From positions 1,957,501 to 2,021,500 of the forward strand of contig NZ_CP039904.1 in NCBI RefSeq assembly GCF_005221385.1: a stretch of DNA of 64,000 bases. Reading direction: 5' to 3'. The first letter of the stretch is position 1, and every line of letters starts with the position of its first letter. The DNA comes from Agrobacterium tumefaciens. GTDB taxonomy: Bacteria > Pseudomonadota > Alphaproteobacteria > Rhizobiales > Rhizobiaceae. Below, in pieces: positions 1 through 64,000 of this stretch. The notes beneath the pieces were generated by a model that was not told the DNA's origin, did no database searches, and was given only the letters and a program-made list of their open reading frames with translations. A program made the translations under genes and the position numbers.

Positions 1-165
1 CGCTCAAGGCAGGTCGCGAATATCGACATGGAGCGCGCCCGCGTTCAGGCGCAGGCGCAGTTCGACGGGCTGATCGCGAAATATCCCGAACGAAGCTGGG
101 CCAATCCGCCCGTTTCGGAAATCTTTCCCCCGAGCTACCCGGTGGAGGTGGACGCCAATGGATAA
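1..165 (+). CDS. C-terminal fragment of an unidentified protein
   Basis: The frame opens at base 1 with no start codon and runs to the TAA at 163-165, giving 54 residues that end in PVEVDANG. It overlaps the start of the following ABC ATPase by 8 bases, so it is the distal part of the same operon. The visible part is hydrophilic, with a helix rich in Ala, Gln and Arg (roughly residues 10-30) and a Pro-rich end. It shows no transmembrane segment, so it is not the C-terminus of a Dpp-type permease. C-termini of amidohydrolases look similar, and a hydrolase would suit the hydantoin-racemase-like gene downstream, but that is inference from context. The family cannot be assigned from this fragment. 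Confidence 0.6.
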   Translation, partial: RSRQVANIDMERARVQAQAQFDGLIAKYPERSWANPPVSEIFPPSYPVEVDANG

Positions 166-1141
166 CATGAACCAGTCGGTTATCGATGTTCGCAATCTGA
201 AAGTCGAGTTTCCGGGGCGAAGAGGCACGGTGACGGCGCTTTCGGATGTCAGCCTGTCGATCCGCCCCGGCGAAATCCTCGGTGTGGTGGGAGAATCCGG
301 TGCCGGAAAATCCATGACCGGGCTTGCGATACAGGGCTTGCTGGAAAAGCCCGGCCGCATCGCCGAGGGTGAGATATGGCTGGGATCGCGGCGTATTGAC
401 AAGTTGGACGACAGGGCGATGGAGAGCATTCGCGGCCGCGAGATTGGTGCGATCTTTCAGGATCCGCTCACCTCGCTCAATCCCCTCTTTACGGTTGGCG
501 CGCAGCTGCTCGAAACGATCCGCCAGCATCTGCCGCTCTCCAAAAAAGAAGCGCGGGGGCGGGCGGTTCAACTCTTGAAAGATGTCGGCATTCCGTCTCC
601 GGAAGATCGTGTCGATCATTATCCGCATCAGTTCTCCGGCGGCATGCGCCAGCGTGTCGTCATCGCATTGGCGCTGGCGGCTTCGCCGAAGCTCATCATT
701 GCCGACGAGCCGACCACGGCGCTTGACGTATCCATTCAGGCGCAGATCATCGCGCTGCTGCGCAGGCTGTGCAAGGAGAAGCAGACGGCCGTCATGCTGG
801 TCACGCATGATATGGGCGTCATCGCCGAAGCCGCCGATCGCGTCGCCGTGCTTTATGCCGGCAGGCTGATCGAGGTCGGGCCGGTCGAGCAGGTTCTGCA
901 TGCGCCGAAACATCCCTATACGCAGGGCCTGATGGCCTCCATCCCCTCGCTCGGCGCGCGCGTGGAGCGGCTCAACCAGATCGACGGGGCGATGCCGCGT
1001 CTCGATGCGATCCCCCCGGGCTGCGCCTTCAATCCGCGCTGTGGCTTTGCCGGCCCCCGCTGTCTTCGCGAGCGCCCGGAACTGGAAACGCAGGGCGACA
1101 GCGCAAGCGCCTGCTGGATGAATGCAGGAGGAACAGCATGA
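158..1141 (+). CDS. Dpp/Opp-type ABC importer ATP-binding protein (DppD-like)
   Basis: This 327-residue cytoplasmic ATPase would power import of a peptide-like or other organic solute. Walker A is GESGAGKS at residues 45-52, followed by the Q-loop IFQDP, the signature FSGGMRQR and Walker [12 protein letters not shown]. The C-terminus carries the Pro/Cys-rich oligopeptide-transporter domain (GCAFNPRCGFAGPRC) typical of OppD/DppD. The ATG at 158 lies inside the end of the preceding gene, and its own end overlaps the next ATPase by 4 bases (ATGA), showing translational coupling. No permease or binding protein of this importer is visible, so these must lie upstream of the window. The substrate is unknown; the linked racemase and flavin reductase suggest a nitrogen-containing compound (inference). 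Confidence 0.93.
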   Translation: MDNMNQSVIDVRNLKVEFPGRRGTVTALSDVSLSIRPGEILGVVGESGAGKSMTGLAIQGLLEKPGRIAEGEIWLGSRRIDKLDDRAMESIRGREIGAIFQDPLTSLNPLFTVGAQLLETIRQHLPLSKKEARGRAVQLLKDVGIPSPEDRVDHYPHQFSGGMRQRVVIALALAASPKLIIADEPTTALDVSIQAQIIALLRRLCKEKQTAVMLVTHDMGVIAEAADRVAVLYAGRLIEVGPVEQVLHAPKHPYTQGLMASIPSLGARVERLNQIDGAMPRLDAIPPGCAFNPRCGFAGPRCLRERPELETQGDSASACWMNAGGTA

Positions 1142-2145
1142 AAACCCCGGTGACAAAAACACCTGCACTGACGGTGAAGGGTCTGACCAAGACCTTCGAT
1201 GTTTCCGCCCCGTGGCTCAACCGCGTCATCGAGCGCAAGCCCCGTCAATTCGTGCAGGCCGTCAACGACATCGACTTCACGGTGCCAGCCGGTGGATGTC
1301 TCAGCATTGTCGGCGAAAGCGGCTGCGGCAAGTCCACGGTCGCGCGGCTGGTGACAGGGCTGTTCCGTCCAAGCGCCGGTGACTTCCGCTTTGCCAAAGG
1401 GCGGAAGGACGCGCCGCTTTCGGCGCAGATGATCTTTCAGGATCCCTATGCTTCGCTCAATCCGCGCTGGCGGGTGAAGAACATCATCGCAGAGCCGATC
1501 CGCGAGCTGAAACTGCGCGCCACCCGTGCAGAGACAATGGAGCGGGTGGAGGAACTGCTGCGAACCGTCGGCCTTTCCGCTTCCGATGGCGAGAAATTCC
1601 CGCATGAATTTTCCGGCGGTCAGCGCCAGCGCATTTCGATTGCCCGCGCCCTGGCAAGCGAACCGGAGTTTCTCGTCTGCGACGAGCCGACATCTGCACT
1701 TGATGTATCGGTGCAGGCACAGGTACTGAACCTGATGCGGCGGCTTCAGGATGAGCTGGGACTGACTTATCTCTTCATCAGCCATGATATGAGTGTGGTT
1801 CGCCACATGTCGGACCGTATCGCGGTGATGTATCTCGGTCGCATCGTGGAGGAGGGCGATACGGAGGAGCTATTCGCCCGCCCGCGTCACCCCTATACGC
1901 AGCTTTTGTTGCAGACCATTCCCAATATCGAGGCGCCGCGCCGCGACCGGGAACTGGTGGCAGGTGAAGTCCCAAGCCCGCTCAGGCCACCCTCGGGGTG
2001 CACGTTCCATCCGCGCTGCCCGCTTGCAACGGCGCGCTGTTCGGCGGAAGTGCCGCAGGTGCGCACGCTTGCCGTCGGCACACGCGTTGCATGCCATCTG
2101 GTGGAGGATGAAGAGGTGCTGACGCAGGAGCGGGAGCGCGCCTGA
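1138..2145 (+). CDS. Dpp/Opp-type ABC importer ATP-binding protein (DppF-like)
   Basis: This 335-residue protein is the second nucleotide-binding subunit of the same importer. It has Walker A GESGCGKS near residue 60, the Q-loop IFQDPYASLNP, the signature FSGGQRQR and Walker B VCDEPTSALD, and ends with the Cys-containing oligopeptide domain (GCTFHPRCPLATARC). The N-terminus carries the short insertion before Walker A (APWLNRVIERKPRQF) that is common in DppF-type proteins. Its ATG overlaps the stop of the upstream ATPase by 4 bases. The TGA at 2143-2145 falls inside a perfect hairpin shared with the convergent GntR gene, which probably ends the operon. Confidence 0.93.
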   Translation: MKTPVTKTPALTVKGLTKTFDVSAPWLNRVIERKPRQFVQAVNDIDFTVPAGGCLSIVGESGCGKSTVARLVTGLFRPSAGDFRFAKGRKDAPLSAQMIFQDPYASLNPRWRVKNIIAEPIRELKLRATRAETMERVEELLRTVGLSASDGEKFPHEFSGGQRQRISIARALASEPEFLVCDEPTSALDVSVQAQVLNLMRRLQDELGLTYLFISHDMSVVRHMSDRIAVMYLGRIVEEGDTEELFARPRHPYTQLLLQTIPNIEAPRRDRELVAGEVPSPLRPPSGCTFHPRCPLATARCSAEVPQVRTLAVGTRVACHLVEDEEVLTQERERA

Positions 2146-2159
2146 CCCGCAGGGTCAGG
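2141..2159. terminator. bidirectional hairpin between convergent genes
   Basis: A perfect 8-bp stem (CCTGACCC / GGGTCAGG) closes a 3-base loop GCA. The stop codons of both convergent genes (TGA at 2143-2145 on plus, TGA at 2155-2157 on minus) sit inside the two arms. No U-run follows on either strand, so termination efficiency is uncertain. Confidence 0.6.
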
Positions 2160-2832
2160 CGAGTGCAGCCCGCAGATCATGGGAAAGGTCGCGGATTTCG
2201 CTGAGATCGAGCTCCGCTTCCACATGTTCCAGGTGATGGGTCATCAGATGCGTGGCTCTCGCCGGGTCGTTATTGGCAATCGCGTCGACAATTTCCGCAT
2301 GTTCGTCGGGCCCGCAGTTGAATCGGTCCGTGTTGCGGTAAACAGCGGTGATGAGGGAGGAACGCGAAATGAGGTCTCGCATGGTGGTGAACAGGAAATC
2401 GGAACCGACCGTTTCCGCAAGCAGCAGGTGGAAGCCGCCGGAAAGCTTGATGATGTCGGTTGTGATATTGTGAGCATTGGCCACGCGCTCCTTCTCGACA
2501 TGGTCGCGAAGCCGTTTCAGATCGGTCTTGGTGGCGGATTTGCACAGCCGCTCAACGACACATTGTTCCACGGTGCGGCGCACGAAGAACACGTCCCTTG
2601 CCTCTTCGACCGAGGGTTTGGAAACGAAGGCGCCGCGATTGGGAACGATGGTGACGAGCCCGTCACGCTCCAGCACGGAAAGCGCCTGGCGGATGCGCGC
2701 GCGGCTGACGCCGAAAATGGTGGCGAGCTGCTCTTCCTTCAGCTGCACGCCCGGGCGCAGCCGCCGTTCAGCGATCGACAGCCAGACTTTCTCGACAATT
2801 TGCTGCGTGGACTGGCCGTTTTGTTCGGTCAT
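2155..2832 (-). CDS. GntR family transcriptional regulator (FCD domain)
   Basis: This 225-residue regulator has an N-terminal winged helix (about residues 5-75, with SRARIRQALSVLERDGLV as the recognition region) and a C-terminal all-helical FCD ligand domain, as in the FadR subfamily. The ATG at 2832 is chosen because GGAG lies about 10 bases upstream; a GTG at 2841 is too close to that ribosome binding site. It converges on the ABC ATPases and diverges from the flavin reductase gene. The 130-base divergent region holds an inverted repeat (2911-2926) that could be its operator. It probably responds to a small organic acid or amide handled by the neighbouring genes (inference). Confidence 0.9.
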   Translation of the reverse strand: MTEQNGQSTQQIVEKVWLSIAERRLRPGVQLKEEQLATIFGVSRARIRQALSVLERDGLVTIVPNRGAFVSKPSVEEARDVFFVRRTVEQCVVERLCKSATKTDLKRLRDHVEKERVANAHNITTDIIKLSGGFHLLLAETVGSDFLFTTMRDLISRSSLITAVYRNTDRFNCGPDEHAEIVDAIANNDPARATHLMTHHLEHVEAELDLSEIRDLSHDLRAALA

Positions 2833-2910
2833 CGGGTTCACTCTCCATTGTGGGTAGAGAAGCGTGATGCGGTGGAAAAAGTCAACCGTTTCAACAGAGT
2901 TTTGGTTGCA

Positions 2911-2926
2911 AGATTGTCAACAATCT
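2911..2926. promoter_or_regulatory. candidate operator for the divergent GntR regulator
   Basis: AGATTGT-CA-ACAATCT is an inverted repeat with 7-base perfect arms and a 2-base centre. It lies between a TTGCAA at 2906-2911 and a TAATAT at 2931-2936, which could be -35 and -10 elements (19-base spacing, slightly long) reading towards the flavin reductase gene. FCD-type GntR proteins commonly bind short palindromes of this size. Assignment is by position and symmetry only. Confidence 0.5.
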
Positions 2927-2962
2927 GAAATAATATTGTGTACCATAAACAGGGTAGTTGTC

Positions 2963-3592
2963 ATGGAATTCGACTTCACCGCGCTCGAACCACAAAGCCG
3001 TTATCGTCTGCTGACGAATTTTATCGGTCCACGGCCGATAGCGCTTGTCACGACGCGTTCGGCCGCCGGCCACAACAACGCGGCGCCGATGAGCTTTTTC
3101 AACGTTTTCTCGCATGATCCGCCGATCGTCGTCCTCGGTATTCAGCCGCGTGTGACGGGGGAGGAGAAGGATACGATGGTCAATATTCGCCGAACCGGCG
3201 AATTCGTCATCAACATGGTCGATATGGCTCTGTCGGAACAAATGCTCGTTTGCGGCCTCGGTTTCGACAGCGAGGTGGACGAGCTTTCCATGGCGCGGCT
3301 GACCGCGACCCCGTGCAGCAAGATCGATGCAAGCTTTGCGGCGGAATCGCCCTGTGCTTTCGAGTGCCGGGTGGAGCGTCTGATCGATTATCCGCGCCGC
3401 ACACTGGTTCTGGGCGAAGTCGTGCACATGCATGTGCACAAGGATTGCCTCGATGAAGAGGGGCGTTATGTCGATCCGGACCGCTATCAGCCGATCGCGC
3501 GCCTTCACGCCGACAATTACATTACTTCGGACCGCCAGTTCGTCCTCAAGGCGCCGGCGATTACCGACTTCATCAAGCCAGACGGCGCGTGA
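2963..3592 (+). CDS. flavin reductase family protein (FMN-binding split barrel)
   Basis: This 209-residue protein matches the flavin reductase/DIM6-NTAB fold. The N-terminal stretch GPRPIALVTTRSAAGHNNAAP contains the usual flavin-binding region and is followed by FNVFSHDPPIVVLGI. Such proteins bind FMN or FAD and often supply reduced flavin to a partner monooxygenase; no such oxygenase is seen here. The ATG at 2963 gives the normal family start (MEFDFTALEP) and lies about 27 bases after a possible -10; the frame is open further upstream but contains no family sequence. It precedes the racemase gene by 22 bases, so the two are probably cotranscribed under the GntR regulator. Confidence 0.88.
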   Translation: MEFDFTALEPQSRYRLLTNFIGPRPIALVTTRSAAGHNNAAPMSFFNVFSHDPPIVVLGIQPRVTGEEKDTMVNIRRTGEFVINMVDMALSEQMLVCGLGFDSEVDELSMARLTATPCSKIDASFAAESPCAFECRVERLIDYPRRTLVLGEVVHMHVHKDCLDEEGRYVDPDRYQPIARLHADNYITSDRQFVLKAPAITDFIKPDGA

Positions 3593-3614
3593 AGGTCCTG
3601 AAAGGCTTACCCCG

Positions 3615-4331
3615 ATGCATATTCGCCTGATCAACCCCAACTCTACGGCCTCGATGACGGCGCAGGCGCTCGACAGCGCCTTGCGCGTCAAACACATGGA
3701 CACGAAAATTTCCGCTGCAAATCCTCTCGATACGTCCGTCAGTATCGAAGGCGGGGCGGATGAGGCGCTGGCTGTTCCGGGCCTGCTGCAGGAGATCCGC
3801 AAGGGTGAACAGCTCGGCGTTAACGCCTATGTCATCGCCTGCTTTGACGATCCGGGGCTGCATGCTGCCCGCGAAGTGGCGCGCGGGCCGGTCATCGGCA
3901 TCTGCCAGGCCGCCGTGCAGGTGGCCATGACGATCAGTCGCCGATTTTCCATCATCACCACCCTGCCGCGTTCGATCCCCATCATCGAGGACCTTGTCGG
4001 CAACTATGGGGCGGAGCGGCATTGCCGCAAGGTTCGTGCCATCAATCTGCCGGTGCTTGGTCTCGAGGAAGACCCGCACGCCGCCGAATTGATGCTGATC
4101 CGCGAGATCGAAGCGGCCAAAAAGGAGGATGCGGCAGAAGCGATCATCCTGGGATGCGCCGGCATGTCGGCTCTGTGCGACAGGCTGCGCGACGCAACCG
4201 GCGTGCCTGTTATCGATGGGGTTACGGCAGCGGTGAAACTCGCCGAGGCGCTGGTGGGAGCGGGTTACAGCACTTCGAAGGTCAATGCCTATGATTATCC
4301 ACGCATCAAGGAAGCCATGCTGGTTGCCTGA
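3615..4331 (+). CDS. Asp/Glu/hydantoin racemase family protein
   Basis: This 238-residue protein belongs to the cofactor-independent racemase superfamily. It starts with LINPNSTASMT, the typical N-terminal phosphate/carboxylate loop, and has two candidate catalytic cysteines, C76 (IACFDDPG) and C181 (LGCAGMSAL). From memory these positions match the two catalytic cysteines described for rhizobial hydantoin racemases, so racemisation of a 5-substituted hydantoin or a related acid such as allantoin is plausible. The ATG at 3615 is chosen for the family start; the open frame extends upstream into the previous gene. Without a recognisable hydantoinase in the window the substrate remains inferred. 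Confidence 0.85.
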   Translation: MHIRLINPNSTASMTAQALDSALRVKHMDTKISAANPLDTSVSIEGGADEALAVPGLLQEIRKGEQLGVNAYVIACFDDPGLHAAREVARGPVIGICQAAVQVAMTISRRFSIITTLPRSIPIIEDLVGNYGAERHCRKVRAINLPVLGLEEDPHAAELMLIREIEAAKKEDAAEAIILGCAGMSALCDRLRDATGVPVIDGVTAAVKLAEALVGAGYSTSKVNAYDYPRIKEAMLVA

Positions 4332-4348
4332 GCCGGGAGACGGCATCT

Positions 4349-4377
4349 GGTTTCGGGCAAATTGGATGCCCGAAACC
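4349..4377. terminator. hairpin between convergent racemase and DUF992 genes
   Basis: GGTTTCGGGC and GCCCGAAACC form a perfect 10-bp stem with a 9-base loop, 17 bases after the racemase stop and 19 bases before the end of the convergent gene. No clear U-run follows, so it may act on both strands with help from Rho. Confidence 0.5.
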
Positions 4378-4396
4378 GCGCTGTTTGCGACCTGAA

Positions 4397-4903
4397 TTAG
4401 CGGGCGTGCTTCAATTGCAGACGTGATACGCCCGCTGCAATGTTTACACCCGTGCCAACCTCGGCGCTGATCGGCTGAAGTGCGAAATTCTTGGCATTGC
4501 CGCCGATCAGGGCGTTTGCGCCAATACCAATGCCGACAGAGGCTGCAGCGGAAGCGCCGACATACTCACCCCCAAGCGCACCGTCGCCGATGCGGCTTGC
4601 GGCGGTATTGAACACGATCCAGCTCATATAGGTCTTGCCCGTCACGCCGATATCGAGGCCGAGCTTGCCGATTGTGCCTGTGTAGCGCTCGGTTTTGCCG
4701 GAGCGCTGGCGAAACTGGCAATCGACGTTTTTGCTGGAACCGATCACAAGTCCGACCCCGCCGGCGATTTCGCAGGACAAGGTGCCGACACGTTCCTTCT
4801 GGACGGCTTCAGGCGCGCGTTTCGAGTTGTGTCTGGTTTCGGCCGAGGCGAGCGGGGCAAGTGCCAGGGTTGCGATGGCGGTTGCGAGAACGAACTTCTT
4901 CAT
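4397..4903 (-). CDS. exported DUF992 family protein
   Basis: This 168-residue protein has a clear signal peptide (MKKFVLATAIATLALAPLASA) and a mature part typical of the DUF992 family: VGTLSCEIAGGVGLVIGSSK, a second Cys in VDCQF, and a Gly/Ala-rich C-terminal half (GGEYVGASAAASVGIGIGAN). The two cysteines could form a disulfide in the periplasm. No molecular function is known for the family. A strong ribosome binding site (AGGAG) precedes the ATG. Its start overlaps the stop of the BON-domain gene in an ATGA junction, so it is the last gene of a csbD-BON-DUF992 operon. Confidence 0.88.
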   Translation of the reverse strand: MKKFVLATAIATLALAPLASAETRHNSKRAPEAVQKERVGTLSCEIAGGVGLVIGSSKNVDCQFRQRSGKTERYTGTIGKLGLDIGVTGKTYMSWIVFNTAASRIGDGALGGEYVGASAAASVGIGIGANALIGGNAKNFALQPISAEVGTGVNIAAGVSRLQLKHAR

Positions 4904-5223
4904 TGTTTATCACTCCTGTTGTTGTTAGCGAGGTGGAGATGCGGGGAGGCCGCGTCCAGCCTGGTCGACGACCGCTGGCGGATCGCCAGATCGGCGATGA
5001 TGGGTCGTGATGCGAAACACTCGGCAATGATGACCGCACGTTCGAAGGCAGAGAGGGTTTCAACTTCGCCCGTGAGGACGATGCACCCATCAGAGGAACT
5101 GACGGAGATGCAGCTGTTTTCCTGCCCGTCCGCATAGGCAATCAGTGCCTGCAACGCGGCGCAAAGGCTGATCTCCTGTGGATTGCAGCCCGGTGCCGTG
5201 TTTGCGGCCCATGAAAGCATCAT
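4900..5223 (-). CDS. small BON-domain-like protein
   Basis: This 107-residue protein contains a short BON-like segment (SISVSSSDGCIVLTGEV pattern, about residues 35-75), a fold found in osmotic-stress and envelope proteins such as OsmY. There is no convincing signal peptide. The start is set at 5223 (MMLSWAANTAPG) because GGAGG lies 7 bases upstream; the longer frame to 5247 would start inside that ribosome binding site region. The gene lies between csbD (31-base gap) and the DUF992 gene (4-base overlap). The domain call is moderate because the match is short, and the C-terminal tail is low-complexity. Confidence 0.7.
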   Translation of the reverse strand: MMLSWAANTAPGCNPQEISLCAALQALIAYADGQENSCISVSSSDGCIVLTGEVETLSAFERAVIIAECFASRPIIADLAIRQRSSTRLDAASPHLHLANNNRSDKQ

Positions 5224-5254
5224 CGTGAAACCTCCGGCCTTGAACATCGACGGA

Positions 5255-5434
5255 TCACTTCAATGCTTTGGTGATGGCGTCTTTCGCCCGGCCGAACTTC
5301 TCCTGTGCGTGGCCGGCAACCTTTTCGGCCTTGCCTTCCGCCTCAAGTCGCCCATTGCCGGTGATTTTCCCGGTTGCTTCCTTGATGGTGCCCTTTGCCT
5401 GGCGGGCAATGCCTTCGATGCGGTTTTTGTCCAT
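5255..5434 (-). CDS. CsbD family stress protein
   Basis: This 59-residue, highly charged helical protein matches the CsbD family over its full length: MDKNRIEGIARQ, then KGTIKEATGKITGN and AEGKAEKVAGHAQEKFG. CsbD-like proteins are general-stress proteins of unknown mechanism. The ATG at 5434 has the ribosome binding site AAGGAG about 8 bases upstream; the frame is open far beyond it but only the last 59 residues look like protein. It is the first gene of the csbD-BON-DUF992 operon and the first gene downstream of the PAS-LuxR regulator on the same strand. Confidence 0.9.
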   Translation of the reverse strand: MDKNRIEGIARQAKGTIKEATGKITGNGRLEAEGKAEKVAGHAQEKFGRAKDAITKALK

Positions 5435-5527
5435 GATGTACTCCTTCCACCGTTGGATCATGTCGCTGCTGACAACGGCATGATGGGAAGGTAGTGCGGC
5501 GCATTGGCCGGAAGCAGAGCATTTTCT

Positions 5528-5542
5528 ACTAGTTGAACTGGT
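5528..5542. promoter_or_regulatory. inverted repeat between PAS-LuxR regulator and csbD
   Basis: ACTAGTT-G-AACTGGT has 7-base arms with one mismatch around a single central base. It lies 32 bases past the stop of the PAS-LuxR regulator gene and about 95 bases upstream of csbD, in the only non-coding stretch between them. LuxR/GerE-type helix-turn-helix dimers bind dyads of this kind, so it is a candidate site for the neighbouring regulator (inference). Confidence 0.35.
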
Positions 5543-5574
5543 ATAAAGTGACCTATTTTCGCAAAAGCAGGCCG

Positions 5575-7053
5575 CTATTTTTCCCTGCGGCCGGAAAAGC
5601 CCCGTTCGCGTGCCCAGATAACCGCGGCGGTACGGCGGTTCACGCCGATCTTGCCATAAAGCGACGCGATATGATTCCGGATGGTGTGCTTGGAAAGATG
5701 AAGCCTGTCGCTCATTTCCCTGTCGCTGCACCCGTCGCAGATCAGCGACAGGATTTCCTCCTCGCGATCCGTCAGGTCCTTCAGCGATGCGGATGGCGTC
5801 GCGCTGCGCGCGTTCTGGCGCAGTCCCGCCAGCCTTTCGACGACGGTTCTGCTGAACCATGATGTATCGGTCATCACGCTTTCGATTGCCTCGATCAGTT
5901 CATTTTCCGAGCGTCTGCGCTCGGTCACGTCCTGTATCGCCCAGATGACGCATTGCTGGTCGTTGATCTCGGCGCGTTCGGCGGAAACGATGCATTCGGC
6001 TGTGCCGCCATCGCTCAGCTTCATGCGCATGTTTTCGTTGCGGATGGGGATGTTGTCCTTCAGCCGTTTCTCGATATCCCTGCGTGCCGCCACATCTTCC
6101 CACAGCCGCAGTTCGCCGGCGGTTTTTCCCACTACCTCCGGCTCCTTGCGGCCACATAATTGCAGGAAGGCGTCGTTGACTTCAGTCAGCACGAAGTCCT
6201 CCAGCCGCGAAACGGCAGCGGGTGCGGGCGAAAGGCGGAAAGATTTGAAGAACCGTTCCTCGCTCTGGCGCAGAGCGTTCTGCGCTCTGCGGCGCCCGTC
6301 AAGATCGGCGAAGGTGAAGAGCATGCAGGGCTCTTCGGCAACCGCGATGGTTTCGCCAGCGACGATCACCAGCCTGTCGCCTCCCGGTATGGGGATGAGC
6401 GCCTCCCGCTGGCGGATGATCTTGCCCTCATGCAGTCGCTTCAGCGCGTCCTCGCCGGCGTCGCATTCGGAAAACAGTCCAAGCTCCTCGACGCTCACAC
6501 CGATAATGTCCTCACGCGTGAAGCCGGTCATTTCAAGAAAACCCTGATTGACGCGGATGAAACGCTCGTCTTCCAGCCGGCAGATCAGGCCCGGGGCGGG
6601 ATTGGCGTTAAAGGCGCTTTCAAAGCGCGCTTCGGCCTCAAAACGGGGTGTTTCATCCCGGATGATGAGGACGAGGACGTCGGGCCTGGCGCCCGCGTCC
6701 TCAAGAACAAGGCCACGCATCGTGTGGACCCAGCACTCCTCCTCATTGCCGCTCGGTGACACTTCCACCGTAACGTCGTCGAAATCATCGCCGGCCAGAA
6801 GACGCTCGAGCGGATATTGTCCCTCTTCGAGCAGATGGTTATTGCGGTAACGAAGCGTGAAATTTCGCCGGTAGGCCGCGGCATCCTCTCCGAGATCCAC
6901 GAGCGCCTCGATCCGGTGCATACGAAGTGCCGCGCTGTTTGCCCAGGCAATCGTTCCGTCCTTTTCGAGCAGGATCAATCCGTCGCTCAGCCCGGCGATC
7001 AGATTCTGCAATACCAGCCGGTTGATCTTCGGAACCTCTGCGATCGCGTCCAT
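5575..7053 (-). CDS. triple-PAS sensor with LuxR-type DNA-binding domain
   Basis: This 492-residue soluble regulator has three successive PAS-like modules (about residues 10-130, 135-255 and 265-390) and a C-terminal LuxR/GerE helix-turn-helix of about 65 residues (LTDREEEILSLICDG ... LSKHTIRNHIASLYGKIG). There is no receiver, kinase or transmembrane segment, so signal and output are in one polypeptide. PAS2 has the typical FLEMTGFTREDIIG and PAS3 the VNDAFLQLCGRKEPEVVGK segments. The ATG at 7053 is chosen because GGGGGAAG precedes it; longer starts exist up to 7176. It sits divergent from the fds LysR gene and upstream of the csbD operon, either of which it could control. The ligand (redox, haem, flavin) cannot be told from the sequence. 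Confidence 0.87.
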   Translation of the reverse strand: MDAIAEVPKINRLVLQNLIAGLSDGLILLEKDGTIAWANSAALRMHRIEALVDLGEDAAAYRRNFTLRYRNNHLLEEGQYPLERLLAGDDFDDVTVEVSPSGNEEECWVHTMRGLVLEDAGARPDVLVLIIRDETPRFEAEARFESAFNANPAPGLICRLEDERFIRVNQGFLEMTGFTREDIIGVSVEELGLFSECDAGEDALKRLHEGKIIRQREALIPIPGGDRLVIVAGETIAVAEEPCMLFTFADLDGRRRAQNALRQSEERFFKSFRLSPAPAAVSRLEDFVLTEVNDAFLQLCGRKEPEVVGKTAGELRLWEDVAARRDIEKRLKDNIPIRNENMRMKLSDGGTAECIVSAERAEINDQQCVIWAIQDVTERRRSENELIEAIESVMTDTSWFSRTVVERLAGLRQNARSATPSASLKDLTDREEEILSLICDGCSDREMSDRLHLSKHTIRNHIASLYGKIGVNRRTAAVIWARERGFSGRREK

Positions 7054-7243
7054 GCTTCCCCCGCTATCCTGATCCTTGTCGCTGTTATAACGCATGGTTG
7101 CGGCAAGTGTTGCAAGGAAGTCCAGCCTGTGTCTCCGCGCTCCGGCAGTCTCCTGCTGCCACCGGATTTGCGACAAGGCCCGTCAGGCACTAGTGTCCGG
7201 TTGCGTGCTGTCGCGCGCAGCGACACGTGTCATGGGAGGACGC

Positions 7244-8179
7244 ATGATCGACAAGCTGGAATTTTTCATCGCATTGGCGCGCGCGGAGCATTTCGGGCGG
7301 GCAGCGGAGGAATGCGGCATTTCGCAGCCAAGTCTCTCGGCGGCGATCCGCCAACTGGAGGATCAGCTGGGTGTTGTTCTGGTGGTGCGCGCCGCCCGTT
7401 ATCAGGGGCTGACACCTGAAGGCCAGCGCGTTCTGGAATGGGCGCGCCGCATCGTTGCCGATACGCGCACCATGCGCGAGGAAATGCGCGCCGCCCGCAA
7501 GGGTCTGGCCGGCCATATCCGCCTTGCGGTCATTCCCACCGCGCTTGCCATGGTGCCGCGATTGACGGAGCCGTTTCAGGCGCGCCATCCCGCCGTGACC
7601 TTTTCGGTGACGTCACGCACCTCGCTTCAGGTTTTGGGCCAGATCGAAAATCTCGAGATCGACGCGGGAATCACCTATTTAGACAATGAGCCGCTGGGGC
7701 GGGTGACGACAGTGCCGCTTTATTCGGAGCGATATCACCTGATTGCAGCGGCCGGAACACCTTTGGCCGATCAGGAAAGCGTTACCTGGAGGCAGGTTGC
7801 CGGTCTTAGGCTATGCCTATTGACTTCGGACATGCAGAACCGCCGTATCATCAACAAGCACATGGCGGAAGCGGGTGTAGAGGTGAAGCCAACGCTCGAA
7901 TCCAATTCGATGATCGTGCTTTTTTCCCATATTCGAACCGGACAATGGGCTTCAATAATGCCGCGTAACATCGCGGAATCATTTGGTTTTCCAAAACAGA
8001 TAAAAATGATCCCGATTATCGAGCCCGATGCCGAGCATCTTGTGGGCTTGATTGCGACTTACCGCGAACCGCACACGCCACTGGTTTCAGCGCTTCTTCA
8101 TGAGGCGCGGCAGCGCGCTGCGGAGCTGGTTTTTGATAGGAAATCCCTATCGAGCGACGGAAACACCTTATTGACCTGA
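7244..8179 (+). CDS. LysR family regulator, likely of the formate dehydrogenase operon
   Basis: This 311-residue protein has the LysR winged helix at the N-terminus (MIDKLEFFIALARAEHFGRA ... SQPSLSAAIRQLEDQLG, residues 1-60) and a periplasmic-binding-like effector domain from about residue 90. The ATG at 7244 follows GGGAGGA by 3 bases; the open frame continues upstream to 7094 without LysR homology. The gene lies in the same direction 104 bases upstream of fdsG. In other proteobacteria a LysR protein (FdsR) occupies this position and controls the fds operon, so formate-responsive activation is the likely role (inference). The last third has somewhat lower GC than its neighbours. Confidence 0.9.
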   Translation: MIDKLEFFIALARAEHFGRAAEECGISQPSLSAAIRQLEDQLGVVLVVRAARYQGLTPEGQRVLEWARRIVADTRTMREEMRAARKGLAGHIRLAVIPTALAMVPRLTEPFQARHPAVTFSVTSRTSLQVLGQIENLEIDAGITYLDNEPLGRVTTVPLYSERYHLIAAAGTPLADQESVTWRQVAGLRLCLLTSDMQNRRIINKHMAEAGVEVKPTLESNSMIVLFSHIRTGQWASIMPRNIAESFGFPKQIKMIPIIEPDAEHLVGLIATYREPHTPLVSALLHEARQRAAELVFDRKSLSSDGNTLLT

Positions 8180-8283
8180 TCCTGCCGGTCTCGCCATTCT
8201 TGCCGCCAATGCAGGGGTTGCGAAAGGGCTGAGAAATGTCCTGCCCGCCATCCTTGCCCCTGTCGGTTTGGGAGGACTGGCTT

Positions 8284-8763
8284 ATGAATATTCAGGCGGT
8301 TGCCGCAGATGAGGCGGCCCGTGTTTCCGCGGTCATTGACGACTTTCTTCACCTCGAAGGGCCGATGCTGCCCATCCTGCACGCGGTTCAGGAAGAGTTC
8401 GGCTACATTCCGGAAAGCGCCAAACAGATTATCGCCTCCGCACTGAATGTGTCGCGGGCGGAGGTGCATGGTGTCGTAACCTTCTATCCCGATTTTCGTG
8501 ATCATCCTTCCGGCCGGCATGTCTTGAAGCTCTGTCGCGCCGAGGCTTGCCAGTCGATGGGTGGCGAGCCTCTGGCGGACACCATAAAGTCCCGGCTCGG
8601 CCTTGACTGGCACGAAACCGCCGCTGACGGTTCCGTCACCCTGGAACCGGTTTTCTGTCTCGGGCTTTGTGCGCAGGCGCCGGCCCTGATGTTGGACGGC
8701 GAAGTCCATGCCCGCCTTGACGAGGACTGTCTTGGCGACATTCTGACGGAGGCGCGCCGATGA
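8284..8763 (+). CDS. fdsG: NAD-dependent formate dehydrogenase gamma subunit (NuoE-like)
   Basis: This 159-residue subunit has the thioredoxin-like [2Fe-2S] fold of NuoE/HoxE. The four cluster cysteines are C84 and C89 (LKLCRAEACQSMGG) and C125 and C129 (VFCLGLCAQAP). It passes electrons in the soluble molybdenum formate dehydrogenase FdsABG, which oxidises formate to CO2 with NAD+. The ATG at 8284 is preferred because GGAGG lies 8 bases upstream; an ATG at 8236 would add 16 residues without homology. The stop overlaps the fdsB start by 4 bases. Gene order G-B-A is that of other bacterial fds operons. Confidence 0.95.
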   Translation: MNIQAVAADEAARVSAVIDDFLHLEGPMLPILHAVQEEFGYIPESAKQIIASALNVSRAEVHGVVTFYPDFRDHPSGRHVLKLCRAEACQSMGGEPLADTIKSRLGLDWHETAADGSVTLEPVFCLGLCAQAPALMLDGEVHARLDEDCLGDILTEARR

Positions 8764-10316
8764 GTGTCACCGTTTTTGTTCCCGGCGATTCCGCCGCGCT
8801 TGCGGTTGGCGCAAACCGCGTGGCCGACGCCATCGCCCGGGAAGCGGCCAGCCGCAATCTTGATATCCATATTGTCCGCAACGGTTCGCGCGGCATGCTC
8901 TGGCTGGAAGTGCTGGTCGAAGTGCGCACCGACCATGGCCGCATCGCCTACGGGCCGGTCAAGGTCGGCGATGTGGCCTCGCTTTTCGATGCGGGTTTTC
9001 TCACCGGCGGCGAGCATCGTCTCTGTCTCGGGCCGACCAAGGACATCCCGTTCCTGAAAAGCCAGACGCGTCTGACATTTGCCCGCTGCGGCGTGACTGA
9101 TCCATTGTCGCTTGAGGATTACCGCGCCTATCAGGGCATGAAAGGCCTCGAAAAAGCCGTCGCCATGGCGCCGCTCGACATCGTTGCGCAGGTGACCGAA
9201 AGCGGCCTGCGTGGACGCGGAGGTGCGGGTTTCCCGACGGGCATCAAATGGAAGACCGTTGCCGATGCCGTGGCGGACCAGAAATACATCGTCTGCAATG
9301 CGGACGAGGGCGATAGCGGTACCTTTGCCGACCGCATGATCATGGAAGGCGATCCCTTCGTGCTGATCGAAGGCATGGCGATTGCCGGCCTTGCCGTTGG
9401 TGCGACGAAGGGCTTCATCTATACCCGCTCGGAATATCCCCACGCCGTCAAGGTCATGGAACAGGCGATCGACATCGCCCGCCGAGAAGGCATTATCGGC
9501 GTCTCCGTCCTCGGTTCCGGGCGGGCCTTCGATCTCGAAGTGCGCATGGGTGCCGGCGCCTATGTCTGCGGCGAGGAAACATCGCTTCTCAACAGTCTGG
9601 AAGGCAAGCGCGGCACTGTGCGCGCCAAGCCGCCGTTACCTGCCCTGCAGGGCCTGTTCGGAAAACCCACCGTCGTTAACAATGTGATTTCGCTGGCATC
9701 CATTCCAGTCATCATGGATCTGGGTGCCGCTTTCTACCGCGATTTCGGCGTCGGCCGTTCGCATGGCACAATCCCCATCCAGCTTGCCGGAAACATCAGG
9801 CATGGCGGGCTTTACGAGACCGCCTTCGGCCTGCCGCTCGGGCAGCTGGTCAACGATATCGGTGGCGGCACGATCACCGGACGTTCCGTCAAGGCCGTGC
9901 AGGTGGGTGGTCCGCTCGGCGCCTATTTCCCGGTTTCGCTGTTCGACACGATCTTCGACTACGAAGCCTTTACCGCCGCCGGTGGCCTGATCGGCCATGC
10001 GGGTATCGTGGTTTTCGACGATACCGCCGATATGCTGCATCAGGCGCGGTTCGCGCTGGAATTCTGCGCGGTTGAAAGCTGCGGCAAGTGCACGCCCTGT
10101 CGCATCGGCTCCACGCGTGGCGTCGAGACGGTGGACAGGATCGCGCTCGGCATCGAGCGGGAGAAGAACACCGCGCTCCTCGAAGACCTCTGCGAAACCA
10201 TGAAATTCGGTTCGCTTTGCGCGCTTGGCGGCTTCACGCCCTATCCCGTCATGAGCGCGCTCCGGCATTTCCCTGATGATTTTGCCCCCATCCCACGCGT
10301 TGAAGCTGCGGAGTAA
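8760..10316 (+). CDS. fdsB: NAD-dependent formate dehydrogenase beta subunit (NuoF-like)
   Basis: This 518-residue subunit carries the FMN and NADH sites and one [4Fe-4S] cluster. An N-terminal thioredoxin-like region (about 1-110) is followed by the NADH-binding glycine motif GRGGAGFPTG near residue 151, the FMN-associated region with GAYVCGEETSLLNSLEG, and the cluster motif ESCGKCTPCR near residue 440 with the fourth Cys in FGSLCALGG. It transfers electrons from the FdsA clusters to NAD+. Start and stop are tightly packed, overlapping fdsG by 4 bases and ending 4 bases before fdsA. All expected motifs are present, so it should be functional. Confidence 0.96.
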   Translation: MSVTVFVPGDSAALAVGANRVADAIAREAASRNLDIHIVRNGSRGMLWLEVLVEVRTDHGRIAYGPVKVGDVASLFDAGFLTGGEHRLCLGPTKDIPFLKSQTRLTFARCGVTDPLSLEDYRAYQGMKGLEKAVAMAPLDIVAQVTESGLRGRGGAGFPTGIKWKTVADAVADQKYIVCNADEGDSGTFADRMIMEGDPFVLIEGMAIAGLAVGATKGFIYTRSEYPHAVKVMEQAIDIARREGIIGVSVLGSGRAFDLEVRMGAGAYVCGEETSLLNSLEGKRGTVRAKPPLPALQGLFGKPTVVNNVISLASIPVIMDLGAAFYRDFGVGRSHGTIPIQLAGNIRHGGLYETAFGLPLGQLVNDIGGGTITGRSVKAVQVGGPLGAYFPVSLFDTIFDYEAFTAAGGLIGHAGIVVFDDTADMLHQARFALEFCAVESCGKCTPCRIGSTRGVETVDRIALGIEREKNTALLEDLCETMKFGSLCALGGFTPYPVMSALRHFPDDFAPIPRVEAAE

Positions 10317-10320
10317 GACC

Positions 10321-13203
10321 ATGGCCCTTGTTTCTGAATTCGACTACGGAACTCCGAAATCCCGCGCAACGGACATGGTGACGCTCACCATTGACGGCCG
10401 GCAGATTACCGTACCGGCGGGAACGTCGATCATGCGCGCCTCACGCGAGGCGGGCATCGATGTCCCGAAACTCTGCGCCACCGATATGGTGGATGCCTTC
10501 GGCTCCTGCCGGCTCTGTCTTATCGAGGTGGAGGGCCGTAACGGCACTCCCGCCTCCTGCACCACGCCTGTCGCCCCCGGTCTCGTCGTGCACACGCAGA
10601 CGGAGCGGCTGAAACAGATCCGCAAGGGGGTGATGGAGCTTTATATCTCCGATCACCCGCTCGACTGTCTGACCTGCGCTGCCAATGGCGATTGCGAGCT
10701 GCAGGATATGGCGGGCGCCGTTGGCCTGCGCGATGTGCGCTACGGTTACGAAGGCGACAACCACGTCAAGGCACGCACCGGTGAAGGTGATCTCAATGCC
10801 CGCTGGATGCCGAAGGACGAAAGCAATCCCTATTTCACCTATGATCCTTCCAAATGCATTGTCTGCTCCCGCTGCGTGCGTGCCTGCGAGGAAGTGCAGG
10901 GGACGTTTGCACTGACGATCGAAGGGCGCGGTTTTGAAAGCCGGGTTTCGCCCGGCGCACATGAGGCATTCCTCGATTCCGACTGCGTTTCCTGCGGCGC
11001 CTGCGTGCAGGCCTGTCCCACCGCGACGCTGACGGAAAAGTCGGTGATCGAGATCGGCCAGCCGGAACATTCGCTGGTGACGACATGCGCCTATTGTGGT
11101 GTCGGTTGTTCCTTCAAGGCGGAAATGCGCGGCGAAGAGCTGGTGCGCATGGTGCCGTGGAAGGACGGACAGGCCAATCGCGGCCATTCCTGCGTCAAGG
11201 GCCGTTTTGCCTATGGTTATGCGACCCACAGGGACCGTATTCTCAACCCGATGATCCGCGAGAAGATCAGTGATCCATGGCGGGAAGTCAGCTGGGAAGA
11301 GGCCTTGTCCCATGTCGCTTCGGAGTTCCGGCGCATTCAGGGCCAATATGGTCGGGAATCCATCGGCGGTATCACCTCGTCCCGCTGCACGAATGAAGAA
11401 ACCTTCCTCGTCCAGAAACTCATCCGCGCCGGTTTTGGCAATAACAACGTCGATACCTGCGCCCGCGTCTGCCATTCGCCCACGGGCTATGGTCTCGGTC
11501 AGGCTTTCGGCACGTCGGCCGGAACGCAGAATTTCGACAGCGTGGAGCATTCCGACGTCGTCGTGGTCATCGGCGCCAATCCGACGGACGGTCACCCGGT
11601 CTTCGGTTCCCGGCTGAAAAAGCGGCTACGGCAGGGCGCAAAACTGATCGTCATCGATCCCCGCCGTATCGATCTCGTGCGCAGCCCGCATGTGGAGGCC
11701 TCTTTCCACCTGCCGCTGAAGCCCGGCACCAACGTGGCCGTGCTGACGGCGCTTGCACATGTGATCGTCACGGAAGGCCTGTTCAACGAGGCCTTCATCC
11801 GCGAGCGTTGCGACTGGTCGGAATTTGAGGATTGGGCCGCCTTCGTTGCCGAGCCTCAGCACAGCCCGGAAGAAACCGAAACTTTCACCGGTGTTCCGGC
11901 GGAAGAACTGCGCGGGGCTGCCCGCCTCTATGCCCGCGGCGGCAATGGTGCGATCTATTACGGCCTTGGCGTTACCGAACATAGCCAGGGGTCGACCACG
12001 GTCATGGCGATTGCCAATCTGGCCATGGCCACCGGCAATATTGGCCGCCCCGGTGTGGGCGTCAATCCGCTTCGCGGGCAGAACAACGTTCAGGGCTCCT
12101 GCGACATGGGCTCGTTCCCGCATGAGCTTCCGGGTTACCGGCATATTTCCGATGACGCCACGCGTGACATTTTCGAGAAACTCTGGGGCGTGAAACTCAA
12201 CAACGAGCCGGGATTGCGTATCCCCAACATGCTCGACGCGGCCGTGGATGGCAGCTTCAAGGGCATCTACATTCAGGGTGAGGATATTCTCCAGTCCGAT
12301 CCGGACACGAAGCACGTGTCCGCCGGCCTTGCCGCCATGGAATGTGTTGTGGTGCATGATCTTTTCCTGAACGAGACGGCGAATTATGCCCATGTCTTCC
12401 TGCCCGGTTCCACCTTCCTCGAAAAGGACGGCACCTTCACCAATGCCGAGCGCCGCATCAACCGCGTGCGCAAGGTCATGTCGCCGAAGAACGGTTATGC
12501 CGACTGGGAGGTGACGCAGAAGCTGGCGCAGGCCATGGGACTTACCTGGGACTATGCACATCCGTCTGAAATCATGGATGAAATTGCGGCGACGACACCG
12601 AGTTTCGCTAGTGTTTCCTATGACTATCTCGAGCGGACCGGTTCGGTGCAGTGGCCCTGCAACGAGAAGTTCCCGCAGGGTTCGCCGATCATGCATGTGG
12701 ATGGTTTCGTACGCGGCAAGGGCAAGTTCATCCGCACCGAATATGTGGCGACGGACGAACGTACCGGTCCGCGCTTCCCGCTGCTGCTCACCACCGGCCG
12801 CATCCTGTCGCAATACAATGTCGGCGCGCAGACGAGGCGCACGGAAAATGTCGTGTGGCACGAGGAGGACCGGCTGGAAATCCATCCGCATGATGCCGAG
12901 CAGCGCGGCGTCAAGGATGGCGACTGGGTGAAGCTTGCCAGTCGCTCCGGAGACACGACGCTGAGGGCGCTGATCACCGACCGCGTGGCGCCGGGCGTGG
13001 TCTATACGACTTTCCACCATCCGGGCACGCAGGCGAACGTCATCACCACCGACTTCTCCGACTGGGCGACCAACTGTCCGGAATACAAGGTGACCGCCGT
13101 GCAGATATCACCTTCGAACGGCCCGACGGAATGGCAGGAGGAATATGATGCGCTCGGCCGCCGGTCGAGGCGGATCGCCGGCAAGCTGGAGGCAGCCGAA
13201 TAA
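10321..13203 (+). CDS. fdsA: NAD-dependent formate dehydrogenase alpha (catalytic) subunit
   Basis: This 960-residue catalytic subunit begins with a [2Fe-2S] domain (C52, C63, C66, C80), then the His-Cys [4Fe-4S] motif (YISDHPLDCLTCAANGDCEL), a two-cluster ferredoxin segment (CIVCSRCVRAC and CVSCGACVQAC) and a further [4Fe-4S] next to the molybdenum domain (CAYCGVGC). The molybdenum ligand is Cys384 in TCARVCHSPTGYG, with the catalytic His385 after it; it is a cysteine, not selenocysteine, as expected for oxygen-tolerant FdsA enzymes. It oxidises formate at a bis-MGD cofactor. The ATG at 10321 lies 4 bases after fdsB. An accessory sulfurtransferase (FdsC/FdhD) is needed for activity in studied relatives, but no such gene follows here. 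Confidence 0.97.
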   Translation: MALVSEFDYGTPKSRATDMVTLTIDGRQITVPAGTSIMRASREAGIDVPKLCATDMVDAFGSCRLCLIEVEGRNGTPASCTTPVAPGLVVHTQTERLKQIRKGVMELYISDHPLDCLTCAANGDCELQDMAGAVGLRDVRYGYEGDNHVKARTGEGDLNARWMPKDESNPYFTYDPSKCIVCSRCVRACEEVQGTFALTIEGRGFESRVSPGAHEAFLDSDCVSCGACVQACPTATLTEKSVIEIGQPEHSLVTTCAYCGVGCSFKAEMRGEELVRMVPWKDGQANRGHSCVKGRFAYGYATHRDRILNPMIREKISDPWREVSWEEALSHVASEFRRIQGQYGRESIGGITSSRCTNEETFLVQKLIRAGFGNNNVDTCARVCHSPTGYGLGQAFGTSAGTQNFDSVEHSDVVVVIGANPTDGHPVFGSRLKKRLRQGAKLIVIDPRRIDLVRSPHVEASFHLPLKPGTNVAVLTALAHVIVTEGLFNEAFIRERCDWSEFEDWAAFVAEPQHSPEETETFTGVPAEELRGAARLYARGGNGAIYYGLGVTEHSQGSTTVMAIANLAMATGNIGRPGVGVNPLRGQNNVQGSCDMGSFPHELPGYRHISDDATRDIFEKLWGVKLNNEPGLRIPNMLDAAVDGSFKGIYIQGEDILQSDPDTKHVSAGLAAMECVVVHDLFLNETANYAHVFLPGSTFLEKDGTFTNAERRINRVRKVMSPKNGYADWEVTQKLAQAMGLTWDYAHPSEIMDEIAATTPSFASVSYDYLERTGSVQWPCNEKFPQGSPIMHVDGFVRGKGKFIRTEYVATDERTGPRFPLLLTTGRILSQYNVGAQTRRTENVVWHEEDRLEIHPHDAEQRGVKDGDWVKLASRSGDTTLRALITDRVAPGVVYTTFHHPGTQANVITTDFSDWATNCPEYKVTAVQISPSNGPTEWQEEYDALGRRSRRIAGKLEAAE

Positions 13204-13271
13204 TCAGGGCCGGGGGTGCCCCGGCCACTTGAAACACGGACGCCGACCGGCAGGCGGCGTGGGGGAACAGC

Positions 13272-13613
13272 ATGTTGCTTAATCACACTGACGAAAAACT
13301 GGTGAGAATGGCGAACCAGATCGCGACATTTTTCCTGTCTCAGCCGGAGGAAGTCCGCATTGACGGTGTCGCCACCCACATCAACAAATTCTGGGAGCCG
13401 CGCATGCGCCGCCGGTTTTTCGAGATAGTGGATGCCGGCGCCGGTGATTTTCTGCCGCTGGTGATCGCTGCCTCAGTGGAGATCAAGAGACCCGGATCAC
13501 CCAACGCCGATGCGGTGGGGCTTGGGGAGGATGCAAAGGGTGCGCCGGGAGGCAAGGGGCCGGCTGCGGGCGAGCCCCTATCCGAACCGAGTATTCCCGA
13601 AACCAGACATTGA
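13272..13613 (+). CDS. fdsD: formate dehydrogenase delta subunit
   Basis: This 113-residue protein matches FdsD over its first 70 residues (KLVRMANQIATFFLSQP, VATHINKFWEPRMRRRFFEI), a small helical protein encoded at the end of fds operons. It is needed for assembly or stability of the complex in relatives. The remaining 40 residues are a Gly/Pro/Ala-rich tail (GLGEDAKGAPGGKGPAAGEP), longer than usual. It begins 68 bases after fdsA, exactly where fdsC would normally lie, with GGGGGAA as ribosome binding site. Distance and orientation place it in the same transcript. Confidence 0.9.
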   Translation: MLLNHTDEKLVRMANQIATFFLSQPEEVRIDGVATHINKFWEPRMRRRFFEIVDAGAGDFLPLVIAASVEIKRPGSPNADAVGLGEDAKGAPGGKGPAAGEPLSEPSIPETRH

Positions 13614-13727
13614 GCGCGGCGAGGGGCCGCCTTCACCTGTTGCCGCATGGGAGAGCATTCGGCGGTTTCGCCCTGCCATATGGGGCGTATGAAATTTGTC
13701 CAGACATCCACGAGGGAGGTAATGTCG

Positions 13728-15380
13728 ATGGCAGTAGCAGGCGTATCTGCGGGAGAACCGGTGCAGGCCGGAATTCTGGACCGCGAACGGATCATAGCAA
13801 AACCCGGATTTAACCGCTGGCTGGTGCCGCCGGCAGCATTGGCCATTCATCTGTGCATCGGCATGGCTTATGGCTTCAGTGTTTTCTGGCTGCCATTGTC
13901 GAAGGCCTTGCCGGCTACGGACCCCAGTTGCTCCAGTCTCACCCTTGTCGGCGCTTTGTTCACCACGCAGTGCAACTGGCGCGTGGCCGATCTTGGCTGG
14001 ATCTACACGCTGTTTTTCGTCCTCCTGGGTTGCTCGGCGGCGATCTGGGGCGGCTGGCTGGAAAGGGTGGGGCCGCGCAAGGCCGGTTTCGTCTCCGCCT
14101 GCTGCTGGTGTGGCGGCATTCTCGTTGCGGCGCTCGGCGTCATGACGCACCAGCTGTGGCTGATGTGGCTGGGCGCGGGTGTCATCGGCGGTGTCGGTCT
14201 CGGCCTTGGTTATATTTCGCCCGTATCGACGCTGATCAAATGGTTCCCGGATCGTCGCGGCATGGCGACGGGCATGGCCATCATGGGCTTTGGCGGCGGC
14301 GCAATGATTGGCGCGCCGCTTGCCAACCTGTTGATGAACGCCTTCAAGACCGAAACGACAGTGGGTGTCTGGCAGACCTTCGTCGTCATGGCGCTGATCT
14401 ATTTCGTCTTCATGATGGCCGGTGCCTTTGGCTATCGGATTCCGCCGGCCGGCTGGCGCCCAGAGGGCTGGACTGCGCCGGCTGCCAAGAGCGCGATGAT
14501 AACCCACCGCCACGTGCATCTGCGCGATGCGCACAAGACGCCGCAGTTCTGGCTGATCTGGGCGGTGCTGTGCCTTAACGTATCGGCAGGCATAGGCGTC
14601 ATCGGCATGGCGTCGCCCATGCTGCAGGAAATCTTCGCGGGCTCGCTGATCGGCCTGCCGGGCGTGGGTTTTGCGGATCTTGATGCGGGGCAGAAGGCGC
14701 AGATAGCGGCGATTGCCGCTGGTTTCACCGGGCTGCTTTCGCTGTTCAATATCGGCGGGCGTTTCTTCTGGGCGTCGATGTCTGACAGGATCGGCCGCAA
14801 GAACACTTATTTCTGCTTCTTCATTCTCGGGATCATTCTTTATGCGGCGGCGCCAACGCTTGCGACGATGGGGTCCAAGGCCTTCTTCGTTCTGGCCTTC
14901 GGCATCATCCTGTCCATGTATGGCGGTGGTTTTGCGACCATTCCGGCTTATCTCGCCGACATCTTCGGCACGCAGTTCGTCGGCGCTATTCACGGCCGGC
15001 TGCTGACAGCATGGGCAACAGCCGGCATCGCCGGACCGGTGGTCGTCAACTACATCCGTGAGGCGCAGATAGCCGCCGGTGTTGCGCCGGGCCCGGCGCT
15101 TTACACCAGCACCATGTATATTCTGGCGGGCATGCTGGCGATCGGCCTTGTCGCAAATGCGCTGGTGAGGCCGTTGCCGGAGAAATGGTTCATGTCGGAT
15201 GCGGAGGTTGCCGCGCTTCAGGCAAAAACCGCTGCCGCCAGCGCCGGCCCGACCGGTTCCTTCGGCATCGGCAAGGGCGGGCTTGACGCTAAAGCCGCAT
15301 TCGCCTGGATTGCCGTCGGCATACCGCTTCTTTGGGGCGTGTGGGTTACGGTGAGAAGCAGCCTCGCGCTGTTTGGCTGA
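13728..15380 (+). CDS. OFA family MFS transporter (oxalate/formate antiporter-like)
   Basis: This 550-residue protein has about 12 transmembrane segments and matches the oxalate:formate antiporter (OFA) family of major facilitator transporters, with IHLCIGMAYGFSVFWLPLSKA as the first helix and FPDRRGMATGMAIMGFGGGA in the cytoplasmic loop region. Family members include oxalate/formate exchangers but also transporters for other monocarboxylates. Its position 114 bases after fdsD suggests formate or oxalate exchange feeding the dehydrogenase (inference). A large loop after the second helix contains an insertion with Cys residues (DPSCSSLTLVGALFTTQCNW). The ATG at 13728 is chosen because GAGGGAGGT lies 7 bases upstream; 13722 is the close alternative. 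Confidence 0.88.
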   Translation: MAVAGVSAGEPVQAGILDRERIIAKPGFNRWLVPPAALAIHLCIGMAYGFSVFWLPLSKALPATDPSCSSLTLVGALFTTQCNWRVADLGWIYTLFFVLLGCSAAIWGGWLERVGPRKAGFVSACCWCGGILVAALGVMTHQLWLMWLGAGVIGGVGLGLGYISPVSTLIKWFPDRRGMATGMAIMGFGGGAMIGAPLANLLMNAFKTETTVGVWQTFVVMALIYFVFMMAGAFGYRIPPAGWRPEGWTAPAAKSAMITHRHVHLRDAHKTPQFWLIWAVLCLNVSAGIGVIGMASPMLQEIFAGSLIGLPGVGFADLDAGQKAQIAAIAAGFTGLLSLFNIGGRFFWASMSDRIGRKNTYFCFFILGIILYAAAPTLATMGSKAFFVLAFGIILSMYGGGFATIPAYLADIFGTQFVGAIHGRLLTAWATAGIAGPVVVNYIREAQIAAGVAPGPALYTSTMYILAGMLAIGLVANALVRPLPEKWFMSDAEVAALQAKTAAASAGPTGSFGIGKGGLDAKAAFAWIAVGIPLLWGVWVTVRSSLALFG

Positions 15381-15590
15381 ACGGATTGCGTTTGTTGGCG
15401 CAGGAAAAGCGCGCCGCTTGCCAGACGTGTGTCGGCTTATAGTCGACATGTGATCTGGGTGCTAAAGACAAGGAGGCGGTTCAGGTTCAATGAGCCGCTT
15501 CCGAAACGCGCAGATGCTTCGGGCGGAAGAACGCTTGCCCCATGGCCATTGATCAGGGCGCGATGTTGCCTGATCAAATCATACCGTTGG

Positions 15591-15815
15591 TCATCGCCCG
15601 CGGGCACGTTTGGCAAAGAGAGCCGACGTGGCCGAAGCGCGGTCTGACTGTTCCTTTGCAAGACGTGCTTCCCGAAGTCGCAGGGTCTTCTCTTCGCGGG
15701 ACCGGTTAAGGGAATCGAGTTCTTCACGCGCTTCTTCCTTCGCGAAAAACGGCGTTTGGATATGGCTGAAGGCAACCTCCGCCTTCTGGCGAGACGTGCT
15801 GTATTTTTCTGTCAT
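15591..15815 (-). CDS. small charged protein, unknown function
   Basis: This 74-residue protein starts MTEKYSTSRQKAEVAFSH and is rich in Glu, Arg and Lys; the central part (EEAREELDSLNRSREEKTLR) should form a long helix or coiled coil. I recognise it as a type of small hypothetical protein common in Rhizobiaceae but cannot give it a function. The frame is open further upstream, into the csp terminator and gene, but only this part has sensible composition. The ribosome binding site is weak. It lies downstream of the cold shock gene on the same strand, separated by a strong terminator hairpin, so it may need its own promoter or read-through. Confidence 0.6.
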   Translation of the reverse strand: MTEKYSTSRQKAEVAFSHIQTPFFAKEEAREELDSLNRSREEKTLRLREARLAKEQSDRASATSALFAKRARGR

Positions 15816-15858
15816 GGGTGTTCCGCTGGTAAGGCTCGGCAAGCGAGCGAAAAATAAA

Positions 15859-15883
15859 AAGGCCAGGCGATTTGCCTGGCCTT
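15859..15883 (-). terminator. Rho-independent terminator of the cold shock gene
   Basis: A stem of GGCCAGGC / GCCTGGCC (extended by AA/TT) with a 5-base loop is followed on the minus strand by a T-rich tract (TTTTTATTTTT, 15860-15850). It lies about 60 bases after the csp stop codon. This is the clearest intrinsic terminator in the window. Confidence 0.85.
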
Positions 15884-15945
15884 GATTGGGTTGGTGTGCT
15901 TCCGGCAGTGCCAGTACATCCGTGGTCAAAGGGAAGCAGATACCC

Positions 15946-16155
15946 TCAGGCAGCCTGCAGATTGCAAGCCGACATCTTGCCCGACTTGTTGTCGCGCTCC
16001 AGCTCGAAGCTGACCTTCTGGCCTTCAACGAGTTCACGCATGCCTGCGCGCTCAACTGCGGAGATGTGTACAAAAGCATCGGTGCCGCCGTTATCAGGCT
16101 GAATGAAGCCGAAGCCCTTGGTGGAATTAAACCATTTAACTGTGCCAGTGGTCAT
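15946..16155 (-). CDS. cspA: cold shock protein (CspA family)
   Basis: This 69-residue OB-fold RNA/DNA-binding protein has both nucleic-acid-binding motifs, KGFGFI (RNP1) and DAFVHIS (RNP2), and the typical start [15 protein letters not shown]. It acts as an RNA chaperone that prevents secondary structure, mainly at low temperature or in stationary phase. The ATG at 16155 has AAGGG upstream; the ORF extends further but without homology. It is preceded by a long leader of roughly 135 bases from a near-consensus promoter at 16297-16325, and followed by a strong terminator, so it is monocistronic. A long structured leader is usual for cold-induced csp genes. Confidence 0.95.
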
Positions 16156-16296
16156 GATGAACCCTTTCATAGCAATAGAGAGACCACAGCACTCAGGTGC
16201 TGCGGATGATGATAGCGATTTTGAAAGGAAAGGTTCGTTCAGAACGCGGTGCCAGACGCGTGACAAGCAAAGCTAAGCAAGCAAATTCGATTGCCC

Positions 16297-16325
16297 CTTG
16301 TATCGGGTCTATGCTCCAGTGTCAA
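16297..16325 (-). promoter_or_regulatory. sigma-70-type promoter of the cold shock gene
   Basis: On the minus strand a consensus -35 TTGACA (16325-16320) is followed after exactly 17 bases by TACAAG (16302-16297) as -10. Transcription would start near 16290, giving a leader of about 135 bases. Confidence 0.7.
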
Positions 16326-16405
16326 CCATTGGTTTTAGTGCTGTCATCATCGACAAAAAGTTGTGGCATGGCGGGAACGAGCAGACTGACCCAAGACTGA
16401 GTGTA

Positions 16406-16431
16406 GGCGGGCCCTAGAGCCCGGCCTTTTT
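16406..16431 (+). terminator. orphan terminator-like hairpin
   Basis: CGGGC-CCTAGA-GCCCG, strengthened by flanking GG/CC pairs, is followed on the plus strand by TTTTT. No plus-strand gene ends here; the nearest annotated genes on both sides are on the minus strand. It could end a small RNA starting in the csp promoter region or be a remnant. Confidence 0.4.
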
Positions 16432-16539
16432 CAGATCGTCGGCTTAACGGTCATGCGCGGATCGGGAGCGCAGAACGCACAGTCTGGCCCGTCCATTCGA
16501 GGCGCTTGGAACCCGGGCGCGGAATGAGGGAGGCGCCTG

Positions 16540-17436
16540 TTAACGCCAGCTGGCAAGCAATCCCTCAAGTGTTGAGCGATCTTCTTTGTCCAGACGCGCA
16601 AGGCCCGGCGCTCGAACCGGACCAACCGCAAGCCCAAGGATCTCCATCGCTTCCTTCACCACCGTCACATTCGCGCCGTTGCGGTATCGTGTCCGCAGCC
16701 GTTCGAACAGCTCGATCTTTTCGACGATCTTCCGGGCCGCAGTGAAATCGCCAGCCGTCAGGGCATCATGAACCTGCAGGGAAAATTGCGGCGCGACATT
16801 GACGAGGCCGGATGTGAAGCCGCGTGCGCCGGCGGCGCAAAAGGCGGGTGCCCAGCTTTCCGCCAGTCCGCAGACGTAGAGCGCACCGTTCGGATCGGAA
16901 GCGGCAATCGCGCGCGACAACAGCATGATGTCGGTGGTTGCGAACTTGATGCCGGCGACATTCGGATGGCTGGAAAGCCTGACCATGTCATCGACGGAAA
17001 AACCGTCGGCCCGGACATAGGCCACCAGCGGCAATTCGCTGCCTTCTGCCAGGCCGATAAAATAGTCGATCTGCGATTGCGGGGCTGCAAAAGGGTCGAC
17101 CGGCTGATGCGACATGACGGCGGAAGCCCCCATGTCCTTCGCCTGCCGCGCCATGGACAGCGCTTCGCGCTGCGAGCGCCCGATTGCTGCCGTCACTGGG
17201 GCTTTCCCGCTTACACCTTTTATCGCGGCCTCATAAACCCTCATAATTTCAGCGGGTGTCAGGGCGTAGAACTCGCCGGTATTGCCCGCCGCGACGATAT
17301 TATGGATGCCTGCCTTTGCCACGCGGGCGTAAACCTCGGCGGTGACGACGGCGTCCACTTCACCGCCCGCATCATAAGCCGTTACGGGAACGCCGGAGAT
17401 ACCCTGCAGGGCCTGGCGAAAATCGAATGTCGTCAT
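16540..17436 (-). CDS. dihydrodipicolinate synthase (DapA) family aldolase/dehydratase
   Basis: This 298-residue TIM-barrel protein belongs to the DapA/N-acetylneuraminate lyase family. The Schiff-base lysine is K164 in AGIKFATTD and the catalytic tyrosine is Y140 (VAYVRADG); GNTGEF at 51-56 replaces the usual GTTGE loop. It lacks the extra residues that make true DapA. Near relatives cleave or dehydrate 2-keto-3-deoxy sugar acids, which fits its neighbours: an SMP-30 lactonase upstream (29-base gap) and an enolase-family dehydratase in the divergent operon. The ATG at 17436 has GAGGA 8 bases upstream. It is the last gene of the minus-strand operon gntR-smp30-dapA-like. Substrate remains unknown. 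Confidence 0.87.
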   Translation of the reverse strand: MTTFDFRQALQGISGVPVTAYDAGGEVDAVVTAEVYARVAKAGIHNIVAAGNTGEFYALTPAEIMRVYEAAIKGVSGKAPVTAAIGRSQREALSMARQAKDMGASAVMSHQPVDPFAAPQSQIDYFIGLAEGSELPLVAYVRADGFSVDDMVRLSSHPNVAGIKFATTDIMLLSRAIAASDPNGALYVCGLAESWAPAFCAAGARGFTSGLVNVAPQFSLQVHDALTAGDFTAARKIVEKIELFERLRTRYRNGANVTVVKEAMEILGLAVGPVRAPGLARLDKEDRSTLEGLLASWR

Positions 17437-17465
17437 CAATTTGTTCCTCAAGGTAAAGGGGCGTC

Positions 17466-18347
17466 TTAGATGGAGAATTTGTGAACGGGCGTGCCGGAGA
17501 CAGGCGCATCGAACGCAACGACCGTGCCCGCCGTGGAGACGCCGTTGGTTTCGGTCACCAGACTGGTGAGATAGATCGTCTTAAGGTCCGGACCGCCGAA
17601 ACACGGCATGGTCGGCCCCTTGAACGGCAGCCTGTAGATTTCGAACAATTCGCCTTCAGGCGTAAAGCGGTTGAGCCGTCCGCCCTGAACGCCGGCGCTC
17701 CAGTAGCAGCCCTCGCTATCGGTCGCTGCGCCATCCGGCCTGCCTTCGTCTGGCGCGAAATCATGGAGGCGTTCGGCAGGGCCGAGCTTGCCGGTCGCAG
17801 CATCGAAATCGAACGCCTGATACATGAGCCCGCTGCTATCGGAATGATACATCCGCCTTCCGTCCGGGCTCCAGGCAAGGCCGTTCGACGTGAACATATT
17901 ACCGTCGATGATGCGCTCGATACCGCCGTCAGGCGCGACCCGATAGAGACGCGCATTGCCCGTGGGAACCGCGGCCTCGTCGCGGGTTCCCACCCAGAAA
18001 TGCCCGTCCGGGCCAACCTTGCCGTCATTGAGGCGGCTATCGGGTCGTCCTTGGTCGGGGTCGCAGAGAAGGTCGAGCTTGCCGCTTGCGGGGTCGAGCA
18101 GATGCACGCCAGTCTTGAGGCCCGCCACTACGAGACCATTGTCGCATAGACCGAGACAGCCCACCTGGGCGGGCATGTCAAACCTGTCAAGCTTTCCGTC
18201 CGGATGCAGGCGGAAAATCGCCGGGGCGAGAATATCGACGAACCACAGATTGCCCGTCCGCTCGTCCCATGCGGGCGATTCGCCAACCTTCAAAGGCGTA
18301 TCGACGAGGGGACGGAGTCTCGGTTCTATGATGCGCGGCTGGCTCAC
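17466..18347 (-). CDS. SMP-30/gluconolactonase family lactonase
   Basis: This 293-residue protein is a six-bladed beta-propeller of the SMP-30/gluconolactonase/LRE family. Visible family motifs are LRPLVDTPLKVGESPAWDER with the metal-binding Glu, SRLNDGKVGPDGHFWVG, TSNGLAWSPDGRRMYHSDS, and GRPDGAATDSEGCYW. Such enzymes hydrolyse aldonolactones to aldonic acids using a divalent metal. The start is a GTG at 18347 with GGAGA about 8 bases upstream. The gene sits between the GntR regulator (18404-19123) and the DapA-family gene. It would hydrolyse the lactone formed by oxidation of an aldose, ahead of dehydration (inference). Confidence 0.92.
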   Translation of the reverse strand: MSQPRIIEPRLRPLVDTPLKVGESPAWDERTGNLWFVDILAPAIFRLHPDGKLDRFDMPAQVGCLGLCDNGLVVAGLKTGVHLLDPASGKLDLLCDPDQGRPDSRLNDGKVGPDGHFWVGTRDEAAVPTGNARLYRVAPDGGIERIIDGNMFTSNGLAWSPDGRRMYHSDSSGLMYQAFDFDAATGKLGPAERLHDFAPDEGRPDGAATDSEGCYWSAGVQGGRLNRFTPEGELFEIYRLPFKGPTMPCFGGPDLKTIYLTSLVTETNGVSTAGTVVAFDAPVSGTPVHKFSI

Positions 18348-18403
18348 TGATTATTCTCCATCGCCCTTTAAGGCCTCGATTTTTTAAAATTGCGGGATCG
18401 GTT

Positions 18404-19123
18404 CTAGCCGCCGACGCCCTGAAACATGCGGGCGCGGGCTTTGAGGATGTGGTCTTTCATCGCGTCATGCGCAGCCTGCTCGTGGCGCGCAAAAATCGCT
18501 TCGACGATGGCTGTGTGCTCGTTTTGCACTTCGCGCACATGCTGCGGTGTACGTTTGAGGCTGAGACTGCGTGTCACCGACTGGCCGATGGCGAAATGCG
18601 GTTTGAACCAGATGCGTACGGTGATGTGGAACTGGTTATGGCTTGCCCTGGCAATGGCTTCGTGCAGGGCGAAATCTTCCTCTGCGCCAAGATCATTGCG
18701 CTCGAGACATTGTTCCAGCGCTGCAATTGCCTGCTCGATCCGCGTCTTGTCGGCTGCCTGCCAGTTGCGCGCCGCAAGCTCGGCCCCCGAGGCCTCAAGG
18801 CCGGCCCGGAACTCGAAGAAGCGCTGCACGTCGGCAAGCGAACCGACCGGCACCTGCTGTAACACCGAAGAGTCGGGTTGCTGGCGCACATAGGAGCCGG
18901 AGCCCTTTTGTGAAACGATAAGCTCGTCATTGCGCAGCCGCTCCAGCGCTGCGCGCACCACCGGCCGGGAAGCCCCGAACAGCGACGCCAGGCTTTGTTC
19001 GGATGGTAGCCGCTCGTTTATCGGAAACCGCCCGTCCGAAATCATGCCGACGATCTTTTCGTAGACGATGTCGCTGAGCCGGGTCTCGCCGCGTGCGGCC
19101 GACGATGTGGTCGTATTGTCCAT
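18404..19123 (-). CDS. GntR family transcriptional regulator (FCD domain)
   Basis: This 239-residue regulator has a winged helix (about residues 15-80: LPSEQSLASLFGASRPVVRAALERL) and a C-terminal FCD ligand domain. It heads the minus-strand operon with the lactonase and aldolase and faces the divergent ABC transporter operon, so it most likely represses both arms and senses the sugar acid or its keto-deoxy derivative (inference). The ATG at 19123 has GAAAGG about 7 bases upstream; a GTG two codons earlier is possible. The FCD metal-binding His/Asp pattern is only partly recognisable by eye. Confidence 0.9.
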   Translation of the reverse strand: MDNTTTSSAARGETRLSDIVYEKIVGMISDGRFPINERLPSEQSLASLFGASRPVVRAALERLRNDELIVSQKGSGSYVRQQPDSSVLQQVPVGSLADVQRFFEFRAGLEASGAELAARNWQAADKTRIEQAIAALEQCLERNDLGAEEDFALHEAIARASHNQFHITVRIWFKPHFAIGQSVTRSLSLKRTPQHVREVQNEHTAIVEAIFARHEQAAHDAMKDHILKARARMFQGVGG

Positions 19124-19425
19124 CAGCACACCTTTCGTTGCAAATCGCTGAAGTTGAACGGTTTCCTGTATGTCATCCGCAACAGAAATACCGGGGTTTT
19201 ATCAGCGGGGAGCGCTGCCGTTCCGATCTTTATCGTCAAACCTGTTTTCGAAAATCGCTCTACGAATAAAAAATATGTAAAAAGCTGTCAATACTTGTAA
19301 TCATCTGAAAACGCCCATATGGTCTGCCCCTGCCGGTGGAGGATCGGCGTGCTGGCTGGCCGGGAGGGCCGTTGCGACACAGTGAAGGCTGTTTTGCTGC
19401 CGGTGATTTTTTGGGAGGATAATCG
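19124..19425. other. divergent regulatory region of the sugar-oxidation locus
   Basis: This 302-base region separates two operons. On the minus strand TTGACA (19291-19286) and TATTCG (19268-19263), spaced by 17, can serve as promoter for gntR. The AT-rich core at 19255-19310 is the probable control centre. No strong palindrome is visible; a small TAC-TT-GTA dyad lies at 19292-19299, next to the -35. The plus-strand gene has a good ribosome binding site (GGGAGGA) 5 bases before its ATG, but I see no clear plus-strand promoter. Confidence 0.45.
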
Positions 19426-21375
19426 ATGCGCGATGGGGATAAATTTTCGCTTGGCGTGACGCGCCGGACCTTTGTGGCGGGGCTTGGCGGCGTCGCCGCC
19501 CTTTCCGTCATCGGGACCTCGGCGCGGGCCGCCACCGGCAAAGAAGCGCCGGAACTGGCAGCCTTGGTAAAAGACGGCAAATTGCCGCCCCTGGCCGAGC
19601 GGCTGCCGAAAAATCCGATGGTGGTGACACCGCACGAAAAGATCGGCACCTATGGCGGCACATTGCGCCGTGGCCTGCGCGGTTCATCGGACCATAATGG
19701 CATTCTGCGCATGGTCGGCAATCAGGGGCTGGTTCGCTGGAACATGGATTTCACCGAGGTTCTGCCGAACCTTGCCGAGAAATGGGAGGTTAATGACGAC
19801 GCTTCGCAGTTCACCTTCCATCTGTTGCAGGGCGCGAAATGGTCGGACGGCCACCCCTTCACCGCAGATGACGTGGTGTTCGCCATCGAGGACTGCATCA
19901 AGAACAAGGAGCTTTACAGCGCCACCCCGGCCCAGCTTTCCGTGGCCGGCAAGGCGGTCGATGTCGAGAAGGTCGACGATTTCACGGTCAAGTTCAAATT
20001 CGCCGCGCCGAACGCGCTCTATCTAGAAAACCTCGCTACACCGCTCGGCCAGCATCCAACGCTGTTCGCCAAGCATTATTGCAGCAAGTTCCTGCCGAAA
20101 TACAATACGTCGCTGGATGCCGATGTGAAGGCGGCCGGCGTATCGAGCTGGACGGAACTGTTCCGCGCCAAGTGCGGTGATATCGAAATTCCGTCGCGCT
20201 GGTCGAATGTCGACAAGCCGACGCTTGATCCGTGGGTGGTGAAGGAACCCTATTCCGGCGGCGCGACCCGGGTTGTGATGACCCGCAATCCTTACTTCTG
20301 GCAGGTTGATACCGAAGGTAACCAGCTTCCTTACATCGACGAAGTCAATTTCGGCATTTCGCAGGATGTCGAATCGCTGATGCTGAATGTCATTTCCGGC
20401 AAGATCGACATTCAGGAGCGCCATATCAGCGTTCTCGCCAACAAGCCGACCCTGTCGCAGAACATGAAAAAAGGTGATTACCGTCTGCTGACGCTGGTGC
20501 CGTCCGCCTCGCAGCAGTGCCAGATCTACCTGAACATCACCCATAAAGACCCGGCAATGCGCAAGATGTTTGCCGACAAGTCCTTCCGTCAGGCGCTGTC
20601 CATTGCGCTCAACCGGCAGGAAATCATCGACATCGTTTATTTCGGCCAGAGCGAGGGATATCAGGCCGGGCCACGCCCGACGCACCCCTGGTATAATGAA
20701 AAGCTGGCGCGCCAGTTCACCGAATATGACGCCGACAAGGCGAATGATCTTCTCGACAAGGCCGGTTACGACAAGAAGAACGGCAATGGCATGCGGCTGC
20801 GTCCTGACGGCCAGCCGATTTTCTTCTCGATCGATGTCATCCCGACGCTTTATCCGGATCTTGTCGATGCGCTGGAACTGGTGAAGGCACAGTGGGCGCA
20901 GATCGGCGTTGATATCAAGGTCAACACCATCGAACGCGCGCTCTATTACACGCGTGGCGATGACAACGCCCATGATGCGGCGGTCTGGCCTGGCCCCGGC
21001 GGTCTCGATCCAATGCTCGACCCGCGCGATTTCTTCGCCTTCCATCCACAGGGGTCGCGTTACGCCATTCCGTGGGCGCTCTGGTATACGTCCAACGGCC
21101 AGAAGGGTGAGGAACCACCGGAAAGCCAGAAGAAACGCTTCAAGCTGTTCGACGAGGCGCGTTCGACGGCCGACCTTGCCAAGCGCGGTGAGAAGATGAA
21201 GCAGATCTTCGACATAGCGGCGGAAGAGTTCGAGACGATCGGTCTCTGCCTTGCCGTGGGTGGTTTCGGCATCATCCGCAACAATCTGCGCAATGTGCCG
21301 GAAACGGAACCCGACAGCTGGACCTGGCCCAATCCCGGCCCGGCGCTGCCGCAACAGTTCACCTTCACAAGCTGA
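19426..21375 (+). CDS. Tat-exported ABC transporter substrate-binding protein (family 5)
   Basis: This 649-residue periplasmic binding protein belongs to the peptide/nickel/oligosaccharide family (SBP_bac_5). A twin-arginine signal is evident: TRRTFVAGLGG at residues 12-22 followed by a hydrophobic stretch and cleavage near ARAA. The family core includes GQHPTLFAKHY, the DGHPFTADDVVFAIED segment and FRQALSIALNRQEIIDIVYF. At 649 residues it is larger than DppA-type proteins (about 530) and closer to the large binding proteins of oligosaccharide or glycoside importers such as rhizobial AgpA (from memory). With sugar-acid enzymes encoded downstream, a carbohydrate ligand is likely (inference). 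The ATG at 19426 follows GGGAGGATAATCG. Confidence 0.93.
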   Translation: MRDGDKFSLGVTRRTFVAGLGGVAALSVIGTSARAATGKEAPELAALVKDGKLPPLAERLPKNPMVVTPHEKIGTYGGTLRRGLRGSSDHNGILRMVGNQGLVRWNMDFTEVLPNLAEKWEVNDDASQFTFHLLQGAKWSDGHPFTADDVVFAIEDCIKNKELYSATPAQLSVAGKAVDVEKVDDFTVKFKFAAPNALYLENLATPLGQHPTLFAKHYCSKFLPKYNTSLDADVKAAGVSSWTELFRAKCGDIEIPSRWSNVDKPTLDPWVVKEPYSGGATRVVMTRNPYFWQVDTEGNQLPYIDEVNFGISQDVESLMLNVISGKIDIQERHISVLANKPTLSQNMKKGDYRLLTLVPSASQQCQIYLNITHKDPAMRKMFADKSFRQALSIALNRQEIIDIVYFGQSEGYQAGPRPTHPWYNEKLARQFTEYDADKANDLLDKAGYDKKNGNGMRLRPDGQPIFFSIDVIPTLYPDLVDALELVKAQWAQIGVDIKVNTIERALYYTRGDDNAHDAAVWPGPGGLDPMLDPRDFFAFHPQGSRYAIPWALWYTSNGQKGEEPPESQKKRFKLFDEARSTADLAKRGEKMKQIFDIAAEEFETIGLCLAVGGFGIIRNNLRNVPETEPDSWTWPNPGPALPQQFTFTS

Positions 21376-21495
21376 TACCGCCACATGGGCGTCGCTGCCG
21401 TAACGCGGCGACGCCTCTCAGGTTGTTTCGACCATCCACAGCCCGTCTCCCGGTGGAAGGCGGTGCGTATGGCACAATGTGATTGCGAGAACGAC

Positions 21496-22482
21496 ATGCT
21501 GCTTTTTATCGTAAAACGCCTGCTGTGGATGATCCCGTCCCTGTTTGCCGTCAGTTTCCTTGCCTTTGTCCTGATCCAGCTGCCGCCCGGCGACTATGTG
21601 ACAACCTATATCGCCACCCTGGCCGCTTCCAACGAGGTCATTGACCACAATACGGCGGCGCAGCTGCGCGAACGTTTCGGCCTCGATGACCCGATGATCG
21701 TGCAATATCTGAAATGGATATGGGGCATTATCAGCCGTGGTGATTTCGGCATCTCGTTCGAGTGGCAGCAGCCGGTTTCCGGCCTCATCTGGGAACGCAT
21801 GGCGCTGACGCTGGTTCTGGCCATCGCAAGCCTTCTCGCCACCTGGGCCATAGCTCTTCCCATCGGCGTCTTCTCCGCCGTGCGCAAATATTCGATCGGC
21901 GATTATCTCTTTACCGCCTTCTCCTTCTTCGGCCTTTCCATACCCTCGTTTCTGCTGGCGCTGGTGCTGATGTATGTGGCGGCGGTGGAGTTCGGGGCCG
22001 ATGTTGGCGGGCTGTTTTCGGCAGAATATGAAACGGCGTCCTGGAGCATCGCCAAGATGATGGATCTCATGGCCCATATCTGGCTGCCGGTCGCCATCCT
22101 TGCCGTGTCATCCACCGCAAGCCTCATCCGCGTCATGCGTGCCAATATGCTGGACGAATTGCCCAAGCCCTATGTGACCACGGCGCGTGCGAAGGGTTTG
22201 TCGGAGTTCAGGCTGCTGACGAAATATCCGCTCAGAATTGCGCTCAACCCGTTCATTTCCACCATCGCATGGCTGCTGCCCAACCTCATTTCGGGCTCGG
22301 TCGTGGTCGCCATCGTGCTCAATCTGCCGACGGCGGCACCACTGCTTCTGCAGTCGTTGATGGCGCAGGACATGTATCTCGCCGGCGCTTTCGTGCTGTT
22401 GATCTGCGCGCTGACGCTGATCGGTTCGCTGATCAGCGACATCCTGCTTGCGCTGGTCGATCCGCGCATCCGTCTCGAATAG
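21496..22482 (+). CDS. Dpp-type ABC transporter permease 1 (DppB-like)
   Basis: This 328-residue inner-membrane protein has about six transmembrane segments. It shows the DppB pattern: N-terminal MLLFIVKRLLWMIPSLF, a periplasmic loop with LRERFGLDDPMIVQYLKWI, and the cytoplasmic EAA-like loop (YVTTARAKGLSEFRLLTKYPLR). The start at 21496 begins the standard DppB N-terminus; the open frame extends to 21385, including an ATG at 21469, without homology. It follows the binding-protein gene by 120 bases and precedes the second permease by 9 bases. Confidence 0.93.
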   Translation: MLLFIVKRLLWMIPSLFAVSFLAFVLIQLPPGDYVTTYIATLAASNEVIDHNTAAQLRERFGLDDPMIVQYLKWIWGIISRGDFGISFEWQQPVSGLIWERMALTLVLAIASLLATWAIALPIGVFSAVRKYSIGDYLFTAFSFFGLSIPSFLLALVLMYVAAVEFGADVGGLFSAEYETASWSIAKMMDLMAHIWLPVAILAVSSTASLIRVMRANMLDELPKPYVTTARAKGLSEFRLLTKYPLRIALNPFISTIAWLLPNLISGSVVVAIVLNLPTAAPLLLQSLMAQDMYLAGAFVLLICALTLIGSLISDILLALVDPRIRLE

Positions 22483-22491
22483 GAGGGCGCC

Positions 22492-23616
22492 ATGAGCGAT
22501 ATCACTATGACCACCAACACCCGGCAGGACCGCGCCGCCGTCGCTTCGCAGTGGCAGCTCATCTGGTGGGCGTTCAAGCGCCACAAGCTGGCCATGGCCG
22601 CCCTGTTCATCACCATCGCCATGTATATCGTCGCGCTGGTGCCGGGCTTCTTCGCCATCAACGATCCGGTGCTGCAGAACGCCCGCGCCACCTTCCATCC
22701 GCCGCAGCGCGTGCATTTCATCGATACGACCGACGGTTTCTCGCTCGGAATGCATTATTATCCGCTGAAGCTGACCCGCAATCCCGAGACGCTGGCGGCG
22801 GTGTTCGTCGAAGATACCGCGAAGAAAATCCCGGTCCAGCTTTTCGGTCGAGGTTACGAATATTCCGTGTTCGGCCTGTTCAACACGGATATCCATCTGC
22901 TGGCCTCCACCGACAAGACGCGACCGCTCTTTCTCTTCGGTGCGGATCGTCTCGGCCGTGATGTCTTCAGCCGCGTCGTGCAGGGGTCGCAGATTTCCCT
23001 GTCGATCGGTCTTGTCGGCGTGTTTTTCTCGCTGCTGCTCGGTGTCGTTCTCGGCGGCATCTCCGGTTATTATGGCGGCCGCATCGATTTCGTCATGCAG
23101 CGGGTGATCGACTTCGTCTTGTCGCTGCCCACCATTCCCATCTGGCTGGCGCTGGCCGCCGCATTGCCGCAGGGCTGGCCGGCAACGCTGCAATACATGA
23201 TGATCACCATCATCCTGTCCCTGACCGGCTGGGCGCAGCTTGCCCGCGTCGTGCGCGGCCGGTTCCTGTCGCTCAGAACCGAAGAGTTCGTGGCTGCGGC
23301 CCGGCTGGATGGCGTGCCGGAAGGGCGCATCATCTTCCGCCATATGTTGCCGAGTTTTTCGAGCCATATCATCGCCTCGGTCACGCTTGCGGTTCCGGCG
23401 ATGATCCTTGCGGAAACCTCGCTGTCCTTCCTTGGCCTCGGCCTTCAGCCGCCGACGATTTCCTGGGGCGTGCTGCTGCGCGAGGCGCAGAATATCCGCT
23501 CGATCGCGACCGCACCCTGGTTGTTCCTGCCCGGTGTGGCTGTTGTCGTTGCCGTCATGGCGCTCAATCTGCTCGGTGACGGCCTGCGCGACGCAGCCGA
23601 CCCCTATAACAAGTGA
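22492..23616 (+). CDS. Dpp-type ABC transporter permease 2 (DppC-like)
   Basis: This 374-residue permease is the DppC-type partner. After an N-terminal cytoplasmic segment and the first transmembrane helix comes a periplasmic insertion of about 110 residues (roughly 65-175), longer than in typical DppC, then five more helices. The EAA loop reads EEFVAAARLDGVPEGRIIFRH and is followed by ETSLSFLGLGLQPPTISWG. The insertion is shared by relatives that work with large family-5 binding proteins, and may contact the 649-residue binding protein (inference). A strong AGGAGGG precedes the ATG. The stop nearly abuts the ATPase gene. Confidence 0.93.
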   Translation: MSDITMTTNTRQDRAAVASQWQLIWWAFKRHKLAMAALFITIAMYIVALVPGFFAINDPVLQNARATFHPPQRVHFIDTTDGFSLGMHYYPLKLTRNPETLAAVFVEDTAKKIPVQLFGRGYEYSVFGLFNTDIHLLASTDKTRPLFLFGADRLGRDVFSRVVQGSQISLSIGLVGVFFSLLLGVVLGGISGYYGGRIDFVMQRVIDFVLSLPTIPIWLALAAALPQGWPATLQYMMITIILSLTGWAQLARVVRGRFLSLRTEEFVAAARLDGVPEGRIIFRHMLPSFSSHIIASVTLAVPAMILAETSLSFLGLGLQPPTISWGVLLREAQNIRSIATAPWLFLPGVAVVVAVMALNLLGDGLRDAADPYNK

Positions 23617-23624
23617 GGCCCCGG

Positions 23625-25349
23625 ATGAGCGATATTCTCTCCATGAAGCCAGCAAAACCGCTGCTTGAAGTCCGCAATCTCGTCACCGAGTTCCCGGTCC
23701 GAAACGGTGTTTTCCGGGCGGTCAACGATCTGTCTTTTTCCATCGATCCCGGCAAGACACTCTGTGTCGTCGGTGAAAGCGGCTCCGGAAAATCCGTCAC
23801 CGCCCGCTCTATCCTGCAAATTATCGACAGCCCCGGTTACATCGCGTCCGGGTCGATCATCCTCAATCGCGCCGATGGCACGTCGCTTGATCTGGCAAAG
23901 CTCGATCCGCGCAGCCGGGCCATCCGCTCGGTGCGCGGCGCTGACATCGCCATGATTTTCCAGGAGCCGATGTCGTCGCTTTCCCCGGTCCATACCGTCG
24001 GTGACCAGATCACCGAAGTTCTGCGCCTGCACCTGAAAATGACGAAGGCACAGGCGCGGGCTGAGGCCATCGAACTGCTGCGGCAGGTGGAAATTCCCAA
24101 TCCCGAAAAGGCGCTGGATCGGTATGCCTTTCAATATTCGGGCGGTATGCGCCAGCGCGCCATGATCGCCATGGCGCTGGCCTGCAAACCGCAGCTGTTG
24201 ATCGCCGACGAACCGACGACGGCGCTCGACGTCACTACACAGGCCGAAATCCTCGACCTGATATCGCGGCTGCAAAAGGCGCATGGCATGGCGGTGCTGT
24301 TCATCACCCATGACATGGGCGTGGTGGCGCAGATTGCCGATGATGTGCTGGTCATGCATCACGGTGTCGCCAAGGAATATGGCACTGTCGATGAGATATT
24401 CCACAGCCCGCAGGACTCCTATACCCGCATGTTGATCGGCTCGGTCCTGAAACTGGAGCAGAAAGCGGAAATCCGGCTTGCCCGTCCGCCGCTCGATCTT
24501 GCCGCAGCGCCCATCCTCGAAGTCAACGACCTCTCCATGCATTTCGGTGAGATGAAGGCGCTGGATGGCGTCTCGATCAAGCTGTTGCCCGGCGAGACGC
24601 TTGGCATTGTCGGTGAAAGCGGTTCGGGCAAGACCACGATGGGCCGCTCCATCATGCGCCTTTACGATCCGACCGGCGGTGAAATGCGTTATCGCCGGGC
24701 GGATGGCACGGTGGTCGATCTGGCCAAAATCGAAGGCGCCGAGCTGAAAGCCGCGCGGCGCGAGTTGCGCATGGTTTTCCAGGACCCGTTCGGTTCTCTC
24801 AATCCGCGCATGACGGTGGCGCAGGTCATCGGCGAACCATTGCTGGTCAACGGTATTGCCAGGGGCAGGGAGCTGGATGAGCGCGTCTGCGCCCTGATGG
24901 AGCAGGTGGGGCTTGATCCGATCGGGCGTGAGCGTTACCCGCACGCCTTTTCCGGCGGCCAGCGCCAGCGCATCGGCATCGCCCGCGCCATCACGCTGAA
25001 GCCGCGCATCATCGTGGCGGATGAGGCGACCTCGGCGCTTGATGTTTCGGTGCGGTTCCAGGTGCTTGATCTTTTGATGCGGCTACAGGACGAGCTAGGG
25101 CTCGCCTATATCTTCATCAGTCACGATATCGGCGTTATCAGATACATGTGCGACCGCGTCGGGGTGATGTATCGCGGCAAGCTGGTGGAAGTGGGAGAGG
25201 CGGAAAAGGTGTGCAACGCGCCGGATCATCCTTATACGCAGGCGCTTCTTTCCGCCATTCCGCGCCCTGACCCACGCGACCGGGATCGCACCCGAAGGTT
25301 CCGTTATGTCGAGCCATCCGAGATCAAGAACGGGGTAGCGGCCCGATAA
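23625..25349 (+). CDS. ABC transporter double ATP-binding protein (DppD-DppF fusion)
   Basis: This 574-residue protein carries two complete nucleotide-binding domains. The first has Walker [11 protein letters not shown] near residue 50 and signature YSGGMRQRAM; the second has Walker A GESGSGKTTMG near residue 330, signature [10 protein letters not shown] and Walker B IVADEATSALD. The fusion replaces separate DppD and DppF subunits and is common in carbohydrate and peptide importers of rhizobia. ATG 23625 is chosen (8 bases after the permease stop); a GTG at 23613 and an ATG at 23643 are alternatives. It completes the importer encoded from 19426. Confidence 0.94.
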   Translation: MSDILSMKPAKPLLEVRNLVTEFPVRNGVFRAVNDLSFSIDPGKTLCVVGESGSGKSVTARSILQIIDSPGYIASGSIILNRADGTSLDLAKLDPRSRAIRSVRGADIAMIFQEPMSSLSPVHTVGDQITEVLRLHLKMTKAQARAEAIELLRQVEIPNPEKALDRYAFQYSGGMRQRAMIAMALACKPQLLIADEPTTALDVTTQAEILDLISRLQKAHGMAVLFITHDMGVVAQIADDVLVMHHGVAKEYGTVDEIFHSPQDSYTRMLIGSVLKLEQKAEIRLARPPLDLAAAPILEVNDLSMHFGEMKALDGVSIKLLPGETLGIVGESGSGKTTMGRSIMRLYDPTGGEMRYRRADGTVVDLAKIEGAELKAARRELRMVFQDPFGSLNPRMTVAQVIGEPLLVNGIARGRELDERVCALMEQVGLDPIGRERYPHAFSGGQRQRIGIARAITLKPRIIVADEATSALDVSVRFQVLDLLMRLQDELGLAYIFISHDIGVIRYMCDRVGVMYRGKLVEVGEAEKVCNAPDHPYTQALLSAIPRPDPRDRDRTRRFRYVEPSEIKNGVAAR

Positions 25350-25393
25350 CGTCGCGGCCGTTGCATCCTGCAATTCACGAGGAAGAATAAAGC

Positions 25394-26581
25394 ATGAAAA
25401 TCGATCGCATGCGGGTATTCGTCACCCGCGACAAGGACCGTCCCCGCGTTGTCGTCGCTCTCGATACCGATGACGGTCTGACCGGCTGGGGTGAATGTTA
25501 CAATCACGGCCCCGATCTCGCCTTACCGCCGTTGCTGGATTACCTCTACGGTTTCCTTGCCGGGCAGGATCCGACACGGGTGGAGTATCTCTACAATCTT
25601 CTTCTGCAACAGAACCGTTTTCCGCCCGGCGCGCTTGGTCTGTCGGCAATCTCGGCGCTTGACCATTGCCTGTGGGACCTTGCCGCCAAGGCGGCCGGCG
25701 TGCCGGTCTACAAGCTGCTGGGCGGCGAAGTGCGTGACCGCATCAAGGTCTATGCCGGTGTCTATACGGCCCCGGACGCACCGGCAGCGAAAGAAGAGTT
25801 CGACCGTCTGAACGAGGACTGGGGCTTCACGGCTTTCAAGCTTAGCCCGTGGCGCGTCGATATCCACGCCCATCGCTGGGGAGAGGTGGTGCGCAGTTCG
25901 GCCGAATATTTCCGCTCGCTTCGCGAGACCGTTCGTCCCGATTACGATATCGCCTTTGATGCCCATGCCAAGATTTTCGAGCCTGCCGCTGCCCGCCAGC
26001 TCGGCAACGCGCTTGCGCCTTACGATCCGCTGTTCTTCGAAGAGCCTTTGCGTCCGGAAAACATCGAGATGTGGGGAGACCTGAAACAGGGGCTGAACTG
26101 CACGCTGGCAACAGGTGAAAGTCTTTATAATCGCAATGAGTTCCTGCGGCTTCTTCAAGTAAAGGGTGCGGATATCATTCAGCCTGATATCTGCGTCGTC
26201 GGCGGTATTTCGGAGATGCGCCGCATCGCCACGCTTGCGGAAGCCCACTTCGTCAGCATCGCGCCGCACAACCCGATGGGGCCGCTCGCCACCGCCGTCA
26301 ATGTGCATTTCTCCGCCGCCCAGCAGAATTTCCGCATTCTCGAATACCGGCTGCCGAAAGGGCAATGCTATGTCTATGGCGGCACCGATCTGGAAAAACG
26401 CGAGGATGAAACACGTTATGTCGTCGACCCCTACCTGCCGAAGGATGGATATCTGGAACTGAGGCCGGATCGCCCCGGCTGGGGTGTGGAGATGGATGAA
26501 AAAGCCATGCAGGAGGATGGCTATGTTCATTGGCAGAGACGGGTGCCGAAGCGGCCTGACGGATCCTATGCCTTTGCCTGA
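25394..26581 (+). CDS. enolase-superfamily sugar-acid dehydratase
   Basis: This 395-residue TIM-barrel enzyme of the mandelate racemase/muconate lactonising group should abstract the proton alpha to a carboxylate and remove water from an aldonic acid, giving a 2-keto-3-deoxy acid. Mg2+ ligands are D189 (AFDAH), E216 (FFEEPL) and E242 (ATGES); H191 next to the first ligand and H292 (IAPHNP) are candidate acid/base residues, a layout seen in galactonate/mannonate-type dehydratases. The exact substrate cannot be read from the sequence. A good ribosome binding site (GAGGAAG) precedes the ATG. It lies 44 bases after the ABC ATPase gene and overlaps the aldose epimerase gene by 14 bases. Confidence 0.9.
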   Translation: MKIDRMRVFVTRDKDRPRVVVALDTDDGLTGWGECYNHGPDLALPPLLDYLYGFLAGQDPTRVEYLYNLLLQQNRFPPGALGLSAISALDHCLWDLAAKAAGVPVYKLLGGEVRDRIKVYAGVYTAPDAPAAKEEFDRLNEDWGFTAFKLSPWRVDIHAHRWGEVVRSSAEYFRSLRETVRPDYDIAFDAHAKIFEPAAARQLGNALAPYDPLFFEEPLRPENIEMWGDLKQGLNCTLATGESLYNRNEFLRLLQVKGADIIQPDICVVGGISEMRRIATLAEAHFVSIAPHNPMGPLATAVNVHFSAAQQNFRILEYRLPKGQCYVYGGTDLEKREDETRYVVDPYLPKDGYLELRPDRPGWGVEMDEKAMQEDGYVHWQRRVPKRPDGSYAFA

Positions 26582-27434
26582 AACGGTTGCGATAAGCTGC
26601 GGGCAGCTCTCTGCCCGCCTGCGCCCCGCCTGGGGCGGCAGAATGACCCATCTGCACCACGCGGACTACGGCGATATTCTGGTGCCGACAAGCGAGGACG
26701 CTTTCGAGCCTTTCAACTGGCCGCGCGCCGGAGCCTATCCGCTGTTTCCTTTCCACAACCGGCTTTATGGCGGCTCCTTCGTTCATGCGGGCATCCGCCA
26801 TGACCTCCTACCACATCCTGCGCTCGCGCCGGATGCCATGCATGGGCCTGCTCATCGGCGGGGCTGGGAGATTTCAGGTCTGGCTTCGGATCGGGCCGGG
26901 CTGGTACTTGATTATGAGGCTGACGGGGAATGGCCATTTTCCTTCCGGGCCGAACAGTCCTTTCTGCTTGAAGACGCCGGCCTCACGGTGGAACTGTCGA
27001 TCACCAATCTGGGGGATGTGCCGGCACCAATGGCGCTGGGATGGCACCCCTATCTGGCTGCCGGCCTTGGCTGCGACGCGCAGACGGATGCAGGGCTGCA
27101 ATATCCGCTGGACCCGCAGAACGTGCCGACCGGCGAGCCTGCAATTTCCCGCCACACGGCCGCCATTCCCGCATCGACGGGGTACACGCTGCATTACACC
27201 GGCTGGTCAAATGCGCATGTGCAATTGGGCAGGTTTTCACTGTTGATCGAGGCCGATCCCGTTTTCGGCCATCTGGCTGTTCACCGCATGGACCGCTATC
27301 TTTGCCTCGAGCCCGTTTCCATGGCGGCCGGAGCGCTCGGCCTGCCGGAGGTGCACCGGGAAGCGCTTGGTATCAGGATCGTCGCGCCCGGCGCGCGTCT
27401 GTCAGGGCGCATCCGGCTTTCCATCAGCTCCTGA
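26568..27434 (+). CDS. aldose 1-epimerase (GalM-like) family protein
   Basis: This 288-residue beta-sandwich protein matches aldose 1-epimerases: an N-terminal GGRMTHLHHADYGDILVP, the phosphate-free sugar site region FPFHNRLYGGSF, the catalytic-type histidine segments AMHGPAHRRGWE and GWHPYL, and a late catalytic Glu region (CLEPVSMAAGALGLPE). Mutarotases interconvert alpha and beta anomers so that a dehydrogenase can oxidise the beta form. The ATG at 26568 lies inside the end of the dehydratase gene; the open frame extends further upstream but only in shadow. It supports the view that the imported compound is a free or released aldose. Last gene of the operon. Confidence 0.85.
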   Translation: MPLPETVAISCGQLSARLRPAWGGRMTHLHHADYGDILVPTSEDAFEPFNWPRAGAYPLFPFHNRLYGGSFVHAGIRHDLLPHPALAPDAMHGPAHRRGWEISGLASDRAGLVLDYEADGEWPFSFRAEQSFLLEDAGLTVELSITNLGDVPAPMALGWHPYLAAGLGCDAQTDAGLQYPLDPQNVPTGEPAISRHTAAIPASTGYTLHYTGWSNAHVQLGRFSLLIEADPVFGHLAVHRMDRYLCLEPVSMAAGALGLPEVHREALGIRIVAPGARLSGRIRLSISS

Positions 27435-27508
27435 GGGCAAGCAGGGAGGCGAGAATGCCCTGCCTCTGCGTCCTGTCTTCCCATTCAAAAAAACGCCACA
27501 TGCCCATA

Positions 27509-27537
27509 TTTTGAGCGTCAAAAATCGCCGCTCAAAA
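27509..27537. repeat. inverted repeat upstream of the gamma-glutamyl locus regulator
   Basis: TTTTGAGCG and CGCTCAAAA form perfect 9-base arms around an 11-base centre. It lies 75 bases after the aldose epimerase stop and directly before the presumed -35 (TTGACG, 27544-27549) of the next gene. No U-run follows, so it may be an operator as much as a terminator. Confidence 0.5.
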
Positions 27538-27571
27538 ATGCGCTTGACGTCGGCGAAAATTTCTCACCAAA

Positions 27572-27594
27572 TGAACCAATATAAGATTGGTTCA
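27572..27594. promoter_or_regulatory. perfect palindromic operator at the GntR promoter
   Basis: TGAACCAAT-ATAAG-ATTGGTTCA has two perfect 9-base arms with a 5-base spacer. The spacer belongs to a TATAAG (27580-27585) that would make a good -10 element. A repressor bound here would block its own promoter. The site lies just before the preferred GTG start of the GntR gene, so autoregulation of the whole operon is likely. Confidence 0.7.
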
Positions 27595-27609
27595 AGCAAA
27601 TGGTGCGGT

Positions 27610-28371
27610 GTGGCGGCAGGCCCTAACGATAATTCCAACTACGCCTTGGCGCGGTTACGTGACTATATTCAGGCGAATCATCTCACCAGAGATGGGCGTT
27701 TGCCGACGGAGCGGGCCTTTGCGGAGACTTTTAATGTCGGCCGTCGTTCAATCCGCCGCGCTCTGGAGGTTCTGGAGGCCGAGGGCCTGATCTGGCGGCG
27801 GCAGGGGGCCGGAACCTTTGTGGGTGAAAAACCGGACGATTGGTCCGTACAGGTCACGGAATTGGTTGCGGGTACGGATTTCATGGAAATCATGGAAGTG
27901 CGCCTGCGCATCGAACCGCAGCTGGCGCAGCTTGCGGCCATGCGCGCCAAACCGGCCGAGGTGGAGCGCATGCGCGCCCTTGTTCAAAAGACCGGCCAGA
28001 GCACGGATGCCGACGCCAAGGAATTATGGGATGGTTCGCTCCATCGCCAGATCGCCCAGAGCGCCGGCAACAAGCTTTTCCTGTCGATCTTCGATGTCGT
28101 CAACCGCATTCGCCAGGACGATGCATGGCAGTCGATCCGCGAGCTTGCCCGGCGCAGCGGCACGAATGGCAGGGCGTCTTTCGAGCAGCATATGGCCATT
28201 GTCGAGGCCATTGCCGACCGCGATCCGGCGCGCGCCGGTGAAGCCATGCGCCAGCATCTTCTCATGCATCAGGAAAGGCTGATCCGCGCCACCTCGCTCG
28301 GCTTTCTGGAGGAGGAAACCGGGGAGGGCAATGCGGCCGAAGCCGATAATTCGCTGACCGAGGCCTCCTGA
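27610..28371 (+). CDS. GntR family transcriptional regulator (FCD domain)
   Basis: This regulator of about 253 residues has a winged helix (LPTERAFAETFNVGRRSIRRALEVLEAEGL) and a C-terminal FCD ligand-binding domain with MEVRLRIEPQLAQLAA and the late His-containing HLLMHQERL helix. It is the first gene of the operon with binding protein, permeases, gamma-glutamyltransferase and ATPase (78-base gap to the binding-protein gene). The start is uncertain: GTG 27610 is preferred because the promoter and operator palindrome (27572-27594) would otherwise lie inside the gene; ATG 27571 and ATG 27538 are in frame. No strong ribosome binding site precedes any of them. Confidence 0.88.
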   Translation: MAAGPNDNSNYALARLRDYIQANHLTRDGRLPTERAFAETFNVGRRSIRRALEVLEAEGLIWRRQGAGTFVGEKPDDWSVQVTELVAGTDFMEIMEVRLRIEPQLAQLAAMRAKPAEVERMRALVQKTGQSTDADAKELWDGSLHRQIAQSAGNKLFLSIFDVVNRIRQDDAWQSIRELARRSGTNGRASFEQHMAIVEAIADRDPARAGEAMRQHLLMHQERLIRATSLGFLEEETGEGNAAEADNSLTEAS

Positions 28372-28449
28372 GGCCGCGGATGAAAACTGTCGTCCCGCAA
28401 GGGGCGGCCAATGACAAAAAGTCAAAATAACCAGACCAGAGGAACGAAC

Positions 28450-29958
28450 ATGAAGAAAATCCAGACATTGACTGCGGCGCTATTGGCAAGCGCATTGCTG
28501 GCCGCGCCGGCGCTATCGTCCGAATTGCGCATCGGCCTGAACGACGATGCCGATGTGCTCGACCCCGCGCAGTCGCGCACCTTCGTCGGCCGCATCGTCT
28601 ACACCGCCATGTGCGACAAGCTGGTGGATATCTCGCAGGACATGAAGATCATGCCGCAGCTGGCTACCGAATGGGCGTGGTCCGAAGGCGGCAAGGTGCT
28701 GACCATGAAAATCCGCGATGGCGTCAAGTTCCACAATGGCGAGACGCTGGACGCGGCCGCCGTTGTCGCCACCATCGAGCGCAATATCACGCTGCCGGAA
28801 TCGCGCCGCAAAAGCGAGCTGTCCTCGGTCGAGAAGGTTGAGGCGACGGGACCGCTGGAGGTGAAATTCACGCTGAAGACGCCTGACGTTACCCTTCTGG
28901 CGCAGCTTTCCGACCGCGCCGGCATGATCGTTGAACCCAAGGCGGCCAAGGAACTGGGCGCGAATTTTGGTTCGAAACCGGTTTGCGCGGGGCCGTTCAA
29001 ATTTGTCGAGCGTATCCAGCAGGACCGTATCGTGCTCGAGAAATTCGCTGACTATTGGGATAAGGACAAGGTCCTCGTAGACAAGGTCGTTTATCTGCCG
29101 ATCCCCGATACGACCGTGAAGCTTGCAAACCTTCGTGCAGGCGACCTCGATATCGCCGAGCGTATTTCGGCGTCCGATGCGGAATCCGTCAGGAACGACG
29201 CCAAGCTGACCTATGCCGATGTGATCGGGCCGGGTTACATGGCCATGTATGTCAACATGAACAATGGCGCGCGTGCGGATAATCCGCTCGGCAAGGACAA
29301 GCGCCTGCGTCAGGCATTCTCCTATGCCATTGACCGCGAGGCGATCGGCCAGATCGTCTTTGAAGGCACCTCCAAGGGCGGTAATCAGGCCTTTCCGCCG
29401 ACGAGCCCCTGGTTCAACCAGAGCCTGCCGGTGCCGCCACGCGATATCGACAAGGCCAAGCAGCTGATGAAGGAAGCGGGTTACGAGACGCTCGACGTCG
29501 AGCTTCAGCACGCCAACAACACCACGCAGACACAGATGATGCAGGTCATCCAGTCCATGGTGGCCGAGGCCGGCTTCAACGTCACCCTGAAGGCAACCGA
29601 GTTTGCGACGCTTCTGTCCGAACAGACCGCCGGCAACTACCAGCTCAGCCGTTCCGACTGGTCGGGACGTATCGATCCCGATGGCAACCTGCACCAGTTC
29701 GTCACCTGCAAGGGCGGCATCAACGACGTGAAATATTGCAATCCCGAGGTCGACAAGCTGCTGAACGAGGCCCGCGCCTCGACCGAAGATGCGGTCCGCA
29801 AGGAAAAATACGATGCCGCAAGTGTCATCCTCAACGATGACATGCCGATCATCTATCTCGGCCACCAGCCTTATGCCTATGCCATCTCCAACAAGGTCAA
29901 GGGCTGGGCACCGTCGCCGGATGGCATGATCCGTCTTCTCGGCGTCAGCAAGGACTGA
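28450..29958 (+). CDS. Dpp-type ABC transporter substrate-binding protein
   Basis: This 502-residue periplasmic binding protein of family 5 (DppA/GsiB type) has a Sec signal peptide (MKKIQTLTAALLASALLAAPA) and no lipobox. Core motifs are LRIGLNDDADVLDPAQSR, the FHNGETLDAAAVVATIERN segment, GPFKFVERIQQDRIVLEKF and RLRQAFSYAIDREAIGQIVF. The linked gamma-glutamyltransferase suggests glutathione or another gamma-glutamyl compound as ligand (inference; E. coli GsiB is a family example). The ATG at 28450 has AGAGGAA upstream; an ATG at 28411 would extend the protein ahead of the signal peptide. Confidence 0.93.
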   Translation: MKKIQTLTAALLASALLAAPALSSELRIGLNDDADVLDPAQSRTFVGRIVYTAMCDKLVDISQDMKIMPQLATEWAWSEGGKVLTMKIRDGVKFHNGETLDAAAVVATIERNITLPESRRKSELSSVEKVEATGPLEVKFTLKTPDVTLLAQLSDRAGMIVEPKAAKELGANFGSKPVCAGPFKFVERIQQDRIVLEKFADYWDKDKVLVDKVVYLPIPDTTVKLANLRAGDLDIAERISASDAESVRNDAKLTYADVIGPGYMAMYVNMNNGARADNPLGKDKRLRQAFSYAIDREAIGQIVFEGTSKGGNQAFPPTSPWFNQSLPVPPRDIDKAKQLMKEAGYETLDVELQHANNTTQTQMMQVIQSMVAEAGFNVTLKATEFATLLSEQTAGNYQLSRSDWSGRIDPDGNLHQFVTCKGGINDVKYCNPEVDKLLNEARASTEDAVRKEKYDAASVILNDDMPIIYLGHQPYAYAISNKVKGWAPSPDGMIRLLGVSKD

Positions 29959-30025
29959 CAGCTTTGAACAGGTCGCACGGCTTGCCGTGCGGCCCCCAGC
30001 ACCGGACTCAAACGGGGGCAATGCC

Positions 30026-30973
30026 ATGCCTGTTTATATCGGCAAGCGACTGCTGGTCGCGATCCCGACGCTTCTCATCATTTCCATCTTCGTCTTTTCG
30101 CTGCAGAAATTGTTGCCGGGCGATCCGGTCCTTGCCATGGCGGGCGAGGAGCGCGATCCCGCGACGATTGAATTCCTGCGCGAGAAATATCGCCTGAACG
30201 ACCCCGTGCCGCTGCAATATATCAACTGGCTGGGCGGCGTGGTTACGGGTGATTTCGGCATTTCGCTGCGCACCAACCAGCCGGTGCTGGAACTGATCGG
30301 CCAGAAGCTGCCGGTCACCATTCAGCTTGCCGTCATGGCAATGTTCTTTGCCATGGTCATCGGCATTCCCATCGGCATTCTGGCCGCCGTCAAGAAGAAC
30401 ACGTGGATCGATTATACGGCCAATATCGTGGCGCTCTCCGGCCTGTCGATCCCGAATTTCTGGCTCGGCATCATGCTGATCCTGCTGGTGTCGGTCAAAC
30501 TCGGTTGGCTGCCGGCATCCGGTTATGAATCGATCTTCGTAGACCCTGTCCGCTCCATCGAAACCATGATCATGCCCGCCTTCGTGCTCGGCAATGCGCT
30601 TGCGGCGACGCTGATGCGCCATACCCGCTCGGCGATGGTGGCGGTCTTGAGTTCCGATTATATCCGCACCGCCCGCGCCAAGGGGCTTTCGCCACGCGAA
30701 ATCATCCTGTCGCACAGTTTCCGCAACGCGCTTCTGCCCGTCATCACGCTGCTGGCGCTGCTCTTCGGTGAATTGCTGGCCGGCGCGGTTCTGACGGAGC
30801 AGATATTCACCATTCCCGGCTTCGGCAAGATGACCGTCGATGCGGTGTTTACGCGTGACTATGCCGTCGTGCAGGGCATCGTGCTCTGCACCGCCGTCGG
30901 CTTCATCCTCATGAACCTTCTGGCCGACATTGCCTATGTCCTGCTCAACCCCCGCCTCAGGGCGACAATCTGA
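30026..30973 (+). CDS. Dpp-type ABC transporter permease 1 (DppB/GsiC-like)
   Basis: This 315-residue inner-membrane permease has six predicted transmembrane helices, the N-terminal KRLLVAIPTLLIISIFVF helix and KLLPGDPVLAMAGE, a periplasmic segment with LREKYRLNDPVPLQYINWL, and the EAA loop DYIRTARAKGLSPREIILSH. The length and motifs match DppB/GsiC. The ATG at 30026 has GGGGGCA upstream; 29987 is an in-frame ATG with no homology before it. The second permease gene follows after 10 bases. Confidence 0.94.
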   Translation: MPVYIGKRLLVAIPTLLIISIFVFSLQKLLPGDPVLAMAGEERDPATIEFLREKYRLNDPVPLQYINWLGGVVTGDFGISLRTNQPVLELIGQKLPVTIQLAVMAMFFAMVIGIPIGILAAVKKNTWIDYTANIVALSGLSIPNFWLGIMLILLVSVKLGWLPASGYESIFVDPVRSIETMIMPAFVLGNALAATLMRHTRSAMVAVLSSDYIRTARAKGLSPREIILSHSFRNALLPVITLLALLFGELLAGAVLTEQIFTIPGFGKMTVDAVFTRDYAVVQGIVLCTAVGFILMNLLADIAYVLLNPRLRATI

Positions 30974-30983
30974 GGCTGATATC

Positions 30984-31856
30984 ATGACCGTTCTCGATCA
31001 AAACCTCTCCGTACCGGCGACACGGCAGGAAAGCCGCGCCTGGAAAAAAATGAAGCGCAACAAATCGGCGCTTGTCGGCATGATCATCGTGCTGTTTTTC
31101 GCCGTGCTTGCCATCGCCGCGCCGATCCTGCCGATTGCCGACCCGGTTGCGACCAGCTGGTCGGCCATCCGCAAGGCGCCATCGGCGGCCCACTGGCTCG
31201 GGACCGATGATCTCGGCCGCGATATTCTCTCGCGCATGATCTATGGCGCGCGCGCTTCGCTGATGGCAGGCGTCGTCTCCGTGATGATCGCCGTGGTGAT
31301 CGGTGTGCCGTTCGGGTTGATTTCAGGTTATTTCGGCGGCTGGGTGGATATGGTCATATCGCGCATCACTGAAGCGCTGCTGGCCATGCCGTTCCTGATC
31401 ATGGCGATTGCACTGGCTGCCTTTCTCGGCCCGAGCCTCACCAATGCGATGATTGCCATCGGCCTTTCCGCCATGCCGATTTTCGTGCGGTTGACGCGCG
31501 GGCAGGTGCTTGCCGTCAAGATGGAAGATTATGTCGAAGGCGCAAGGTCCATCGGCCTCAACCATATCGATATCATGACCCGTTATATCCTGCCGAATGT
31601 CTTTGCCCCCATCATCGTGCAGGCGACGCTGACGGTGGCGACCGCCATCATCGCGGAGGCGAGCCTTTCCTTCCTCGGTCTTGGCCAGCAGGCGCCGGCC
31701 CCATCCTGGGGTTCCATGCTGAACACCGCGAAGAATTTTCTCAGCCAGGCGCCGTGGATGACGATGTGGCCCGGCATCGCCATCTTCCTCGTCGTCATCG
31801 GTTTCAATCTTCTGGGCGACGGCCTGCGTGACGCGCTCGATCCGCGCGAAGCATGA
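30984..31856 (+). CDS. Dpp-type ABC transporter permease 2 (DppC/GsiD-like)
   Basis: This 290-residue permease is of normal DppC length. It has the cytoplasmic N-terminus with KKMKRNKSALVGMIIVLFF, then HWLGTDDLGRDILSRMIYGAR (the conserved periplasmic segment), the EAA loop DYVEGARSIGLNHIDIMTRY, and ASLSFLGLGQQAPAPSWG near the C-terminus. The start at 30984 follows TGAGG. It lacks the periplasmic insertion seen in the permease at 22492-23616. It is followed after 21 bases by the gamma-glutamyltransferase gene. Confidence 0.94.
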   Translation: MTVLDQNLSVPATRQESRAWKKMKRNKSALVGMIIVLFFAVLAIAAPILPIADPVATSWSAIRKAPSAAHWLGTDDLGRDILSRMIYGARASLMAGVVSVMIAVVIGVPFGLISGYFGGWVDMVISRITEALLAMPFLIMAIALAAFLGPSLTNAMIAIGLSAMPIFVRLTRGQVLAVKMEDYVEGARSIGLNHIDIMTRYILPNVFAPIIVQATLTVATAIIAEASLSFLGLGQQAPAPSWGSMLNTAKNFLSQAPWMTMWPGIAIFLVVIGFNLLGDGLRDALDPREA

Positions 31857-31877
31857 TTTTTTACAAGGAATATCGGA

Positions 31878-33662
31878 ATGACTGAATTCACCACACGCCC
31901 TGAAATCCTTGGCACCTTCGGCGTCGTCACCTCCACGCACTGGATCGCCTCGGCCGTTGGCATGGCGATCCTCGAAAAGGGCGGCAATGCTTTCGACGCC
32001 GCCGTCGCCACCGGTTTTGTCCTCCAGATTGTCGAGCCGCATCTGTGCGGTCCGGGCGGAGATATGCCGGCCGTGTTTTATTCGAAGCAGAAGGACAAGG
32101 TCGAAGTCATCTGCGCACAGGGCCCGGCCCCGAGCGGTGCGACGATCGAACATTACACTTCGGAAGGGCTGAAACTGATCCCCGGCGACGGGCTGCTGGC
32201 CACCGTCATCCCCGGTGCCTTCGACGGCTGGATGCTGATGCTGCGCGATTATGGCACGATGAGTGTGCGCGACGTGCTGGAACCGGCCATCTATTATGCC
32301 GAGCAGGGGCATCCAACGCTTCCGCGTGTCTCCGCCACCATCAAGGGGCTGGCCGATTTCTTCGAGAAGGAATGGCCGACATCCCATGATACATGGCTGC
32401 CGGGCGGCGCGGCACCCGAACCTCACGCCAATTTCAGGAACCCTGTCCTTGCCGCGACCTATCAGCGGATCGTCACCGAAGCCGCAGCGCGCTCCGGTCG
32501 CGAAAACCAGATCGAGGCGGCACGCGATGCCTTCTACCGGGGTTTCGTAGCGGAAGCCATCGACAGTTACGTAAGGTCGGCGGAGGTGATGGATGCCAGC
32601 GGCGCAAAGCATAAAGGGGTGCTGACGGCGCAGGACATGGCGGATTGGAGCGCGACCGTCGAAGCGCCGCAGACATTCGACTATCATGACTGGACGGTTG
32701 CCAAGACACCTGCCTGGGGGCAGGGTCCGGTTCTGCTGCAATCGCTCGCATTGCTGAAAGGTTTCGACATCGCGGCCATGGACCCGTCCGGTCCCGATTT
32801 CATCCACACCGTCGTCGAAGCCATGAAGCTCGCCTTTGCCGACCGTGAGGTCTATTACGGCGATCCGGAATTTGGGCAAATCCCAACGGAATATCTTCTC
32901 TCCGAGGGCTATAATGCCGGACGCCGGGCGCTGATCGGCCGCGAGGCCTCGCTGGGGCTGCGCCCCGGCACCGTGCCGGGTTATGAAAATCAGGTGGACG
33001 CCACCATGGCCATGCTGGCCGAGATGAGCGGCAAGGGCACCGTCTACGAACCGACCATGTCGCATCTGACTGAGAAGCGCGGGGACACGGTGCATATCGA
33101 TGTCATCGACCGCTGGGGCAACATGGTCTCCACCACACCTTCGGGCGGCTGGCTGCAATCTTCGCCCATCGTGCCCGGTCTCGGTTTCGCGCTCAATTCC
33201 CGCGCCCAGATGTTCTGGCTGAAGGAAGGCCTGCCGACCTCGCTTGCGCCGGGCAAACGCCCGCGCACGACGCTGACGCCGTCGCTGGCGCTGCATCAGG
33301 GCCGTCCCGCCATGGTCTTCGGCACACCCGGCGGCGACCAGCAGGACCAGTGGCAGCTGCCCTTCTTCCTGCGTTATGCGCATCACGGCAAGAACCTGCA
33401 GTCGGCCATCGATATGCCCCTGTTCCACACCTCGCATTTTCCGGGTTCGTTTTATCCGCGCACCAGTTCGCCGGGTGAAATCATGGTGGAAAGCACGGTG
33501 GGGGAGGCCACGCTCGACGAGCTTCGCCGTCGCGGCCACCGGGTCACGGTTGCCGATGCCTGGTCGGTCGGGCGATTGACTGCTGCGCGGCGGGATGCGG
33601 ATGGCCTGTTGCGGGCTGCGGCAACACCGCGGCTGATGCAGGCCTATGCGGTGGGGCGTTGA
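31878..33662 (+). CDS. ggt: gamma-glutamyltransferase family protein without signal peptide
   Basis: This 594-residue protein is a gamma-glutamyltransferase-type Ntn hydrolase. The N-terminal part has VVTSTHWIASAVGMAILEKGGNA and GGDMPAVFYSK; the presumed autocleavage point and nucleophile is Thr404 in RGDTVHIDVIDRWGN, followed by MVSTTPSGGWLQSS and the late FGTPGGDQQDQW. Canonical enzymes have TTH; here the second Thr is Val. There is no signal peptide or membrane anchor, so it should act in the cytoplasm on an imported gamma-glutamyl compound. Members of this superfamily also include acylases for other amides. It lies between permease and ATPase genes of one importer, an unusual and informative position. 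Confidence 0.9.
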   Translation: MTEFTTRPEILGTFGVVTSTHWIASAVGMAILEKGGNAFDAAVATGFVLQIVEPHLCGPGGDMPAVFYSKQKDKVEVICAQGPAPSGATIEHYTSEGLKLIPGDGLLATVIPGAFDGWMLMLRDYGTMSVRDVLEPAIYYAEQGHPTLPRVSATIKGLADFFEKEWPTSHDTWLPGGAAPEPHANFRNPVLAATYQRIVTEAAARSGRENQIEAARDAFYRGFVAEAIDSYVRSAEVMDASGAKHKGVLTAQDMADWSATVEAPQTFDYHDWTVAKTPAWGQGPVLLQSLALLKGFDIAAMDPSGPDFIHTVVEAMKLAFADREVYYGDPEFGQIPTEYLLSEGYNAGRRALIGREASLGLRPGTVPGYENQVDATMAMLAEMSGKGTVYEPTMSHLTEKRGDTVHIDVIDRWGNMVSTTPSGGWLQSSPIVPGLGFALNSRAQMFWLKEGLPTSLAPGKRPRTTLTPSLALHQGRPAMVFGTPGGDQQDQWQLPFFLRYAHHGKNLQSAIDMPLFHTSHFPGSFYPRTSSPGEIMVESTVGEATLDELRRRGHRVTVADAWSVGRLTAARRDADGLLRAAATPRLMQAYAVGR

Positions 33663-33666
33663 CACC

Positions 33667-35478
33667 ATGGAAACAAAACCAGTCCTCTCCGTCCGTAACC
33701 TGACGACGTCGTTTCTCGTCGATGACGAATGGAAAAGCGTCGTGCGCAACGTCTCTTTCGATGTTGCGCCAGGCGAAACCGTCGCGATTGTCGGCGAATC
33801 CGGTTCCGGCAAGTCCGTCACCTCGCTGTCGCTCATGCGCCTGCTTGCGCCTTCCTCCAGCCGGATCGAAGGCGAAGTGCTGCTCAACGGCCGCAACCTG
33901 CTGGCGCTTTCCGAAAAGGAGATGCGCGGCGTGCGCGGCAACGATATCTCGATGATCTTTCAGGAGCCGATGACCTCGCTCAATCCGATCTTCACCATCG
34001 GCCGTCAGATTTCCGAAGTTCTCATTCGCCACAAGGGGCTTTCGAAACAGCAGGCGCGGGCGGAGACGGTGCGGCTTCTGGAAAAGGTCCGTATTCCCAA
34101 TGCGGCCGGCCGTTTTGACGAATATCCGCATCAGTTTTCCGGCGGCATGCGCCAGCGGGTAATGATTGCCATGGCGCTCGCCTCGCGGCCGAAACTGCTG
34201 ATCGCCGATGAGCCGACGACGGCGCTCGACGTCACCATTCAGGGGCAAATCCTCGACCTGATCAAACTGCTTCAGGAAGAGGAAGGCATGTCGGTCCTTT
34301 TCATCACCCACGACATGGGCGTGGTGGCCGAGATCGCCGACCGGACGATTGTGATGTATCGCGGCGATGAGGTTGAGACCGGACCGACCGAGGAGATATT
34401 CAAACGCGGCAAGCACCCCTATACGCGGGCGCTGCTTTCGGCGGTGCCGAAGCTTGGCTCGATGCGTGATCGGCAATGGCCGACGCGTTTTCCCGTGCTC
34501 GACATGAAAACCGGTCTTTCAACCGAAGCCGAGGAGGTGGCCGAGACGGTTGCGAGCGGTCAGACGCCGGTTCTGTCGGTCAAGAACCTCGTGACGCGTT
34601 TCCCCATCCGCTCCGGCCTGCTGGCGCGCCAGACGGGTGCGGTTCATGCCGTCGAAAACGTCTCCTTCGATCTGTTCCAGGGCGAGACGCTTGCGCTGGT
34701 CGGTGAATCCGGTTGCGGAAAATCCACCACCGGCCGCTCGATCATGCGCCTCGTGGAGCCGTCGTCCGGCGATGTATCGCTTGACGGTTACGATGTGATG
34801 CGGCTCGATACGGTGGGCCTGCGCAACATGCGCAAATCCGTCCAGATGATCTTTCAGGACCCGTTCTCCTCGCTCAATCCGCGCATGACGGTGGGGATGG
34901 CAATTTCCGAACCCTTCATCAAGCACAAGTTGGGCACCACGAAACAGGCGAAGGAAAAGACCGCCGATCTTCTGCAGAAGGTTGGCCTTTCCGCTGATAT
35001 GGCCGGTCGATACCCACATGAGTTTTCCGGCGGCCAGCGTCAGCGCATCGCCATTGCCCGGGCGCTTGCGCTTGATCCCAAGGTTATCGTTGCCGATGAA
35101 AGCGTCTCGGCGCTGGACGTTTCGATCAAGGCGCAGGTCTGCAACCTGTTGCTCGACCTCCAGCAGAGCCTCAACCTCGCCTTCCTGTTCATCTCGCATG
35201 ACATGGCGGTGGTGGAGCGCGTCAGTCACCGTGTGGCGGTGATGTATCTCGGCGAGATCGTCGAAATCGGCCCGCGTGCTGATGTCTTCGACAATCCGCA
35301 GCATGCCTATACGAAAAAGCTGATGGCGGCGGTGCCGGTTCCGGATCCGGCGCGGCGCGGAATAAGGCGCGGCGTTTCCAATGACGAGCTGAAAAGCCCG
35401 ATACGGGCAATGGGATATGAAACGCCTGTACGGACTTACAGGACCGTTTCACCCGGCCATTTCGTGCAGGTGGCCTGA
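33667..35478 (+). CDS. ABC transporter double ATP-binding protein (GsiA-like fusion)
   Basis: This 603-residue protein has two full ATPase domains: Walker [11 protein letters not shown] near residue 41 with signature [10 protein letters not shown], and Walker [12 protein letters not shown] near residue 350 with signature [10 protein letters not shown] and Walker [12 protein letters not shown]. Fused ATPases of this kind serve glutathione (GsiA) and peptide importers. The ATG lies 4 bases after the gamma-glutamyltransferase stop; a further in-frame ATG at 33646 is inside that gene. It is the last gene of the operon; a convergent or independent ankyrin gene follows. Confidence 0.94.
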
Positions 35479-35571
35479 GGCGGCAAAAAAGCGGGTCTTG
35501 AAGCGAATGCCGGTCATCTGGAATAATGGCGCTGCCCGCACCACCGGTGCCGGCATTCTTTCGAGGTGACG

Positions 35572-36216
35572 ATGCGACGACTGGTTTTATGGGGAGTGCT
35601 GATGATGGCCCTTGGCGCAAATGCTGAGGCTTCCGTTCTGGAAGCCGTAACGGCGAAGGATCACGCGAGGCTCGAACAGCTTTTGAAAAACAGTGGCGTC
35701 ACCGAAGAGCGGAACGCGCAGGGCCAGACGCCTCTTCTGGTTGCCGTCTGGCAAAATGATGTGTCGGCGGCACGCCTGCTTCTCGATGCCGGTGCCGATG
35801 TCGATGCCCGCGACAATATCGAGGACAGCCCGTTTCTGGTGGCGGGTGCACAGGGCAGAACCGAGATCCTGCGGATGATCCTGAAAAAGGGCGCAAACCT
35901 TGAAAGCACCAACCGCTTTGGCGGCACCGCCCTCATTCCGGCTGCCGAAAAGGGACATCCGGAAGCCGTTGATATGCTGCTTGCAGCCGGTTTGGATGTC
36001 GATCACGTCAACCGGCTTGGGTGGACGGCCCTGCTTGAAGTCACAATCCTGAGAGATGGCGGGGCGGTATCCCAGCGGATCGTCCGGTCGCTTCTTGCCG
36101 GCGGCGCTGACGTTGCAGTGAAGGATTTTGACGGAAGGACCGCGCTTGCCCATGCCCGCGAAAGAGGGCTTACGGAAATCGTTGCACTGCTTAAGGCCGC
36201 CGGCGCGAAGGACTGA
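35572..36216 (+). CDS. exported ankyrin-repeat protein
   Basis: This 214-residue protein has a signal peptide (MRRLVLWGVLMMALGANAEA) and then about five ankyrin repeats, visible as GQTPLLVAVWQNDVSAARLL, LLDAGADVDARDN, GGTALIPAAEKGHPEAVDML and GRTALAHARERGLTEIVALL. Ankyrin repeats mediate protein contacts; a periplasmic location is implied. The start is ATG 35572 with GAGG 5 bases upstream; an upstream GTG adds two residues. It stands alone, 93 bases after the ABC ATPase and convergent with the histidine kinase gene (30 bases). Its partner is unknown. Confidence 0.88.
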   Translation: MRRLVLWGVLMMALGANAEASVLEAVTAKDHARLEQLLKNSGVTEERNAQGQTPLLVAVWQNDVSAARLLLDAGADVDARDNIEDSPFLVAGAQGRTEILRMILKKGANLESTNRFGGTALIPAAEKGHPEAVDMLLAAGLDVDHVNRLGWTALLEVTILRDGGAVSQRIVRSLLAGGADVAVKDFDGRTALAHARERGLTEIVALLKAAGAKD

Positions 36217-36246
36217 CCGGCCGCTTGGCCGAGCGCGCGAGCGGCT

Positions 36247-38364
36247 TCAGGCCGACCTCTGCGCCAGCCCGGTGCCTGCCGGAAATATCAGCTGAACCTT
36301 CGCCCCTTCACCGGGTTTCGAATTGATATGCGCCTCGCCGCCGCTCTGGCGAACGAAGCCATAGACCATGGCAAGGCCAAGGCCCGCGCCGCCATGGTCT
36401 CCGCGGGTGGTGAAATAGGGCTCGAAGGCCTTGTCCACCGCCTCCGGCGTCATGCCGATCCCCTCGTCGGTGACTGATATCACCAGTGCATCCTTATCGC
36501 AGGTCGCCTCGATTGAAATCAGGCCGCCATCAGGCATGGCAGCCGCCGCATTGAGGCAGAGGTTGAGGATGGACTGCTCGAAGAGGGCGGGGTCGAGCGG
36601 GATTGTGGGAAGATTGTCATCGAGATCGAGCGCGATCCGGCATTTGGGCCCGACCGCGATCTCGAGGATATCGGCCATGCCGCGCAGCAGGTTGGCGACA
36701 TTGATTGAGCTTGGATGGATCGGCTGCTGGCTGCCGATGGTCAACATGCTGCTGGCGAGAGACCGGCCGCGATCCGCCGCCTTGCGGATACGGGCAATGT
36801 GCCGGTTCTGGCGGTCGTTGAACCCGGCCTCGCGCTCCAAAAGCCCCAGACTGCCGGTGATGATGCCGATCATGTTGCCCACCTCATGGCTGACCTGGTG
36901 GGTCATGCGCATGATGCCGTCCAGCCGCTGGGCCTTTACGGCTTCCGCTTCCTGCCGGTCGAGTGCCGTGACATCGCGGGCAAGCAGCACGATGCCGCCA
37001 TCCGGCTGGCGCGACATCGATACTTCGATCACCCGTTCGTCTCCGGTGCGGTGGCGCACAACGGCGCGCTCCATCAACGCGCCCTTTTCGCTCTCGAACG
37101 GCAGCAGCATCGGATCGATTTCCGGGACCGGTTCGACAAACCGGCGGATCGGCAGTTTTCGCGACGAGCCGGAGCGTCCGACCAGTTCGATGATGCGGCG
37201 GTTCATGGTGATCGGCCGGCCGGTTGCATCAAACAGCGCTATGCCCTCATTCATGTTACGGAAGGTCGAGCGGATGGTGCGGGCCGCCGCTTCCGCCGTG
37301 CGCCTGAGGCGCGAGACGCGGTCGACGCTGTCATGAAAGGCGCGGAATGCGTCAAGCAGACGGATCAACTCCGTTTCCGAGCCGCTATAGGAAGGCGGGC
37401 CGACATCCTTTTCCCCTTTGGCAAGCGCATTCATGCCGTTGGAGAGCGCCGCGATCCCGCGCGACACCCGCATTACCGAGCGGATGGAGAGGATAGCCAC
37501 CACCAGAACCAGCAGCGAGGCCACGGCGACGATGACCAGCAGCCGGCTGAGTGCATCGGAGGTGGAGATCAGGTCTTCGTTCAGGCTGCGGGCAACTGCG
37601 TCGCCCTGGGTTTCCGTGACATGGGAGAGGTCGCGCGACACGGTGTGAAGCCGCGACACCGAGGCGCGGATGGCGAACATTTCAAGGAGATAACGGCTCT
37701 GGGCCGCAAAGACCCGCTCATAGGGTTGCATCTCGGCCAGAGGCAAGCGCTCGCCGGGGTAACCCTGCTGACGCGCGGTGGTTTCGGCGACATAACGGCG
37801 GCGCAGTTCGCCCAGCTGGAAAAGACTGTCGGATGCGGAGGCGGCCTGCACGATGCCGTTCATGCGCCGGCGCAGCTCGGGGTCGGCAATGCCGCGACCG
37901 GTGGCGATTTCGCCGAGTGCCGCCGCCGCTTCCGCCTTGTGGGCCTGTGCGGCATCGGCATCCCTGGCGAGATCGAGCGTCTGCGCCCGGATAAGCTGGA
38001 GCAGTTCGACGATGCGTTCGCTCGCAAAGCCGCGTGCTGCCCGCTCCCCGCTGGCTGGCCCGGTCATCTCCAGCAGCAGGTCGACCTGCTGGACCACGGA
38101 GCGGCTTTCGCTGGAAACGCGATAGGGCGAGGCGGCATTCATCAGGAAAGGCGCGCTGGAGACGAGATCGGAGACCTGCCGGGAGACCAGCGACGCCTTG
38201 GCGAGACTGGAAAAAGCCTGCAAGCCATAGGCCGCCATTTCATCGCGGGCGCGCTGCAGGCCATAAATGGCGATGGCCGACAGGCTGAAGACGAGGACGC
38301 AGGTAAAGACGATCGCAAAGGGCAGGCGAAACGCGATCGAGGAAAGGAAGGAACGGCTGATCAC
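36247..38364 (-). CDS. membrane sensor histidine kinase with periplasmic domain and PAS
   Basis: This 705-residue kinase has a transmembrane helix at about 15-35, a helical periplasmic domain of about 240 residues, a second helix (LLVIVAVASLLVLVVAILS), a HAMP-like linker, a PAS-like domain (FRNMNEGIALFDATGRPITM), the phosphoacceptor H493 in HQVSHEVGN, an N-box (NLCLNAAAAM) and G-boxes (DEGIGM, GGAGLGLAM). Large helical periplasmic domains of this kind can sense through a periplasmic binding protein, as in TorS (established for that family). It is translationally coupled to the response regulator gene (4-base overlap) and lies across from two solute-binding-protein genes, which suggests binding-protein-mediated sensing (inference). 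Confidence 0.92.
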   Translation of the reverse strand: MISRSFLSSIAFRLPFAIVFTCVLVFSLSAIAIYGLQRARDEMAAYGLQAFSSLAKASLVSRQVSDLVSSAPFLMNAASPYRVSSESRSVVQQVDLLLEMTGPASGERAARGFASERIVELLQLIRAQTLDLARDADAAQAHKAEAAAALGEIATGRGIADPELRRRMNGIVQAASASDSLFQLGELRRRYVAETTARQQGYPGERLPLAEMQPYERVFAAQSRYLLEMFAIRASVSRLHTVSRDLSHVTETQGDAVARSLNEDLISTSDALSRLLVIVAVASLLVLVVAILSIRSVMRVSRGIAALSNGMNALAKGEKDVGPPSYSGSETELIRLLDAFRAFHDSVDRVSRLRRTAEAAARTIRSTFRNMNEGIALFDATGRPITMNRRIIELVGRSGSSRKLPIRRFVEPVPEIDPMLLPFESEKGALMERAVVRHRTGDERVIEVSMSRQPDGGIVLLARDVTALDRQEAEAVKAQRLDGIMRMTHQVSHEVGNMIGIITGSLGLLEREAGFNDRQNRHIARIRKAADRGRSLASSMLTIGSQQPIHPSSINVANLLRGMADILEIAVGPKCRIALDLDDNLPTIPLDPALFEQSILNLCLNAAAAMPDGGLISIEATCDKDALVISVTDEGIGMTPEAVDKAFEPYFTTRGDHGGAGLGLAMVYGFVRQSGGEAHINSKPGEGAKVQLIFPAGTGLAQRSA

Positions 38365-39107
38365 GGGGAAAGCTCGCCCTCGTCGGTGTGGAGCACATAT
38401 CCCTTGCCGCGCCGCGTCTTGATATGGCGCGGCAGGTCTGGGTTTATCTCGATCTTGCGCCGCAGCCGCAGCACCAGAACATCGACGTTGCGGTCGATAT
38501 AGCGGTCGCTTTCCGAACCCAGCCGGTCGAGGATCTGCGAACGGCTGACGGGCTGGTTTGGTGTTTCGGCGAGAATTTCCAGCAGCGCGAATTCGGCGCT
38601 GGTCAGCGTGCGGCTGCGGTCCGCAAGGCAGACGGCCCGGCGGGCATCGAGATCGATCGCCCAGTCGCCGAGGCGCAGCGCCGTGCGGCCATGGTCACGC
38701 TCGCTGTCCTTTTCCTGTTTCAGCGAGGGGATCGTTCGGCGCAGAACGGCCTTGATCCGTGCCGTCAGTTCGATGGGTTCAAAGGGTTTGACGACATAAT
38801 CGTCGGCGGCCGTTTCCAGACCGAGAACCCGGTCGGCGGCGCTGCCGGCGGCCGTGACCATGACAATGCCGATATCACTATCGACCTTGCCGCGCAGCCG
38901 CTGGGCGAAGGTGCGGCCGGACGTGCCGGGCAGATTGTGATCAACGAGCACCAGCTGCATCCTGTCCCGCGCCAATATCTCGTCCGCTTCCTCGGCGGAG
39001 CGGGCGCAGGTGGGCAGCCAGCCCTCGGCCTCGACGAGGTCCGAGATAAGCTCGGCCATATCAGGATCGTCCTCGACGATCAGAATGCGAACCTTCTGAT
39101 TAAGCAC
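38361..39107 (-). CDS. OmpR-family response regulator
   Basis: This 248-residue regulator has a receiver domain with acidic pair VEDD (residues 11-14), phosphoacceptor D56 (VLVDHNLPG), the T/S region MVTAAGS and the conserved Lys in VVKPFEP, and a C-terminal winged helix (TSAEFALLEILAE ... RNVDVLVLRLRRKIE ... TRRGKGYVL). The start is a GTG at 39107 with GGGAGGAAG upstream. It precedes and overlaps the histidine kinase gene. The divergent importer operon starts 210 bases away and is its probable target. Confidence 0.94.
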   Translation of the reverse strand: MLNQKVRILIVEDDPDMAELISDLVEAEGWLPTCARSAEEADEILARDRMQLVLVDHNLPGTSGRTFAQRLRGKVDSDIGIVMVTAAGSAADRVLGLETAADDYVVKPFEPIELTARIKAVLRRTIPSLKQEKDSERDHGRTALRLGDWAIDLDARRAVCLADRSRTLTSAEFALLEILAETPNQPVSRSQILDRLGSESDRYIDRNVDVLVLRLRRKIEINPDLPRHIKTRRGKGYVLHTDEGELSP

Positions 39108-39186
39108 GGTATCTTCCTCCCGCCATCATCATAGGCGCGGCTGCGGCGATCTTCAAAGGCTCGCTGGTTATCTCCCCCGTCATAAT

Positions 39187-39235
39187 TGTAATATCTGTAA
39201 TCTTGTTCGGCGGTGCAGTGAAAAATTGGTAACCA
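39187..39235. promoter_or_regulatory. candidate response-regulator sites in the divergent region
   Basis: Two direct TGTAAT hexamers lie 9 bases apart (39187-39192 and 39196-39201), and a small perfect dyad TGGT-A-ACCA follows at 39227-39235. OmpR-type regulators bind direct repeats, usually 10-11 bases apart, so the 9-base spacing is a caveat. The region lies in the only AT-rich part of the 210-base gap between regulator and importer. Confidence 0.3.
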
Positions 39236-39317
39236 TTCTTCGATTGCGGTACGGGCCGAATGTGACATGCTGTTTGTGGAGACTGGAACGGGGAGGTTCC
39301 AGGCAGGGAGGCTTTAA

Positions 39318-40346
39318 GTGAAACGATTGACCGCACTTGCGGCGAGCATGGCTTTATGGCTGTGCGGCGCAGGGCATGGCATGGCCGAGCCGAAGTTGAA
39401 CGTCCTGTGCGGCGTCGACGAGGCCTGGTGCGTGGCCATGCAGCGGGCCTTCGAGGCAAGGATGGGCCTTGAGATTTCGATGGTTCGCAGGAGCACAGGC
39501 GAAATTCTCGACCAGATTCGTGCGGAACGATCCCACCCGACAGTCGACGTCTGGTGGGGTGGCACGGGCGATACCCATTTGCAGGCCGGCTCGGAAGGGC
39601 TGCTGGACGAGTATCAGCCCCTGCATCCACAGGACCTGTTGCCCTGGGCGCAGAATTTTTATGCCATGTCCGGATCAAGGTCCGCCGGCATTTATGCCGG
39701 AGCGCTGGGATTTGCCTATAATTCCGAACTGCTCGCCAGAAACAATCTGCCGGCTCCCACCTGCTGGAAGGATCTGGCGAAGGACATTTATCGCGGCCAT
39801 ATCCTGACCGGCAATCCAAACTATTCCGGCACGGCGTTCACCATGCTCGCCACGCTGGTGCAGCTGTTCGGCGAGGAGGAGGCCTTCGGTTTCATGACGA
39901 AACTGAACGGGAATGTCGTCGGTTATACCAAGGTGGGTGCAGCGCCCGTCAAGGCGGCGGCGCGGGGCGAGGTCGTGATCGGGATTTCCTTCATGCATGA
40001 CGCGGTGACCCAGAAGATCGAAGGGTTTCCGCTGGTCATCGTCGCCCCCTGCGAAGGCACCGGTTACGAGATCGGGGCGGTCAGCATCGTCAAGGGCAAC
40101 CGCAATACGGCCCTTGCGCAGGCCTTCGTGGAATTTGCGCTGAGCCCGGAGGGACAGGCGACTGGGGCTGCGGCGGGCCAGAACCAGGTGCCGTCCAACG
40201 CCCGGGCGACATTGCCGCTCACCGCACCCGATATATCGATGATCAAGATGGTGGACTATGACTTCGCCACCTTCGGACAGCCGGAAGAGCGAAGTCGGTT
40301 ATTGAGCCGCTTCGACAGCGAAATCCACCCGAGCCAGACCCAGTAG
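39318..40346 (+). CDS. solute-binding protein 1 of AfuA/iron(III) type, possible sensor partner
   Basis: This 342-residue periplasmic binding protein of family 1 has a signal peptide ending near GHGMA and the motifs VDVWWGGTGDTHLQAG, YSGTAFTMLATLVQLFGEEEA and VKAAARGEVVIGISFMHDA. It is a clear paralogue of the next gene product (341 residues). Family members were annotated as ferric-iron binders, but AfuA of Actinobacillus binds sugar phosphates. GTG 39318 is preceded by AGGGAGG. Being first after the divergent two-component genes, it could be the binding protein that reports to the kinase while the second feeds the transporter (inference). Confidence 0.87.
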   Translation: MKRLTALAASMALWLCGAGHGMAEPKLNVLCGVDEAWCVAMQRAFEARMGLEISMVRRSTGEILDQIRAERSHPTVDVWWGGTGDTHLQAGSEGLLDEYQPLHPQDLLPWAQNFYAMSGSRSAGIYAGALGFAYNSELLARNNLPAPTCWKDLAKDIYRGHILTGNPNYSGTAFTMLATLVQLFGEEEAFGFMTKLNGNVVGYTKVGAAPVKAAARGEVVIGISFMHDAVTQKIEGFPLVIVAPCEGTGYEIGAVSIVKGNRNTALAQAFVEFALSPEGQATGAAAGQNQVPSNARATLPLTAPDISMIKMVDYDFATFGQPEERSRLLSRFDSEIHPSQTQ

Positions 40347-40460
40347 GGCCAAAAACCAACACCTCGAAAAGACAGCGTGCGCGCCGCAGGGCGCCGCGAC
40401 CGGCAGCGCCATGTCCGCGCGCTGCCCAGGAATTCAGACGCAAGCTACAGGAGGATAACC

Positions 40461-41486
40461 ATGCGACTGACGATACTTTCCACCCTGCTTTTTGCCGGCA
40501 CGGCACTGAGCGCCGTTTCCGCGCAGGCGGCGGGCGAACTGAACCTCATCTGCTCGGCCGATGTCGTCATCTGCGAACAGATGAAGGGCGATTTTGAAAA
40601 GTCGCATGACATCAAGGTCAATATGGTGCGCCTGTCTTCTGGCGAAACCTATGCCAAGGTGCGCGCGGAAGCCCGCAACCCGAAGACCGATATCTGGTGG
40701 GCCGGTACCGGCGATCCGCATATGCAGGCGGCCTCGGAAAACCTGACGCTGGAATACAAGTCGCCGATGCTCGACCAGTTGCAGGACTGGGCCGTGAAAC
40801 AGGCCGAAAGCACCGGTTACAGGACTGTCGGCGTTTATGCCGGTGCGCTGGGCTGGGGCTACAACACCGAAATCTTCAAGTCGAAGGGTTACAAGGAGCC
40901 GAAGTGCTGGGCCGACCTGCTGGCGCCGGAACTGAAGGGTGAAATCCAGATCGCCAATCCGAACTCTTCGGGCACCGCCTATACCGCGCTTGCCTCGCTC
41001 GCGCAGATCATGGGTGAAGATCAGGCGATCGACTATCTGAAGAAGCTCAACGTCAATATCTCGCAATATACCAAGTCGGGTTCCGCACCGGTCAAGGCGG
41101 CGGCGCGCGGCGAGACGGCGCTCGGCATCGTCTTCATGCATGATGCGGTGGCGCAGACGGCGGAAGGCTTCCCGGTGAAGTCGATCGCGCCGTGCGAAGG
41201 CACGGGTTACGAAATCGGCTCCATGTCGATCATCAAGGGTGCCCGCAACCTCGACAATGCCAAGACCTGGTACGACTGGGCGCTGAAACCGGAAGTGCAG
41301 TCGCGCATGAAGGACGCCAAGTCCTTCCAGCTTCCCTCCAACAAGACGGCGGAAGTGCCGAAAGAAGCGCCGAAGTTCGAGGATATCAAGCTCATCGACT
41401 ACGACTTCAAGACCTATGGCGATCCGGCCAAGCGCAAGGCGCTTCTGGAACGTTGGGACCGTGAGGTTGGTGCGGTCGCCAACTGA
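40461..41486 (+). CDS. solute-binding protein 2 of AfuA/iron(III) type
   Basis: This 341-residue periplasmic binding protein has a signal peptide (MRLTILSTLLFAGTALSAVSAQA) and aligns along its length with the preceding gene product: DIWWAGTGDPHMQAA, NSSGTAYTALASLAQIMGEDQA, VKAAARGETALGIVFMHDA and CEGTGYEIGSMSIIKGARN. An excellent ribosome binding site (GGAGG, 40450-40454) suggests high expression, as usual for the transport subunit. The gap to the permease gene is 85 bases. Paired Cys residues near the mature N-terminus (LICSADVVICEQM) are shared with its paralogue (LCGVDEAWC). Confidence 0.9.
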   Translation: MRLTILSTLLFAGTALSAVSAQAAGELNLICSADVVICEQMKGDFEKSHDIKVNMVRLSSGETYAKVRAEARNPKTDIWWAGTGDPHMQAASENLTLEYKSPMLDQLQDWAVKQAESTGYRTVGVYAGALGWGYNTEIFKSKGYKEPKCWADLLAPELKGEIQIANPNSSGTAYTALASLAQIMGEDQAIDYLKKLNVNISQYTKSGSAPVKAAARGETALGIVFMHDAVAQTAEGFPVKSIAPCEGTGYEIGSMSIIKGARNLDNAKTWYDWALKPEVQSRMKDAKSFQLPSNKTAEVPKEAPKFEDIKLIDYDFKTYGDPAKRKALLERWDREVGAVAN

Positions 41487-41571
41487 TCTTAACTCCGGCG
41501 ACAGGCATCCCGGCTTTTAAAGCCGGGGTGTCCGCCACTCTCTCATCGGCATGAAATAAGCGAGGTCGGCC

Positions 41572-43803
41572 ATGACACGTGGCAATCGCAGGCTGGACAT
41601 CGTCCTGGCGTTCGGGGCTTTTGCCCTCATTCTTCTTCCCTGGTATCGCATCGAAGGCGGCTTTTTCAGCTTCCGCTGGCTGTCCGGATTTTTCTCCACC
41701 GCTAGCAATGCGCCCGGTGTGCTGCAAATATTGTCCTATGGAAAACCATGGCTTGTCGGCATCGTTCTTTTCTTCCTCGCCGCATGCCTTGTCCGGCCAA
41801 TGCGTGATCCGATGCGCCGGGGTGGGTTGCTTGCCTTTATCGGTGCTGCCGGTCTCGTTTTTCTTGCTTTGCAGGGGCTGGCGATCGGCTTTACCGGCTG
41901 GACATGGACGATCAGCGAAAACCTCTTTGGCATGCTTGCCGATGGTCAGGCGTCCATGGGGGCGGGGGCCGTCGTCATGTCGTTCGTCTTCGTGCTGCTT
42001 TTCGCCTTCGGTCTTGCCGAACGTGGCGTCATGAAAGGCGACGCCTTCGTCGTCGGCGCCATTTCCGTTCTGGTGTTCCTCGTCGCGGTTTTTGTCTTCT
42101 ATCCGATCGGCAGCATGCTGATCGCATCCGTTCAGGATTTCGACGGCTCCTTCAATGCCGATGGCTTTATCCGCAATATCCAGGATCCCGGCATTTGGAG
42201 CCTTGGCTGCGTGGCGGGCGAAGAGCGTTGCGGCGTTGCCTGGCGCACATTGTTTCTGGCCTTGATGACCGCCTTCGGTTCGACCGTGCTCGGTCTCGGC
42301 TTCGCTTTGATCGCCACCCGCACGCGCTTTCCCTTCAAGAAGGGCCTGCGGCTTCTCACCGTTCTGCCGATCATCACGCCGCCTTTTGTTATCGGCCTTG
42401 CTTTGACGCTGCTTTTCGGCCGCGCCGGTGTCGTCACCGAATGGCTTTCCTATCTCTTCGGCATCGAACCGGGCCGCTGGCTTTATGGCATGACCGGCAT
42501 CTGGATCGCACAGGTTCTGTCCTTCACGCCCATCTCGTTTCTGGTGCTGATCGGCGTGGTCGAAGGTGTCAGCCCGTCGATGGAAGAAGCCTCACAGACG
42601 CTGCGCGCCGACCGCTGGCGCACCTTCTGGCGGGTGTCGCTGCCGCTGATGAAGCCCGGTCTCGCCAATGCCTTCCTGATCGGCTTTATCGAGAGCATGG
42701 CGGATTTCGGCAATCCGCTGGTGCTTGGCGGCACGCATGGCGTGCTGTCGACGGAAATCTTCTTTGCTGTCGTCGGCTCGCAGAATGATCCCTCCCGCGC
42801 CGCGGTGCTTGCTATCATCCTCCTGTGCTTCACGCTTTCGGCCTTCCTTGCCCAGCGCTTCTGGCTGGCGGGCAAGAATTTCGCCACGGTGACGGGCAAG
42901 GGCGACAGCGGCGCGCATATTGCCCTGCCACGCGGCCTGTCCATCGGCGTCCACGCGGTCGTGGTGCCGTGGATGATCTTCACCATCGTCGTTTACGGCA
43001 TGATCCTCGTCGGCGGTTTCGTGAAGACCTGGGGTCTCGATAATTCACTGACGCTTGATCATTACATCCGCGCCTTTTCCGTCAGCTTCTCCAACGGCTC
43101 GATTGCCTGGACGGGTGTTGCCTGGAACTCGTTCTGGACGACGATGGAGATCGCGCTGGTTTCGGCGCCGCTCACCGCTGCCGTCGGTCTTCTCACCGCC
43201 TATATCATCGTGCGGCAGAAATTCGCCGGACGGAACCTGTTTGAATTTGCACTGATGATGAGCTTTGCCATTCCCGGTACGGTCATCGGTGTCAGCTACA
43301 TCATGGCCTTCAACCTGCCGCCGGTGGAAATGACGGGCTCGGCGCTGATCCTGATCGCCTGCTTCGTCTTCCGCAACATGCCGGTGGGCGTGCGCGGCGG
43401 CATCGCGGCGATGAGCCAGCTCGACAAGAGCCTCGACGAGGCCTCGCTGACGCTACGGGCCAATAGTTTCCGCACCATCCGCAAGGTCATCCTGCCGCTC
43501 TTGAGGCCCGCAATCACGGCTGCGCTGGTCTATTCCTTCGTGCGCGCCATCACCTCCATCAGCGCCGTCATCTTCCTCGTCAGCGCCCAGTACAACATGG
43601 CGACGTCCTACATCGTCGGCCTCGTCGAAAACGGCGAATATGGTGTGGCGATCGCCTATTCCTCCATGCTGATCGTGGTGATGATCACCGTCATTACCGG
43701 CTTCCAGCTCATTGTCGGTGAGCGACGCCTGCGGCGCGAAAACCGCGTCGCCGGCCTGCCATCCGCTTCCTCCGTTCCTCTTGCCCAGGAGAAAACCGTA
43801 TGA
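41572..43803 (+). CDS. fused double-domain ABC permease (AfuB/FbpB-like)
   Basis: This 743-residue inner-membrane protein carries two permease domains in one chain, as in AfuB/FbpB. Three to four extra helices (about 1-160) precede the first domain. Two EAA loops are evident: EASQTLRADRWRTFWRVSLP near residue 340 and EASLTLRANSFRTIRKVILP near residue 625, each followed by Pro-Gly or Pro-Ala. The protein should form the whole channel with a homodimer of the ATPase encoded next. Its stop overlaps the ATPase start by 4 bases. The N-terminal extension makes it longer than typical FbpB (about 500-700). Confidence 0.92.
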   Translation: MTRGNRRLDIVLAFGAFALILLPWYRIEGGFFSFRWLSGFFSTASNAPGVLQILSYGKPWLVGIVLFFLAACLVRPMRDPMRRGGLLAFIGAAGLVFLALQGLAIGFTGWTWTISENLFGMLADGQASMGAGAVVMSFVFVLLFAFGLAERGVMKGDAFVVGAISVLVFLVAVFVFYPIGSMLIASVQDFDGSFNADGFIRNIQDPGIWSLGCVAGEERCGVAWRTLFLALMTAFGSTVLGLGFALIATRTRFPFKKGLRLLTVLPIITPPFVIGLALTLLFGRAGVVTEWLSYLFGIEPGRWLYGMTGIWIAQVLSFTPISFLVLIGVVEGVSPSMEEASQTLRADRWRTFWRVSLPLMKPGLANAFLIGFIESMADFGNPLVLGGTHGVLSTEIFFAVVGSQNDPSRAAVLAIILLCFTLSAFLAQRFWLAGKNFATVTGKGDSGAHIALPRGLSIGVHAVVVPWMIFTIVVYGMILVGGFVKTWGLDNSLTLDHYIRAFSVSFSNGSIAWTGVAWNSFWTTMEIALVSAPLTAAVGLLTAYIIVRQKFAGRNLFEFALMMSFAIPGTVIGVSYIMAFNLPPVEMTGSALILIACFVFRNMPVGVRGGIAAMSQLDKSLDEASLTLRANSFRTIRKVILPLLRPAITAALVYSFVRAITSISAVIFLVSAQYNMATSYIVGLVENGEYGVAIAYSSMLIVVMITVITGFQLIVGERRLRRENRVAGLPSASSVPLAQEKTV

Positions 43804-44861
43804 TTTCCGTAAAGCCCGGCTCCGTCACTTTTCAGAATGTCCGCAAGACCTTCGGCGCCTTCACCGCCATTCCCGACCTGTCGCTCACCATCGAGCCCGG
43901 CACGCTGGTAACCCTGCTCGGTCCCTCCGGCTGCGGCAAGACGACGACGCTGCGTATGCTGGCAGGTCTTGAACATCCGACCAGCGGCCGCATTCTCATC
44001 GGCGACAAGGATGTGACCATGCTGCCTGCCAATGAGCGCGATGTCTCGATGGTCTTCCAGTCCTATGCGCTTTTCCCGCACATGACGGCGCTCGACAATG
44101 TCGCTTACGGCCTGCAATCCTCGGGATTGCGCAAGGCGGAAGCGCGGGAAAAGGCGGAAGAGGGGTTGAAGCTCGTCGGCCTCGCCGGCATGGGCCATCG
44201 CCTGCCGGCAGAACTTTCCGGCGGCCAGCAGCAGCGCGTCGCGGTTGCCCGCGCTCTGGTGCTGGAGCCGCAGGTATTGCTGCTTGATGAGCCGCTTTCC
44301 AACCTCGATGCCCGCCTTCGCCGCCGGGTGCGTACCGAAATTCGTGAATTGCAGCAGCGGCTGGGGTTCACCGCCGTTTATGTGACGCATGATCAGGACG
44401 AGGCATTGGCCGTTTCGGACAGAATCATTGTGATGAAGGATGGCGAAATCGCCCAGTCGGGTGCGCCGCGCGATCTTTACGAAGCACCGGCCTCAGCCTT
44501 CATCGCCGATTTCATGGGTGAGGCGAATGTCGTCGGCTGTGAGGTGATCAGCATTGAGGGGCCGGATGCGCTGATCCGCGTCGGCGGCATCGATCATCGG
44601 GTTTCGGCGCGCAATGCCCGGCCCGGTCCGGCCAAGCTTGCCGTGCGTCCGGGTTCGATTGCCATCGGCCAGGCAGGCGGGCAAGGGGTTGCCGGCCGGG
44701 TGCTGCACAGCGCCTATCTCGGCGGCCATGTCGAATATGAAGTCGAGACAGATATCGGCACGCTCTTCATCGTCGACCATGCGGTCGAGGTGAGCCTGCC
44801 GCCGCAAAGCGATGTCACGCTCGGCTTCAGGAGCCGGGGTATTGCGCTGATCCAGTCGTGA
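43800..44861 (+). CDS. ABC importer ATP-binding protein (AfuC/FbpC/PotA-like)
   Basis: This 353-residue ATPase has Walker A GPSGCGKTTTLR near residue 43, the Q-loop VFQSYALFPHMT, signature LSGGQQQRVAVARAL, Walker B LLLDEPLSNLD and H-loop YVTHDQDEAL. A C-terminal TOBE regulatory domain follows (about 245-350: ANVVGCEVISIEG, LAVRPGSIAIG, VEYEVETDIG). It is coupled to the permease gene by an ATGA overlap and ends the importer operon. TOBE domains may bind transported ligand or regulatory partners. Confidence 0.94.
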   Translation: MISVKPGSVTFQNVRKTFGAFTAIPDLSLTIEPGTLVTLLGPSGCGKTTTLRMLAGLEHPTSGRILIGDKDVTMLPANERDVSMVFQSYALFPHMTALDNVAYGLQSSGLRKAEAREKAEEGLKLVGLAGMGHRLPAELSGGQQQRVAVARALVLEPQVLLLDEPLSNLDARLRRRVRTEIRELQQRLGFTAVYVTHDQDEALAVSDRIIVMKDGEIAQSGAPRDLYEAPASAFIADFMGEANVVGCEVISIEGPDALIRVGGIDHRVSARNARPGPAKLAVRPGSIAIGQAGGQGVAGRVLHSAYLGGHVEYEVETDIGTLFIVDHAVEVSLPPQSDVTLGFRSRGIALIQS

Positions 44862-44867
44862 CGGGCT

Positions 44868-45068
44868 TCAGTCCTGCGGATCGGGCATGATCCACCAGAA
44901 CAGCTGCACGAGGTCACTCCAGGTGCGGGCGAGATCATCCATCATGGCATTCACCTCCATATAGAGGTGAATGGCCAGAAGCGTGAAAAGCCCCAATAAC
45001 AGCCATGGCCAGAGCGGGCGTCTGCCCGCCGGTTTCGTTTCGTGCTTTTCGTCCTGATTGATGTCCAA
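44868..45068 (-). CDS. small membrane protein, unknown function
   Basis: This 66-residue frame begins with TTG (MDINQDEKHETK) at 45068, 5 bases after GGGAGAT, and contains one strong transmembrane helix (PLWPWLLLGLFTLLAIHLYM), then an amphipathic tail (NAMMDDLARTWSDLVQLFWW). A longer frame to 45185 has poor composition before that point. It converges with the ABC ATPase gene, 6 bases apart. I do not recognise a family. The helix and the sensible ribosome binding site argue for a real gene, but a rare start lowers confidence. Confidence 0.45.
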   Translation of the reverse strand: MDINQDEKHETKPAGRRPLWPWLLLGLFTLLAIHLYMEVNAMMDDLARTWSDLVQLFWWIMPDPQD

Positions 45069-45255
45069 TCGCCATCTCCCCGTGACCTTGAGACCTACGA
45101 TCAAAACCGCGCGGCTGCAACCGGTCGTCTGGAGGCGCGCGGCCACGTCCTCGCCATGAAGTGCGGCGCCCTGCCACAAAAACACCCAGATTCATTCAGC
45201 CGCAGTTCACCCGCCGGGGCGCTAAATCCCGACATCCCATAAGGAGGGAGATGAC

Positions 45256-45594
45256 ATGCGTAAGATGATTTTTGGCGCAGGAATGATACTCAGCGCCCTG
45301 TTCGGCACCGGCGCGAACGCCATGCCCGTGGGTCAGCCATCTGCACCCGCGACATCCAATGTTCAGACCGTCGACTATGCCTGCGGACGTGGCTTTCATC
45401 TGTCGCCGCGCGGCTATTGCCGTCCAAACGGCCCGCCGCGTTATGAGCGCGGCTGGGACAGGCGCGACCGCTGGGAAGGCCGCCGCGAATGGCGCGAACG
45501 TCAGGCCCGCAGAGAATGGCGGGAACGGCGAGACCGCCGCGACTGGCGGGAACACCGTGAATGGCGTGACCGTCGCGATTATTATCGCTGGTAA
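45256..45594 (+). CDS. exported Arg/Trp-rich small protein with GCG-CRPN motif
   Basis: This 112-residue protein has a signal peptide (MRKMIFGAGMILSALFGTGANA), a short conserved cysteine motif (CGRGFHLSPRGYCRPNG, the GCG/CRPN type) and a C-terminal tail of repeated Trp-Arg units (GREWRERQ, REWRERR, RDWREHR, EWRDRR). The two cysteines could form a disulfide after export. The highly basic repeated tail could bind nucleic acid or anionic envelope polymers (inference). It is short, abundant-looking (strong AAGGAGGGAG before the start region) and followed directly by an intrinsic terminator. Function unknown. Confidence 0.82.
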   Translation: MRKMIFGAGMILSALFGTGANAMPVGQPSAPATSNVQTVDYACGRGFHLSPRGYCRPNGPPRYERGWDRRDRWEGRREWRERQARREWRERRDRRDWREHREWRDRRDYYRW

Positions 45595-45600
45595 TCGGCC

Positions 45601-45629
45601 AGGCCCTCTCTTAACCGGGAGGGCCTTTC
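45601..45629 (+). terminator. intrinsic terminator after the Arg/Trp-rich protein gene
   Basis: AGGCCCTC and GAGGGCCT form a perfect 8-bp stem around a 10-base loop, followed by TTTC. It starts 6 bases after the stop codon. Confidence 0.75.
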
Positions 45630-45753
45630 TCCTGTCGTACATCATGCCTTTGTCTGCCGACCCACGGCTCAATTCCCGATTCAACTGGAATTGAGGAAAC
45701 CTCGGCGGTGCTCGCGGGTTAACCCGGGATGTCGACATTCAAAGGAGGATACC

Positions 45754-46449
45754 ATGAACATTTCAAGGCGTAGCATTCTGGCAGCCGGTGCGGTCACCGC
45801 CGCCGCCACCATTTTCCCCCGTCCGTACGTGGCGCATGCCGCATTGCCGCTGGCGCAGCCACCGCTCCCGTTTGCCCAAGCCGATCTTGCGCCCGTCATT
45901 TCCGAAAAAACAGTTGGCCTACATTACGGTAAACACCACAAGGCCTATTACGACAAGCTGAACACGCTGGCAGCCGGCACACGTTATGCCGACATGGCAC
46001 TGGTGGAAATCGTCACCGAATCTGCAAAATCGAAGGACGCTGACGATATCAAGATTTTCAACAACGCCGCTCAGGCGTGGAACCACGTTGCCTATTGGGA
46101 TCAGTTCGTTCCCGGCGGACCCAACCGGCCGACCGGCGATCTAGCGGCCCAGGTCAACGAAACCTTCGGCGACTATGAAGGCTTCATCAAAAGGGCGGTG
46201 GATGTTTCCGACACGGTCTTCGGTACCGGCTGGGTATGGCTGACACGCGGCGACGATAACAAGCTTGCGCTCATCGGATATGAAGACGGCAAGAACCCGG
46301 TCGCCGTCGGTCGTCCCGCCTACCTGGGCATCGATATCTGGGAACACGCCTATTACGTCGATTATGAAAATCGCAAGCCCGAACATATCCGCGCCGTGCT
46401 GGACAAGCTGGTGAACTGGCGGGTCGTCGAAGAACGCGTCAAAGCCTGA
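45754..46449 (+). CDS. sodB: Tat-exported Fe/Mn superoxide dismutase
   Basis: This 231-residue Fe/Mn superoxide dismutase converts superoxide to O2 and H2O2. Metal ligands are H57 (LHYGKHH), H111 (AWNHVAYWD), D194 and H198 (LGIDIWEHAYY). Unlike cytoplasmic SodB it begins with a twin-arginine signal (NISRRSILAAGAV, R5-R6) with cleavage near AHA, so the folded metalloenzyme is exported to the periplasm. A. tumefaciens is known to have a periplasmic SodB isoform (SodBIII), and this is probably that gene (from memory). The ATG at 45754 has AAAGGAGG upstream. It is monocistronic. Confidence 0.93.
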   Translation: MNISRRSILAAGAVTAAATIFPRPYVAHAALPLAQPPLPFAQADLAPVISEKTVGLHYGKHHKAYYDKLNTLAAGTRYADMALVEIVTESAKSKDADDIKIFNNAAQAWNHVAYWDQFVPGGPNRPTGDLAAQVNETFGDYEGFIKRAVDVSDTVFGTGWVWLTRGDDNKLALIGYEDGKNPVAVGRPAYLGIDIWEHAYYVDYENRKPEHIRAVLDKLVNWRVVEERVKA

Positions 46450-46552
46450 GACCGGTACACTCGTCCCCTCCCGTAAACACCAATGGCTTGCCCCGAGGTG
46501 CTTTTGAGCTACTATGCCGGCATGGCGGGGAGGCCATGTTACAGGAGGGTTC

Positions 46553-47542
46553 ATGAATTACCGGTTTTCGAAACGGCGCATGGTGTTGAAGCTTGCCGCT
46601 ACGGCAGCTTCTTTTTGCATGCTGGGAATGACGGCGAGCGCCGAGGGTTTTCCCGATCGGACCATTACGCTGGTCGTGCCTTTCGCTGCGGGCGGCTCCA
46701 CCGATGTGGTGGCGCGTGTCATCGCGCAGAAGATGGGCGATGAGCTTGGCCATCAGATCGTTGTTGAAAATGTCGCCGGCGCCGGTGGCAATCTCGGCGC
46801 CGACCGTGTCGCCCGGGCAGAGCCGGACGGCTATACGATCCTGATGGGCACGGTTGCGACCCATGCGCTCAACCCGCTTATCCTCAAAACAAAGCCTTAC
46901 GATCCGGAAAAGGATTTCGCCCCGGTTTCCTTGCTGGTGGTGGTGCCGAATGTGCTGGTCGTCAATCCGAAGCTCAACGTCAACAGCGTTGCGGAACTGA
47001 TTGCGCTTCTCAAGGCCGAGCCGGATAAATATGCCTATGCATCTTCCGGCAATGGCACGCCGCTGCATCTTTCAGGCGAACTGTTCAAGAGCATGGCCGG
47101 TGTCAGCATGCAGCATGTTCCCTATAAGGGAGCAGGCCCGGCGCTCAACGATCTTCTCGGCAACCAGATTTCGATCATGTTCGACAATCTGCCGTCGTCA
47201 TCAGGCCACATCAAGTCCGGAACATTGCGGGCGCTTGGTGTGACAACCACTGAGCGCGCTTCATCCTTCCCGGATATGCCGACCATTGCCGAGACAGTGC
47301 CGGGTTATGAAACCTACACCTGGAATGCGCTCTTTGCGCCTGCCGGCACGCCGGCCGACGCGATCGATAAGCTCAATGCCGCCGCCAAGAAAGCGCTTGC
47401 CGATCCGAATGTGGCCGCGCGCATGGCGGAGTTCAGCGCCAAGATCGTTGCTTCGTCACCCGATGAGCTGAAAAGCCACGTTGCGGCCGAAATCGCCAAG
47501 TGGGAACCGGTCGTCAAAAATGCAAATGTGCAGATGGACTGA
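46553..47542 (+). CDS. tripartite tricarboxylate (TctC/Bug) type binding protein, orphan
   Basis: This 329-residue periplasmic binding protein is of the Bug/TctC family, with a signal peptide (residues 1-31, containing SKRRMVLKLAATAA, slightly Tat-like) and the hallmark ITLVVPFAAGGSTDVVAR, ENVAGAGGNLGADRVARAEPDGYT and HVPYKGAGPALNDLLGNQI. These proteins bind carboxylates or aromatic acids. No TctA or TctB membrane genes are nearby, so it is an orphan as often seen for Bug proteins, perhaps a receptor or partner of a remote transporter. The ATG at 46553 has AGGAGGGT upstream. Confidence 0.9.
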   Translation: MNYRFSKRRMVLKLAATAASFCMLGMTASAEGFPDRTITLVVPFAAGGSTDVVARVIAQKMGDELGHQIVVENVAGAGGNLGADRVARAEPDGYTILMGTVATHALNPLILKTKPYDPEKDFAPVSLLVVVPNVLVVNPKLNVNSVAELIALLKAEPDKYAYASSGNGTPLHLSGELFKSMAGVSMQHVPYKGAGPALNDLLGNQISIMFDNLPSSSGHIKSGTLRALGVTTTERASSFPDMPTIAETVPGYETYTWNALFAPAGTPADAIDKLNAAAKKALADPNVAARMAEFSAKIVASSPDELKSHVAAEIAKWEPVVKNANVQMD

Positions 47543-47577
47543 TCGGGAGCGCTAATCCCGGTATCTTCGATACCTCG

Positions 47578-47603
47578 CTGCGCACTCCGTGCTGGGTGCG
47601 CAG
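47578..47603 (+). terminator. hairpin after the TctC-type gene
   Basis: CTGCGCAC and GTGCGCAG form a perfect 8-bp stem with a 10-base loop, 36 bases after the stop codon. There is no U-run, so it may be a Rho-dependent end or an mRNA stabiliser. Confidence 0.4.
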
Positions 47604-47789
47604 TAGCAGCTGCCACTGCAGAACCGTAACCGAAGCCGTCATTGACCGGCCAGGAACGGGCCTGCCACATCGGCCAATGTGTCGTTTCCGCATCACTTGC
47701 CATAAGGTTGCAAAAACCCGCTTGGCAAGCTCAAATCACTCAGCTACAAAACGTATCACCGCGTCAGATCAAACAAAGGGAGGCGTTGC

Positions 47790-47840
47790 ATGACACCAGC
47801 ATTCACCGAAAACCTCCCGCAGGGAATGACCCGACACTAG
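47790..47840 (+). CDS. possible 16-residue leader peptide
   Basis: The frame MTPAFTENLPQGMTRH is preceded 6 bases upstream by GGGAGG (47778-47783). A CCTCCC inside the frame (47813-47818) can pair with that ribosome binding site, so its translation could be self-limited. It lies 163 bases before the ABC exporter gene and might be a regulatory leader. Chance occurrence is quite possible. Confidence 0.2.
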   Translation: MTPAFTENLPQGMTRH

Positions 47841-48002
47841 GTCATATCCATTCGCGGCCCGCCCTGCGCGCGCCCGACATGCGGTTTTTTCCTTCATAGC
47901 CCGATTGATCTGACGGGATCATTTCGTCTCCCGTCCGGGCTGTGCCATCCAACTTCCGTTTTGAGGACCGGTTGCCTATTTTCTGGCGCCGTGCTGGTTA
48001 AA

Positions 48003-49793
48003 ATGTCTCGCAAGAAGCTCGATTTCCGCGCCGATGCCTATCGTCATGTGCTCGGCTTTGTTTTTCACCACTGGAGCCACCGGCCGGCGCTGGTGGGTTT
48101 CATCATCGTGCTGGTCATTGCCAGCACGCTGGCCGAAGTCATGGTGCCGGTTTTTTCCGGCCAGATCGTTGATGCCATTGCCGGCGGCAACGGGGCGGAC
48201 AAGGCGCTGCACGCTTTTGTCATCGTGGTGTCGCTGGGTCTCACCAGCGTGGTGCTGCGCTGGTTCATCTTTAACGGCATCATCAGGCTCACGCTGAAAA
48301 CCATGGCTGACGTCACCAATAACGGCTTCCACAAGGTGCAGCGGTTCTCCACGGACTGGCATGCCAACAGCTTTGCCGGCTCTACGGTGCGCAAGATCAC
48401 GCGTGGCATGTGGGCGCTGGATTCGCTGAACGACCTGCTGCTCATCGCGCTTCTGCCGTCCCTCGTGATGCTGGTCGGCGCCACCATCGTGCTGGGCAGC
48501 TACTGGCCGGTCATGGGCCTCATCGTCGGCCTGGGCTCGCTGATCTATGTCGGTGTCACCGTGGCTCTTTCCATGGGCTATGTGTCGCCTGCGGCACGGC
48601 TTGCCAATGCCTGGGATACAAGGCTTGGCGGGGCGCTGGCGGATGCCATCAGCTGCAACTCGGTCGTCAAGGCCTTTGGCGCTGAAACGCGTGAGGAAAC
48701 GCGGCTGGGCCATGTGCTGGTGAAATGGGATAACCGCACGCGCAGGACATGGCGGCGCGGTACGCTGAATGGCACCATTCAGAGCTTCATGATGGTATCC
48801 ATGCAGGCCGGCATTCTCGGCACCGGTCTCATCATGTGGCGACAGGGGCTGGCGACGCCGGGTGATATCACCTTCGTGCTTGCAATGTTCTTCGTGTTGC
48901 AGGGTTACCTGCGTGATGTGGGGCAGGATATCCGCAACCTGCAACGCGCCGTCAACGACATGGAAGAGCTGGTGCTGCTGGACAAGATGCCGCTTGGCGT
49001 CGAAGACAGGCCGGATGCCGCGCGGCTTGATATCGGCAGGGGCGAGATCGTCTTCGATCACGTCACGTTCCAATATGGCGCGCATCCCACCCCGCTTTAT
49101 GATGACTTCTCGGTCACCATCAAGCCGGGCGAGCGTGTGGGGCTGGTTGGTCATTCCGGCTCGGGCAAGACAACCTTCGTCAAGCTCATCCAGCGCCTTT
49201 ACGACATCAAGTCGGGCGCAATCCGCATCGACGGGCAGAATATCGCCGGTGTCACGCAATCGAGCCTGCGCGGCCAGATCGCCATCGTGCAGCAGGAACC
49301 CATCCTGTTCCACCGCACGCTGGCGGAAAACATCGCCTATGGCCGGCCGGGTGCCTCAAGACGGGAAATCGAGCAGGCGGCAAAACAGGCCAGCGCCCAT
49401 GAGTTCATCATGTCCCTTCCAAAAGGGTATGAGACCATGGTCGGCGAACGCGGCGTTAAGCTCTCGGGCGGGGAACGCCAGCGCGTCGCCATTGCCCGTG
49501 CCTTCCTTGCGGATGCACCGGTGCTGATCCTTGACGAGGCCACTTCGAGCCTCGACAGCGAAAGCGAAGTGCAGATCCAGCAGGCCATGGAACGGCTGAT
49601 GGATGGCCGCACGACGCTCGTCATCGCGCACCGGCTCTCCACGGTCAGGGCGCTGGACCGGCTGCTGGTGTTCGACAAGGGCAAGATTGTCGAAGAAGGC
49701 GACCATCAGGCGCTTATCCGCCTCAATGACGGCATCTATCGCCGGCTGTTCGAGCGGCAGGCGCTGGAACTGACCAAGGGCCTGGTGGCCTGA
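48003..49793 (+). CDS. ABC exporter, fused transmembrane and ATPase domains
   Basis: This 596-residue half-transporter has six transmembrane helices in the first 330 residues (starting FIIVLVIASTLAEVMVPVF) and a C-terminal ATPase with Walker A GHSGSGKTTFVK, signature LSGGERQRVAIARAFL, Walker B VLILDEATSSLD and the H-loop VIAHRLSTV. It should act as a homodimer or with a partner exporting lipid, drug or peptide (MsbA/LmrA-like class). ATG 48003 is chosen; upstream in-frame GTG codons exist. The ribosome binding site is weak. It stands alone with a strong hairpin behind it; the substrate is unknown. Confidence 0.93.
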   Translation: MSRKKLDFRADAYRHVLGFVFHHWSHRPALVGFIIVLVIASTLAEVMVPVFSGQIVDAIAGGNGADKALHAFVIVVSLGLTSVVLRWFIFNGIIRLTLKTMADVTNNGFHKVQRFSTDWHANSFAGSTVRKITRGMWALDSLNDLLLIALLPSLVMLVGATIVLGSYWPVMGLIVGLGSLIYVGVTVALSMGYVSPAARLANAWDTRLGGALADAISCNSVVKAFGAETREETRLGHVLVKWDNRTRRTWRRGTLNGTIQSFMMVSMQAGILGTGLIMWRQGLATPGDITFVLAMFFVLQGYLRDVGQDIRNLQRAVNDMEELVLLDKMPLGVEDRPDAARLDIGRGEIVFDHVTFQYGAHPTPLYDDFSVTIKPGERVGLVGHSGSGKTTFVKLIQRLYDIKSGAIRIDGQNIAGVTQSSLRGQIAIVQQEPILFHRTLAENIAYGRPGASRREIEQAAKQASAHEFIMSLPKGYETMVGERGVKLSGGERQRVAIARAFLADAPVLILDEATSSLDSESEVQIQQAMERLMDGRTTLVIAHRLSTVRALDRLLVFDKGKIVEEGDHQALIRLNDGIYRRLFERQALELTKGLVA

Positions 49794-49798
49794 AACAA

Positions 49799-49830
49799 TG
49801 AAACGCCGGAGTTCACCCTCCGGCGTTTCA
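49799..49830. terminator. strong hairpin after the ABC exporter
   Basis: TGAAACGCCGGAG and CTCCGGCGTTTCA form a perfect 13-bp stem with a 6-base loop, starting 6 bases after the stop codon. The arm ends with TTTC on the plus strand. Very likely the transcript end. Confidence 0.7.
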
Positions 49831-49972
49831 TGGCAACTTCAAACCCGCGCCACGAACACGCCGCTTTTTTCCATTAGTAGCGCTCTCTCCGCAATACCAA
49901 CAGGACGGTGAACCATGGATTTCAACCCGATCACAAAGCCGCAACGCCTTGTCATCCGGAGAAACCATATCC

Positions 49973-51559
49973 ATGCCTTGTTCCATCACCCTTTCAGACC
50001 TCTCATGGTCCACGCCTGACGGTCATCCGCTCTTTTCCCACATCAATCTTCGCTTCGGCCTCGAACGAGCCGGCCTTGTCGGGCGCAACGGCGTTGGCAA
50101 GACGACGCTTCTGAAGCTGATTGCCGGCGAATTGTCGCCGTCCGCCGGCACGGTCTCCGTCTCCGGCCGGATCGGCGTTCTCAGGCAAATCGTGCAGGTG
50201 ATGCCCGGGGAGACCGTCGCGGATCTTTTCAACGCGCGGGAGGCGCTCAAGGTTCTTTCCCGCGCCGAGGCGGGGCAGGCGACGCTGGAGGAGCTTGGTG
50301 ACGTTGACTGGATGCTGGAGGAAAAAATCGCCGATGCGCTGGCTGATGTCGGGTTGGACGCCTCGCCGTCAACGCTGCTTTCGGCTCTGTCCGGCGGGCA
50401 GCGCACACGGACGGCACTTGCAGCCCAGATCCATGCCGCCCCGGACTTCCTGATCCTCGATGAGCCGACCAACAATCTCGACCGTGACGGTCGTCTGTTC
50501 GTTGCCGATTTTCTGGCCGGTTGGCGTGGCGGAGCGGTTGTCGTCAGCCATGATCGGGAACTTCTCGATACGCTTGATGCGATCGTCGAAATGACGACGC
50601 TGGGCGCAACCCGTTATGGCGGCAACTGGAGCCATTACCGTGCGCAAAAGGCACAGGAACTGGCCGCCGCCGAACAGGACCTCGCCAGCGCCGAAAAGCG
50701 CCTGTCCGAAGTCAGGCGACGGTCGCAGGAGGCACTGGAACGCAAGGCCCGGCGCGACGCAAAGGGCGCCGCAAAAGCGGCAAAGGGGGATATGCCGCGC
50801 ATTGCCGCCGGTGGCATGAAAAGGCGTGCCGAAAACACCAGCGGCGACAATGCCAATCTCGCCAGTCGTCTGAAAGCCGAAGCGACCGATGATTTGCAGA
50901 CGGCGCGACAGCGGATCGAAGTCCTTCAGGACCTTACTGTCACCCTGCCACCCAGCGGGTTGCACGCAACCAGGACCGTATTGAGCCTGCAAAACCTGAC
51001 CGCAGGATATTCGGGAAAACAGCCCGTGTTCGCCGATCTTTCCTTCGAAATCACCGGCCCGCAGCGCGTGGCCGTGACAGGCCCGAACGGATCGGGAAAA
51101 ACGACGCTGCTTTCCGTGATCAGGAATGAACTGACGCCGTTGTCAGGAACGGTTCACCTCGGTGTGACGTCCGTCTTTCTGGACCAGCAGGTCAGCCTGC
51201 TGGACCCGAAGCTGTCGATCCGCGACAATTTCCTTCAACTCAACCCGCAGGCCGGAGAGAACGCCTGCAGGGCAGCGCTTGCCCGCTTCATGTTTCGTGC
51301 CGATGCCGCCTTGCAGATCGTCGGAACGCTTTCGGGTGGACAGATGCTGCGCGCGGGTCTTGCCTGCGTTCTTTGTGGCCCGCAGCCGCCGCAATTGCTG
51401 ATCCTCGATGAACCGACAAACCATCTGGATATCGATTCCATCGCGGCCGTGGAGGCCGGCCTGAGAGCCTATGACGGAGCGCTCCTGGTTGTCAGCCATG
51501 ATGAGGCATTTCTTGGCAAGATTGGCATCGATCGGCGGCTTACCCTTGGCGGACCGTGA
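49973..51559 (+). CDS. ABC-F family ATPase
   Basis: This 528-residue soluble protein has two ATPase domains and no membrane segment: Walker A GRNGVGKTTL near residue 38 and GPNGSGKTTL near residue 370, with signatures LSGGQRTRTAL and LSGGQMLRAGL and Walker B LILDEPTNNLD and LILDEPTNHLD. The domains are joined by a basic linker with KRLSEVRRRSQEALERKARR. ABC-F proteins bind the ribosomal E site and modulate translation or protect against antibiotics; which applies here is unknown. ATG 49973 has GGAGAAA about 9 bases upstream. It overlaps the end of the convergent TPR gene by 20 bases. Confidence 0.92.
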   Translation: MPCSITLSDLSWSTPDGHPLFSHINLRFGLERAGLVGRNGVGKTTLLKLIAGELSPSAGTVSVSGRIGVLRQIVQVMPGETVADLFNAREALKVLSRAEAGQATLEELGDVDWMLEEKIADALADVGLDASPSTLLSALSGGQRTRTALAAQIHAAPDFLILDEPTNNLDRDGRLFVADFLAGWRGGAVVVSHDRELLDTLDAIVEMTTLGATRYGGNWSHYRAQKAQELAAAEQDLASAEKRLSEVRRRSQEALERKARRDAKGAAKAAKGDMPRIAAGGMKRRAENTSGDNANLASRLKAEATDDLQTARQRIEVLQDLTVTLPPSGLHATRTVLSLQNLTAGYSGKQPVFADLSFEITGPQRVAVTGPNGSGKTTLLSVIRNELTPLSGTVHLGVTSVFLDQQVSLLDPKLSIRDNFLQLNPQAGENACRAALARFMFRADAALQIVGTLSGGQMLRAGLACVLCGPQPPQLLILDEPTNHLDIDSIAAVEAGLRAYDGALLVVSHDEAFLGKIGIDRRLTLGGP

Positions 51560-51869
51560 GGCGTCGTGATTGCGCACGCCGAAGCCGGACGTCCATCTGC
51601 CGTTTTGCCTGGATGTCACCCTTTTTCATGGCGACCGCGCTGCCTTCAACCCACGCGGCAACGGCACCGTCATCGTCTCCGAGATGCATAAGGCATTCGC
51701 CAAGTGCCGCCCAGGCCGCCGAGTAATCGTGGTCCTGGTGAACCGCCTCGCGCAGATGTTGCGCCGCATCGTCGAATTGCCGCGCGGCCATCAGGGCCTT
51801 TGCGAGTGAAAAGCGCAGGAGTGGGGCATCTTTACCGTCTTCCAGCATTTTCAGGAGCTTTTCAATCAT
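51540..51869 (-). CDS. small TPR-repeat protein
   Basis: This 109-residue protein consists mainly of two tetratricopeptide-like repeats (LLRFSLAKALMAARQFDDAA and HDYSAAWAALGECLMHLGDDDGAVAAW), followed by a basic tail (AKRQMDVRLRRAQSRR). It is presumably a cytoplasmic protein-interaction module. ATG 51869 (MIEKLL) is favoured by a TGGA 6 bases upstream; ATG 51875 adds two residues. Its 3' end overlaps the ABC-F gene by 20 bases on the opposite strand. Partner and function unknown. Confidence 0.75.
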   Translation of the reverse strand: MIEKLLKMLEDGKDAPLLRFSLAKALMAARQFDDAAQHLREAVHQDHDYSAAWAALGECLMHLGDDDGAVAAWVEGSAVAMKKGDIQAKRQMDVRLRRAQSRRLTVRQG

Positions 51870-51986
51870 CGTCATTCCATCGCAATGGTGGGCTTCATGC
51901 AAATCGATACGACGTCAAGTGCGGTTGAGGTCAAGCGGAGATTGGCGCCTCTCCGGAGGAAACCTCCGCTGATAAAGCGGAACGTT

Positions 51987-53066
51987 TCACATTGACATGC
52001 GGCGTACCGCGACCGGATCCCAGATATCATCAAGCGGCCCTTCAAGGGCGGTGCGCGGGGGAATGAGCTGCGGTTCGATAATGGTGACCTCCGGCTCTGC
52101 GCGGTTCTCTTCGAGCAGTTCGAACCCTTTTTCGAGCATTTGCGCAATATCGGGTTTGATCATGTAAACTGGAAAGGGAAGAAAAGACGCGAATGGGTCA
52201 TAGTCAAAACAGCCGACGACGATGTCGCCGAATGCCTCGCCGTCATGACGTCCCATGAAACGAAGCAACCCCTCGAAGTTGATCGATGAATTGACGAAGA
52301 AACAGCGGGGAAGGCGGCCCCTGCGCTCGAAGAAGCGTTCGAATGCCAGTTCCGTCATGCGCGGCGAATAGCCGGTGATTTCGATGTCATCACCACTTTG
52401 CACGCCGAAATAATCGGCTTTCGCGGCATGAAAGCCGTCAATACGCTCGCGGCTGGCGTGGTCGTCGTGACCGCCGAACAGGATGACGTCGTCTGGACCG
52501 AGCGACCCACCCTTTGCCGCATGGGCAAGGATTGCCGATGTCAGGATTTCCGCGCCGTGCCTGTTATTGGAAATGACGGACGACGCAAATTTGCCCGGCA
52601 GGTCGATATTGACGTGGGGAAGTGCGGCGCGTGCGCAGACCTGGTGAACGCCATCAGGATCGGTGACGCCCGCAATGAACAGGGCGTCAATCGAATAGGC
52701 GATCAGCGTCTCGACGGTCCGGCGCTCTTCCTCGGGGTCGCGTCGCCCGGAAACCACCATGGGTGACAGGCCGCGTTTGCGTGCCTGCCCCTCAAAGGTC
52801 TGTGCCATCGATGAAAAGAACCGGTTGTCATAAACCGGCACCAGAAGCCCGACGAGACCGGATTTTGAGCTCCTGAGGCCACGGGCCTGCAGATTGGTGG
52901 TGTAGCGCTGTGCCTTGGCGAGCGAGAGTATCTTGTCTGCGGTTTCCTCCGAAATCCGCCGCTTGCGCCACGATCCATTCAACACCGCGCTCACTGTCGA
53001 GGCGGACGCGCCAGACAAGAGCGACAAGTCATAAATGGTGGCTTTCTTGGAACTTATGCCTGTCAC
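51987..53066 (-). CDS. LacI family regulator of the D-allulose operon
   Basis: This 359-residue repressor has the LacI helix-turn-helix (KKATIYDLSLLSGASASTVSAVLNG, about residues 7-32, hinge helix near 55-65 with LQARGLRSS) and a periplasmic-binding-like effector domain. The start is a GTG at 53066 with GGGGAGAT upstream. It diverges from the ribose-type importer operon by 237 bases. Tandem LacI-type palindromes there (53142-53181) are its probable operators, with D-allulose or a derivative as inducer (inference). Confidence 0.92.
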   Translation of the reverse strand: MTGISSKKATIYDLSLLSGASASTVSAVLNGSWRKRRISEETADKILSLAKAQRYTTNLQARGLRSSKSGLVGLLVPVYDNRFFSSMAQTFEGQARKRGLSPMVVSGRRDPEEERRTVETLIAYSIDALFIAGVTDPDGVHQVCARAALPHVNIDLPGKFASSVISNNRHGAEILTSAILAHAAKGGSLGPDDVILFGGHDDHASRERIDGFHAAKADYFGVQSGDDIEITGYSPRMTELAFERFFERRGRLPRCFFVNSSINFEGLLRFMGRHDGEAFGDIVVGCFDYDPFASFLPFPVYMIKPDIAQMLEKGFELLEENRAEPEVTIIEPQLIPPRTALEGPLDDIWDPVAVRRMSM

Positions 53067-53110
53067 TTCGATCTCCCCAGCTGATTCCGATTATTAGAGC
53101 ACGCATCCCC

Positions 53111-53138
53111 TTGACGGAAGGGAGCTTCATGATATGGT
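53111..53138 (+). promoter_or_regulatory. promoter of the D-allulose operon
   Basis: TTGACG (53111-53116) and TATGGT (53133-53138), spaced by 16 bases, resemble -35 and -10 elements. Transcription would start near 53145, inside the first operator, leaving a leader of about 160 bases to the ATG at 53304. Confidence 0.5.
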
Positions 53139-53141
53139 TAT

Positions 53142-53181
53142 TGCACCATCGATTGTGCAGTTTGGCAATATCGATTGTGCA
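53142..53181. promoter_or_regulatory. tandem LacI-type operators
   Basis: The first site, TGCACCATCGATTGTGCA (53142-53159), is a near-perfect 18-bp palindrome centred on ATCGAT, matching its own reverse complement at all but one base pair. A second copy, GGCAATATCGATTGTGCA (53164-53181), is identical at 15 of 18 positions and lies exactly 22 bp away, two helical turns. Both are just downstream of the promoter, the classic position for repression by a LacI-type protein. Confidence 0.65.
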
Positions 53182-53303
53182 GGATGGTTGCTATGGGAGT
53201 GGCAAGGGAGAGTCTCGAATAAGCGAGATGAGAGATTTGAAGCGCAGCAGGGAAAAACTGGCTGCGGCGGATTTCGGTTGCCGATTTTTTGAGGAGGAAC
53301 ATC

Positions 53304-54281
53304 ATGAAGAAAATTATTGCTGCGGCGCTCGGCCTGTCGCTTGCGCTGCTCTCATCCGCGGCCTTCGCCGAAGGGCCGAAGGTTGGCGTCGTCGTCAAGA
53401 TCGGCGGTATTCCGTGGTTCAATGCCATGGAGGCCGGCATCAAGGAGCAGAGCAAGAAGCTCGGCGTTGACGGTTTCATGGTTGGCCCGACCAGCGCCGA
53501 CCCGGCCCTGCAGGTTCGTGCCATCGAAGACCTGATCGCCCAGAAGGTCGATTTCATCGGTGTCGTGCCGAATGATGCGAAGGTGCTTGAGCCGGTGCTG
53601 AAGAAGGCCCAGGCCGCCGGCATCAAGGTCATCACCCATGAATCGCCCAAGCAGCTCGGCGCTGACTGGGATTTCGAACTGGCTTCCGCCAAGGGTTTTG
53701 GTGAAGCGCATGGCAAGCTTCTGGCGGAAAAGATGGGCGGCAAGGGTTCTTATGCCGTCTTTGTCGGTTCGCTCACCGTGCCGCTTCACAATGCCTGGGC
53801 CGATTCCGCCATCGCCTATATCAAGGCCAATTATCCGGACATGAAGCTCGTCGGCGACCGCTACGGCGTCGCCGAAGATCTCGACAAGAGCCGGTCGACG
53901 GCGCTCGATCTGATGTCCGCCAATGCTGACCTGAGCGGTTTCCTTGCCTTCGGTTCGCAGGGGCCGATCGGTGCCGGACGTGCCGTGGAAGAGCGGCGCA
54001 AGGATGGCAAGGTCTTCGTCATCGGCCCGTTTTCGCCGGGGCAGGGCGCCAAGCTGATCAAATCCGGTGCCCTGACTGGCGGCTTCATGTGGAACCCGAA
54101 ACAGGCCGGTGAGGTGTTCATCACGCTCGCCGACCGCATCGCCAAGGGCGAGACACCCAAGGCCGGCGACAATATCGAAGGTCTCGGTACCATCAACCCC
54201 GAGGGTAACACCATCGTCGTCGACCAGCTTTTGAAGATCGACAAAGAAAGCATCGACAAGCTCGTTTCCATGGGCCTCTGA
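53304..54281 (+). CDS. ribose-type ABC sugar-binding protein (probable D-allulose binder)
   Basis: This 325-residue periplasmic protein has a signal peptide (MKKIIAAALGLSLALLSSAAFA) and the ribose/autoinducer-2-type fold (Peripla_BP_4): VGVVVKIGGIPWFNAMEAGI, PTSADPALQVRAIEDLIAQ, VVPNDAKVLEPVLKKA and GAGRAVEERRKDGKVFVIG. It is the first gene of the operon, with a strong ribosome binding site GAGGAGGAAC. Because the operon contains D-psicose 3-epimerase, D-allulose is the likely ligand (inference). A strong hairpin after the gene could stabilise its mRNA relative to the rest of the operon. Confidence 0.92.
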   Translation: MKKIIAAALGLSLALLSSAAFAEGPKVGVVVKIGGIPWFNAMEAGIKEQSKKLGVDGFMVGPTSADPALQVRAIEDLIAQKVDFIGVVPNDAKVLEPVLKKAQAAGIKVITHESPKQLGADWDFELASAKGFGEAHGKLLAEKMGGKGSYAVFVGSLTVPLHNAWADSAIAYIKANYPDMKLVGDRYGVAEDLDKSRSTALDLMSANADLSGFLAFGSQGPIGAGRAVEERRKDGKVFVIGPFSPGQGAKLIKSGALTGGFMWNPKQAGEVFITLADRIAKGETPKAGDNIEGLGTINPEGNTIVVDQLLKIDKESIDKLVSMGL

Positions 54282-54298
54282 TCCTCCCCAGAGCCGCA

Positions 54299-54331
54299 GG
54301 CGTCGCGCGGGAAAAATACCCGCGCGACGCC
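54299..54331 (+). promoter_or_regulatory. intercistronic hairpin after the binding-protein gene
   Basis: GGCGTCGCGCGGG and CCCGCGCGACGCC form a perfect 13-bp GC-rich stem with the loop AAAAATA, in the 117-base gap between binding-protein and ATPase genes. There is no U-run, so partial termination or protection of the upstream mRNA from 3' exonucleases, raising binding-protein yield, is likely. Confidence 0.6.
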
Positions 54332-54398
54332 CATTCAGGAAAACATGCCGAGCGCCACGTCTGCGATGCTTTCGCGGCGAAAGGAGAGATACGCTATC

Positions 54399-55889
54399 AT
54401 GAGCGCAGAACCGCTCCTGTCCCTCAAAAATGTCAAAGTCACCTTTGGCGGCGTGCGCGCCCTGAAGGGCGTTTCTTTCGAGGTCAATCCCGGTGAAGTG
54501 CATTGCCTTGCCGGCGAAAATGGCTGTGGCAAAAGCACGCTGATCAAGGTCATAACAGGCGTTTATACGCCCGAAAACGATGCGGAACTGTATTTCGACG
54601 GCAAGCCGATAGCCGCGATGACCCCGACGCTTGCGCAATCGCTTGGTATTCAGGTGATCTGGCAGGATCTGGCGCTGTTTGATGAAATGTCGGTGGCGGA
54701 GAATATCGGCTTTCAGTACGCGGTAAACGGCAGGTATGGGCTGGTCGACAAAGGCGCGATTGAAAATGCTGCCGAGAAGGCTTTGGCTCGGCTCGGCGTT
54801 GAGATCGATATTCACCGGCCGCTGAAGGAACTGCCCATTGCCCAACGCCAGATCGTGGCGATTGCCCGTGCGCTGGTCGGGGAAGCGCGCCTCGTTTTCA
54901 TGGACGAGCCGACCGCGTCGCTGACGCAATCGGAAACGGACTACCTGATCGATATCGTCCGCAACCTCTCCGCCTCCGGCGTTGCGGTTGTGTTCGTCTC
55001 GCACCGGCTGGCGGAAGTGCTTGAGATTTCGGACCGTATCACCGTGCTGCGTGACGGATCGCTTGTCGGGGTCTTCCCGGTTGAAGGCATGACCCAGTCA
55101 CGCGTGACCGAACTGATGACCGGCCGTAATTTCGACAGCGCCGTCATTGCCGCTGATCACGATGACAAGCCGGTCGTTCTGTCCGTGCGCGGGCTCAGCC
55201 GTGCAGGTGAGTTTGAAGACGTGTCTTTCGATTTAAGGAGGGGCGAAACGCTGGGGATTACCGGCCTGCTGGGAGCCGGACGCACCGAACTGGCCTTGAC
55301 CCTTTTCGGAATGCATCGGCCGCAATCGGGTGAAATCCTGATCGACGGGAAGAAAGTGAATTTTCATTCCAACCGGGATGCTATCCGGGCCGGCGTCGCC
55401 TATCTTTCCGAAGACCGGCTGGCACTTGGTCTCAATCAGCCCCAGTCGATTGCCGATAATCTCGTCATGGCCTCGCTCGACCGTTTGCTGACGGGCGGCC
55501 TTATTTCGCCATCGAAAAAGGCGGATGTGGTTTCCCGCTGGATTTCAGCGCTCGGCGTCAAGATCGGCCTGCCGGAAGACCCGATCCGTACGCTTTCGGG
55601 TGGAAACCAGCAGCGCGTGGCCATTGCCAAGTGGCTGGCGATCGGGCCGAAAATCCTCATTCTGGACGCGCCGACCGTGGGTGTCGATGTCGGTGCCCGC
55701 GCCGGCATTTTCGAAATTGTCCGAAAGCTCGCCGCCGAAGGTCTTTCGATCATCGTCATCTCCGACGAGCCGCCGGAAGTCTATTTCAACACTGACAGGA
55801 TCATCCACATGGTCGAAGGCCGGTTCCACGCCACCCATGATCCGCGACATGTGTCGCTTACCGAACTGGAGTCCGCCATCTATGCGTAG
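54399..55889 (+). CDS. ribose-type ABC double ATP-binding protein
   Basis: This 496-residue cytoplasmic ATPase has the two-domain architecture of RbsA/AraG. The N-terminal domain has Walker A GENGCGKSTL near residue 39, the degenerate-looking but usual signature region LPIAQRQIVAIARAL and Walker B VFMDEPTASL; the C-terminal half has GLLGAGRTEL and the signature LSGGNQQRVAIAKWL. ATG 54399 is chosen (AAGGAGAGAT upstream). Its end overlaps the first permease gene by 8 bases. It energises the importer encoded by the neighbouring genes. Confidence 0.94.
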   Translation: MSAEPLLSLKNVKVTFGGVRALKGVSFEVNPGEVHCLAGENGCGKSTLIKVITGVYTPENDAELYFDGKPIAAMTPTLAQSLGIQVIWQDLALFDEMSVAENIGFQYAVNGRYGLVDKGAIENAAEKALARLGVEIDIHRPLKELPIAQRQIVAIARALVGEARLVFMDEPTASLTQSETDYLIDIVRNLSASGVAVVFVSHRLAEVLEISDRITVLRDGSLVGVFPVEGMTQSRVTELMTGRNFDSAVIAADHDDKPVVLSVRGLSRAGEFEDVSFDLRRGETLGITGLLGAGRTELALTLFGMHRPQSGEILIDGKKVNFHSNRDAIRAGVAYLSEDRLALGLNQPQSIADNLVMASLDRLLTGGLISPSKKADVVSRWISALGVKIGLPEDPIRTLSGGNQQRVAIAKWLAIGPKILILDAPTVGVDVGARAGIFEIVRKLAAEGLSIIVISDEPPEVYFNTDRIIHMVEGRFHATHDPRHVSLTELESAIYA

Positions 55890-56898
55890 GCTCATCCTCG
55901 GACATACGACCGAATTCACACTGCTTGTGGTCATGGTGCTGCTCTGCACGGGCCTGTCCTTCGCAACCGACCGTTTCCTCACCATCTCCAATGCCTTCGA
56001 TGTGCTGAATGTCTCGGCGGTCAACATCATCTTTGCGGTCGGCCTGCTTGTCGTGTTGATTTCAGGCGGTATCGACATCTCCTTCGCCGTTGCCGCTTCC
56101 GTCGTGCAATATGTGACGGTGCTGGCGCTCAATGCGCTCGGCGGAGGAAACTGGGCGGAAGGTTTCATCATTGCCGGCGCCGTCGGCCTTGGTCTCGGCT
56201 TCGTCAACGCCTTTCTGGTCTGGCGGCTCAATATCATTTCCATCGTCGCGACCATTTCCACCTTCAACATCTTCTTCGGGCTGTTGATGTTCTTCACCAA
56301 GGGCGTGTCGATCTACGACCTGCCGGAATGGCTTTCGACCCGCGTGGTGTTTTATGAGCGCGAGATGCCGGATGGTTCCTGGGTCGAGCTGACGCTGCCG
56401 GTCGTGGTCATGATCCTCTGCTGCCTCGCCACCTGGTTCATGATTTCGCGCACCACCATCGGCCGCAAGCTTTATGCCTTCGGTGACAATCCGGAAGGCG
56501 CACGCCGCTTCGGCATCAATATCGGCGCCATGCATTACATTTCCTTCGGCTGGCTCGGCCTGATGGCTGGTATTGCCGGGCTCATGCAGGCCCATTACGC
56601 GCAGGAGGTCGTGCCCAACGCGCTTTATGGCCGCGAGCTGGATGTTCTTGCTGCCACCGTGCTTGGCGGCGCGCGGCTTGGCGGCGGCAAGGGTTCGGTC
56701 ATCGGCTGCGTGCTTGGCGTGTTGATGGTGTCCATCACCCAGAACGGCCTCAACCTGATGGGCGTCTCTCCCTTTGCATTCAAGATGATCGTCGGCGCCA
56801 TCATTCTCATCGCAATCACGCTGTCCTCCACCCGGTTCGACAAGCTGCTGCCGGCGGCCCTGCGAACCTCCGCAAACAAGGAGAGTGCGCAGCGATGA
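55882..56898 (+). CDS. ribose-type ABC sugar permease 1
   Basis: This 338-residue inner-membrane permease of the BPD_transp_2/RbsC family has around eight to ten helices. It shows NVSAVNIIFAVGLLVVLISGGIDISF, the conserved GlyGly-Asp pattern near the N-terminal third, and a late LAATVLGGARLGGGKGSVIG segment. The start ATG at 55882 lies inside the end of the ATPase gene (8-base overlap), so the longer open frame upstream is ATPase shadow. It overlaps the next permease gene by 4 bases. Two different permeases indicate a heterodimeric channel. Confidence 0.93.
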   Translation: MRRLILGHTTEFTLLVVMVLLCTGLSFATDRFLTISNAFDVLNVSAVNIIFAVGLLVVLISGGIDISFAVAASVVQYVTVLALNALGGGNWAEGFIIAGAVGLGLGFVNAFLVWRLNIISIVATISTFNIFFGLLMFFTKGVSIYDLPEWLSTRVVFYEREMPDGSWVELTLPVVVMILCCLATWFMISRTTIGRKLYAFGDNPEGARRFGINIGAMHYISFGWLGLMAGIAGLMQAHYAQEVVPNALYGRELDVLAATVLGGARLGGGKGSVIGCVLGVLMVSITQNGLNLMGVSPFAFKMIVGAIILIAITLSSTRFDKLLPAALRTSANKESAQR

Positions 56899-57890
56899 GC
56901 AGCTTCGTTCGCAAATTCAACGCGATTTTCGGCGCTGACATGGCCGGGCCGGTGATTGCCTTTGTCGCGGTCATGCTCATCTTCGGGACGCTGGCGGATA
57001 ATTTCCTGTCGCTCGCCACATTCGGTTCGGTCGCCTTCCAGCTGCCGGAACTCGGTCTGCTGACACTGGCGATGCTGCTGCCACTGCTGACCGGCGGGAT
57101 CAATCTTTCGGTCACTTTCGCCGCCAATCTGTCGGGGCTGGCGGCCGCCTGGGTGCTGCAGGCCCATGGCGGCGTGGACGCACCGCCGAGCGCCTTCCTG
57201 CTCGCCTGCCTTGCCGCCCTTGCCACCGGCGGCGCTGCCGGCGCCATGACCGGCGCGGCAATTGCCTATACCCGCGCGCACCCGATCCTCGTCACCCTGT
57301 CGATGATGATTTTCCTGCGCGGGCTCGGGGAGTTTCTGACGCGTGGAGGCGATGTTTCCGGTTTTCCGACCTATATGGCGCCGCTTGGTCACGGCACGCT
57401 TTTCGGGCTGCCCATCCCGCTGCTGATCTTCATCGCCTGTGTCGGGCTGTGGCACGTACTCCTGACCCGCACCAAGCTCGGTTTCGGTCTGTTGATGATC
57501 GGCTCCAATATCGAGGCGGCGCGTTATTCCGGTCTCAACACCCGCAAGATCCAGGTGCTCGTCTACACGCTCTCGGGTCTCATGTGTGCCGTCGCCGGCA
57601 TCATCATGCTTGCCCGCTTCAACTCGGTGCGTGTGGGACACGGTGAATCCTACCTGCTGATCACGGTACTGGCGGCGTTCCTCGGCGGCATCAATCCATT
57701 CGGCGGCTTCGGCCGTGTGCTGCCCGTCTTTGTCGCGCTGATCGTTCTGCAGCTCCTGTCGTCCGGGCTCAACCTTCTCGGCGCAAACCAGCATCTGGCA
57801 ACGGCGCTGTGGGGTGTGCTGATGATTGTCGTCATGGCGGCGCGCGGCCTGTTTTCAAGCTACTTCGCATCTCTCAGAAAGAAGGTATGA
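56895..57890 (+). CDS. ribose-type ABC sugar permease 2
   Basis: This 331-residue permease is the second RbsC-type subunit, with LGLLTLAMLLPLLTGGINLSV, GAMTGAAIAYTRAHPILVTL and LAAFLGGINPFGGFGRVLPV. It has about eight to ten transmembrane helices. The ATG at 56895 overlaps the preceding stop by 4 bases. The Gly-Gly-Ile-Asn in place of GGIDIS at the motif shows it is a diverged partner rather than a duplicate. An isomerase gene follows directly. Confidence 0.93.
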   Translation: MSSFVRKFNAIFGADMAGPVIAFVAVMLIFGTLADNFLSLATFGSVAFQLPELGLLTLAMLLPLLTGGINLSVTFAANLSGLAAAWVLQAHGGVDAPPSAFLLACLAALATGGAAGAMTGAAIAYTRAHPILVTLSMMIFLRGLGEFLTRGGDVSGFPTYMAPLGHGTLFGLPIPLLIFIACVGLWHVLLTRTKLGFGLLMIGSNIEAARYSGLNTRKIQVLVYTLSGLMCAVAGIIMLARFNSVRVGHGESYLLITVLAAFLGGINPFGGFGRVLPVFVALIVLQLLSSGLNLLGANQHLATALWGVLMIVVMAARGLFSSYFASLRKKV

Positions 57891-57891
57891 C

Positions 57892-58740
57892 GTGCAAGGC
57901 TTCGGTGTTCACGCAATGATGTGGTCCCTCAACTGGGATCATGAAAGCGCCAGGCGGGCCATTACAGGTGCTGCGGATTATGGGCAGGACTTCATCGAGA
58001 TTCCGCTTGTCGATCTTGCATCCGTTGACACGGCGCATACCCGCGCCCTGCTGGAGAAATACGGCCTGCGGGCTGCCTGCTCGCTGGTCCTGCCGGAGCC
58101 CGCCTGGGCCTCCGTCCGTCCGGAAGCAGCCGTCGCCCATCTGAAGGCTGCACTGGACAAGGCCGCCGAAATGGGGGCGGAGGCGCTGACCGGCGTGACC
58201 TATGGCGGCACCAGCGAGCGCACGGGTTTTCCGCCGACGCAGGCTGAATACGACAATCTGACACGGGCGCTATCTCAGGCTGCCGGCCACGCGAAGACGC
58301 TTGGCCTGCAATTCGGTATCGAGGCCGTCAACCGCTACGAAAACCATCTGGTCAACTCAGCCGAGCAGGCCGTGGCGCTGGTTGAGCGTATCGGTGCCGA
58401 CAATATCTTTGTCCATCTCGATACCTTCCACATGAACATGGAAGAGAAGGGTATCGCCAATGGCATCATCGCTGCCCGTAACCATCTGAAATACATGCAT
58501 ATGTCGGAAAGTGACCGCGGCACGCCGGGTTTCGGCAACGTTGCCTGGGACGCGGTGTTTGCCGCACTCGCGGCCATTGGCTTCAAGGGCGTGCTGACGC
58601 TCGAAAGCTTTGTCGCGATGCCGGAGGAGATGGCGGGTGCGATTTCCACCTGGCGGCCGGTCGCTTCAGGCGCAGACGAGGTCCTCGACAAGGGGCTGGC
58701 CTTCCTGCGCGACAAGGCAAGCCAGTACCGGATTTTCTGA
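57892..58740 (+). CDS. second sugar 3-epimerase paralogue (TIM barrel)
   Basis: This 282-residue protein belongs to the D-tagatose/D-psicose 3-epimerase group of the sugar phosphate isomerase/epimerase (AP endonuclease 2) fold. All four metal ligands are present: E144 (FGIEAVNRYE), D177 (HLDTFHMN), H203 (YMHMSESDRG) and E238 (TLESF). It differs from the D-psicose 3-epimerase encoded in the same operon in length and in the ligand loops (ESDRGTPGFG against ESNRRVPGKG). It may act on the C4 or C3 of a related ketose. The start is GTG 57892, just after the permease stop, with GAAGG upstream. Confidence 0.88.
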   Translation: MQGFGVHAMMWSLNWDHESARRAITGAADYGQDFIEIPLVDLASVDTAHTRALLEKYGLRAACSLVLPEPAWASVRPEAAVAHLKAALDKAAEMGAEALTGVTYGGTSERTGFPPTQAEYDNLTRALSQAAGHAKTLGLQFGIEAVNRYENHLVNSAEQAVALVERIGADNIFVHLDTFHMNMEEKGIANGIIAARNHLKYMHMSESDRGTPGFGNVAWDAVFAALAAIGFKGVLTLESFVAMPEEMAGAISTWRPVASGADEVLDKGLAFLRDKASQYRIF

Positions 58741-58748
58741 CCGCAATC

Positions 58749-59435
58749 ATGATCGGGGCGAGGACCACCTTGAGTACAATTGACGATAATGCCCGTGAGA
58801 TTGCGGGCCTCGCTCTCGAACGCTTTGCCCGCGCCAAAGGCCGACGCGTGATGATCGCGATTGCCGGCGCCCCGGGATCGGGAAAATCGACCATTGCCGA
58901 AGGTGTGGTGGATGTGTTGAACGCCGGCGAAGGTGAGCCCGCCGCGCTTTTTCCGATGGATGGTTATCACTATGACGATGCCGTGCTCGAAGAGATGAAC
59001 CGGCGACCGTTCAAGGGCGCCATCGATACGTTCGATGCCCACGGTTTGCGCCACATGCTCGAGCGCCTCAAGGCCAATGAGGATGATGTCATTGCCGTTC
59101 CGGTCTTTGACCGGGCGATTGAAATCGCCCGCGCCGGCGGCCGGCTGATCCCGCAATCCGTCGATATCATCGTCTGTGAAGGCAATTATCTCCTCGCCGG
59201 CCAGTCGCCGTGGAACCGTCTCAAACCGATCTTCGATCTGACGGTTTTTGTCGATGTCAGCGAGGACGATCTGCGTGCGCGGCTGAGAAACCGCTGGCTG
59301 GGCTTCGGTCTTGCCGAAGACGAGATCAACCGGAAGGTCGAGGAGAACGATCTTCCCAACGGCCGTTTCATCATCTCGACGAGCACCGAACCCGATCTTC
59401 GCATCGGCAATCCGGGAAGCGGGGCCGCTTCCTGA
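58749..59435 (+). CDS. P-loop kinase, FrcK/uridine-kinase-like
   Basis: This protein of about 228 residues has Walker A GAPGSGKST at residues 40-48, then a FPMDGYHYDD segment with a catalytic-type Asp, a DTFDAHGL motif, and CEGNYLL (Walker-B-like). Such kinases phosphorylate nucleosides, pantothenate or sugars; the fructose importer operon of Sinorhizobium carries a related gene (frcK). In this operon it might phosphorylate D-fructose or D-allulose, though neither is shown. ATG 58749 lacks a ribosome binding site; TTG 58770 with GCGAGG six bases upstream is a credible alternative, removing 7 residues. Confidence 0.85.
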   Translation: MIGARTTLSTIDDNAREIAGLALERFARAKGRRVMIAIAGAPGSGKSTIAEGVVDVLNAGEGEPAALFPMDGYHYDDAVLEEMNRRPFKGAIDTFDAHGLRHMLERLKANEDDVIAVPVFDRAIEIARAGGRLIPQSVDIIVCEGNYLLAGQSPWNRLKPIFDLTVFVDVSEDDLRARLRNRWLGFGLAEDEINRKVEENDLPNGRFIISTSTEPDLRIGNPGSGAAS

Positions 59436-59500
59436 GACGCACCGAATGATCGCGGGCGCCCACATCCCAACCAAGTGAAACAGAAGCGAAAGAAATCCCC

Positions 59501-60370
59501 ATGAAACACGGCATCTATTATTCTTACTGGGAACATGAGTGGAGCGCCAAGTTCGGCCCCTATATCGAAAAGGTCGCAAAACTCGGCTTCGATATCATCG
59601 AAGTCGCCGCCCACCATATCAACGAATACAGCGACGCCGAACTCGCCGCCATCAAGCAGAGCGCGAAGGATAACGGCATCATCCTCACTGCCGGCATCGG
59701 CCCGTCGAAATCAAAGAACCTGTCGTCGGAAGATGCGGCCGTGCGCGCGGCGGGCAAGGCGTTTTTTGAGCGGACGCTCACCAATGTCGCCAAGCTCGAC
59801 ATCCGCACCATCGGCGGCGCCCTGCATTCCTACTGGCCGATCGATTATTCGCAGCCGGTCGACAAGCCGGGTGATTACGCGCGTGGTGTTGAGGGCATTC
59901 ACGGCATTGCGGATTTCGCCAATGATCTCGGCATCAACCTGTGCATCGAAGTCCTCAACCGCTTTGAAAACCACGTGCTCAACACGGCGGCCGAAGGCGT
60001 CGCCTTCGTCAAGGACGTCGGAAAGAACAATGTGAAGGTCATGCTCGATACCTTCCACATGAACATCGAGGAAGACAGTTTCGGCGAAGCCATACGCACG
60101 GCCGGCCCGCTGCTGGGTCACTTCCACACCGGCGAGAGCAATCGCCGTGTTCCGGGCAAAGGCAGGATGCCCTGGCAGGAAATCGGCCTCGCGCTTCGCG
60201 ATATCAATTACACCGGTGCCGTCGTCATGGAGCCGTTCGTCAAGACCGGTGGCACCATCGGTTCTGATATCAAGGTGTGGCGTGATCTGAGCAATGGCGC
60301 CGACATCGCCAAAATGGACGAGGACGCCAGAAATTCCCTGGCATTCTCCCGTTTCGTCCTCGGCGGCTGA
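59501..60370 (+). CDS. dpe: D-psicose (D-allulose) 3-epimerase
   Basis: This 289-residue TIM-barrel enzyme interconverts D-allulose (D-psicose) and D-fructose by C3 epimerisation. From memory its sequence is almost the same as the characterised A. tumefaciens enzyme, starting MKHGIYYSYWEHEWSAKFGP. Metal ligands fall exactly at published positions: E150 (CIEVLNRFEN), D183 (MLDTFHMN), H209 (GHFHTGESNR) and E244 (VVMEPF); R215 contributes to the sugar site. It is the last gene of the importer operon, which makes uptake of allulose and conversion to fructose the natural role. The substrate-side residues differ from the paralogue at 57892. Confidence 0.96.
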   Translation: MKHGIYYSYWEHEWSAKFGPYIEKVAKLGFDIIEVAAHHINEYSDAELAAIKQSAKDNGIILTAGIGPSKSKNLSSEDAAVRAAGKAFFERTLTNVAKLDIRTIGGALHSYWPIDYSQPVDKPGDYARGVEGIHGIADFANDLGINLCIEVLNRFENHVLNTAAEGVAFVKDVGKNNVKVMLDTFHMNIEEDSFGEAIRTAGPLLGHFHTGESNRRVPGKGRMPWQEIGLALRDINYTGAVVMEPFVKTGGTIGSDIKVWRDLSNGADIAKMDEDARNSLAFSRFVLGG

Positions 60371-60391
60371 TGTCCGCAAAACGCGTGTTGC

Positions 60392-60419
60392 CCAGGCGCC
60401 CGTCACCGGCGGCGCCTGG
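60392..60419 (+). terminator. hairpin at the end of the D-allulose operon
   Basis: CCAGGCGCC and GGCGCCTGG form a perfect 9-bp stem with a 10-base loop, 21 bases after the dpe stop codon. No U-run follows (TCTCTC). It is a likely transcript end. Confidence 0.55.
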
Positions 60420-60549
60420 TCTCTCACCAAAAACAGACTGATGACCGACGCGGGCAGTCAATCGGCTGGTTGAACAAACCACAATTCATGGGCTAAGGCT
60501 GCGGGGTATCTGAGGATCGGAAACGGTCCGCCCAAGGCCATTGGTTCAC

Positions 60550-61545
60550 ATGATCCCTGTCGCACTCCCGTCCGTCGAAGCGCTGCTTCTCGTCGCCTTC
60601 CTTCTCACCACGACCTTTGTCTGGGTCGTCTGGACGCTGGGGCTGCTCATTCGATATATCTGCGGCCGCTGGAAACGCCCGATGCTGCTGCCCTATGGGC
60701 TGGTGACCGCCATCGCAGCCTTCACCGTGTGGAAAACCGGTGATTTTTATATCCATATGCGGGCTTATGACAGGGAGAGGACGGCAAGCTACCGGCCGGA
60801 ACTGCTTGCACCAACCCGGCTTGGCCAGATCGATATGCCCAAAGGTACGAAACTCGAGCTGGCCATTGCCGATACAAGGGACGCCTTCAGCAGCGCCTTG
60901 TTTCCGCATCCCGTGCGCGTTGCAGATATCGATGCCGTCGAGATCGCCCGCTATATCGCGATAAAAACCAACGACAACTCCGAAACCGTCGGCTTTACCC
61001 CCGACAACATGCGGATAACCGGCAATGGCGTAACCATCCAGAGCGGCTGGCGCTGCGACGCGACCCAGCCGGTGGAATTTGATCTGCGGCCCGATGGCAG
61101 CATATCCGCCTTCAGCAGATGTATTCTTGCCAATGGCAATGTCGTCGATGGCATCACCCTGCCGGAAGGAACGTCCCTGCGCGCTTCCACCGGCAATGTC
61201 TATATCGACGGCTTCGTCGATTCCGACAGATGGGTTCTCGGCACGCCGCAGGGTCAGACCATCCACGTCGATAATTTCGATCTCTCCGATGCGACGATTG
61301 CCCTTGATGACGAACGAAAACTCTACGAAATCAAACGCGCGGTCCTGTCAAAAGAGGCAACGCTCGGAACCCGCCGCCATGCGTCCGGAACCCATGTTCG
61401 CTATAATTCCCGGCACCTTCGGAAAGATTATCCAGCCGCATGGCTGCTCACCCCACCTCTGCCTGATGTTGATCTTCAGCCGTCATCGCCCGCAAGCCTC
61501 GTGCAGAACAGGGAAGGAGACGTTCTGGCCACCCCGGCGGATTGA
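60550..61545 (+). CDS. membrane-anchored protein of unknown function
   Basis: This 331-residue protein has two N-terminal transmembrane helices (ALLLVAFLLTTTFVWVVWTL and LLPYGLVTAIAAFTVW) and a mostly beta-rich extracytoplasmic part of about 250 residues, including ATQPVEFDLRPDGSISAF and TLPEGTSLRASTGNVYIDGF. Two cysteines (WRCDAT, SRCILAN) may form a disulfide. I do not recognise a family. ATG 60550 is used; the frame also allows TTG 60541. It is isolated between the dpe operon hairpin and a convergent hairpin, so it is likely monocistronic. Confidence 0.7.
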   Translation: MIPVALPSVEALLLVAFLLTTTFVWVVWTLGLLIRYICGRWKRPMLLPYGLVTAIAAFTVWKTGDFYIHMRAYDRERTASYRPELLAPTRLGQIDMPKGTKLELAIADTRDAFSSALFPHPVRVADIDAVEIARYIAIKTNDNSETVGFTPDNMRITGNGVTIQSGWRCDATQPVEFDLRPDGSISAFSRCILANGNVVDGITLPEGTSLRASTGNVYIDGFVDSDRWVLGTPQGQTIHVDNFDLSDATIALDDERKLYEIKRAVLSKEATLGTRRHASGTHVRYNSRHLRKDYPAAWLLTPPLPDVDLQPSSPASLVQNREGDVLATPAD

Positions 61546-61724
61546 ACCCGATCTGGCCGAGATGCGGGGAAATAGCTCGTCCGTGAGCTATCTTACCGGC
61601 CATGGTCGAAGGTCACGAAACGTGCTGAAACACTGGGGACAAAGGGAAAATCCCAATCGAGAACGATCTCAAACACCGCGAACAGCTGTCAAAAGATACT
61701 GTAGCGCCGCAGGTGTCTTCTGGT

Positions 61725-61752
61725 GATGGATCGCGGGTGGCCGCGATCCATC
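61725..61752. terminator. bidirectional hairpin between convergent genes
   Basis: GATGGATCGCGG and CCGCGATCCATC form a perfect 12-bp stem with a GTGG loop, 13 bases from the end of the Atu4866-like gene and 180 bases after the membrane-protein gene. The intervening 180 bases hold no other recognisable feature. Confidence 0.55.
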
Positions 61753-61765
61753 GTCGCACTGTGCT

Positions 61766-62083
61766 TTACCGCTCCCGGTAAAAGATCATGCCGCCATGGT
61801 GCAGGACATCATCTATGAATGTTCCATCCGCGGTAAAGCCGGTATCGTCCCGGTAATCGATGTGATTGCCGGTCACGACGTAACGGCCCTGATAGGCGCT
61901 TTTACGGTTGCCGCGGGCTTCGTCATAACGCCCGTTGGCCAAAAGCTCCTGACGGATATGGCCGTCACCTGTCACCCACATGCCGATATAGGGGTGAGCT
62001 TGCGGGGGCGTGGAACCGGCGCTGGTTTCGGTCCCCGTCAGCATGGCAATGGCAGCGGCAACGGGTATCGTCATGTTTTTCAT
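61766..62083 (-). CDS. exported Atu4866-family protein
   Basis: This 105-residue protein has a signal peptide (MKNMTIPVAAAIAMLTGTETSAG) and a mature domain I recognise as the Atu4866 family (small beta barrel): GMWVTGDGHIRQELLANGRY, YQGRYVVTGNHIDYRDDTGF and LHHGGMIFYRE. No enzymatic function is known. GAGGAGG lies just before the ATG. It follows the SDR gene by 12 bases on the same strand, so both form an operon controlled from the divergent LysR region. Confidence 0.85.
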   Translation of the reverse strand: MKNMTIPVAAAIAMLTGTETSAGSTPPQAHPYIGMWVTGDGHIRQELLANGRYDEARGNRKSAYQGRYVVTGNHIDYRDDTGFTADGTFIDDVLHHGGMIFYRER

Positions 62084-62095
62084 CTGTTTTCCTCC

Positions 62096-62818
62096 TCAGG
62101 CGGCAGCCGTTGGGCGAACAACGATCTCGTTCAGATCGACGTCATCAGGCTGTTGGATAGCGAAACGCACCGCGCGGCCGATGGCATCGGGCTTTAGCGC
62201 AATGGCGCGGTAGGTTTTCATGGCCTCGACTGCTGCCGGATCGGTGATCGTTTCCGCCAGTTCGCTTTCCACCACACCGGGATGAATGCAGGTGACGCGC
62301 AGATCCGGCCGTTCCTGCCGCAACCCGTCCGAAATTGCCCGAACGGCGAATTTCGTGGCGCAGTAGACGGCGGCGGTCGGCACCACCGACAGCGCCCCGA
62401 TGGAGGCGATATTGATGATGTGGCCGGAACCGCGCGACGTCATCTCCGGCAGCACGGCCGCTATGCCGTGCAGCACGCCCTTGATGTTGACTTCGACCAT
62501 GCGGTCCCATTCGTCGACCTTCATCGAGGCCATCAGGGAAAGCGGCATAACGCCGGCATTGTTGATCATGACATCGACTCGGCCGAAGGTTTCGCGCGCC
62601 TTCTCCGCGAAATCTGCCACGTCGGCACGGTTGGTGACATCCAGTCGGCTGACCGCCACCTGGCTGTTACCCGCTTCCCGGATCTCCTTTGCGAGTTCCT
62701 CCAGCCGCTCCGTGCGGCGGGCGCCGAGCATGAGTTTTGCGCCAGCCTTGCCGAGTTCACGGGCGATACCCGCGCCAATGCCGCTGGAGGCTCCCGTGAT
62801 GAGAACAACCTTGTCCAT
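62096..62818 (-). CDS. SDR family oxidoreductase
   Basis: This 240-residue short-chain dehydrogenase has the nucleotide-binding motif TGASSGIGAG (residues 8-17), NNAGVMP, a catalytic Ser in NIASIGA and the YCATK catalytic Tyr-Lys pair. An Arg pair after the first strand region (GARRTER) suggests NADP preference. ATG 62818 is chosen: AAGGACGG lies upstream and the frame beyond contains no SDR sequence. It precedes the Atu4866-family gene and diverges from a LysR gene across 117 bases. Its substrate is unknown; many close relatives are broad-range ketoreductases. Confidence 0.92.
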   Translation of the reverse strand: MDKVVLITGASSGIGAGIARELGKAGAKLMLGARRTERLEELAKEIREAGNSQVAVSRLDVTNRADVADFAEKARETFGRVDVMINNAGVMPLSLMASMKVDEWDRMVEVNIKGVLHGIAAVLPEMTSRGSGHIINIASIGALSVVPTAAVYCATKFAVRAISDGLRQERPDLRVTCIHPGVVESELAETITDPAAVEAMKTYRAIALKPDAIGRAVRFAIQQPDDVDLNEIVVRPTAAA

Positions 62819-62935
62819 CGTTCCGTCCTTCCTTTTTAAAACCACCGCTCGATTGCGGTTGCATGAAAGATAGACAGGCAGCATTGTTGAGATAAGATGC
62901 CTATTAATTTCCATAGTGGTAAGGATAGCTAAACA

Positions 62936-63844
62936 GTGACGCCCGATCTGAACGCTCTCTCCGTCTTTGGGCTGGTGGCGGAACTGAAGAGTTTCAGCGC
63001 TGCCGCGGACCGAATGGGCGTGTCACGTTCCGCCGTCAGCCAGACAATTAGACGGCTGGAGGAAATGCTCGGCCTGGCGCTGGTGCTGCGCACCACCCGC
63101 AGCGTCAGTCTCACCGAGGCGGGTGAGGGGCTTTATGCCAATATCGCTCCCGCCATAGCCGAAATGTCGGCGGCGGTGGAACAGGCGGGCGAATTGCGCG
63201 AAAGTCCGAATGGGCTGTTGCGGCTCGCCGTTTCTTCCATTGCCGAAGACTTCCTGTCCGGGCCGCTTCTTGCCGGCTTCACGGCTGCCTATCCGGATGT
63301 CCACCTAGATGTCATGGTGACCGATGAGGAGTTCGATATTGTTGCCGAAGGTTATGACGCAGCCGTGCGGCTGGGCGAGGTGATCGATGAGGACATGATC
63401 ATCGTGCCTATATCCGGGGATGTGCGGCAGCTCGCGGTCTGTTCGCCTGATTATCTCAAAGGCAGAGCCAAGCCCACTCACCCGAAGGAACTGGCACATC
63501 ACCGGTGCATTGGCTGGCGGCCGGCTCCGCGCAGCGCACCCTATCGCTGGGAGTTTGCGCAGGCCGGGCGGGAATTCAGCGTCGCGGTCGCGCCGGAGAT
63601 CACCACCAACGACATGGCACTGATGATCCGGATGGCGGTGGCGGGAGCGGGGATCACCTTCGGTATCGAAGATACCTTCCGCAGCTGGATCGATCGCGGT
63701 GAGCTGGTGCCGCTGCTTGAAGATTACTCACCTTATTTTCCCGGATTCTACCTCTATTATCCGAGCAGGCGTAATCTGGCGCCCAAACTCCGGGCGCTGA
63801 TCGATCACGTGAAGACATCAAGGCAACGCACGCGGTCGCTTTAG
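62936..63844 (+). CDS. LysR family transcriptional regulator
   Basis: This 302-residue regulator has the N-terminal winged helix (LNALSVFGLVAELKSFSAAA ... RSAVSQTIRRLEEMLG) and a LysR effector domain from about residue 90. The start is a GTG at 62936 with AAGGATAG upstream. It diverges from the SDR/Atu4866 operon, the typical layout for a LysR protein and its target. The intergenic 117 bases are AT-rich (ATAAGATGCCTATTAAT near 62892-62908) but I could not fix a single T-N11-A box. Confidence 0.92.
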   Translation: MTPDLNALSVFGLVAELKSFSAAADRMGVSRSAVSQTIRRLEEMLGLALVLRTTRSVSLTEAGEGLYANIAPAIAEMSAAVEQAGELRESPNGLLRLAVSSIAEDFLSGPLLAGFTAAYPDVHLDVMVTDEEFDIVAEGYDAAVRLGEVIDEDMIIVPISGDVRQLAVCSPDYLKGRAKPTHPKELAHHRCIGWRPAPRSAPYRWEFAQAGREFSVAVAPEITTNDMALMIRMAVAGAGITFGIEDTFRSWIDRGELVPLLEDYSPYFPGFYLYYPSRRNLAPKLRALIDHVKTSRQRTRSL

Positions 63845-63877
63845 ACGATCATGGCGCGCCTTGGCTTCGATGTCGCT

Positions 63878-64000
63878 TTACCGCAAAACCGATGACAGAA
63901 ATTCGCGGGTTCGCTCTTCTTTCGGCCCGCCGAAAATTTCCTCCGGTGCTCCCTGTTCGCAGATGCGGCCCTTGTCGAAAAAGCAGACGCGGTCTGACAC
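63878..64000 (-). CDS. C-terminal fragment of a polar amino-acid ABC ATPase
   Basis: On the minus strand 40 codons run from the window edge to a TAA at 63880-63878, reading [20 protein letters not shown] and on through [20 protein letters not shown]. This is the standard ending of GlnQ/HisP-type ATPases, just after the H-loop. The gene continues beyond the window. It converges with the LysR gene, 33 bases away. Confidence 0.85.

What the first reader, a model, noticed from the sequence alone, without database searches (positions are those of the whole stretch)
36247..44861. Two-component system facing an AfuABC-like importer with two paralogous binding proteins
Seen directly: an OmpR-type regulator and a kinase with a periplasmic domain of about 240 residues diverge from an operon of two same-family binding proteins (342 and 341 residues), a fused permease and an ATPase. 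The paralogues share the same motifs, including paired Cys near the mature N-terminus. Importers normally need one binding protein. The first gene (GTG start) may encode a sensor adaptor that reports ligand to the kinase, the second (stronger ribosome binding site) the transport subunit. AfuA relatives carry sugar phosphates rather than iron, so the ligand may be a phosphorylated sugar or related anion.
Basis: partly seen in the sequence, partly recalled or inferred. Interest (0 to 1): 0.72.

Follow-up and report, generated by a model that had tools for sequence, protein, structure and literature searches.

The report
Sugar-phosphate-type importer with separate sensor protein
A soil bacterium's uptake system for a probably phosphorylated nutrient carries two look-alike binding proteins, and comparison of over a hundred related gene clusters indicates that one feeds the pump while the other belongs to the alarm system that switches the pump on; the general arrangement is known from other bacteria.

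Summary
Observation confirmed: HK (705 aa) and OmpR-type RR diverge from SBP1-SBP2-fused permease-ATPase; both SBPs are AfuA relatives, 46% identical. The layout is conserved: among 151 genomes the 34 with SBP1 are the 34 with this HK, all with six genes in order; 32 of 33 named loci repeat it, the 33rd being a contig fragment. Related importers without this HK-RR have a single other SBP, often with a LacI-type regulator. SBP1 varies with HK and RR, SBP2 with permease and ATPase (partial correlation with the HK sensor domain 0.80 versus 0.14). Fifteen loci have a TCS and one SBP; SBP1 groups with that SBP, not SBP2, with support from strong to weak. Thirteen of 19 AfuA contact positions, with the sugar-phosphate triad, are invariant in both SBPs. 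The HK sensor domain is all-helical, nearest TorS, which reads a binding protein. So the sensor-adaptor idea is well supported by inference, not experiment. A sensing SBP plus a transport SBP beside a TCS is known (CuaD/CuaSR and others), and one look-alike (AgtS) failed binding tests. New member of a known kind.

The parts
36247..38364 (-). Sensor histidine kinase: TM1, about 240-residue all-helical periplasmic domain (residues about 37-275), TM2, PAS, DHp and ATPase domain; no receiver domain found
   Evidence: HATPase_c 7e-21, PAS_7 1e-9, HisKA 3e-4 and below its cut-off; AlphaFold2, all helical; TorS/McpS/PilJ-type matches
38361..39107 (-). OmpR-family response regulator, 4-base overlap with the HK gene
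   Evidence: Response_reg 3e-21, Trans_reg_C 9e-21
39108..39317 (.). Divergent intergenic region with conserved direct repeat GTAA-N5-GTAA (39188-39191 and 39197-39200) and GTAACC (39229-39234); proposed RR operator (inference)
   Evidence: GTAA-N5-GTAA in 49 of 52 orthologous regions, dinucleotide-shuffled mean 0.03; GTAACC in 48 of 52; the spacing was found post hoc
39128..39156 (-). Promoter-like site for RR-HK (TTGAAG-17-TATGAT)
   Evidence: 1 found, 1.0 expected in shuffles, so weak alone; hexamer columns partly conserved
39318..40346 (+). SBP1, AfuA-family binding protein, proposed sensing subunit; GTG start
   Evidence: (8x1a E 6e-77, AfuA 4r72 E 5e-76)
40461..41486 (+). SBP2, AfuA-family binding protein, proposed transport subunit; ATG start
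   Evidence: (AfuA 4r72 E 4e-93)
41572..43803 (+). Fused two-domain ABC permease
   Evidence: BPD_transp_1, two stretches; PhnU2 272 bits, below cut-off 593
43800..44861 (+). ABC ATPase with TOBE_2

Best explanation
It is a three-component sensing system joined to its own importer. Shown by sequence: HK, RR, SBP1, SBP2, permease, ATPase in a fixed divergent layout. Inferred: SBP1 binds a phosphorylated (probably sugar-phosphate-like) ligand in the periplasm and docks on the TorS-like helical sensor domain of the HK; the HK phosphorylates the OmpR-type RR; RR-P binds the GTAA repeats in the intergenic region and activates SBP1-SBP2-permease-ATPase. SBP2 binds the same or a similar ligand and delivers it to the permease. 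The sensor module {HK, RR, SBP1} and the importer module {SBP2, permease, ATPase, often a phosphatase} have separate histories; in related importers the sensor module is absent and a LacI-type regulator often stands in its place.
Confidence: 0.72

Rival explanations
1. Both SBPs are transport subunits for the same permease with different ligand specificity or affinity; the HK senses something directly, not through an SBP.
For: Both SBPs keep the AfuA-type pocket and stand in one operon before the permease; tandem SBPs without a TCS found exist in 5 loci; the AgtS precedent shows neighbouring SBPs need not bind the kinase (PMC11113362).
Against: In the sets examined SBP1 is never found without the HK-RR pair although importers with other SBPs are; its distances follow HK/RR, not the permease; N73 and P86, present in all 76 other SBPs compared (52 SBP2, 24 single) and in AfuA, are lost in most or all of 52 SBP1.
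Confidence: 0.15
2. SBP2 (or both) is the signalling partner, as in systems where one SBP does transport and signalling; SBP1 is redundant.
For: In 15 related loci a TCS faces an importer with a single SBP, which must do both jobs if an SBP signals at all.
Against: That single SBP groups with SBP1, not SBP2, in 4 of 4 trees, with support from strong to weak; SBP2 shows little or no excess correlation with the HK sensor domain (0.14; -0.23 in the thinned set).
Confidence: 0.08
3. It is a ferric-iron importer, as its AfuABC annotation in Agrobacterium implies.
For: Names: Agrobacterium afuABC (atu4784-4786) was read as iron transport in a tea co-cultivation study (PMC9138961 passages), and 8x1a, the best PDB match of SBP1, was deposited as an iron(III)-compound-binding protein (its ligand was not looked into). 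AfuA itself was deposited under an Fe3+ name though shown to bind sugar phosphates.
Against: After 8x1a the best relatives are the sugar-phosphate protein AfuA and the pyridoxal-phosphate protein P5PA (E 5e-76 and 2e-60 for SBP1), while ferric-binding proteins such as HitA come at 1e-10 or weaker (one search likewise); the AfuA sugar-phosphate triad is kept; phosphatase genes near relatives.
Confidence: 0.04

Closest known systems
CuaDSR / CuaABC, Ruminiclostridium cellulolyticum (PMC10384115: abstract and discussion read)
   Same: A dedicated sensing SBP (CuaD) works with a TCS, a second SBP (CuaA) serves the ABC transporter that the TCS induces; the discussion names two more two-SBP cases (Clostridium beijerinckii, Geobacillus stearothermophilus) and two one-SBP cases (Vibrio cholerae chitin, Bordetella pertussis citrate)
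   Different: Cellobiose; here both SBPs are AfuA-family and in one operon
HptASR, Staphylococcus aureus (PMC8774646 passage read; PDB 6lkg, 6lki)
   Same: SBP HptA reports glucose-6-phosphate to a kinase; these PDB chains are distant sequence relatives of both SBPs (E 1e-7 and 5e-10)
   Different: Controls the antiporter UhpT; the HptS sensor is a double PDC domain (PMC8534201 table), not helical; one SBP
TorT/TorS
   Same: All-helical periplasmic sensor that reads a binding protein; best Foldseek match of the HK domain
   Different: TorS responds to TMAO through TorT (PMC8534201 passages); TorT is of another SBP class and TorS a hybrid kinase (recalled)
AfuABC of Actinobacillus/Citrobacter, and P5PA (PMC4546632, PMC8427247 passages)
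   Same: SBP family, 13 of 19 contact positions, importer architecture
   Different: One SBP; no TCS is named as its regulator in the passages read, though the island with afuABC in EHEC also holds a fucose-sensing TCS; pocket positions 11, 36 and 186 differ here, so the ligand may differ
AgtSR with PA0602 and AgtABCD, Pseudomonas aeruginosa (PMC11113362 passages)
   Same: TCS next to an ABC operon with two homologous SBPs (60% identical), one of them between the TCS and the transporter operon
   Different: Other ligands (GABA, 5-aminovalerate), SBP_bac_3-type sensor domain; SBP-kinase binding tested and not seen
PgtB/PgtC (phosphoglycerate sensing, recalled)
   Same: Kinase with an SBP-like partner for phosphorylated compounds (recalled)
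   Different: The HK matches the PgtB model only in its kinase part (38.7 bits, cut-off 1000)

Membership tests
AfuA-type sugar-phosphate SBP | Sugar-coordinating triad H205, D206, E229 (used as the search motif in PMC4546632) | tested here: met
   triad in all 66 SBP1 and 66 SBP2 rows (52 distinct loci) and in 24 of 24 single SBPs; the phosphate-site residue S37 is Thr or Asn in SBP1
AfuA-type sugar-phosphate SBP | Binds hexose/heptose phosphates | not testable with these tools
   Needs ITC
2-aminoethylphosphonate transporter (NCBIfam phnS2/PhnU2/PhnT2) | Curated equivalog score | tested here: not met
   184 and 199 bits against 393; 272 against 593; 369 against 458
Three-component system with dedicated sensing SBP | A second SBP conserved with the kinase and separate from the transport SBP | tested here: met
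Three-component system with dedicated sensing SBP | SBP binds the kinase sensor domain and is needed for induction | not testable with these tools
   No complex prediction or bench work available
TorS-like helical bimodular sensor domain | Two stacked helical bundles in the periplasm | tested here: inconclusive
PgtB kinase | NCBIfam NF047794 over cut-off | tested here: not met
   model positions 516-653 only, 38.7 bits against 1000

The most novel reading that the evidence does not exclude
The sensor module {HK, RR, sensing SBP} is a transferable cassette: derived from TCS-coupled single-SBP importers (15 loci here), it was joined to a LacI-regulated importer of the same family and replaced the LacI protein, moving sensing from the cytoplasm to the periplasm; freed from transport, its SBP became a fast-evolving dedicated sensor beside the importer's own SBP.
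Probability: 0.4. Interest if true: 0.6.

Novelty: new member of a known kind. Interest (0 to 1): 0.45.

Why it matters
It gives a natural series (TCS with one SBP, TCS with two SBPs, LacI with one SBP, on one importer family and partly within one genus) in which the split of a binding protein into transport and sensing roles can be tested directly. It also suggests that Agrobacterium genes read as iron importers in an expression study are more likely importers of a phosphorylated compound, perhaps plant-derived, under periplasmic sensing.

Tried and rejected
Iron importer and 2-aminoethylphosphonate importer: not favoured on scores, though 8x1a bears an iron name. PgtB membership: rejected. 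Simple recent tandem duplication: a clade of SBP1 and SBP2 from two-SBP loci alone is rejected (AU p 0.0015), but an older local duplication (SBP1 with SBP2-type importers, without class I) is not (p 0.20). SBP1 with class I SBPs: SH-aLRT 96 and 100, 78.8 on a reduced set from which five long or odd loci were dropped, 92/58 in the careful tree of 46 rows; so unsettled. Permease tree (69 of 70 rows; one split class I permease left out): class I and class II permeases as one clade rejected, p 1e-56; that alone also fits ordinary descent, since class I is sister to class II plus LacI-type.

HK-type search with a mixed sensor alignment over 385 genomes of the class found the window's own full match and three partial ones: the sensor domain diverges too fast. 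First repeat pattern (GTAA-N6-GTAA) gave 0 of 52; spacings 3 to 8 were then tried and N5 found, so that spacing is post hoc; class I regions show a related but different repeat (5 or 6 of 14; L195 left out for an unusable start). Terminators: nothing above chance. The phosphatase is absent beside the window operon; the best own-genome match is 40%.

Literature: ten searches in the held open-access library listed no paper on a TCS-linked two-SBP AfuA-type importer; this says nothing beyond those searches. Moore and Hendrickson on TorS-TorT was not held.

Sampling limits: the 114 loci are 58 of 58 genomes with hits; 18 of the 33 loci (14 dropped as duplicates by equal contig length, L141 dropped because its fragment holds no SBP); and 38 of 40 regions picked out of the 88 hit genomes by identity to a class I SBP or by having two hits (L201, L202 dropped as duplicates). 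Neighbours were recognised only by similarity to the window's genes and to a few chosen regulator, phosphatase and TCS genes, so other regulators or diverged TCS genes could be missed. The genome searches scored at most 14 candidates a genome or 5. One SBP1 locus of 56 lacked a usable gene and was left out. An earlier count said 31 SBP1-specific positions; recounted it is 29.
Full report
What is there. The window lies on a 2.15-Mb contig of a 5.5-Mb genome whose near relatives are mostly named Agrobacterium. Among solved structures SBP2 matches the sugar-phosphate protein AfuA best; SBP1 matches 8x1a (deposited as an iron(III)-compound-binding protein, ligand not looked into) and AfuA about equally; the pyridoxal-phosphate protein P5PA follows, and ferric-binding proteins such as HitA come far behind. 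NCBIfam models for 2-aminoethylphosphonate transport match only far below their cut-offs.

Conservation. SBP1 searched in 151 genomes: 34 carry it at 64-100% identity (next best 53%); the HK sensor half: the same 34 at 56-100%, plus one 25% match; SBP2: those 34 plus 24 genomes with a single SBP at 50-88%. All 34 have HK-RR facing SBP1-SBP2-permease-ATPase. A named-genome scan returned 33 loci, from Agrobacterium, Rhizobium, Ensifer, Neorhizobium, Pannonibacter and unnamed Rhizobiales; 32 have the full layout and the other is a 3.5-kb contig.

Classes. Widening to the order and reading 40 further regions gave, after removal of duplicates, 114 loci: 56 with TCS and two SBPs (class II, the window); 15 with a TCS facing a single SBP (class I; a C-terminal receiver domain above the Pfam cut-off in 3 of 5 kinases tested and below it in the other 2); 38 other single-SBP loci, of which 15 have a LacI-type regulator, 29 an inositol-monophosphatase-family gene in the fetched region and 3 a TCS in another arrangement (L074, L213, L225); and 5 with tandem SBPs and no TCS found (L203-L207). 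LacI is seen in none of the 56 and none of the 15; the phosphatase in 39 of 56 and none of 15. Within the window's own genus six sampled species have the LacI version (L061-L066), and three had no match to either SBP at the thresholds used (G011, G019, G020).

Two modules. Over 55 two-SBP loci, protein distances form two blocks: SBP1, HK, RR (r 0.91-0.94) and SBP2, permease, ATPase (0.92-0.95), with 0.71-0.88 across. With permease and ATPase controlled, SBP1-HK sensor is 0.80 and SBP2-HK sensor 0.14; in 21 thinned loci 0.76 and -0.23, with 0 of 999 permutations reaching the first. Mean distance is 0.24 for SBP1, 0.10 for SBP2 and 0.30 for the HK sensor domain. Since each block is also a block of neighbouring genes, linkage may contribute; with RR and the HK cytoplasmic part also controlled, SBP1-HK sensor falls to 0.32. 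Trees place SBP2 with single SBPs of LacI-type loci (99-100, 7 of the 9 rows labelled LacI and two more rows that one search showed to have LacI fall there, L211 and L213 do not), and SBP1 with class I SBPs in four of four trees with support from strong to weak; an older local duplication is not excluded (AU p 0.20). Permeases of class II belong with LacI-type importers (100). Sensor domains of class I and II kinases are homologous by profile comparison (one pair compared, probability 98, E 1.7e-13, 162 columns).

Binding pockets. Of 19 AfuA contact positions named in PMC4546632 and PMC8427247 (passages read), 13 are invariant in all SBP1 and SBP2 rows, including His205, Asp206 and Glu229, whose mutation abolishes binding in AfuA; positions 11, 36 and 186 differ from AfuA in both, 9 and 184 vary, and 37 is Thr or Asn in SBP1. 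So both probably bind a phosphorylated compound, likely the same or similar, but not necessarily AfuA's ligands. SBP1 has 29 positions conserved against the 76 other SBPs compared, among them an invariant Phe114 followed mostly by Phe or Tyr, a candidate contact patch (inference).

Control region. Between RR and SBP1, GTAA-N5-GTAA is kept in 49 of 52 loci (0.03 expected) and GTAACC in 48 of 52; a promoter-like site for RR-HK overlaps partly conserved hexamers. The operator role is inference.

Comparison. Sensing SBP plus transport SBP beside a TCS is known: CuaD/CuaA, and two cases named in that paper's discussion (PMC10384115). Sugar-phosphate sensing through an SBP is known: HptASR (PMC8774646 passage). 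The opposite outcome is also known: AgtS bound neither neighbouring SBP (PMC11113362 passages). Hence a new member of a known kind, with an unusually clear evolutionary record. A published study that calls Agrobacterium afuABC (atu4784-4786) an iron system (PMC9138961 passages) may need rereading; the link to this locus is by recall: contig G006:C2 (2,075,577 bases) has the length I remember for the linear chromosome of strain C58, and the locus position there fits these gene numbers, but this was not tested.

Noticed in passing
L203-L207 (regions of G845, G821, G763, G676, G601): Tandem AfuA-type binding proteins before one permease with no two-component genes found in the fetched region; an SBP doubling without TCS (open reading frames beside two of the five looked at).
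   Followed up: partly
L074:14688-18085 and L213:12522-15967: A hybrid kinase gene downstream of the importer ATPase on one strand and an OmpR-type regulator on the other, their 3' ends overlapping by 43 bases in both loci; odd geometry for a cognate pair.
   Followed up: no
L061-L066: Six relatives of the window's genus with the SBP2-type importer beside a divergent LacI-type gene and a phosphatase gene instead of HK-RR-SBP1: the importer without the sensor module.
   Followed up: yes
window 44861-47542: The Inositol_P phosphatase found near 39 of 56 two-SBP loci is missing here and in close relatives; superoxide dismutase-like and TctC-like genes follow instead (the two names judged by eye).
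   Followed up: partly
window 35566-36216: An ankyrin-repeat-like protein gene with a signal-peptide-like start ends 30 bases from the end of the HK gene, convergent (judged by eye).
   Followed up: no
literature: Agrobacterium atu4784-4786 (afuABC) rise during tea-leaf co-cultivation and were read as iron limitation (PMC9138961 passages); atu4782 is listed among genes changed in a vtlR mutant (PMC7486931 passage).
   Followed up: partly
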